From a virus: DNA of 26,541 nt. The stretch lies in the IMG/VR virus record IMGVR_UViG_3300043100_000036, positions 1-26,541 of that record, one strand, 5' to 3'. The position numbers and the translations under genes are program-made. The notes under the pieces were generated by a model that ran no database searches, was not told the DNA's origin, and saw only the letters and a list, made by a program, of their open reading frames with translations. This document shows, in pieces, positions 1 through 26,541 of this stretch. Numbering within the stretch: the first letter of the stretch is position 1; each line of letters begins with the position of its first letter.

Positions 1-179
1 GCAAGACGCAGCCCCAGTTCGAGCACCTCAAGGCAGCTGTGGAGGCTGCCATCAAGGAAAACGGAAGGACATCAGAGCCCACCGTCGTAGATCAACTTGC
101 CGACCTCGAACGCATGTTTCGGCAGGGCGTCCTTACATCCGACCAGTTCGAGTCGGCAAAGAGGCGGATGCTTGGGTGA
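1..179 (+). CDS. C-terminal end of a SHOCT-domain protein (5' end outside window)
   Basis: An open frame runs in from the left edge (codons from base 3) to a TGA at 177-179, giving 58 residues with no start inside the window. Its last ~30 residues (DQLADLERMFRQGVLTSDQF, then ESAKRRMLG) fit the SHOCT short C-terminal domain: two helices with the pattern L..L..L...G.LT...F...K..LL. SHOCT tails occur at the ends of many bacterial and phage proteins, often behind a membrane or PH-like domain, and probably mediate oligomerisation. The catalytic or main part of this protein is not visible. It is the only supported plus-strand gene, and its stop lies 3 bases from the stop of the converging tape measure gene, so no room is left for a terminator. 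It could be a host gene beside a prophage or a phage gene of an opposing operon. Confidence 0.75.
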   Translation, partial: KTQPQFEHLKAAVEAAIKENGRTSEPTVVDQLADLERMFRQGVLTSDQFESAKRRMLG

Positions 180-182
180 GTG

Positions 183-3100
183 TCACCGACCCACACCCAT
201 CTTCACGTGCAAGCCGCCCTGGGGGAGGCTCTTGACGACGGCCTGCCCCACCTTGGCGGCCAGCTTGTTGAAGTCGCCGTCCGACATCGCCGTAGCTCCC
301 CGCAGGTCGACGGTGATGTTCACGCCGCCCGCCCCGGCCGGCGGCAACGCCGGCAGCCCGACGCCGGCCGCAGTCACAGAGCCCGTGACTGCGGTGTGCG
401 CGGACGTGGTCAACGTCCCCGAAAGGCCCTTGACGGCCTGCTGGGCAACTGCGGCGTACTTGGTCACACCCTCAGCGATGCCCGCAGGAATCCACTGGCC
501 GACCTCGTCGCGGAACAGCTTCGACGGGGAACCGATCCCCAAGAAGCTCTTGGCTGCATTCAGGGCCCCCGAGGCCAGGTTCTGGAGCGAGGAGAACAAG
601 CTACCCGCGGCGTTCTCGACCCCGCTCACGATGCCGTTGACGATGTCCTCACCGATCTGGAGGAACCAGGAACCGACGTTCTCCACTGCATTCCATGCTG
701 TATGGAGAGCGCCGCTGACCGCGTTGACGATGTCGCTGCCGACCCTGACGATTGCTTGCCAGGCCTCGGTAATCGGATCGATGATCGCCGACTTGATCGA
801 GTTCCAGACGGTGCCCGCAACGGACTCGATGCTGTGCCAGATGCCGGCCAGGAACGACTCCACATCGTGGATGATCGGCTGGAGTTCCGTCCACACCTCC
901 TGAACCGGCGTGATGACGAACTTCTTGAACAGGTTCCAAGCCGTGTCAGCAGCGGATGTGATGGCGTGCCAGACACCCACAAAGAAACCGGAGATTGCGT
1001 TCCAGGTGGTCACCGCGGCGGACATGATGTCACCACCGAAGTGGTTCCAAAGCGCAATCAACACCGCAATCGGCGCCGCAAAAATCACGAGGAGCAGCGG
1101 CCACCATTTATCGAAGAACCCAGCGATGTCGTTCCAGACCGTGGAAGTGACCGACGAGACCGCGTTCCAGGCATCCTCCAGGGCATGCCACACCGTCTCC
1201 GCCGCGGTGACGACGCCGTTCCACGCCGACTCCAAGGCATGCCCGACCGCGACAGCCGCCGAAGACAGGCCGCCCCAGGCCGCTTCCACGGCATGGACGA
1301 CTGCCATCACGACCGTCTTGAAAAGCCCGAAGACGTCGTTGACGATATCCCGGAATGTCTTGAAGTGCGTGTATGCATAGATCAGACCGGCAACCAGGGC
1401 GCCGATCGCCAAGACCACGAGCATGATCGGGTCGGCGTCCAACTCCCCGTTCAGGACCGCGATAACACCCTCCAGGATCGCGCCCTGAATCTCCACCAGT
1501 TTCATCGAGGCAGCCGCAGCAGCCATGCCCAAGGCGACAGCACCGATGAGCCCAACCAGCTTCTGGTTGTGGTTGATCCACGACAGGATCGGAGTGACGA
1601 CGTTGGCGAAGGCCCCCGCGACCTTGGACACGACCGGCAGCAGCTTCATGCCGATCATGACCCCGGCGGCCTCGACGCTGGACTTGAGGCGGTCCATCTT
1701 CTGGTTGAACGTGTCCTGGATCGTGGACCAGTTCTGCACCGACTTGGACGTGGACTTTCCCACGGCGCCAATGGCGGCGGCGTTCTTCTCGAACGTCGCC
1801 GCATGCTGGCCCGTCAGCATGAGGGCTGTGTTCAGGCCGGTGCTGCCTCCCGTGACCTTCGACAGAGCTGCGGTGAAAGTCTGCGCCGCCGGCGAGCCCG
1901 ACGTCAGCAGCGAGTTGAAGCCCTTCGCCTTGCTGTACGTCGTCTCGAACTGCGCCGCCAGAACGCCCTGCTCACCACCAAGGCCCTGCGCCGCAGTGCG
2001 GTAGGCGGAGACGCCGATCGAGCCGTCCTCGAACCCCTTGGCCAACTGCTGGGCGGCTGGCCCGAGCTTCGAGAAGATCGTGTTCGCGTCCGCCGCGGCG
2101 GACGACGACTGGTTGAACGCGTTCATCATCACGGTGCCTGCGGCACCCATGTGCGACGTGATCGCCTGGATCAAGACCTGGTAGGTGCCCGTCAGGCCGC
2201 GGCTGCCCATCTTCGTCGACAGGTCCGTGACGTTGATCCCGAGCTGCTGCATCTCCTGGATCTGCGTCGCATTCGGGTTCTGTAGCGACTTGATGGAGTG
2301 CCCGAGGTCCTGGGCGGCCTGTTGCGCGCTCATGCCCTGCGACGTCATCGTCGCGATCGCCGCGCCCACCTGCGAGAAGCTGATCCCCGCAGCCGCAGCG
2401 ACAGGCGTGACGGCGCTGAGAGCCGTGGCCAGGTCCTGCATCTTCATGTCGCCGGCTGCGACGGTCGATATCATCTCGTTGGTGATCTGCGTCGCCGTGC
2501 CGGCTTTGTCGCCGTACGCGTTCATGCTGGTCGCCATCGCGTACGCGACCGTGGACACCTCTGCGCCGCCGACCTTCGCGCCCTGCGCGGCGACCGACAG
2601 GTCGTCCATGGCCTTCTTGCCGTGAATGCCCGCGGACTCGATGACGTAGGCGGCGTTGGCGAGCGTCGTGGTGCTAGTCCCGGTCGCCGAGGCGATACCT
2701 AGGATCCGCTGCTGGACCATCTTCAGGTTGCTCTGGGACTCCCCGGCGTCCGTGACCAAGTGTTCGGTGAGGCTCTGGAAGCTCCCCGCCGCCTTGATCG
2801 ACTCGTAGCCGACTGCGGCGATGGCCAAGCCGGTGATCCCAAACGCCTTCGACGCCAGCCCCGAACTGGATGCCGACTCCTCGTTCGCGGCGTCCATCCG
2901 CGCCTGCGCAGCCGCCACCGCGTCCGTCTCGTCCGCAGCCTCCGCATTCGCTGCGGCCTGCGCACGGGCGACGCTTTCCTGTCGCTCCTGCGCGGCAGTC
3001 GCCTCGGTCGTTGCCTTTGCGGCGTTCTTCTCCGCAGTCGTCAGCGCAGTAGCAGCAGCGGCCACATCGGCGGACGTGACCAGTGCAGACTGACGCTCCT

Positions 3101-3614
3101 GCGCGGCGGTCAACTCCGTCGCTGCAACGGCGGCACGCTGCTGAGCGGACGCCACCAAGTCGGACGCGGCTGCAAGCTCCGACTCGGACGCCGAAGCCTC
3201 CGTCGCCACCGACAGCGCATTCTGTGCCGATGCCAACTCCGCGGCAGCACTAGCTGCCTCCGTCTGTGCCTTCGCTACCGCCTCGGCAGCCGCCGCCAGC
3301 TCCTCCTCTGAGGCAACTGCGGCACTGGCCTCCAACAGCGCAGTCTCTGCCTGCGCCTGAGCTGCCGTGGCGGCGGCCATCTTGTCCTGGGCTGCCGCAG
3401 CACGAGTCGTCGCTAGGTCCAGAGCATCGGCCCCGGACGCAGTCTGCAACAGACTCTCGTCGATCTTTACCCCGGCTTCGGACGCCGCATCAGCCGCAGC
3501 CTTCGCCGTCCCCGAGAACGAGTCGAGAGCCCCATCGACCCGGTCGAGGACCGACGACATCTTGTCCGTTGCCTCAAGTACCGCCAGGATCGTGAATGCG
3601 CTACCGAGAGACAT
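183..3614 (-). CDS. Tail tape measure protein
   Basis: 1143 residues, the longest gene here, directly after the tail assembly chaperones, which is the standard place for a tape measure. It spans the tail tube lumen, sets tail length and is released when DNA is ejected. Residues 40-260 are Ala/Glu/Gln-rich and should form coiled coil, with three imperfect ~40-residue repeats at 105-222. Residues 250-600 resemble the TP901-type tape measure core. Hydrophobic segments lie at about 686-703, 729-748 and 838-855. Trp-containing helical repeats (about one W per 11-20 residues) fill 770-980. A GIGSPSKLFRDEVGQW motif at 1026-1041 is a common tape measure C-terminal signature. I chose ATG 3614 because a G-rich site (GGGGGGCGG) precedes it; an in-frame GTG at 3650 is possible. 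The stop is 3 bases from the converging plus-strand gene. Confidence 0.93.
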   Translation of the reverse strand: MSLGSAFTILAVLEATDKMSSVLDRVDGALDSFSGTAKAAADAASEAGVKIDESLLQTASGADALDLATTRAAAAQDKMAAATAAQAQAETALLEASAAVASEEELAAAAEAVAKAQTEAASAAAELASAQNALSVATEASASESELAAASDLVASAQQRAAVAATELTAAQERQSALVTSADVAAAATALTTAEKNAAKATTEATAAQERQESVARAQAAANAEAADETDAVAAAQARMDAANEESASSSGLASKAFGITGLAIAAVGYESIKAAGSFQSLTEHLVTDAGESQSNLKMVQQRILGIASATGTSTTTLANAAYVIESAGIHGKKAMDDLSVAAQGAKVGGAEVSTVAYAMATSMNAYGDKAGTATQITNEMISTVAAGDMKMQDLATALSAVTPVAAAAGISFSQVGAAIATMTSQGMSAQQAAQDLGHSIKSLQNPNATQIQEMQQLGINVTDLSTKMGSRGLTGTYQVLIQAITSHMGAAGTVMMNAFNQSSSAAADANTIFSKLGPAAQQLAKGFEDGSIGVSAYRTAAQGLGGEQGVLAAQFETTYSKAKGFNSLLTSGSPAAQTFTAALSKVTGGSTGLNTALMLTGQHAATFEKNAAAIGAVGKSTSKSVQNWSTIQDTFNQKMDRLKSSVEAAGVMIGMKLLPVVSKVAGAFANVVTPILSWINHNQKLVGLIGAVALGMAAAAASMKLVEIQGAILEGVIAVLNGELDADPIMLVVLAIGALVAGLIYAYTHFKTFRDIVNDVFGLFKTVVMAVVHAVEAAWGGLSSAAVAVGHALESAWNGVVTAAETVWHALEDAWNAVSSVTSTVWNDIAGFFDKWWPLLLVIFAAPIAVLIALWNHFGGDIMSAAVTTWNAISGFFVGVWHAITSAADTAWNLFKKFVITPVQEVWTELQPIIHDVESFLAGIWHSIESVAGTVWNSIKSAIIDPITEAWQAIVRVGSDIVNAVSGALHTAWNAVENVGSWFLQIGEDIVNGIVSGVENAAGSLFSSLQNLASGALNAAKSFLGIGSPSKLFRDEVGQWIPAGIAEGVTKYAAVAQQAVKGLSGTLTTSAHTAVTGSVTAAGVGLPALPPAGAGGVNITVDLRGATAMSDGDFNKLAAKVGQAVVKSLPQGGLHVKMGVGR
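2949..3302 (-). repeat. Three imperfect ~40-codon tandem repeats in the tape measure coiled coil
   Basis: Tape measure residues 105-222 hold three related units beginning at ELAAAAEAV (105), ELAAASDLV (146) and VAAAATALT (184). Each continues through an Ala/Gln-rich helix into an AAQ or SAQ segment (for example ELTAAQERQS). Spacing is 41 then about 38 residues. Repeats of this kind can change tail length by gain or loss of units. The match is at protein level; the DNA has diverged. Confidence 0.6.
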
Positions 3615-3655
3615 CCGCCCCCCGTTCTGCCGAAATGGACGGGGGCACACGACGG

Positions 3656-4226
3656 TCAGCGGTGCGAGGGCGCAGACTGCCTGCGCTGCTCCTCGCGGTT
3701 GATCAGCTGGATGTACAGCAGGTAGTCCGACACCTCACGCGCCGGCCGGTTCAGCAGATCGTCACGCCTCAGCCCAAGGCGCTTCCAGAGCTCCTGCTCC
3801 ATAAGGAACGTCGACAAGGACGGGGGCCCCGGTGTCCCCATCCGAATCGCCGAGTTCGCTTTCGTCAGGAAACTGGGCCCGCTCCTTGGGGCCTTCGCCC
3901 TCGCCAAGCTTGTCGACGACCGCGAAGAGCTGGTCGAACACGACATCCGGCAAGCGCTTGATCGACTGGATATTGACCGGCCAGACCCTGCCGTCGTCGT
4001 CGAGGTTCCAGTCCTTGACGTGCGCCAGCAGCAGCAACTGGCGCCCCTTGACGACATCAGGGGCGGGGCACGGCTTGCCGCCGACCATGGTGAGGGTCTG
4101 CTGGGTACGCTGCGCCTCCTCCTGCGCGCCCTGCGAGATGTGCTCCCGCAGGTCGACCCAGTAGTCCCCACTGGGGTGGTCGATGATGACGCGCTTGACG
4201 CCGTCATAGGCGGAGAGAAAGCCCAT
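3656..4226 (-). CDS. Tail assembly chaperone, frameshifted G-T type product
   Basis: The downstream frame ending at 3656 has no good start of its own. It encodes a conserved-looking tail-chaperone C-terminus (FLMEQELWKRLGLRRDDLLN, then RPAREVSDYLLYIQLINREE). It is open through the 3' part of the G-like gene and sits between that gene and the tape measure, where long-tailed phages make a frameshifted G-T protein. Relative to the G frame it is +1 (equivalent to -2), not the commoner -1. With a shift at the C-run at 3822-3826 the product would be about 189-190 residues: 135 from the G frame and 54 from the second frame. The G-T protein is known to bind tape measure and tube proteins during tail assembly and is absent from the virion. 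The position of the shift is inferred. Confidence 0.75.
3762..4226 (-). CDS. Tail assembly chaperone (G-like)
   Basis: 154 residues beginning at ATG 4226, with GGAG about 7 bases upstream. It lies between tail tube and tape measure, where lambda gpG equivalents are found. The N-terminal part (GVKRVIIDHPSGDYWVDLRE) and the central stretch (VNIQSIKRLPDVVFDQLFAV) resemble actinophage tail assembly chaperones. The acidic C-terminal part (PDESELGDSDGD) overlaps the second chaperone frame. In known systems the short product is made in excess over the frameshifted one and helps polymerise the tail tube around the tape measure. The assignment rests mainly on gene position plus the overlapping open frame. 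Confidence 0.8.
   Translation of the reverse strand: MGFLSAYDGVKRVIIDHPSGDYWVDLREHISQGAQEEAQRTQQTLTMVGGKPCPAPDVVKGRQLLLLAHVKDWNLDDDGRVWPVNIQSIKRLPDVVFDQLFAVVDKLGEGEGPKERAQFPDESELGDSDGDTGAPVLVDVPYGAGALEAPWAEA
3819..3830 (-). other. Candidate programmed frameshift site
   Basis: Read on the minus strand the G-frame codons are GGG GCC CCC GTC. The five-C run lets a proline tRNA on CCC re-pair with CCC two bases back (-2) or slip forward to CCG (+1). Both outcomes enter the chaperone C-terminal frame just before the segment that looks conserved (STFLMEQELW). No other stretch near the expected junction offers as clean a re-pairing. A CCCC at about 3888 is a weaker alternative. Confidence 0.5.
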
Positions 4227-4255
4227 GGGGTACTCCTGGGGTGAGGGTGGACAAG

Positions 4256-4283
4256 CAAATGCCCCGGCCGGACGGCTTGGGGC
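4256..4283 (-). terminator. Possible attenuator/terminator after the tail tube gene
   Basis: On the minus strand GCCCC pairs with GGGGC around an inner GCC/GGC stem and a short loop, followed by ATTTG. The hairpin lies between the tail tube stop (4302) and the chaperone start (4226). A weak terminator here would lower expression of chaperone and tape measure relative to the abundant tube protein. The T-tract is poor, so this is tentative. Confidence 0.35.
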
Positions 4284-4301
4284 GGCGTGGAGAGAGGCGC
4301 G

Positions 4302-5522
4302 TCAGTACGGGAGGAAGATGCTGTTCGTGACCGTGGCCTGGATCGTGTACTGGCTGGAGCCGGTCAGCGGCCGGGAGGCCTCCCAGGTGAGCCCGGACAT
4401 GATCACGTCTTCGGCCTTGAGGTCGTTGGCGTACTTCGACAGGGCGATCTGCGGGATGGAGATGGCGATGGACCCGGCGCTGCTCGGGTGGGTCAGCGTG
4501 AAGTTCAGCGCGCCCAGCGTCTGGTTGTACATGCGGTTGAAGTCGCCGTACGTCGCGTTGTCCAGGCTGGACCACACCATGTCGAGGGTGCCGCTGACGT
4601 GCAGGTTGATCGGGGTCAGGAACGACGGCCCGTGCTGCCCGCTGTAGGTGTACGTCTCCTTGATCGCGTTGTCGATGGAGAGCGTGAGGTTCGCCGCCTC
4701 GGTGCGAGCCGTCGTGTAGAACGTCACGCTGGCCTCGGTGAACACCCATGGAAGCTCGTTCGTGACGCTGACGCCCGTCGGCGAGTCCAGGATCGTCACG
4801 GACTGGCCCATCATGTCCGCCGTCAGCGCCACCGGCTCGTTGCCCACGGGCGCCTTGAGGTCGAACTTGTTGACCCGGCAGCCCGCGAACTGAAGGCTCT
4901 GCCGGTCACCGATGTTCTTCTCGATGGTCAGCGACGGCAGGGTGTTCTGCTGCTGAATGGTGTGCGTGTACGGTGCCACGACGCCCGTGATCGTGCAGCC
5001 CGACGTGTGGCCATAGACCAGTGCCGGCGTGAAGGTGGCCGTGGTCCCCGACAGAGTGATCATGCGGCACTCGGCGGTCGTCGTAGGACCCGTGCCGTTG
5101 ACGTCGATCTGAACGACCTGGCCAGTGGAGAAGCCCGTAGCTGACGCCAAGGTAATCGAGGTGACGCCGGCCAGGACCGTGCCCGACAAGGTCGTGCTGC
5201 CCGTACCTGCGGTGCCCGTGACCCCGGCCCCGGCAATGTTGTCCGCGCCAATGGACGCGACCAGGAGCTCCATGGCGTTCGACGGGAACAGAGGCCCGTC
5301 CAGGGCACCGATGAAGTGCTCCTCGCCCTGGAGGTTGTAGACCTGCTTGTCGCGCAGGGCCTGCATCAGCGTCGGCGAGAACCAGCCCGGGTCGACCTCC
5401 ATGCTGTTCCCGCTCATCGGCAGGAACGTCGTGGCGGCAACCGGGGTGCCGAAGGTGACCTCCTTCGCCAGACCGGTTGCGGAAAGTGCACCATCGGCCT
5501 CAGTGATCGTCGGAAACGCCAC
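4302..5522 (-). CDS. Major tail tube protein
   Basis: 406 residues, beta-rich and Thr/Ser/Ala-rich, in the slot before the tail chaperones and tape measure. It forms the stacked rings of the non-contractile tail tube. The start is GTG 5522 because AGGAGG lies 6 bases upstream; the start overlaps the end of the preceding gene by 23 bases. The N-terminus (ALSATGLAKEVTFGTPVAAT) resembles tail tube families of siphophages. Residues 116-182 form a Gly/Thr-rich beta insertion (SITLASATGFSTGQVVQIDV ... TPALVYGHTSGCTITG) that is probably a surface-exposed add-on domain. A similar module is present in the connector protein at 6767-7705. The C-terminal half (ASVTFYTTARTEAANLTLSI, SLDNATYGDFNRMYNQTLGA) looks like the tube core. 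Confidence 0.85.
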   Translation of the reverse strand: MAFPTITEADGALSATGLAKEVTFGTPVAATTFLPMSGNSMEVDPGWFSPTLMQALRDKQVYNLQGEEHFIGALDGPLFPSNAMELLVASIGADNIAGAGVTGTAGTGSTTLSGTVLAGVTSITLASATGFSTGQVVQIDVNGTGPTTTAECRMITLSGTTATFTPALVYGHTSGCTITGVVAPYTHTIQQQNTLPSLTIEKNIGDRQSLQFAGCRVNKFDLKAPVGNEPVALTADMMGQSVTILDSPTGVSVTNELPWVFTEASVTFYTTARTEAANLTLSIDNAIKETYTYSGQHGPSFLTPINLHVSGTLDMVWSSLDNATYGDFNRMYNQTLGALNFTLTHPSSAGSIAISIPQIALSKYANDLKAEDVIMSGLTWEASRPLTGSSQYTIQATVTNSIFLPY

Positions 5523-5763
5523 TGGACACCTCCTCTACGGTGGGGTCCGGCACGTCGCCGGCTGACTTGGGGGCTGAGGGTGAGGTGGCGTCGTCCTTTG
5601 CCTTGCGACGTACGGGCTTCGGCGGATCGGCGGCGATGATGTCCGCGCGACCGAGCAGGCCCGCGGCGGCCGAGTCGTCGACGTCGAACTCTTCGCCTGG
5701 CGCGACCTCAAGGCCGAGGGTGACGAACGTGGTTGGCGTTTGGCCGAGATAGCGGAGCCTCAA
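5500..5763 (-). CDS. Small acidic head-tail region protein
   Basis: 87 residues from TTG 5763, chosen because AGGAGG lies 8 bases upstream; the in-frame GTG at 5772 would sit on that ribosome site. The N-terminal ~45 residues (MRLRYLGQTPTTFVTLGLEV, then APGEEFDVDDSAAAGLLGRA) form a compact beta-rich segment, often seen in short phage proteins between head-tail joining and tail tube genes. The remainder is Pro/Asp/Lys-rich and probably disordered. The stop lies inside the tail tube gene, so translation is likely coupled. I do not know its function; a minor joining or tail accessory role is inferred from position only. Confidence 0.75.
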   Translation of the reverse strand: MRLRYLGQTPTTFVTLGLEVAPGEEFDVDDSAAAGLLGRADIIAADPPKPVRRKAKDDATSPSAPKSAGDVPDPTVEEVSSGVSDDH

Positions 5764-5810
5764 GGCCCCCACCTCCTATGGACTGAAGGGGCCGAAACTG
5801 AAAGGGAGGG

Positions 5811-6269
5811 CTACTCGCCCGCATCGAGCTCGTCGGCAACCGCAGCCTCAAGGCGGCCCTGGATCGCGGAGAGGAGCGGCGTGATCGCACGCTCAGCGAA
5901 AGCATTCGGTCGCGTTCCGGGATGGTGGACGAGACCCACCGGATGGGGCGCGCCAGGCCAGAACAAGGCCCGCTTCGTGCTCGGCCTGATGTCGTGTGCG
6001 GCGGTCCCGTCCACGACGAAGCCTGCGTAGGACACGTTGGCGGTGAACGTCAACGTCACCGACTCGCCCGCAGCCTCCGTCGTCGACTTGATCGAGTTCT
6101 GCAAGGCCCCCCGACCAGGCACACCATCCAGGGCAACGGGCGCCCATGCCTTGAGCGCCGCAACGATCACCGGGCCAACCTCTTGCGCCCAGGCGTCGAG
6201 CGCGACTTCCATGTCGAAACTGCCCAGAGGACTGTCGTCCCCGCCGGTCACTTCCACACTGAGCGTCAC
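5811..6269 (-). CDS. HK97 gp10-like head-tail joining / tail completion protein
   Basis: 152 residues. The GTG start shares a GTGA overlap with the stop of the upstream gene, implying translational coupling. The pattern matches gp10-like neck proteins: an N-terminal helix around residues 24-43, a polar helix beginning RGALQNSIKS, strands (TLTFTANVSYAGFVVDGTAA), then a loop ending HHPGTRPNAFAERAI and a long C-terminal helix. The NSI...YAGFV...GT...H....RP..F motif order is typical. These proteins sit at the head-tail junction or help finish the tail. Gene order (connector, neck, gp10-like, tail tube) agrees. Confidence 0.75.
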   Translation of the reverse strand: MTLSVEVTGGDDSPLGSFDMEVALDAWAQEVGPVIVAALKAWAPVALDGVPGRGALQNSIKSTTEAAGESVTLTFTANVSYAGFVVDGTAAHDIRPSTKRALFWPGAPHPVGLVHHPGTRPNAFAERAITPLLSAIQGRLEAAVADELDAGE

Positions 6270-6757
6270 GCGTTCACCGCCTCGTAGACCGACAGCGTGA
6301 GGCGCGCCTCATAGAACAGCATCCGGTCGCTCGCGGGGGTGCGGACGAACGTGTAGTCGAGCCGGTAGTCCTCGCCGAACTGCAAGACCTGGGACTCAAG
6401 TCCCGTCGTGGGATCAGTGATCGGTACCGGCATCGTCGTCGACCACACCTGCGCCAGCACTGCGTCGACCACGAGGGGAAACGCCTGGTCGACGCGGTCG
6501 TTCCTCGGGTTCGTCAGATAGACCAAGGTCACATCGACGTCCCACAACTGCTTCTTGAAGCCCGCCGCACCCGGCTTGCCACGCGGCCCGGTCTGGCGCG
6601 TCGTCCGCATCGAGCCGCCCCACACGAACGCCACCGGCCCGCTGAGGCCTTGGATCGTCGGCGGGGTGATCTGCGCCTTCAGGGCCGTTGTACTGCCGGG
6701 TATGGCCAAGCCATCGAGGACGCCCTTGGTGAAGTACTGGATGCTATTCAGCGGCAC
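6266..6757 (-). CDS. Neck / head-tail joining protein (head closure or tail terminator type)
   Basis: 163 residues from GTG 6757, with GAGGGGG just upstream. It lies between the gp6-like connector and the gp10-like gene, where phages encode the stopper or tail terminator. The first half has a basic loop (RTTRQTGPRGKPGAAGFKKQ) followed by beta strands (LWDVDVTLVYLTNPRNDRVD). A central segment (QAFPLVVDAVLAQVWSTTMP) and the C-terminal strands (YRLDYTFVRTPASDRMLFYE) fit the alpha/beta fold of tail terminators that measure about 150 residues. Its stop overlaps the next start as GTGA. The exact role is inferred from position and size. Confidence 0.65.
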   Translation of the reverse strand: MPLNSIQYFTKGVLDGLAIPGSTTALKAQITPPTIQGLSGPVAFVWGGSMRTTRQTGPRGKPGAAGFKKQLWDVDVTLVYLTNPRNDRVDQAFPLVVDAVLAQVWSTTMPVPITDPTTGLESQVLQFGEDYRLDYTFVRTPASDRMLFYEARLTLSVYEAVNA

Positions 6758-6766
6758 GAGGCCCCC

Positions 6767-7705
6767 TCAAATGATCCGCTTGAAGGGGTCGAGCAGCTGC
6801 TTGTACTGCACCTGCAGGTCCGTCGCGCCCCCGCTGCTCGACTTCTGCGAGCCGGGAACGTCCGGGATGCTGATCGAGGTGATGCCCGCCACCAGGGCCT
6901 GCATGGACGCGGCCATGACCGTCGCCCACAGGACGTTCGCCGGTAGCGCCGACACGACGACACCGGCGAGGTGCGCATAGGCCAGTGGCGCCGTCAGCGT
7001 CACCGTCCCCGGGCCGGTCTGCGCGGTGCCCACCCCATTCGGAAGGCTCATCGGCGTCGTCGCCGACACCGACTCGACCATCAGGGACTCGGTCGAGGAC
7101 CCGTCGTAGGCGAAGCCGCTCGCCCCGGTCCAACCGGTGACGTCGTCGACGTTCAGGACCGTGTCGCCGGCTGCCGCGTCCGCGGTCAGCGAGGTATGCG
7201 GCCAGCCGTTGGTGTAGCTGACCAGGAGCCTCGTTGAGTTGCGCCGGGGGCAGATGTAGCCCGGGGCGACGACGATGCTCGTGCCGCCGTCGGGCATGGT
7301 GGCGCTGGCCGAATCGGAGTACAGGTTGATGAGCGGATGCTCGACCGCGTACTGGCCCGGCAGGACGACCGTCCAGGTGCGCGGGAAGGCCCGGTTCGGG
7401 GAGGTCTGGAGCGCGAGGACATCCGTCACAGGCCAGCGCCGCATGATCAGCAGGCCGTTTCCGGTGCCGCGCTGAATCCCGACGCGCTTGGCCCCCGGGC
7501 CGGACAGCTCTTCACTGTCGACGGTGGCCCGCAGCACCTGGTTGCAGTAGGTATCCACGATCGACGTCGCACGCCAGCAGATGTTCGTCTGCTCCGCCAA
7601 CTGGGCAGCATCGAGCGCCTCGTACTCCGGAATCTGATCCCAGGGCACACCCGTGGGCGCAGAGGCCAGCATCGCAGGGGTGACGTACGGAGTGCCGAGC
7701 GGCAT
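6767..7705 (-). CDS. Head-tail connector protein (gp6-like adaptor)
   Basis: 312 residues from ATG 7705, which follows a G-rich ribosome site (GAGGGGG). The N-terminal half is helical (LDAAQLAEQTNICWRATSIV, DTYCNQVLRA) and the C-terminal helix region (LWATVMAASMQALVAGITSI) is typical of the adaptor that sits below the portal and carries the tail. Most gp6-like adaptors are 100-200 residues. This one is longer because of beta-rich insertions, including residues 177-254 (GDTVLNVDDVTGWTGASGFA ... TLTAPLAYAHLAGVVVSAL), a module resembling one in the tail tube protein. It lies between the small post-capsid gene and the neck genes. Confidence 0.7.
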   Translation of the reverse strand: MPLGTPYVTPAMLASAPTGVPWDQIPEYEALDAAQLAEQTNICWRATSIVDTYCNQVLRATVDSEELSGPGAKRVGIQRGTGNGLLIMRRWPVTDVLALQTSPNRAFPRTWTVVLPGQYAVEHPLINLYSDSASATMPDGGTSIVVAPGYICPRRNSTRLLVSYTNGWPHTSLTADAAAGDTVLNVDDVTGWTGASGFAYDGSSTESLMVESVSATTPMSLPNGVGTAQTGPGTVTLTAPLAYAHLAGVVVSALPANVLWATVMAASMQALVAGITSISIPDVPGSQKSSSGGATDLQVQYKQLLDPFKRII

Positions 7706-7751
7706 CAGCCACCCCCTCTCGTTGACTGCCCCCAGCGATCGTCAAGAGGCG

Positions 7752-8198
7752 CTACTCGGCGCCCGCAGCGCGCCCGCGGCGCTTTGCGGCTGCGGCAATG
7801 GGAGGAGGCGCAGTATCACCCTTGGCCTCGGCACGCTCCGGAACGCCAGGCCCTGCCAGGTCGGGGGCGCCCTCCGCTACGACGGGGGCTTCAACCCCGG
7901 ATTTGGCACCGAGCGCCGCGGCCAGCGCCTCCAGCACCGCCTTATTGCTCACGCCCTGCTCGCGGATCGCGGCCAGGAGTGTCGCCGGGTCCTGGCTGTG
8001 CTGCCGATCCTCGGTTGCCAGGCGCTGACTGCGCTGAGCCTCTGTCTCCCAGTGCGGCTTCCCGTTAGTACAGAAGCCGCCGATGCGGTCGGAGAACTCA
8101 TTGGGGAAGCCGAAGCCGCCCTCGGCGTCGGCCTCGTAGGTGTGGCCGGTGACGGGGTCGGTGAGCGCGGTCGCGCCCGTACGCGTGTAAAGGCGCAT
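7752..8198 (-). CDS. Small protein downstream of capsid/HNH, head-tail region
   Basis: 148 residues from ATG 8198, with GGAG 8 bases upstream. The N-terminal ~50 residues (MRLYTRTGATALTDPVTGHT, then YEADAEGGFGFPNEFSDRIG) are a beta-rich unit. The middle (DPATLLAAIREQGVSNKAVL) is helical and the Pro/Ala-rich C-terminus ends in a basic tail (AAAAKRRGRAAGAE). I recognise the pattern from short proteins encoded after the capsid gene in actinophages but cannot name a function. Capsid accessory or connector-associated roles are possible. It is separated from the capsid gene by the HNH insertion, so the two were probably adjacent in an ancestor. Confidence 0.7.
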   Translation of the reverse strand: MRLYTRTGATALTDPVTGHTYEADAEGGFGFPNEFSDRIGGFCTNGKPHWETEAQRSQRLATEDRQHSQDPATLLAAIREQGVSNKAVLEALAAALGAKSGVEAPVVAEGAPDLAGPGVPERAEAKGDTAPPPIAAAAKRRGRAAGAE

Positions 8199-8237
8199 GA
8201 CTGCGCTCCTTCGGAAGTGTGAGGGTCAGGACATACT

Positions 8238-8268
8238 GAAGGCCGAGAGCGCGGGACTCTCGGCCTTC
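8238..8268 (-). other. Perfect 12-bp hairpin downstream of the HNH gene
   Basis: GAAGGCCGAGAG at 8238-8249 and its exact complement at 8257-8268 enclose a 7-base loop. It lies 16 bases past the HNH stop and 40 bases before the next start. No T-tract follows on either strand, so it is not a classic Rho-independent terminator. It could protect the 3' end of the HNH message, act as a processing site, or be a weak T-less terminator of the kind proposed in actinomycetes. Confidence 0.7.
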
Positions 8269-8284
8269 GGGGATGGAACTTGGG

Positions 8285-9268
8285 TCAGCGCCGAACCTTA
8301 CGCATCCGCAGGTTCTCGGAACGCGTCGTCGCTTGAAGATGATCAGGGCGCACGCAGTGCCGCACGTGGCAGGCGTGGTGGACATCGTGACCCTCGGGAA
8401 TGGACCCGTTCGCCAACTCGAAGGCGTAGCGGTGGGCATCCATGCGACGGCCGGGGGCGGCCATGAAACGCGCATAGCCGGTCTTGGCGTTGACAGATCC
8501 AGTCCACAGCCAGCAGGAGCCGGTCTTGTCGACGTAGGACCAGAAGCGCTGCTCAGGAGTGCGCTGCGACGGGCGCACAACCGAAGGGTCCTTCAGCCAT
8601 GCCCGGTAGTGGGCGCGGCAGATTGTCCGCTTATACACCGGGCGTTCGCACTCAGGCTCCGTGCAAACCAGCGAGCGCTCCAAGGTGGGCTTCGCGGGGA
8701 TTGGCTCCGGGACGTAGCCCCAGAACGCTCCCTGATCGCCACGGCGGATGTTCTCGCGTGGCGTCACGGGTTCTAGGTGATCCGGCCGAAGGCAAAGGCG
8801 TCGACGACACAGGTGGTCGAGATGAAGACCCTTGGGGATCGGACCCACTACATATTGGTACGCGATTCGGTGGACGAGTCGTGATCCGACCCTTGCGCCG
8901 AACAGGCCGTACCCGGTGGCCTTGTGAACGCAGCCTGTCCAAACCCAGCACGGCCCAAGATCGGGCCGCTCGTCGGGCAGCGGGCCATCCTTGTCAACCT
9001 GGGCCCAGAACTTGCGCACGGGCGGATCTGTCGTCTCGCCGTGGTTGGCGAGACGCCGGACGTGCATGTAGCACATGCCGTCCTGGTGAGGTTTACGCTC
9101 GCACCCGTCGACGGAGCAGACGCTGCCCTGCGCCGCGTAGCGCCGCGTTTCGTATAGCGGGTCGCCGTACTTGCGCCAGCGGGCGTAGTGCATGGAGCAC
9201 CACCCGCGCCCCATCACGCGCTTCTGGCAGTCGGGAATTGCGCAGGTGACGTCGGGGCGAGCGGTCAC
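8285..9268 (-). CDS. Tandem HNH endonuclease (two zinc-finger/HNH units)
   Basis: 327 residues. It contains two copies of a unit made of a Cys/His zinc knuckle (C-x2-H, as in WCSMHYARW) followed by an HNH nuclease fold. The first HNH core is at about 147-173 (LHLDHLCRRRLCLRPDHLEP ... EN, with D151, H152, H164, N173). The second is at about 293-319 (HDVHHACHVRHCVRPDHLQA ... EN, with H297, H298, H310, N319). Knuckles lie at residues 9-27, 51-69 and 202-220. Such enzymes cut DNA with a metal ion and often act as freestanding homing endonucleases in phage genomes. I chose GTG 9268 because AAAGGAG lies just upstream; the longer frame to 9322 runs through a hairpin. The gene splits the capsid gene from its usual downstream neighbour. 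Confidence 0.88.
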   Translation of the reverse strand: MTARPDVTCAIPDCQKRVMGRGWCSMHYARWRKYGDPLYETRRYAAQGSVCSVDGCERKPHQDGMCYMHVRRLANHGETTDPPVRKFWAQVDKDGPLPDERPDLGPCWVWTGCVHKATGYGLFGARVGSRLVHRIAYQYVVGPIPKGLHLDHLCRRRLCLRPDHLEPVTPRENIRRGDQGAFWGYVPEPIPAKPTLERSLVCTEPECERPVYKRTICRAHYRAWLKDPSVVRPSQRTPEQRFWSYVDKTGSCWLWTGSVNAKTGYARFMAAPGRRMDAHRYAFELANGSIPEGHDVHHACHVRHCVRPDHLQATTRSENLRMRKVRR

Positions 9269-9277
9269 GGGATGCTC

Positions 9278-9316
9278 CTTTATGGGAATGGCGATCCTCT
9301 CGCCATTCCCATAAAG
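9278..9316 (-). promoter_or_regulatory. 17-bp perfect hairpin masking the HNH ribosome site
   Basis: CTTTATGGGAATGGCGA at 9278-9294 is followed, after a 5-base loop, by its exact complement at 9300-9316. In the minus-strand RNA the end of the 3' arm (AUAAAG) supplies the first bases of the AAAGGAG ribosome site for GTG 9268. A folded hairpin should therefore block translation of the endonuclease. Freestanding homing endonuclease genes of phage T4 are controlled in a similar way. A TATCTT at the outer edge of the upstream arm could serve as a -10 element, but I see no -35 match. Confidence 0.7.
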
Positions 9317-9366
9317 ATACACTATCGCACTAGCCCACGCTTGGAGATTACTCAGATCTGTGCTGC

Positions 9367-10863
9367 TCAGGCGACATTCGAGAGGACTGCCATGGCAACG
9401 GGGGCACGGTTGACAAACGCGCCAAGGCTCTCAATTTCAAAGTCAACACGCGGCCCTCCGCCAGCAGTGTTGGCGATGCGGGAGCTGGCGTAGTCGTACC
9501 GGTAGGTGTCGCGCAGGGCGCGGTACTCCAGCACGTTGCTGATGTTGGCCTGCGGGAAGGGCACCCGGTCGGTGCGGGCGATGATGGTGCCCGGGGGGAC
9601 CGAGGGGTGGACCTCGATCGGGACGGTGATGCCGCCGGCCGGGGCGTTGACGACGGATCCGACGCGGCCACCGGCGGTGACGTTCAGACGGCCTTCGGCG
9701 TCGGTGTTCAGGAACGTGGTTGCGCCGGTCGATCCGAGGATCAGCGTCGCTGCCTCCTGAGCCTGGGCCGCGTTCATCATCAGCACGGTGGGGCTGCACT
9801 TGACGGCGTTCCACAGGGGCATGAACAGGTACTCCTGGAACTCGTTCACCGAGCCGCCGCCCAGGGTCAGCGCCGCCCCGTTGAGGGAGTTGAACACCGA
9901 CGGGTTGGTGTTCGCGGTCCCGGACTGCACCCACTGGCCGGTGCTGGAGTAGTCGCCGGACAGCGACGCGAGGAGGCCGTCGTACTGGGTGGAGTCGCCC
10001 GAGTTGTTGTCGGCGCTGGTGTTGATGGTCGGGACCGCGTTGGCGGTGCCCTTCCACGAGGTGGCGAGGTCGGGAACGGCGGTGCCGGTCGGCAGCGCGT
10101 TGTTCGACGTGATCGTCGACGTGACCGTGACCGAGTTGATCGTGGTGGTCGTGTAGTAGTACCAGGTGCTGCCGTTCGCCGAGTAAAACCAGTCGTACGC
10201 CACGGCGCCGCGGACGGCGGCGACGGTCGCAGTGACGGAGTTCGTCGAGCCCGAGCCGAACGTCGACACGAGGCTGCTGGTGCCCTGGCTGTTGCCGGTC
10301 CCGTAGTAGTAGCCGGTTCCGGTCCGGGCGGCGACGCCGATGTACAGCGACACGGCGCCGATGGTGCCACCAGAGGCGTGCTGGGTGACGACCGGAGCGG
10401 CAGGGACGGCGAGGGGGAAGCTCTGGGCGCCGACCAGCGCGCGGTCGTCGGCGATCAGCACCTGGTTCAGGGTCTGGAAGGTCGCGACGGCGTTCGCGTC
10501 AGCGTAGCCCTTGGAGAAGTCCTGCGCGTCCAGGGTCACAGTGCCGCCCATGCCGGAACGCATGTACTTCGCCTGGAAGTCCTGCTCCTGCACCTTGGCG
10601 ACGTTGGCGGCGTAGTCCAGGCCCATGAACGGCGACGGCTGCGCGGCCGTGTTGTTGAGGATGGCGCGCCATACGGCGTACGGGTTACCGTCGGTGGCCA
10701 CGACTCGCGCGATGGCGTCCCGGGCCGGCGTGACGACCGGGACGAGCTGGACAAGATCGCCCAGGTCGTAGGAGAACAGGCCGGTCTGGCTGGTGATGCC
10801 TGTGGTGGAGCCCTTGGCGATTGCCGCCAGGGTGGCCTCCGTCATTTCCTGCTGGGAATTCAC
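9367..10863 (-). CDS. Major capsid protein (HK97-like fold) with inserted domain
   Basis: 498 residues from GTG 10863, with GAGG 5 bases upstream. It lies after protease and scaffold genes. Residues 35-150 (QLVPVVTPARDAIARVVATD, KYMRSGMGGTVTLDAQDFSK) and the C-terminal region 340-498 (EFQEYLFMPLWNAVKCSPTV, TIIARTDRVPFPQANISNVL) follow the layout of HK97-fold coat proteins that build the icosahedral shell. Residues about 150-265 are a Gly/Ser/Thr/Tyr-rich beta stretch (VSLYIGVAARTGTGYYYGTG, YDWFYSANGSTWYYYTTTT) that looks like an Ig- or Fn3-type surface domain placed within the coat sequence. Residues 22-34 carry a GITSQTGLFSYDL motif that recurs in the portal fusion protein. Without the insertion the length would be ordinary for the family. 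Confidence 0.88.
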   Translation of the reverse strand: MNSQQEMTEATLAAIAKGSTTGITSQTGLFSYDLGDLVQLVPVVTPARDAIARVVATDGNPYAVWRAILNNTAAQPSPFMGLDYAANVAKVQEQDFQAKYMRSGMGGTVTLDAQDFSKGYADANAVATFQTLNQVLIADDRALVGAQSFPLAVPAAPVVTQHASGGTIGAVSLYIGVAARTGTGYYYGTGNSQGTSSLVSTFGSGSTNSVTATVAAVRGAVAYDWFYSANGSTWYYYTTTTINSVTVTSTITSNNALPTGTAVPDLATSWKGTANAVPTINTSADNNSGDSTQYDGLLASLSGDYSSTGQWVQSGTANTNPSVFNSLNGAALTLGGGSVNEFQEYLFMPLWNAVKCSPTVLMMNAAQAQEAATLILGSTGATTFLNTDAEGRLNVTAGGRVGSVVNAPAGGITVPIEVHPSVPPGTIIARTDRVPFPQANISNVLEYRALRDTYRYDYASSRIANTAGGGPRVDFEIESLGAFVNRAPVAMAVLSNVA

Positions 10864-10887
10864 GGGTACCTCGTTTCAGGTATGCGA

Positions 10888-10919
10888 AAGCCCCCTGACG
10901 GCTGGGCCGTAGGGGGCTT
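10888..10919 (-). terminator. Rho-independent terminator between scaffold and capsid genes
   Basis: On the minus strand AAGCCCCCTACGG pairs with CCGTCAGGGGGCTT (13 pairs, one bulged C, loop CCCAG) and is followed by a short T-tract (TTTCG). It lies 25 bases after the scaffold stop and 25 bases before the capsid start. No room for a promoter remains between it and the capsid gene, so capsid expression needs read-through, RNA processing or antitermination. Confidence 0.7.
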
Positions 10920-10943
10920 GAAGGCTTGGGTGGGCGCTGGGCG

Positions 10944-12743
10944 TTAGCCCTGCTGGAGCCGGTCGAATGCGGCGCGGGCCTGCTCCTGCATGCGCAGGGC
11001 GATCTCGCGCTGTTCGCCGGCGTCGGTGGAGGCCATGAGGCTCTTCTTGAGCTCGTGGCCCACCGGCGTTGCCGCTGATCCGTTGTCCATGCCGCGCACG
11101 TCGCGGGGGATGGCACCGTTGGTGAAGACCTTCGGCATGGCGGGCTGCTCTTCCAGCGCCTCGACCTTGGCCTTCAGCATCGCGACCTGTTCGGCTAGCT
11201 GAGCGCGGTCGTCGGCCTGCTTGGCGACGGTCTGCTCCTGTGTGGCCTGGTACTGGGCGAGTGCTGCTGCGACCGTGGCCTCGACGGTGCTCTTGAGCAC
11301 GTCTTCCGAGGGGGTGTCGGTGTTCTTGGTGACCGCGTCGTCGTCGGTGGGGACGGCGTCGGCGGGGGTTCCGGCCTCGGCCGGGGGTTCCGGCGTCAGG
11401 TCGGGGGTCTGGGGGGCGGCGGCATCTGCGGGGTCGTCCGTGGTGTCGTCGGCGCCGGTGTCGGCGTCTGCGCCGGACACGGGGGTGATCTTCGAGGGGT
11501 CGACGATGCCGACGAGCTTGCCGTTCGCGTTGAACACGGCGACCATCTCGGGCTTGTCGCCGTCGGCCTTGGCCATGTCGGTCACGGGCTGGCCTGCGAC
11601 CGGCTTCGGGTCGGCCTCCTGGACGCCCATCGCGGGCTCCTGGCCGGCTGCTGCGGTGACATCCTCCGACAGGGTCGGCTTGTCCATGTTCGGCTCCTCG
11701 TTGGCCGTCTTTGCGACCTCGTCGTCGGTGGTGGGTGCCTGGGGCAGGCTGGCGAGGACCTTCTGGAGGGACTCGACGGCGCCGCGGATGGCCTGCTCGT
11801 TGGCGGTGGACAGGACCCGGCCGGCCTTGCGGACCTGACCGAGGGCCTCGATGGTGCCCAGGGCATCGGAGTCGAAGCCGGCCATGGCCTTGCCGACCAT
11901 CTGCATGTCGTCGCAGCAGTCCGCCTCGGCCTGCTCGGCGACCGCGAACGGCGCCAGCACGCTGATGGCGTAGTCGATGGCGCAGCAGGCGTCCTGCAAG
12001 TCCCAGGCGTTCTCGGCGTCATCGGGGTCGGCGGAGGCAGCTTCCATGAGTTCGCGGTCGGCGAGCATGTCGATCGCGGCCTTGGCGCGGGCCAGGATGC
12101 TGGTCCACTTGCGGGCCGTTGCCGCGTCCACCGCTTCCCATGCCGGGGAGCCCGGGTCGGTGTCCATGCCCGGCGCGTCACCGTCCGCTTCGGCGAGCAT
12201 CACGGTCGGGTCCAGGGCGTCGTCGTCCATGTCCATCTCCTTGGCGACGTCGCCCTTCAGGCTGCCGTCCTTGTTCCAGTTGTCGGGGATCTCGGACGAG
12301 GCCCCCAGGCTGCGGGCGCGCCGGATGATGTGGGCGCGGATCGCGTCATGCGAGGAGCCGCCGCGGCCGACCGCGTGGATTGCCCGGTCGAGGTCTTCGC
12401 GGTCTTCGATGGGGTACGACTCGTTCTCCATGGCCGCGCCGCTGGCAGCCATGCGCTTGAGGTCGTCGGCGTCGTACTTCGCTTTGGCGACCGCGGCCTC
12501 GTGGATGAGCTTGAAGATCGCGGCCGGGCTGCCCGACATCGTCACCGTCTCCTCCGGTCGAGGCGCGGGCTCGGACTTGCCGATCAGGTCGCGGATCAGC
12601 CCCGGGTCCATCAGGCCCGCGCCGTCCTCGCGCTTGGCGATCAGGAACGTCATGCCGTTCGCGGCCTTGTCGACCAGGTCGACGCGGGGGATGTCGGCGT
12701 CTCGGAGCTCGGTGAACTCCTCGTCGGTTACGGGTGTGTCCAT
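10944..12743 (-). CDS. Scaffold-like head assembly protein with ChaB-like segment
   Basis: 599 residues; the ATG at 12743 shares its A with the stop of the upstream protease gene (TGATG). Residues 18-37 (IPRVDLVDKAANGMTFLIAK) resemble the segment that normally closes XkdF-type protease domains. Residues 109-156 (YPIEDREDLDRAIHAVGRGG ... AIRAHIIRRARSLGASSEIP ... DNW) match a ChaB/DUF6582-like unit frequent in phage head proteins. Residues about 395-480 are Asp/Pro/Ala-rich and disordered, and 485-540 form a coiled coil (LAEQVAMLKAKVEALEEQ) like scaffold cores. A Cys-containing helical region (DLQDACCAIDYAISVL, EADCCDDMQ) lies near 265-300. It probably templates capsid assembly and is cleaved by the neighbouring protease. 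That role is inferred from order and composition. Confidence 0.78.
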   Translation of the reverse strand: MDTPVTDEEFTELRDADIPRVDLVDKAANGMTFLIAKREDGAGLMDPGLIRDLIGKSEPAPRPEETVTMSGSPAAIFKLIHEAAVAKAKYDADDLKRMAASGAAMENESYPIEDREDLDRAIHAVGRGGSSHDAIRAHIIRRARSLGASSEIPDNWNKDGSLKGDVAKEMDMDDDALDPTVMLAEADGDAPGMDTDPGSPAWEAVDAATARKWTSILARAKAAIDMLADRELMEAASADPDDAENAWDLQDACCAIDYAISVLAPFAVAEQAEADCCDDMQMVGKAMAGFDSDALGTIEALGQVRKAGRVLSTANEQAIRGAVESLQKVLASLPQAPTTDDEVAKTANEEPNMDKPTLSEDVTAAAGQEPAMGVQEADPKPVAGQPVTDMAKADGDKPEMVAVFNANGKLVGIVDPSKITPVSGADADTGADDTTDDPADAAAPQTPDLTPEPPAEAGTPADAVPTDDDAVTKNTDTPSEDVLKSTVEATVAAALAQYQATQEQTVAKQADDRAQLAEQVAMLKAKVEALEEQPAMPKVFTNGAIPRDVRGMDNGSAATPVGHELKKSLMASTDAGEQREIALRMQEQARAAFDRLQQG

Positions 12744-13120
12744 CAGCTGCTCCGATGCGTGATACGGCGCGCGGAACCCTGGGGTGACCAGCCGGTGACG
12801 CGCCCGGACTTGTAGAGCTGCCAGGCGCGTTCGTCGAGGATTGCGCCGATCAGCCAGTCACCCTTGCGAACGACGACTCCATCGCCCAGGTCCCACGGCT
12901 CAGCTCGCCAGATGTAGGACTCGACGACAGTTGCGGCACCCACCGACTCGTCCGGGCCGTGGAACAGGCCGACCTGGGCGCCCTTCTGTAGGAAGCCCCA
13001 GGCGGCCTTCTCCAGTTCCACGTCGGTGAAGAAGTCCCGGCCGCCGTCCGCGCCGCGCTTGATACGTGGGTCGGGGCCCGCCTGGTAGGCAACGCCGAGG
13101 ACATAGCGCTGTTCGGGCAT
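12743..13120 (-). CDS. XkdF-like phage head maturation protease
   Basis: 125 residues from ATG 13120, with AGGAGG 5 bases upstream; the GTG at 13126 overlaps that site. The sequence follows the XkdF (Peptidase S78_2) pattern: FFTDVELEKAAWGFLQK at 30-46, the histidine of LFHGPDESVG (H54), the strand AATVVESYIWRAE, GDWLIGAILDERAWQLYKSG and the putative nucleophile in TGWSPQG (S112). These serine proteases trim scaffold and coat proteins during prohead maturation. It sits between the portal fusion and the scaffold gene, as expected. The domain is short, and its usual C-terminal segment appears at the start of the next gene, so the two may work as a split pair. Confidence 0.82.
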   Translation of the reverse strand: MPEQRYVLGVAYQAGPDPRIKRGADGGRDFFTDVELEKAAWGFLQKGAQVGLFHGPDESVGAATVVESYIWRAEPWDLGDGVVVRKGDWLIGAILDERAWQLYKSGRVTGWSPQGSARRITHRSS

Positions 13121-13129
13121 CGGCACCTC

Positions 13130-16100
13130 CTAGGCGGGCACGACGCTGCACCGGCAGCGCGGGTGAACAGGCGGATAGGCATTCCCGGACGGGTAAGCGG
13201 CACCGATGGGCCGCGGTCCGGCTCCGGCGTTGGCGATGCAGATCGGGCACGTGTTGACGCTCGGATCCAGCACCCACTGGCCCTGGGTGACTCCGGCCTG
13301 CCGGTAGCCGACGAGCGCGGCGAGGCCGGAGCTGCGGGTGATCTCGGTGACGGCGATGCCGAGCGCCGTGCTGAGGCTGCCGAGCGAGTCCCGCAGCAAC
13401 CTGCCGAGGACCAGTGCGGTCGCACCGGCCAGCAGGCCGGCCACGAGGATCCGGACGAGGTCGTCGTGCCGGGTGTCGGCCATGTGCTGGGCAGCACCGG
13501 GTGCGTCGTCCGCGAGCTGGCCGTAGTCCTCGTCGGCCTCGTTGTCGGCGATGGCGCGCAGGGCCTGGTCTGTGTCGCCGGGTGTCCAGCTGTCGAGCTT
13601 GAGGCGCTTCTTGCCGGCGGCGGCTGCCTTCGCGGACAGGAGCCCGATCAGGTAGCCGTCGGCGTGGACCTTGGGCAGGATCTTGGCCAGGGGCTTCGCG
13701 AGGTCGAGCTGTCGGGCCGCGAGCCACTCGGAGGTTTCGGCTGTTAGCCGCGCCTTGTCGAGCTTGCTGCTGTCGGCGGGGAGTTGGTGCTTCGCGAGGT
13801 AGTCCCGCGCGAGCTGTTCCGCCGCCGTGACGGTCAGCGTCGCCTTGAAGCTGCTGGCGATCTGCTCGGACCAGTAGTTGGCGGCAGCCTCGTCGTGCTG
13901 CCAGCCGGGCCAGTCGGCGGGCGCCCCCTTGGTGGGGGCGTCACCTTTTGGGTAAGCCGCCTTGGCGACTGACTCGCCACCGAGCGCCGCGAGTGCAGCG
14001 TCGATGTTGTCGAGCAGCTCCTGCCGCACGGCCGGGTTGCCGGGCAGTAGGTCTGGGTCCCACCAGGCCAGGGCCTCGGTGATGTCTCCATCGGGATCAT
14101 CCGGGTTGGGGATCTGGTCCCGGTCGCCGCAGATCGGCACGCAGCCCTCGGACGGGACCGTCCACACGATGCCCTGGTAGATCCCGTTCGGGCTCGTCCA
14201 GGTTCCGCCCTGTGCGCCGGGCGGCGGCATGCAGCCGGTCTCCTCGGCCCACTCCCGCCACGCACCCTGGAGCGGCGACTCCTCGCCCTCCAAGTGTCCC
14301 CCGGGGAACTCCCACATGCCTGACGCGGGATCCTCCGGGTCCAGGGCCCGCTGGAGCATCAGCACTCGGGCCGTGTCGGCCGCCTGCACCGCGAGGCCGG
14401 CGACCGCGACCTCGCCCGACGCCTTGCGGACAGCAAGCCGGCCGGAGTCGTTGAGGTTGTGCGCGGCGATCTTGTCTGTGGCGGTGAAGGTGAAGTCGCG
14501 CCAGCGCCGGTCGCGCCGACGAGCCTTCACGAAGCGCTTGAACGCCGCCAACTCGGCCGCCTTGGCGGCCTCCTGGGCATCGTCCGGTTCTTCGTCGTGC
14601 TGGTGGCCGGCGAGGTCGTAGCTGTAGATGCCGGTCGCGGAGGTGATACCCGCGGTCGGCATCGCCGGGCCACCGCCTTCGCTGTCCTTGGCCACGGGCT
14701 GCGGCGGGGGCGCGGGGGGCATTGCGGACGGCCCGAATTCCTCCTCCGCCAAGGGAGTGGTCTTGATCGGGGGGTTGGGGACAACGCCCTCCGCGCCGCC
14801 GAAGACGGCGTGAGGGAGCTGTGTGCCCGGCTCGGGCGCTGCGGTCTCCGGATCGATCTGACCCGCGAGGGCATACAGGGAAGCGAGCGGGATCGGCCCG
14901 GAGCGGGTGGTGGAGATGAAGCGGGGCATCGGCTGCCCATCGGGCTCGGGTAGCCCGTACCGCATCTCGCGGATGTCCGAGCCGCCGATGACGCCCAGCT
15001 CCAGGTAGATCTTGTCTGCCTGGGCCTGCTGCAACCGGTCCGCCTGCTCTTCGCCGAGGTCGAAGATGAAGTCCAGGGGCAGGCCGAGGTCGTTTTGCAG
15101 GAACCGGCTGAGGATCCCGGAGATGTGGCGCAGCAGTGGCAGGTCGCCGACGCGATGCTGTACATCGGCCTGGGATTCGCCGCTGCTCTTGTTGACGTTC
15201 TCGGTGAACCCGAGGTCGGCGGGTACAACGTGATAGGCCGCCGCGGTCTTCCGCATCAGGAACAGCGAGAAGCCGTCGGTGAAGTCCTTCTCGTTCGACC
15301 AGGCCAGCGTCGAGCCGCCGGGCATCCACTTGATCTGGTGCTTCGCTGCCTGATCCCCGTACATCGCGCCGTCCCAGTACTCCTGGAACTGCTCGATCTG
15401 GTCCGGCGACCAGTCCTCGGGCGCGGACGCGAACGCCTCGGGGATGTTGCCGTCCGTGAACCGCTGCAAAAAATAGGCCTGGAACCTGAGGTCGGTGTTG
15501 GCGTTGAGGAGGATCGTCTCCAGCGGCGCCTTGCCGTACGGGCTGTTCGGGACCTTCCGGAACGGCTGGTAGATCAAGTCGCCGACCGTCAGCCAGCCCC
15601 ACGGCAGCCCGTTCGCGTACTGCACATACGCGGGCGGCTCCGGATCGCCCGGCTGGGCAGCCGTGGGCGTGTTGCCCCAGTAGTCCAGCAGCGGCGCGAC
15701 CGTCGTACCGTCGACCACGCGCAGCCCGACGGCGTCACCACGACGGTTGCGCAGCCGGTAGAGGGTGCCGGCGTCGTAGGCGAGGATGTCGTACAGCCAG
15801 GAGGCGAGCCACGACGAGAACGGCTGATTGCGGTCCGGCATCGCCAGTACCTGCATGCCGATGTCGATGGCGTCCGAGACGTCCCCGCCGTAGCCCGACT
15901 TTGCTACCAGGGACCACTCCAGGGACCGGATCGAGTCGATCCGGTGCCAGATGCACATCTGCGCAACGTCGTAGGCTTCGATCAGTCCGCGGAGGGTCTC
16001 GAACGCGACGCGTTCGTGGATACGCGGCCGTGTCGAGATGTTCGTGCCGGGGACGAAGTTGTGCGACCGCGGGGTGCGGCTGTAGCCGTCGAACGGGGCG

Positions 16101-16222
16101 ATCGGCTCGCCGGGGGAGAACGGCGAGCTCGGTGTCATCTGCGAAGCGGCTTCGCCGGCCTGGAAGCTGGCCGGGACGGTGCCGCCGAACGTCTTGGAGA
16201 TGCGGCGGGGGTCGACCACCAT
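13130..16222 (-). CDS. Portal - Nudix hydrolase - MuF fusion protein
   Basis: 1030 residues in one uninterrupted frame from ATG 16222 (AGGGGG upstream, 14 bases after terminase). Residues about 60-460 are a phage portal protein (FVPGTNISTRPRIHERVAFE, LYRLRNRRGDAVGLRVVDGT, LIYQPFRKVPNSPYGKAPLE), the ring at the capsid vertex through which DNA passes. A Pro-rich linker (460-600) carries GITSATGIYSYDL at 525-537. Residues about 605-735 are a Nudix domain. Its box at 642-664 has all consensus positions: G, five residues, E, seven residues, REWAEETGC. Residues about 770-1030 form a MuF-like minor head domain ending in the usual zinc-like pair, CPIC at 992-995 and HPRCRC at 1020-1025. Portal-MuF fusions are known; a complete Nudix domain between them is unusual. 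Nudix enzymes hydrolyse nucleoside diphosphates linked to another group, but the substrate here is unknown. Confidence 0.9.
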   Translation of the reverse strand: MVVDPRRISKTFGGTVPASFQAGEAASQMTPSSPFSPGEPIAPFDGYSRTPRSHNFVPGTNISTRPRIHERVAFETLRGLIEAYDVAQMCIWHRIDSIRSLEWSLVAKSGYGGDVSDAIDIGMQVLAMPDRNQPFSSWLASWLYDILAYDAGTLYRLRNRRGDAVGLRVVDGTTVAPLLDYWGNTPTAAQPGDPEPPAYVQYANGLPWGWLTVGDLIYQPFRKVPNSPYGKAPLETILLNANTDLRFQAYFLQRFTDGNIPEAFASAPEDWSPDQIEQFQEYWDGAMYGDQAAKHQIKWMPGGSTLAWSNEKDFTDGFSLFLMRKTAAAYHVVPADLGFTENVNKSSGESQADVQHRVGDLPLLRHISGILSRFLQNDLGLPLDFIFDLGEEQADRLQQAQADKIYLELGVIGGSDIREMRYGLPEPDGQPMPRFISTTRSGPIPLASLYALAGQIDPETAAPEPGTQLPHAVFGGAEGVVPNPPIKTTPLAEEEFGPSAMPPAPPPQPVAKDSEGGGPAMPTAGITSATGIYSYDLAGHQHDEEPDDAQEAAKAAELAAFKRFVKARRRDRRWRDFTFTATDKIAAHNLNDSGRLAVRKASGEVAVAGLAVQAADTARVLMLQRALDPEDPASGMWEFPGGHLEGEESPLQGAWREWAEETGCMPPPGAQGGTWTSPNGIYQGIVWTVPSEGCVPICGDRDQIPNPDDPDGDITEALAWWDPDLLPGNPAVRQELLDNIDAALAALGGESVAKAAYPKGDAPTKGAPADWPGWQHDEAAANYWSEQIASSFKATLTVTAAEQLARDYLAKHQLPADSSKLDKARLTAETSEWLAARQLDLAKPLAKILPKVHADGYLIGLLSAKAAAAGKKRLKLDSWTPGDTDQALRAIADNEADEDYGQLADDAPGAAQHMADTRHDDLVRILVAGLLAGATALVLGRLLRDSLGSLSTALGIAVTEITRSSGLAALVGYRQAGVTQGQWVLDPSVNTCPICIANAGAGPRPIGAAYPSGNAYPPVHPRCRCSVVPA

Positions 16223-16236
16223 GAACCCCCTGTCGG

Positions 16237-17634
16237 TCAGCTTCGGGATCGGAAGTTGACGTCGCGGGCGGCCTGGAGGGCCGCGCCGGGGTCCTGCTCC
16301 TCGACGCCCGACTGGGGCTGCGGGGCGGGGGCGCCCTGGGTGGCGTTGGCCTCTTCGGCCTTGCGCCGGTAGTGCTCGATCCACAGGTGGGCGCTGAAGT
16401 TGTCGGTCAGCTCGGTCACCGCCCATACGAGCGCGTCCATGCGGTCGGGGCTCGTGCCGGACTGCGGTGTCCACGTAGTCATCTGGTCTTCGAGCTTCGG
16501 CAGCGGACCAACGTGATGGACACGCTGCTGCTCGTACAGGGCGGCGACGGGCTCGGCTCGCTGGACCTTGCCGCGGGACGCGGAGATGACCTTCACCGAA
16601 GCGCGCTTGTCGACCTGGAGGATCGTCGACTCGACCATGTCGCCGCCAAAGTTCCTCTCGGCCACGATCCGGTCGGCAGCGAATTCGTGGTAGGCCGCGA
16701 CCGCGCGCGACGCCCAGCCGTGAGGCGACATCGAGCAGGACCGGTCCGCGAGGACGTACAGCTCCCCATCGACACCCAGGCCTGCCACGACAATGCCCTG
16801 CTCGTCGCTGTTCGGGCCGGTGCCGCCGGACGGGTCCACGGCGACGACGATCCGTTGCAGGTCCGGTGCTGACTGGACGCGGCCCTCGTCGAGGTCGTTG
16901 ATGGTCCACAGTGCGCCCTCGACGTCATCGAGGAGTTCGCCGAGGAGTTCCTGGCGCCCGATGCGCGTGCCCTCGTAGGTCGCGAGGACCTGCTCGCGGA
17001 ACGAGGGGGCGAGGTTGGCGAGGTTGTCGTAGGTGGAGCCCCGGGTCACCACGGTGGAGGGGCGTCCGAGGACGGTGCGGGTCAGCGCATTGGGCTTGGG
17101 GGTGGTCGTGACCAGGCATCGGGGCGCGGTGCCGAGGCGCAGCCCGAGCATGAGGTTGTTCCATGCCGTGTCGAGGACGTCGCCCTTTGGGGCGTCGGTC
17201 CAGGCGGCGGCTTCGTCGGCCCAGGCGAAGTGGTGCTGAGGGCCTCGTAGTTGGGAGGGGACTTCAGCGGAGTAGGTCTGTGCGACGGAGCCGTTCGGCC
17301 AGGTGAGGCGCCGTTTCGTCGACTGGTAGATCGGCGTGCTGTCGTGGGCGACGGCGAGGATTCCCGACTCGCCTTCGATCATGACGTCGCGGACGTCTGC
17401 CGGTGTGCGGCCGACCAGGGCGATGCGGCAGCCGGGGTGGGTGGTGGCCTGCTCCTGGACCCATTCGGCGGCGGACCGGGTTTTGCCGCATCCGCGTCCG
17501 GCGATGAACGCCCAGGTGAGCCAGGAGCCGTCGGGCGGCAGCTGCTCGGGGCGGGCGATCTTCCGCCAGGGGAGCGGCCGAATGGTCTCGAAGTCGCGGG
17601 CCGCGAATTCGACCCAGTCCGGGGAAACGGTCAC
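16237..17634 (-). CDS. Terminase large subunit
   Basis: 465 residues from GTG 17634, with GGGAGG upstream. It is the ATPase-nuclease motor that cuts concatemeric phage DNA and pumps it through the portal. Walker A is GRGCGKT at 46-52. Walker B is HHFAWADEA at 134-142 (D140, E141). A TTTPK motif at 176-180 is the expected coupling motif. The RNase H-like nuclease half begins at AVDPSGG (D267), continues at VAERNFGGD (E327) and ends at TSPDRMDAL (D397, D400), so the acidic cluster is intact. The length is normal for the family. It is followed closely by the portal fusion and preceded by the small subunit 15 bases upstream. Confidence 0.95.
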   Translation of the reverse strand: MTVSPDWVEFAARDFETIRPLPWRKIARPEQLPPDGSWLTWAFIAGRGCGKTRSAAEWVQEQATTHPGCRIALVGRTPADVRDVMIEGESGILAVAHDSTPIYQSTKRRLTWPNGSVAQTYSAEVPSQLRGPQHHFAWADEAAAWTDAPKGDVLDTAWNNLMLGLRLGTAPRCLVTTTPKPNALTRTVLGRPSTVVTRGSTYDNLANLAPSFREQVLATYEGTRIGRQELLGELLDDVEGALWTINDLDEGRVQSAPDLQRIVVAVDPSGGTGPNSDEQGIVVAGLGVDGELYVLADRSCSMSPHGWASRAVAAYHEFAADRIVAERNFGGDMVESTILQVDKRASVKVISASRGKVQRAEPVAALYEQQRVHHVGPLPKLEDQMTTWTPQSGTSPDRMDALVWAVTELTDNFSAHLWIEHYRRKAEEANATQGAPAPQPQSGVEEQDPGAALQAARDVNFRSRS

Positions 17635-17649
17635 TGCCGCCTCCCCGGT

Positions 17650-18414
17650 TCAGGATGCGAGGGCGCGCAGATGCCGCGGCACGATGTCGGGCACCCGCTG
17701 CAACTGTTCGGCGCTGAGATTGAGGTCGTCCAGGACGGCCCGGATCACCTGGGCCACCAGTTGTCCCTGCTGTTCGGCGAGCCTGACGCGACGCTCCTCG
17801 ATGCCAGCCTTGATTGCTTCGGCGCAGACGCGGACGAGGTGGCTGCGTTCCTGCTGGTAGAGCTTGAGCCAGATGCTGGCGGTGGCTTCCTCGGTCTCGC
17901 CCCAGTCGTCGCCGCCGGTCTTGCGGCGGGTCCTGCTCCAGATCAGCGGCTGTTCGCCGCTGTTGGTGAGTTCACCCTGTTCGATCTCCTGGACGCGCTC
18001 GCGCAGCCAGGCAACGTGGCCGGCGGTCCACTGGACTTCGTCGAGGAGGGCTTCGGTGGCGGTGGTCTTGATCTTGCGGCCGTAGGTCTCCACCAGCTCA
18101 CGTGCCCTTTCCTCGGCGAGCCGGCGTGCTGCGGCGGCCCGGTTGTGGGCCGCCTTGCCGCCGTGCAATCCGCAGATCGTCTGGCCCTTCATGGCGTAAC
18201 TGGTGCACCGCAGGCCCGCCTTGCCCTCCTGGTTGTTGCGGGAGTAGCGGGCGACGCAGCGGCGCTCGTCGGGCACGTAGTGGGCCTGGCAGAACTCGCG
18301 GCTGGGGTCGATGTAGCGCTCGCACTGCTGGCCGATTTTGTACTCGTCCCGGTGCTTGGGGCCGTAGATCCCGGCGCACCGGACGTCACCGGGCTGCCGC
18401 TTGCGCTCGCCCAT
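17650..18414 (-). CDS. Terminase small subunit (zinc-knuckle actinophage type)
   Basis: 254 residues from ATG 18414, chosen because GAGGAGGCGGC precedes it; the frame is open further upstream without a ribosome site. The C-terminal two thirds (TATEALLDEVQWTAGHVAWL, AAIKAGIEERRVRLAEQQGQ, LVAQVIRAVLDD) match small terminase proteins of actinophages, helical DNA-recognition subunits that load the large subunit on packaging sites. The N-terminus carries Cys/His knuckles: C31...C42-x2-H45 (FCQAH) and C70...C81-x2-H84 followed by GGK (ICGLHGGK). Relatives I recall have one such CxxHGGK element, so a doubled array here would be an elaboration. It sits directly upstream of the large subunit. Confidence 0.85.
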   Translation of the reverse strand: MGERKRQPGDVRCAGIYGPKHRDEYKIGQQCERYIDPSREFCQAHYVPDERRCVARYSRNNQEGKAGLRCTSYAMKGQTICGLHGGKAAHNRAAAARRLAEERARELVETYGRKIKTTATEALLDEVQWTAGHVAWLRERVQEIEQGELTNSGEQPLIWSRTRRKTGGDDWGETEEATASIWLKLYQQERSHLVRVCAEAIKAGIEERRVRLAEQQGQLVAQVIRAVLDDLNLSAEQLQRVPDIVPRHLRALAS

Positions 18415-18506
18415 GCCGCCTCCTCGCCCGCTATTGCAGTGGCGCGCATCCGGCGCGGCCTGCGTCTGTGTGGATGCCGATGCTGCTGGCCGTTTGACCG
18501 CCGGGT

Positions 18507-20630
18507 TCAGACGGCATGCCACGCGCCCCCTTGCGGGATCACGGTGATCGCCGCGTTCGGGGTGGTGAGGGTGGCGGTCGAGGCTCCGTCGATGGTCTGG
18601 CCGTCGATGGCGGCGATGGTGACGGCATTGCCGGAACCGTCGGTCTTCTTGATCGTGTAGCTGTTCGGGGTGTACAGGGCGCTGATCAGCGTGACGGTGA
18701 CCGGCCCGCTGGAGGCGTTCACCAGCACCGTGTTGTCCAGAACCGTGACGCTGTAGTTCGCCGACACTGCGGTGACCGGGTACGCCGCCTGACCGTTGAC
18801 GATCTTCAGGCCGGTCGGGTGGGCGACGCTGATGTTCGCCGGGGTGTACAGGCCCGTCAGCGTCACCGTACCGAGCAGTGCTGCGAGGCCGTTGCCGCTG
18901 GTGTTGTCGGCGAACGTCGGGCTACCGGACTCGGTGTCGATGATCGCGTAGAGCCACGGGCCGATGCCGCCGGAGCCGACGCCGATGCAGTACACCTCGT
19001 TGGTGCAGCCCTCGATCGACAGCTGTGTCGCTGTCACCCCGTGGGTCGCACCTACCGAGCCGTAGTACAGGCCCACGACGCACAGCGCCGACCAGCAGTA
19101 CAACAGCCTGCCGGTGACGATGTCGGTGTGCTCCGTCGCGAACAGCGCGTACGTGTATCCGCCGTGGCAGCTGATGTTCCGGATCGAACAGTTGTCGTTG
19201 TTCCCGGCCGCGGGCATCAGCAGGCCGATGGACAGGCCGTTGGCGAACTGGTTCGGCGACACGAAGTCGCCGGCGGGGACGTTGCCGGTGGTGCCGTACG
19301 CGAAGTCGAACAGGTTGGCCTCGGCGAGCCCGCTGAAGTCCGCCGCCGAGTACGTCAGGCCGTAGAGGCTGTACGTCGTCAGGATCGACAGGTCCTTGAG
19401 CGTGACCAGCATGTTCGAGTAGACACCCGGGGAGACACCGTAGCCGCCGGGTTGTGCCGGTCCGCCGAGTACGCAGGGGTTGCCGCTGGTGCTGATGCTG
19501 GTCGACTGCGCGCCGGTGCTGCTGAAGACGCCGAAGGAGACCAGCGTGGAGCCACCGAGCGTCGGGACGGTCTGCTGCCAGTGCTGTAGACCGCTGCCGT
19601 TCGCGACACCCTGGATCGTGATCGAGACCTTGCTGCCGGTCGTCGCGACCGGGGCGCCAAGGGTCAGCTGCGCGTTCCCGAGAGTCGAGCCGCCAGTCTG
19701 GAGCGCCCCGGCGATGCCGTAGAACGAGCCCGACCCGACAGGGATGTAGACCACGGCCGACCCGTGGACCTCGGCATAGGCGAGCGCGGCGTTGATCGCG
19801 GCCTGAATGTGGGCGGTGTCGTCACTGGCGAGCATGACCATCGCGCCGCTGACCGTCGTCGAGGCCGTAGCGGACAGCACGGCGGTGGTGCTGTTCGTGA
19901 CGGAGTCGACCTGCGCGATGAAGCTCGTGACACCGGTCGGGGCCGCGCCCTTGACCATGACGTACCGGCCGACGTCCGCCGAAGTGAACGCCGCAGTCGC
20001 CGACGTCAGGACCGCGCTGCTGGCGGTCATCGCACCGTCCGTGACGACCCGGCCGTCACCCTTCGCCCCGTAGGCCGCGACGTTGAAGATCCACGGGCCA
20101 ACGTGGGCAGCACCGGTCCAGGTGGCCGTCGTTGAGGTGCTGGCCGCGAAGACCGTGCCTGCTGTGGCGCTGCCTGAGACCGCAACACCGTCGACCTTGA
20201 GGACTGACGGTGCCGTAGCGGTTCCGCCGAGGTCTCCGGCGAGTTGGACGATGCCCTCTGCGCCGGTGGTGGCCGAGCCGGCGGTTGCCGCGACGCCAAG
20301 GCCGAGATTCGCCCGCGCGGTGCTGGCGTTCTCTACGTCGGACAGGTTGTTTGCGGCGACGAGTGCCCCGAGGCCGGCGGCGGTGATGGTGACCGCGCCG
20401 GTTTCGTCGTTGACGGAGGTGACGCCGGAGGCGCCCCCGAAGGTGATGCCGGAGTCCGGCCAGGTCCCGGCCTTGGGCCCGTAGAAGACTGCCGAGGTGG
20501 GGTAGTCGGTGAGGTCGACGTAGTAGTCGCCGTCCACTCCGACGGTGGTGCTGGGAGCGCCTTCCCCGGGGATGATCGTGTTCCCGGCGGGGCCCTGGAT
20601 GCCGGTGGGGGAGATGACGACGGTCGTCAC
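18507..20630 (-). CDS. Tail fibre / tailspike-like protein with pectate-lyase beta-helix
   Basis: 707 residues from GTG 20630, with GGAGG 6 bases upstream. Residues 8-20 hold a short collagen-like start (PTGIQGPAGN). Residues 24-60 resemble a fibre neck (GVDGDYYVDLTDYPTSAVFY), and 93-113 hold a fibre-type repeat (NNLSDVENASTARANLGLG). From about 180 (WIFNVAAYGAKGDGRVVTDG ... DDTAHIQAAINAALAYA ... AVVYIPVGSG) it follows the pectate-lyase-3/GH28 right-handed beta-helix used by tailspikes to bind or cleave surface polysaccharide. The C-terminal ~100 residues are a small beta cap (SANYSVTVLDNTVLVNASSG). It probably mediates host recognition. Fibre genes usually follow the tape measure; here the gene lies just upstream of terminase. 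Confidence 0.82.
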   Translation of the reverse strand: MTTVVISPTGIQGPAGNTIIPGEGAPSTTVGVDGDYYVDLTDYPTSAVFYGPKAGTWPDSGITFGGASGVTSVNDETGAVTITAAGLGALVAANNLSDVENASTARANLGLGVAATAGSATTGAEGIVQLAGDLGGTATAPSVLKVDGVAVSGSATAGTVFAASTSTTATWTGAAHVGPWIFNVAAYGAKGDGRVVTDGAMTASSAVLTSATAAFTSADVGRYVMVKGAAPTGVTSFIAQVDSVTNSTTAVLSATASTTVSGAMVMLASDDTAHIQAAINAALAYAEVHGSAVVYIPVGSGSFYGIAGALQTGGSTLGNAQLTLGAPVATTGSKVSITIQGVANGSGLQHWQQTVPTLGGSTLVSFGVFSSTGAQSTSISTSGNPCVLGGPAQPGGYGVSPGVYSNMLVTLKDLSILTTYSLYGLTYSAADFSGLAEANLFDFAYGTTGNVPAGDFVSPNQFANGLSIGLLMPAAGNNDNCSIRNISCHGGYTYALFATEHTDIVTGRLLYCWSALCVVGLYYGSVGATHGVTATQLSIEGCTNEVYCIGVGSGGIGPWLYAIIDTESGSPTFADNTSGNGLAALLGTVTLTGLYTPANISVAHPTGLKIVNGQAAYPVTAVSANYSVTVLDNTVLVNASSGPVTVTLISALYTPNSYTIKKTDGSGNAVTIAAIDGQTIDGASTATLTTPNAAITVIPQGGAWHAV

Positions 20631-20640
20631 TGGGTCCTCC

Positions 20641-21012
20641 TCACGGCAGCGGGACGAGCTGGCAGAAGGAGGTGCCGGTGACGAGGTCGGTCTGGCTCGG
20701 TGTCCCGGGGTTCATCCACAGGGCGTATGGGTCGGCAGACTGCCCGAGGAGTGCGGTGGCTGTGGGCGACAGGACAACCATGATCGTGGCCGTTTCGACC
20801 GTGACGGTGATGTAGCCCTGGCTGCTTGACTCGACCGAGTTGACGGAGATCAGGGCGGGCTCGGCCGTGTCTGAGGTGCTGGGCCTGACGACGAAGCGGA
20901 ACGTCGCGGTGCTGATGTCAGCTGGGGCGCCGTTGCTGAGGAGTTGGTAGCACTGTGGCCATTGGCTTCCGGCGGCGACGTTGATCTGGACTTGGTTGGG
21001 CAGTCCCGGCAC
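20641..21012 (-). CDS. Beta-rich fibre-associated protein
   Basis: 123 residues from GTG 21012. The sequence (ISTATFRFVVRPSTSDTAEP, TATALLGQSADPYALWMNPG, TDLVTGTSFCQLVPLP) has the pattern of small Ig-like phage proteins encoded next to fibres. These show a conserved sensing strand, a middle T..L..G...Y.L.. turn, and a final strand describing a range or value. Such proteins are thought to attach or cap distal tail parts. It ends 10 bases before the fibre start, with the fibre ribosome site in the gap, so both are probably one operon. The ribosome site for this gene is distant or weak and lies in a hairpin. Confidence 0.7.
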   Translation of the reverse strand: MPGLPNQVQINVAAGSQWPQCYQLLSNGAPADISTATFRFVVRPSTSDTAEPALISVNSVESSSQGYITVTVETATIMVVLSPTATALLGQSADPYALWMNPGTPSQTDLVTGTSFCQLVPLP

Positions 21013-21018
21013 AGGTCA

Positions 21019-21049
21019 CCGCCCTCCCGTGGAGTAGGCGAGAGGGCGG
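21019..21049 (-). promoter_or_regulatory. Hairpin covering the ribosome site of the fibre-associated gene
   Basis: CCGCCCTC at 21019-21026 and GAGGGCGG at 21042-21049 are exact complements with a 15-base loop. In the minus-strand RNA the second arm (GAGGGCGG) contains the purine-rich sequence nearest the GTG start at 21012. The stem could limit translation of this gene or mark a processing point after the gene ending at 21069. There is no T-tract. Confidence 0.4.
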
Positions 21050-21068
21050 CAGCCGGGCTGGGGCTGGG

Positions 21069-21299
21069 TCAGCTGGCGGGGGTGTCGCCGCTGGCGAGGA
21101 GCTTCGCGATCTCGGCGGCGAGGGCGGTGACGTCGACCTTGCCCTCGGCGAAGGCCTGGACGAAGTCGGCGACGATGTCCTTGCGGAGCTGGGCGAGCAT
21201 GGGGCCGGCGTCGGCTTCCAGGGCGGTGACGACCTCGTGGACCTCGTCCTCGCCGAGGTCGAAGAAGTGGGCGAGGGCGGCCTTGAGCTTGGTAAACAT
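21069..21299 (-). CDS. Small acidic helical protein, unknown function
   Basis: 76 residues from ATG 21299, with GGAG about 6 bases upstream. The sequence is almost entirely helical and acidic (FFDLGEDEVHEVVTALEADA, KDIVADFVQAFAEGKVDVTA). It has no hydrophobic segment long enough for a membrane span, so it is not a holin. I do not recognise the family. It sits between a small-protein operon and the fibre genes; a virion or assembly accessory role is possible but not shown. Confidence 0.65.
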   Translation of the reverse strand: MFTKLKAALAHFFDLGEDEVHEVVTALEADAGPMLAQLRKDIVADFVQAFAEGKVDVTALAAEIAKLLASGDTPAS

Positions 21300-21325
21300 G
21301 GTGTCTCCTGGGGGTGAGGGTTGGG

Positions 21326-21991
21326 TTAGCGGCGGTACATGGCCCGGTTGACCCAGGCGCGCTGGAGCGTCTTGTCGACGTGCCGCCGGATCAGGTCAGC
21401 GAGTTCGCGTTCGCTGATGACGCTGCCGGACACGTTGATCGTCACGGTGATCGGGGCGGGTGGCTCCGGTTCGGGCTCGTCGTGGCGCCCGTCGCTGTCG
21501 CACGGCCAGTGCCAGGAGTACTGAGGGCGGCTTGGGCTGTCCTGTGCTACGCGATCGGCGGTGCGCCACGGTTTGTCCGGGTGGGCCATGAGCAGCACGG
21601 TTCCGTCGCCGTGGACCGCTCCGATGTAGACGTCCATGCAGGGGTCGCCTCGACGCAAGAGGTGGACGCGATCCCCGACCTCGGGCAGCGACTCGGTCTT
21701 GACCGGCATGTCGGCATCGGCGGCGTCGATGAGGGGAAGACCGTGACGATTCAGGTACTCATCGGGTGTCGTCACGCCGTCCTGTATCCACTTCTCGGCG
21801 GCGTCGTTACTGGGTTCCAGCTCGTATCTGGACCAGTGGCCGTGCTGGAATCGGGCCACCGTTAGCAGGTCGCTGCTGCGTTGCTCGCGGTTGACATGCA
21901 GGTCGCCGCCGTCGTCCACGTAGACGCTGTCGCAGGGGAGTTCGCGCGGGGCGTGGTCGTCCCGGTGGACGCGGATGCTGTAGCGGCTCAC
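21326..21991 (-). CDS. Unknown phage protein with tail-protein-like C-terminus
   Basis: 221 residues from GTG 21991, which overlaps the previous gene's TGA (GTGA) and has GGAGG 7 bases upstream; a GTG at 22009 is less likely. The N-terminal part (YSIRVHRDDHAPRELPCDSV, YVDDGGDLHVNR) is beta-rich. The middle (PEVGDRVHLLRRGDPCMDVY) looks like a small barrel. The C-terminal ~45 residues (ITVTINVSGSVISERELADL IRRHVDKTLQR in two parts) match the beta-then-helix ending found at the C-termini of many tape measure and minor tail proteins. That ending suggests a link to the virion, but there is no direct evidence. Function unknown. Confidence 0.65.
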   Translation of the reverse strand: MSRYSIRVHRDDHAPRELPCDSVYVDDGGDLHVNREQRSSDLLTVARFQHGHWSRYELEPSNDAAEKWIQDGVTTPDEYLNRHGLPLIDAADADMPVKTESLPEVGDRVHLLRRGDPCMDVYIGAVHGDGTVLLMAHPDKPWRTADRVAQDSPSRPQYSWHWPCDSDGRHDEPEPEPPAPITVTINVSGSVISERELADLIRRHVDKTLQRAWVNRAMYRR

Positions 21992-22167
21992 GCTGTCGCC
22001 TCCGCGCACCGTTTGCAGGGCAGTTGCCGGTGGTGCACCGAGCAGGACAGGTCGCGGGCGGCCTCGTAGCGGGGCGCGGGGCCGTTGTAGAACGCGAACT
22101 TCCGCGCCTGGTCACGGGACGCGGCACGACGCTGAGAACGCGGCCAAGGGAAGGCGAGGTTGGACAT
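21988..22167 (-). CDS. 59-residue protein with Cys/His knuckle
   Basis: ATG 22167 follows GGAG by 8 bases, and the TGA overlaps the next GTG. The protein begins MSNLAFPWPRSQRR and ends with a zinc-knuckle-like cluster (CSVHHRQLPCKRC: C-x2-HH-x4-C-x2-C) near residues 43-55. The basic first half and metal-binding tail suggest nucleic-acid or protein binding. The gene is very short, but the ribosome site, the GTGA coupling and the Cys/His pattern support it. Confidence 0.6.
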   Translation of the reverse strand: MSNLAFPWPRSQRRAASRDQARKFAFYNGPAPRYEAARDLSCSVHHRQLPCKRCAEATA

Positions 22168-22200
22168 GAGGGTGCTCCGAGGGTGAGCGGTGAGGGTGGT

Positions 22201-22416
22201 CTAGCAGGGGAGGTGCCAACTGCCCGGCTCCTCCGCGCCGGGCGTGCAGGTGAACACGGTCCGCCCGGGCCGCGGGTCCTGCGGATCGGTGCTCCAGGGG
22301 ACGTCCGCAAGGCAGAGGTGTGTGGGTGTCATGTGCGCGTGGACGTGCATCGGGGCGCAGGTGCCGTCGCGGTCGACGTAGTGGACCGGGGTGCCAATGG
22401 CGGGCAGGTCAGACAT
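22201..22416 (-). CDS. 71-residue hypothetical protein
   Basis: ATG 22416 overlaps the end of the upstream gene by 8 bases, implying coupled translation. The sequence (PAIGTPVHYVDRDGTCAPMH, VHAHMTPTHLCLADVPW) is typical of short beta-rich actinophage proteins with a PVHYV...G start. Cys and His residues (C20, H24, H26, H28, C35) could bind metal. I cannot assign a function. Confidence 0.65.
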   Translation of the reverse strand: MSDLPAIGTPVHYVDRDGTCAPMHVHAHMTPTHLCLADVPWSTDPQDPRPGRTVFTCTPGAEEPGSWHLPC

Positions 22417-22618
22417 CGTCGCCTCCGGTCGGGTCTGGGATGAACTCGGCGCCGGGCCCGCGCGCTGGGCAGGCGATCCCGTCGTGCCACCAGCGGCCCT
22501 CGTCGCACCACGCGTCTGCGCCGCAGCGGGAGCAGCGGCCGGGGATCGGGTCCCAGTCGGCGGGCAACGTGAACGGGGAGGCGACGGCGCGGTGCGGGTC
22601 GTCGGACGGGACGGTCAA
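22409..22618 (-). CDS. 69-residue zinc-finger-like protein
   Basis: TTG 22618 is chosen because its TTGA overlaps the stop of the upstream gene and GGAG lies 8 bases before it; the longer open frame to 22816 only shadows that gene. The core (PGRCSRCGADAWCDEGRWWH, DGIACPARG) has CxxC...C...H...C, consistent with one zinc site. Similar single-zinc small proteins are frequent in Streptomyces phages. Function unknown. Confidence 0.6.
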   Translation of the reverse strand: MTVPSDDPHRAVASPFTLPADWDPIPGRCSRCGADAWCDEGRWWHDGIACPARGPGAEFIPDPTGGDDV

Positions 22619-22791
22619 GCCGGGGGCTCCTGGTGCTGTCCGGTGTGCTCGCGGATCGCGGTCTCGTCCAGGCTGGCAACCGCCTGGGCGGCGCCGTCGA
22701 CCTGGCGGCCGGTGAGCGTCAGGGTGGCGGGGATGGTGATGGCCTCGGCGCAGGCCGGGCACGGGACGGAGAGAGTGCCGAAGGCAGCCAT
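22615..22791 (-). CDS. 58-residue protein with CxxC
   Basis: ATG 22791 lies 2 bases after the upstream stop, with GGAG 8 bases before it inside the upstream gene. The sequence has one CPAC pair (VPCPACAEAITIPATLTLTG) and a helical C-terminus (AAQAVASLDETAIREHTGQH). It resembles half of a zinc ribbon. Tight spacing on both sides supports it as part of the small-gene operon. Function unknown. Confidence 0.6.
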   Translation of the reverse strand: MAAFGTLSVPCPACAEAITIPATLTLTGRQVDGAAQAVASLDETAIREHTGQHQEPPA

Positions 22792-22793
22792 CG

Positions 22794-23168
22794 TCAGCGC
22801 TCCGGCTTTGCCACACTCGCGACGGTCGAGACCTTCACGTCGTAGTGGCTCTCGTAGACCGTGTCGTTCGGGTCGATCTCGCGGGCTGCGAGGAGCCGCG
22901 CCGACGCGGAGCCCTTCTCGTCGGCCTCGCGCAGCAGGGCCTGGAGGGCGGAGAGGAGTTCTGCACCGTCCTGCACACGCTCGATCGAGACGAGGCAGTC
23001 GTTGCGGACGCTGTAGACGGCGGCGTTGTCGGAGTCCTTGAAGGTGGTGAATCCGCCCTCGGACTTGAAGTAGGCGGCGTCGACGCGGTTTGCGCACAGG
23101 GTGCGCATCCGGCCCGCGTCGGCGTGCTCGACGTTGACGATGTATCCGCGCAGTTCGGGCTTGGCCAT
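22794..23168 (-). CDS. 124-residue hypothetical phage protein
   Basis: ATG 23168 follows AGGAG by about 7 bases. The sequence (MAKPELRGYIVNVEHADAGR, YFKSEGGFTTFKDSDNAAVY, NDCLVSIERV) has alternating strands followed by a long helix (GAELLSALQALLREADEKGS) and a final strand (DTVYESHYDVKVSTVA). It is the first sizeable gene of the tightly packed operon running to 21.3 kb. No catalytic motif or zinc cluster is visible, and I do not recognise the family. Confidence 0.75.
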   Translation of the reverse strand: MAKPELRGYIVNVEHADAGRMRTLCANRVDAAYFKSEGGFTTFKDSDNAAVYSVRNDCLVSIERVQDGAELLSALQALLREADEKGSASARLLAAREIDPNDTVYESHYDVKVSTVASVAKPER

Positions 23169-23198
23169 GGTGATTCTCCTGGTGGTTGTGGTGGTGGT

Positions 23199-23339
23199 TC
23201 AGTCTTGGTCGTCGGCGTCCAGCTGCTGGCAGTTGCACGGCCAATCCGACTCGGTCCGGGCGCGGCACTGGCCGCCGCCGTTGTGCTCGGCGGCGAGGTG
23301 GCCGCAGCTACAGAAGATCCACGCGGTGGAGGCGGGCAT
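23199..23339 (-). CDS. 46-residue zinc-knuckle protein
   Basis: ATG 23339 is preceded by GAGGCGGTGACC, a ribosome-site context repeated exactly at the next upstream gene. The product (IFCSCGHLAAEHNGGGQCRA ... PCNCQQ) has CxC, H, H, C and CxC, enough ligands for one or two zinc ions. Short proteins of this kind occur repeatedly in actinophages. Function unknown. Confidence 0.6.
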   Translation of the reverse strand: MPASTAWIFCSCGHLAAEHNGGGQCRARTESDWPCNCQQLDADDQD

Positions 23340-23341
23340 GG

Positions 23342-23527
23342 TCACCGCCTCGCGAACAGATGCGGGTTCAAGACCCGCTCCGCCGCATACCGGCGTCTCA
23401 GACAGAACGCGGGCAGCCAGTCGAGCCAGCACGACACCCCGTCGGCGCAGGCCCGATCCCACAGGCGACCGGCATGGTGCTCGGCGCAGTACCAGAACTC
23501 TTGGCGGGCGCGGTGGATCGAGCGCAT
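23342..23527 (-). CDS. 61-residue basic hypothetical protein
   Basis: ATG 23527 has the same GAGGCGGTGACC leader as its downstream neighbour, and the stop lies 2 bases before that neighbour's start. The protein (MRSIHRARQEFWYCAEHHAG, then RLWDRACADGVSCWLDW and FCLRRRYAAERVLNPHLFAR) is basic, Trp/Cys-rich and probably helical. The CxxHH element could bind metal. No family assigned. Confidence 0.55.
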   Translation of the reverse strand: MRSIHRARQEFWYCAEHHAGRLWDRACADGVSCWLDWLPAFCLRRRYAAERVLNPHLFARR

Positions 23528-23546
23528 GGTCACCGCCTCTGCTTGG

Positions 23547-23586
23547 TCTCGCGGCCCGGCCGACGGGGGCAGGTCGGGCCGCGAGA
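23547..23586 (-). other. 12-bp perfect hairpin upstream of the small-protein operon
   Basis: TCTCGCGGCCCG at 23547-23558 and its exact complement at 23575-23586 enclose 16 bases. A second smaller inverted repeat (GCCCGCG at 23588-23594 with CGCGGGC at 23603-23609) lies next to it. Both lie in the 131-base gap between the HTH gene and the next start, and neither has a T-tract. They could form a leader structure or processing site; nothing else is evident in this gap. Confidence 0.6.
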
Positions 23587-23658
23587 TGCCCGCGACCCTC
23601 ACCGCGGGCGCGGGAACCCCGCCGGCATCCGCACCCAGGGCGGCGGGGAGTCGATGGG

Positions 23659-23871
23659 TCAGGCGGCGGTCGGGATCCGGCCGCTCATCTCGGCCTCGAC
23701 ACGCAGCACGTCCAGCGCCCGGTAGCGCGGGTGCTTGCCGCGGGGATTGACCGCAGTGAGCTTGCCCCGGTGGGCCCAGATCCGGATCCGGCCCGGCGGT
23801 ACGCCGGCGGCTTCAGCAGACTGGTTGGTGGTCCAGGTGACCTGAGAGAGGTCCCCATCAAGGACGACCAT
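23659..23871 (-). CDS. Small helix-turn-helix DNA-binding protein (excisionase/MerR-like)
   Basis: 70 residues from ATG 23871 with GGAGG 5 bases upstream; an in-frame ATG nearer the terminator is weaker. The core (TNQSAEAAGVPPGRIRIWAH, RGKLTAVN, KHPRYRALDVLRVEAEM) is the winged helix-turn-helix of MerR/excisionase-type proteins: a helix with AA.AAGV, a recognition helix around RIRIW..RG.L, a wing containing R-KHPRYR, and a final helix DVLRVEAE. These small proteins bind DNA and act as excisionases or regulators. There is no integrase in the window, so a regulatory role is equally possible. It follows a terminator and precedes the small-protein operon. Confidence 0.75.
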   Translation of the reverse strand: MVVLDGDLSQVTWTTNQSAEAAGVPPGRIRIWAHRGKLTAVNPRGKHPRYRALDVLRVEAEMSGRIPTAA

Positions 23872-23895
23872 GGTCACCTCCGCCCCGGGCATGCG

Positions 23896-23922
23896 AAAAG
23901 CCCCGAACCTAGGGTCCGGGGC
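23896..23922 (-). terminator. Rho-independent terminator after the zinc-ribbon gene
   Basis: On the minus strand GCCCCGGACC pairs with GGTTCGGGGC (10 pairs, one G-T, three-base loop CTA) and is followed by TTTT. It lies 47 bases past the 238-residue gene and 25 bases before the HTH start, so again little space is left for a promoter. Its tail (GGGGCTTTTCGCAT) closely resembles that of the terminator before the capsid gene. Confidence 0.8.
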
Positions 23923-23969
23923 CGTCGAAGACATGGTGGTGGCGCAGATAGTGTTACACGAAGATCGGC

Positions 23970-24686
23970 TTACGCGCTAGCCGCCCTCGCGAAGTACTCC
24001 TCCGCAGCCAGCTCGCTGGCGTGCGTCGAGTACTCGGCCTCCGTCAGCAGCGTGCCGCAGGCCGGGTTCTGGCAGGCGATGTAGTCCTCGCCGTCCTCGT
24101 GCGCGAGGGTCCGCAGCGAGCAGCGCGGACAGGGCGCGGCCATCTGCACGCGCAGGGCGTCGCGTTTCGTGAACCTGGCTGCGGCCCGGTGCCAGTAGTT
24201 GATCTGTGAGGCGGGGTTGCCGGAGTCGCGGTCGTGGGCTTCGGTCGCCGCCGGGTGGTGGGTGAGGGCCCAGTCCAGGTGGGTGGTGAGGAACGCCACC
24301 GTGCCGGTCGCGGTCTGTCCTTCACGGCCGCGGTTCGGTCGGGGGTTGAGGTGGCGCAGGTCCCGCAGGTCGTCTTCGAGTTCGATCAGGCCGCCGATGA
24401 TGAGGTCCGTCATCAGGCGGGCGGCTTGTCCGGGCCACGTGGCTTCGGGGGCGCGGCCGATCGTGCCGGTCCGCTGGCTGCTGGCCCTGGTGCCGTGCGT
24501 GGCCTCCAGCCAGATCGCGGCGAGGAGTTCGGGGAGTTCGGAGAGCTGGTGGTAGGCGCGGCCCATGCACGACAGGCAGTGCTGGGGGGTTCCCCATGTG
24601 GGGGTGATGTCGTGGGGTTCGCCGGCGGCTTCGGCTTTCCTCCACGCGTTGTTGTGGCTTCCGGGGCAGACGTTGAGGACGGGCAT
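23970..24686 (-). CDS. 238-residue zinc-ribbon protein, unknown function
   Basis: ATG 24686 has GGAG about 8 bases upstream; the frame is open back into the TROVE gene, but without a ribosome site. The protein carries an N-terminal Cys/His unit (MPVLNVCPGSHNNAW ... HCLSCMGRAYHQL), a helical middle (MTDLIIGGLIELEDDLRDLR, VAFLTTHLDWALTHHP) and a C-terminal zinc ribbon (CPRCSLRTLAHEDGEDYIAC ... CGTLL). A two-zinc plus helical layout of this length is common in actinophage accessory genes and may bind nucleic acid or serve as an adaptor. I cannot name a function. It lies 118 bases downstream of the Ro60-like gene, a gap in which I see no gene or terminator. Confidence 0.75.
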   Translation of the reverse strand: MPVLNVCPGSHNNAWRKAEAAGEPHDITPTWGTPQHCLSCMGRAYHQLSELPELLAAIWLEATHGTRASSQRTGTIGRAPEATWPGQAARLMTDLIIGGLIELEDDLRDLRHLNPRPNRGREGQTATGTVAFLTTHLDWALTHHPAATEAHDRDSGNPASQINYWHRAAARFTKRDALRVQMAAPCPRCSLRTLAHEDGEDYIACQNPACGTLLTEAEYSTHASELAAEEYFARAASA

Positions 24687-24804
24687 GGTGCAGCTCCCGT
24701 GGGTGCAGGAGTGACAGGGCTGCCGTCCAGTATGCGCCCGTGATCGTCGCAGTGCGTGACCGTCGGCCCCCATGCCCGCCATAGGCGCGGGGGCAGACGG
24801 GCCG

Positions 24805-26472
24805 TCAGCCCCGCTTCTCCCACGGCCACGACGCGTTGCGCCCGGCGTCCAGCAACGGGATGAGCCGGAAAGCACTGTCCGTCAGGCCGCCGAGAGTGTG
24901 CCGGTTCCCGCTACCGGAAGCCATCGCCCCGGCCTTGTAACCGGCCATGTTCCACATGTACACGGGCACGTGGCGCGGGATGAGGTCATCGATCTGAGTC
25001 TCGCGCATGCTGCCCGGGTGGCCCCAGGCGTTCGAGGGGAGCCAGCCGGGCCGGGTCTGCTCGTCGGTGACGATGACGACCCGGTCGTGGCCCTGGTAGT
25101 GGGCCTTGACGGCGGAGGGGATGTCGGTGCCGTCGATCATCTTGAACTGCTCGACCAGACGCAGAACGCTGCCGCCCTTGGGTACGGGCACCGGGTTGCT
25201 GCGCATGCCGAACTCGACCAGCGTCGGGTTGGCTGCACGCAGGGCGAGCGCGGCCCCGAACACTGCGGCCTGCTCGGCAAGGGTGATGTCGGACTTGTTC
25301 GCGGTGGAGAACGCGTAGCCGGGGAACATGGACGGGCTGCGGTCGACCAGGATCAGCGTCCGCCCGTCCAGTGCGGGGACGTTGGACAGGGACGCCGACA
25401 GCGCCTTCTCCAGCGGGTGCGCCCAGCGCAGCGACGGGGCGTGCTTGTACGCGGCCCAGAACCGGAACGGGAACATGCGCGAGCGGGCGACCTGCTCCGG
25501 GTCGCTGATCTTCGCCGCGACCTGCTCGGCCACCTCGTCGGACACGCCGGCCTCGTCGAAGTTCCGCAGGTTCCGGCACAGCGCCATGATCCCCATGGAC
25601 GGGATGATCGCCTCCCACGCCTGGGCGTCCATTGGCCCCTGGAGCCAGCCCGCGACTGCTTCCCAGGTCATGCCCGCATCGTTGAGCAGTTCCGGGTGGT
25701 TGCGGAGCACGGCGCGGCGCTGGTCGACGGGCGTGGCCATGAGCCGCTCGCGGGCCATCAGCGTGGATAGGCGTGCCGGGATGTCGGTGTCGCGTCCGTG
25801 GCGGCGGTCGATGGCGTGCTTGAACAGGTCGCCCTGCCAGCGCCGGTCGGTGGCGGGTGCGGCGTGGACGAGTTCGAGGACGTCGCCGAAGCGGTAGCCC
25901 TTGGAGTCGGTGTCGTACTTGAGCAGGGCTCGCTCGGTGTAGAGGCGCTGGATGGCGTCGGCGATGCCGCGCTTGACGGGCTTGGGCAGGTTGCGGCCGT
26001 AGCGGGAGGTCCAGTACGCCAGCAGCTCACCGGGCTCGTCGGGGCGCTGGAGAACAGAGTCGATGACCTTGCGATTCCAGCCCTCGTCCTGCTGGCTGAG
26101 TGCGAGTACGCCTCCCATGCCGGAGCCACCCTTGGTGGCGTCGAGTCGGGCCCGAACGAACTCGGCCGCGCCGACGAGGGATGCGGTGCGCATGTTGCCG
26201 TCGCCGCGCAGCCAGCCGAGGAGCCCGGCGGTCCATGCTGGGTCGGAGACGGCGAGCTGCCGCACGAGCTGGGTGTAGCGGTCGTCGCGCTGGCCGCCGG
26301 TCTCGTAGAAGCTGTCCTGGCCGACGAGGTTGGCGACCGACAGGAGGAAAAGCTCGCTCTTGGTGTCGCGGAGGAATCCGGCGCTGCCCTCGTGCGTGGT
26401 TGCGGTCTGCCCGGTGGTGGTCACGGGCGATATGCCGCTCGGGCGGGCGGTACGGGTGTTGAACCTGCTCAT
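24805..26472 (-). CDS. TROVE/vWA domain protein (Ro60 / Rsr-like RNA-binding protein)
   Basis: 555 residues. Residues about 25-360 are a TROVE domain of HEAT-like helices (FLLSVANLVGQDSFYETGGQ, DGNMRTASLVGAAEFVRARL, ELLAYWTSRYGRNLPKPVKR). Residues 370-540 are a von Willebrand A fold whose metal site is complete: DRSPS at 377-381, T449 in DGTDIP and D470 in VTDEQT. The length matches Ro60 proteins, ring-shaped factors that hold misfolded or Y RNAs and, in Deinococcus, aid RNA processing with PNPase. Some actinophages carry such genes. ATG 26472 is preferred because GAGGGG lies 7 bases upstream; that sequence is the 3' arm of a terminator. An in-frame GTG at 26487 is possible. A Y RNA may lie beyond the window edge. 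Confidence 0.92.
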   Translation of the reverse strand: MSRFNTRTARPSGISPVTTTGQTATTHEGSAGFLRDTKSELFLLSVANLVGQDSFYETGGQRDDRYTQLVRQLAVSDPAWTAGLLGWLRGDGNMRTASLVGAAEFVRARLDATKGGSGMGGVLALSQQDEGWNRKVIDSVLQRPDEPGELLAYWTSRYGRNLPKPVKRGIADAIQRLYTERALLKYDTDSKGYRFGDVLELVHAAPATDRRWQGDLFKHAIDRRHGRDTDIPARLSTLMARERLMATPVDQRRAVLRNHPELLNDAGMTWEAVAGWLQGPMDAQAWEAIIPSMGIMALCRNLRNFDEAGVSDEVAEQVAAKISDPEQVARSRMFPFRFWAAYKHAPSLRWAHPLEKALSASLSNVPALDGRTLILVDRSPSMFPGYAFSTANKSDITLAEQAAVFGAALALRAANPTLVEFGMRSNPVPVPKGGSVLRLVEQFKMIDGTDIPSAVKAHYQGHDRVVIVTDEQTRPGWLPSNAWGHPGSMRETQIDDLIPRHVPVYMWNMAGYKAGAMASGSGNRHTLGGLTDSAFRLIPLLDAGRNASWPWEKRG

Positions 26473-26473
26473 G

Positions 26474-26497
26474 AAAAAACCCCTCACTGTGGAGGGG
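26474..26497 (-). terminator. Rho-independent terminator abutting the Ro60-like start
   Basis: On the minus strand CCCCTC pairs with GAGGGG (6-base loop CACAGT) and is followed by TTTTTT, then C and the ATG of the TROVE gene. It would end a transcript entering from beyond 26541. Its 3' arm GAGGGG is also the only Shine-Dalgarno-like sequence for ATG 26472, at a spacing of 7. Forming the hairpin would both stop transcription and hide the ribosome site. Confidence 0.75.
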
Positions 26498-26541
26498 AGG
26501 AGATGCAGTGGGGTGCCCGAGATCGGAGTCGGCGACGGCGT

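What the first reader, a model, noticed from the sequence alone, without database searches (positions are those of the whole stretch)
14018..14410. Complete Nudix hydrolase domain embedded between portal and MuF domains
A single uninterrupted 1030-residue frame contains a portal protein, a Nudix domain (about residues 605-735, box at 642-664 with every consensus position including REWAEETG) and a MuF-like minor head domain with intact CPIC and HPRCRC ends. The portal sits at the DNA entry vertex, and the MuF part is normally inside the head. A Nudix enzyme tethered there could be delivered with DNA or act on nucleotides, NAD-like dinucleotides, capped RNA or nucleotide second messengers. It could be an injected counter-defence activity or a packaging-associated housekeeping enzyme. 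I do not know how widespread the fusion is.
Basis: partly seen in the sequence, partly recalled or inferred. Interest (0 to 1): 0.88.

Follow-up and report, generated by a model that had tools for sequence, protein, structure and literature searches.

The report
Swappable nucleotide-cutting enzyme in phage portal
A soil phage has built a nucleotide-cutting (Nudix) enzyme into the head protein through which its DNA enters, and related phages carry an unrelated nucleotide-cutting enzyme, both, or none in exactly the same place, which suggests an exchangeable cargo carried in the virus particle rather than a structural part.

Summary
One minus-strand frame (16222-13130, 1030 aa) encodes portal, Nudix and MuF domains in that order. 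It is not an assembly artefact: 54 non-redundant loci carry it as one frame, among them cultured Arthrobacter phages Sonali and Mufasa8 and Streptomyces/Kitasatospora genomes. The Nudix catalytic residues are invariant in 50 sequences, and in the compared pairs this domain is on the whole the slowest-evolving part of the protein.

Portal-Nudix, MuF-Nudix and protease-Nudix fusions, with the idea that they are packaged and injected, were published in 2022 (PMC9503650).

What I did not find described is that the Nudix sits in an exchange slot. Between the same conserved flanks, relatives carry an unrelated 2H phosphoesterase (both HxT motifs intact), Nudix plus 2H, or nothing. Well-supported branches of the portal tree force at least 12 Nudix/2H changes. 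Several portal pairs are homologous at DNA level on both sides of a swapped slot.

Best explanation: an interchangeable virion-packaged nucleotide hydrolase, probably delivered to blunt nucleotide or NAD-derived host signals. Enzyme constraint and swapping are shown. Packaging, injection and substrate are inferred. I could not confirm the published T4-NudE-like label for this Nudix.

The parts
16237..17634 (-). terminase large subunit (upstream neighbour)
   Evidence: PHROGs terminase large subunit E 1.4e-34
13130..16222 (-). portal-Nudix-MuF fusion ORF, 1030 aa
   Evidence: translation; Pfam domains; PHROGs portal/MutT/minor head
14963..15964 (-). Phage_portal domain (residues 87-420)
   Evidence: Pfam PF04860 E 1.8e-15; phrog_2662 portal E 2.3e-62
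14423..14902 (-). left border of the slot (residues 441-600), ending FKRFVKARRRDRRWRDF...NLNDSGRLAVRK, conserved whatever cargo follows
   Evidence: link1 profile present in Nudix, 2H and empty-slot homologues
14018..14410 (-). Nudix hydrolase domain = slot cargo (residues 605-735)
   Evidence: Pfam PF00293 E 1.1e-12; model pLDDT 85 matching PDB Nudix enzymes; invariant catalytic residues
14231..14299 (-). Nudix box GHLEGEESPLQGAWREWAEETGC (residues 642-664)
   Evidence: sequence; invariant G/E/R/E/E/E positions in 50 relatives
13553..13981 (-). right border of the slot / linker (residues 748-890), with AKAA...DWPGWQHDEAAANYW
   Evidence: link2 profile present in Nudix, 2H and empty-slot homologues
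13142..13444 (-). MuF-like minor head domain (residues 927-1027) with CPIC and HPRCRC
   Evidence: Pfam PF04233 weak E 0.022; PHROGs minor head 2.7e-12; NCBIfam SPP1 gp7 2.5e-4
12743..13126 (-). downstream head maturation protease (127 aa), candidate processor of the fusion
   Evidence: phrog_3017 head maturation protease E 1.6e-17; processing itself is inference

Best explanation
The Nudix domain is a catalytically constrained cargo enzyme held in an exchangeable slot between the portal and MuF parts of one head protein. SHOWN: the fusion is real and widespread, the active site is invariant, and the slot is repeatedly refilled with an unrelated 2H phosphoesterase, both enzymes, or nothing. 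INFERRED: because portal and MuF are assembled into the procapsid, up to about 12 enzyme copies ride inside the virion near the DNA exit. They are freed with or without help from the adjacent head maturation protease, enter the host with the DNA, and hydrolyse nucleotide-type host molecules at the start of infection. The likeliest targets are immune second messengers or NAD/ADP-ribose derivatives.
For: Same three-domain order in 54 non-redundant loci and in cultured Arthrobacter phages Sonali and Mufasa8. Invariant Nudix catalytic residues and a Nudix fold. Nei-Gojobori dN against nine close relatives: Nudix 0.10-0.19, portal 0.11-0.26, MuF 0.15-0.66. The same slot holds a 2H phosphoesterase with both HxT motifs invariant, whose fold matches drCPDase and LigT, with weaker matches to viral 2',5'-PDE and anti-CBASS Acb1. 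Nudix and 2H on one protein in L083, L129, L146-148, L105, L111, L097 and L132. Empty slots in L049/L063 and L241. At least 12 Nudix/2H changes forced by starred branches of a 60-row portal tree, 16 in a 109-row tree. DNA homology flanks the swapped slot in L023/L053, L011/L052 and L266/L040. Nudix also rides on other head proteins: S78 protease in Gilgamesh gp52 and MuF in Pam4_13. The same 2H family is fused to ADP-ribosyltransferases in L119, L091 and L134. Prior independent proposal of packaging and injection (PMC9503650, PMC5512222).
Against: No virion proteomics, injection assay or enzyme assay exists here. A 12-copy portal ring stays in the capsid, so delivery needs cleavage or local action. 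In several relatives the enzyme stays on the portal half after gene splitting (e.g. L017, L038, L048), so it is not always tied to MuF. NCBIfam's best, far sub-threshold hits are MutT/NTP-pyrophosphatase types, which fits dNTP sanitation as well as signal destruction. Similarity to the ADP-ribose-active T4 NudE is essentially the Nudix box region (34% over 61 aa).
Confidence: 0.52

Rival explanations
1. RNA-end or cap processing: the packaged Nudix removes NAD or NDP-type 5' caps and the 2H opens 2',3'-cyclic phosphate ends, so the cargo acts on host or damaged RNA (decapping, tRNA repair) right after entry rather than on small messengers.
For: 2H fold nearest to 2',3'-cyclic phosphodiesterase and LigT/ThpR; NCBIfam TIGR02258 RNA 2',3'-cyclic phosphodiesterase weak hit; some remote PHROGs hits of 2H proteins are 'RNA ligase' families; Nudix and 2H are linked to RNA repair in other phages (PMC9503650).
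Against: No RNA ligase, kinase or RNA-binding module seen in the fused slot; PMC5512222 states that polyvalent-type 2H domains were never found with RNA ligases.
Confidence: 0.18
2. House-cleaning or packaging enzyme: a MutT-type Nudix tethered at the packaging vertex destroys damaged or inhibitory (d)NTPs in the producing cell; nothing is injected.
For: Closest named profiles are MutT/NudG/8-oxo-dGTPase types; top fold matches include MutT, MutT2 and NUDT15.
Against: All named-profile hits are far below cut-off. Replacement by a 2H phosphoesterase, which does not cleave NTPs in known examples, and empty slots argue against a constant packaging role.
Confidence: 0.14
3. Structural or ligand-sensing role: the folded domain merely spaces the portal and MuF or senses a nucleotide during assembly; catalysis is irrelevant.
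For: It lies in a structural protein and is strongly conserved.
Against: Catalytic Glu/Arg residues invariant; the slot can be empty or hold an unrelated fold between unchanged flanks; the 2H active-site HxT pairs are also invariant.
Confidence: 0.07
4. Assembly or annotation artefact joining separate genes.
For: The window is a virus-record fragment; some relatives do have the gene split after the Nudix.
Against: Identical uninterrupted architecture in cultured phages and in isolate genomes, e.g. Kitasatospora mediocidica and Streptomyces sp..
Confidence: 0.01

Closest known systems
Arthrobacter phage Sonali gp3 (QAY16116.1) / Mufasa8 gp3 (YP_009885083.1)
   Same: Portal-NUDIX-MuF in one protein between terminase and head protease/capsid genes; annotated 'portal and MuF-like fusion protein' / 'MutT/NUDIX hydrolase'.
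   Different: About 45-47% identity over 63-65% coverage; the left slot flank is not recognised by my link1 profile there.
Phage Nudix domains fused to MuF, portal or head serine peptidase (PMC9503650, section 3.5.2)
   Same: Same kind of fusion, same proposed logic (packaged and injected).
   Different: That paper assigns such domains to a T4 NudE-like clade; direct comparison here shows only Nudix-box-region similarity to T4 NudE. I found no description there of a Nudix/2H exchange slot (text searched, figures not held).
2H phosphoesterases fused to MuF/portal (PMC5512222, PMC9503650 section 3.4.5)
   Same: Same enzyme class on the same carrier proteins.
   Different: Here Nudix and 2H are shown to alternate and combine in one slot of one orthologous protein.
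MuF-domain effector fusions / polyvalent proteins (T4 Alt-like ARTs, MuF-ART, PBECR etc.)
   Same: Head-packaged protein carrying variable enzymatic cargo.
   Different: Cargo here is internal, between portal and MuF, rather than a C-terminal effector; gene-level swapping of two nucleotide hydrolases.
Anti-CBASS Acb1 and viral 2',5'-PDEs (2H enzymes that destroy nucleotide immune signals)
   Same: The 2H alternative shares fold and HxT pairs.
   Different: Only weak fold similarity to Acb1 (Foldseek E 0.01-0.02) and sub-threshold Pfam Acb1 (E 0.25); not a member on this evidence.

Membership tests
Nudix hydrolase superfamily | Nudix box Gx5Ex7REUxEExGU with intact catalytic Glu/Arg | tested here: met
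   All G/E/R positions present in the window; the catalytic Glu/Arg invariant in 50 relatives; U positions are W and C in the window
Nudix hydrolase superfamily | Nudix fold | tested here: met
   AlphaFold2 pLDDT 85.2; best PDB matches are Nudix hydrolases
Nudix hydrolase superfamily | metal-dependent NDP-X hydrolysis | not testable with these tools
   needs an enzyme assay
T4 NudE / ADP-ribose-active Nudix clade | specific sequence kinship beyond the Nudix box | tested here: inconclusive
   34% over 61 aa around the box only; no full-length alignment
HK97/SPP1-type portal protein | Phage_portal domain over cut-off next to TerL | tested here: met
   PF04860 57.4 bits vs 39.1; adjacent terminase
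MuF / SPP1 gp7 minor head protein | MuF domain | tested here: met
   weak Pfam in window (E 0.022), PHROGs 2.7e-12, NCBIfam gp7 2.5e-4, homologues over the Pfam cut-off
2H phosphoesterase (slot alternative, not the window) | two HxT motifs and 2H fold | tested here: met
   H42xT44 and H127xT129 invariant; PF13563 over cut-off in L040, L052, L053, L058, L062; fold matches drCPDase/LigT
Virion-injected counter-defence effectors | protein present in virion and transferred to host | not testable with these tools
   inferred from fusion to head proteins only

The most novel reading that the evidence does not exclude
The portal-MuF protein is a dedicated cargo cassette. Actinophages swap non-homologous nucleotide hydrolases (Nudix, 2H, or both in series) in and out of one slot in response to changing host nucleotide- or NAD-signalling defences, delivering about a dozen enzyme copies with each genome. 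This would be a pre-loaded, modular anti-signalling system in siphoviruses acting before any phage gene is expressed.
Probability: 0.3. Interest if true: 0.82.

Novelty: new variant of a known kind. Interest (0 to 1): 0.55.

Why it matters
Fusions of Nudix or 2H enzymes to head proteins had been catalogued as isolated architectures. Showing that the two alternate, combine or vanish at one precise site of an otherwise orthologous portal protein turns a guilt-by-association idea into a testable one. It argues that the slot carries a selected, dispensable enzymatic cargo, and that the two enzymes address the same or linked nucleotide substrates. Sonali and Mufasa8 are cultured Arthrobacter phages with the same architecture, so packaging, injection and substrate can be tested directly.

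Tried and rejected
Rejected: assembly or frameshift artefact (intact in isolate genomes); chance match (E 1e-12); degenerate Nudix (invariant catalytic residues, low dN).

Led nowhere: PDB sequence search with the 2H profile (0 hits); NCBIfam for substrate assignment (all hits far below cut-offs); comparison with T4 NudE (box-region similarity only); literature searches for a tested Nudix-head fusion (only the 2017/2021/2022 comparative papers).

The 109-row portal tree is a quick one and its loci were gathered partly with Nudix and 2H queries, so frequencies of cargo types are not prevalence estimates. The swaps were rechecked on a careful 60-row tree, which I had thinned of Nudix-only rows for speed; that thinning does not create changes but makes its shuffle test uninformative. 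In the 109-row table L152 is labelled 'none' although it holds a truncated 2H at the contig end; this does not affect the 60-row result.

Full report
OBSERVATION. The flagged stretch 14018-14410 is residues 605-735 of a 1030-aa minus-strand protein (16222-13130). It follows a terminase large subunit (16237-17634) and precedes a small head maturation protease (12743-13126). Pfam finds Phage_portal (1.8e-15), NUDIX (1.1e-12) and a weak MuF (0.022). PHROGs finds portal (2.3e-62), MutT/NUDIX (7.3e-14) and minor head (2.7e-12). The window is itself a 26.5-kb virus record with a long tape-measure gene and a minor tail gene, so a long-tailed phage.

REALITY OF THE FUSION. 69 IMG/VR loci match the protein. 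After pooling 280 loci, 54 non-redundant proteins have portal-Nudix-MuF in one frame. The architecture is also in Arthrobacter phages Sonali and Mufasa8 and in Streptomyces, Kitasatospora and Catenulispora genome records. It is therefore neither a frameshift nor an assembly error.

IS THE NUDIX DOMAIN FUNCTIONAL? In 50 sequences, including three different carrier proteins, G42, E48, R56, E57, E60 and E61 are invariant. The model (pLDDT 85.2) retrieves Nudix hydrolases from the PDB. Against nine close relatives, Nudix dN is 0.10-0.19 with dN/dS 0.12-0.25; the portal gives dN 0.11-0.26 and MuF 0.15-0.66. In the compared pairs the Nudix is on the whole the most constrained part, although in some very close pairs of other lineages the portal is more so. 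A strictly structural spacer would not be expected to keep its catalytic set.

THE SLOT. Some homologues lacked Nudix but had about 160 unknown residues in the same place. Those residues carry two HxT motifs and are a 2H phosphoesterase by Pfam (PF13563 over cut-off in L040, L052, L053, L058 and L062). Both HxT pairs are invariant in the alignment. The model (pLDDT 82.7) matches drCPDase and LigT, then a viral RNase L antagonist, Usb1 and, weakly, Acb1. The left flank (AFRRFxKARRRxGxWRDFEF...LNxxGRxAVRKA) and right flank (AKAA...WPGWxxDxxAAxHWA) are recognisably the same whether the slot holds Nudix, 2H or nothing. L049/L063 and L241 have an empty slot. L083, L129 and L146-148 hold Nudix followed by 2H; L105, L111, L097 and L132 show other arrangements.

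EXCHANGE IS FREQUENT. On a portal-only tree of 109 rows, cargo labels need 24 changes, and supported branches force at least 16 changes of the Nudix label. On a careful 60-row tree of the close family, 14 changes are needed, at least 12 forced by starred branches, and the 5-95% bootstrap range is 14-14. DNA-level pairs carry different enzymes between homologous flanks: L023 (Nudix)/L053 (2H) with 85% identity up to the left border and 81% after the right; L011 (Nudix)/L052 (2H) with 80% and 81%; L266 (Nudix)/L040 (2H) with 83% and 71%. A dozen independent assembly chimeras with the same borders are not credible. Because loci were collected partly with Nudix and 2H queries, these numbers show exchange, not prevalence.

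OTHER CARRIERS. Related Nudix domains (45-55% identity) sit in Streptomyces phage Gilgamesh gp52 behind an S78 prohead protease, directly upstream of the major capsid gene, and in Pseudanabaena phage Pam4_13 behind a MuF domain. In L130 the portal-MuF-2H gene is followed by a separate Nudix gene. 2H domains of this family are fused to ADP-ribosyltransferase domains in L119 (ADPrib_exo_Tox), L091 and L134 (Arr-ms). Several carriers are head components, and the company the enzymes keep points to nucleotide or ADP-ribose chemistry.

PRIOR KNOWLEDGE. PMC9503650 (2022) proposed that phage Nudix domains fused to MuF, portal and head peptidases are packaged and injected. PMC5512222 (2017) reported 2H fused to MuF or portal with a related proposal. 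I found no text describing one slot alternating between the two; figures and supplements were not available, so I cannot exclude that it is drawn there. The T4-NudE-like assignment is not confirmed for this domain, and the named profiles closest to it are MutT-type but far sub-threshold. The substrate is open. A 2026 preprint (PMC13232231) states that no enzyme degrading 2'/3'-cADPR was known before RyDEP, so that substrate is only one candidate.

MECHANISM. Shown: real fusion, conserved active site, repeated exchange with 2H, and dispensability of the slot contents. Inferred from established portal/MuF biology: location inside the head and about 12 copies per virion. Inferred with moderate confidence: release and entry with the DNA. 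Inferred with low confidence: the identity of the target (nucleotide second messenger, NAD/ADP-ribose derivative or RNA end).

VERDICT. A genuine and well-supported example of a published kind of fusion, with an apparently undescribed exchange slot that makes the cargo hypothesis testable in cultured phages.

Noticed in passing
L017, L031, L034, L036, L038, L045, L046, L048: The fusion gene is split after or within the Nudix domain into portal-Nudix and link2-MuF ORFs in different frames, in several lineages; real fission, programmed frameshift or sequencing error not resolved.
   Followed up: partly
L119:4141-6744; L091:5488-6618; L134:3472-6486: 2H phosphoesterase of the same family fused to ADP-ribosyltransferase domains (ADPrib_exo_Tox, Arr-ms), in two cases with GNAT or ParB-like modules: polyvalent-type proteins in these phages.
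   Followed up: partly
L109 residues 673-802 and L213 residues 659-805: An additional ~130-145 aa module of unknown kind precedes the swapped enzyme in both a 2H and a Nudix carrier; L193 and L218 have a similar-sized extra stretch before the Nudix.
   Followed up: no
L062, L067, L113, L129, L136: Large insertions, some intein-like (LAGLIDADG in L062, Hint in L113), interrupt the portal domain or the fusion.
   Followed up: no
L015, L055, L032: The C-terminal MuF end is replaced by a shorter or different Cys-rich ending soon after the Nudix, so the MuF half may be exchangeable too.
   Followed up: no
L282:3779-4891 (Arthrobacter phage Edmundo gp18 and Laroye/Salgado relatives): A weak relative of the 2H domain lies in a gene between MuF and major capsid, variously annotated aldolase, RNA ligase or capsid maturation protease.
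   Followed up: partly
window:8285-9322 (-): 345-aa protein in the head/tail region with two separate HNH endonuclease stretches.
   Followed up: no
window:18507-20630 (-) and window:24805-26487 (-): A 707-aa pectin-lyase-like protein upstream of the terminase and a 560-aa phage RNA-binding-protein family member at the window end.
   Followed up: no
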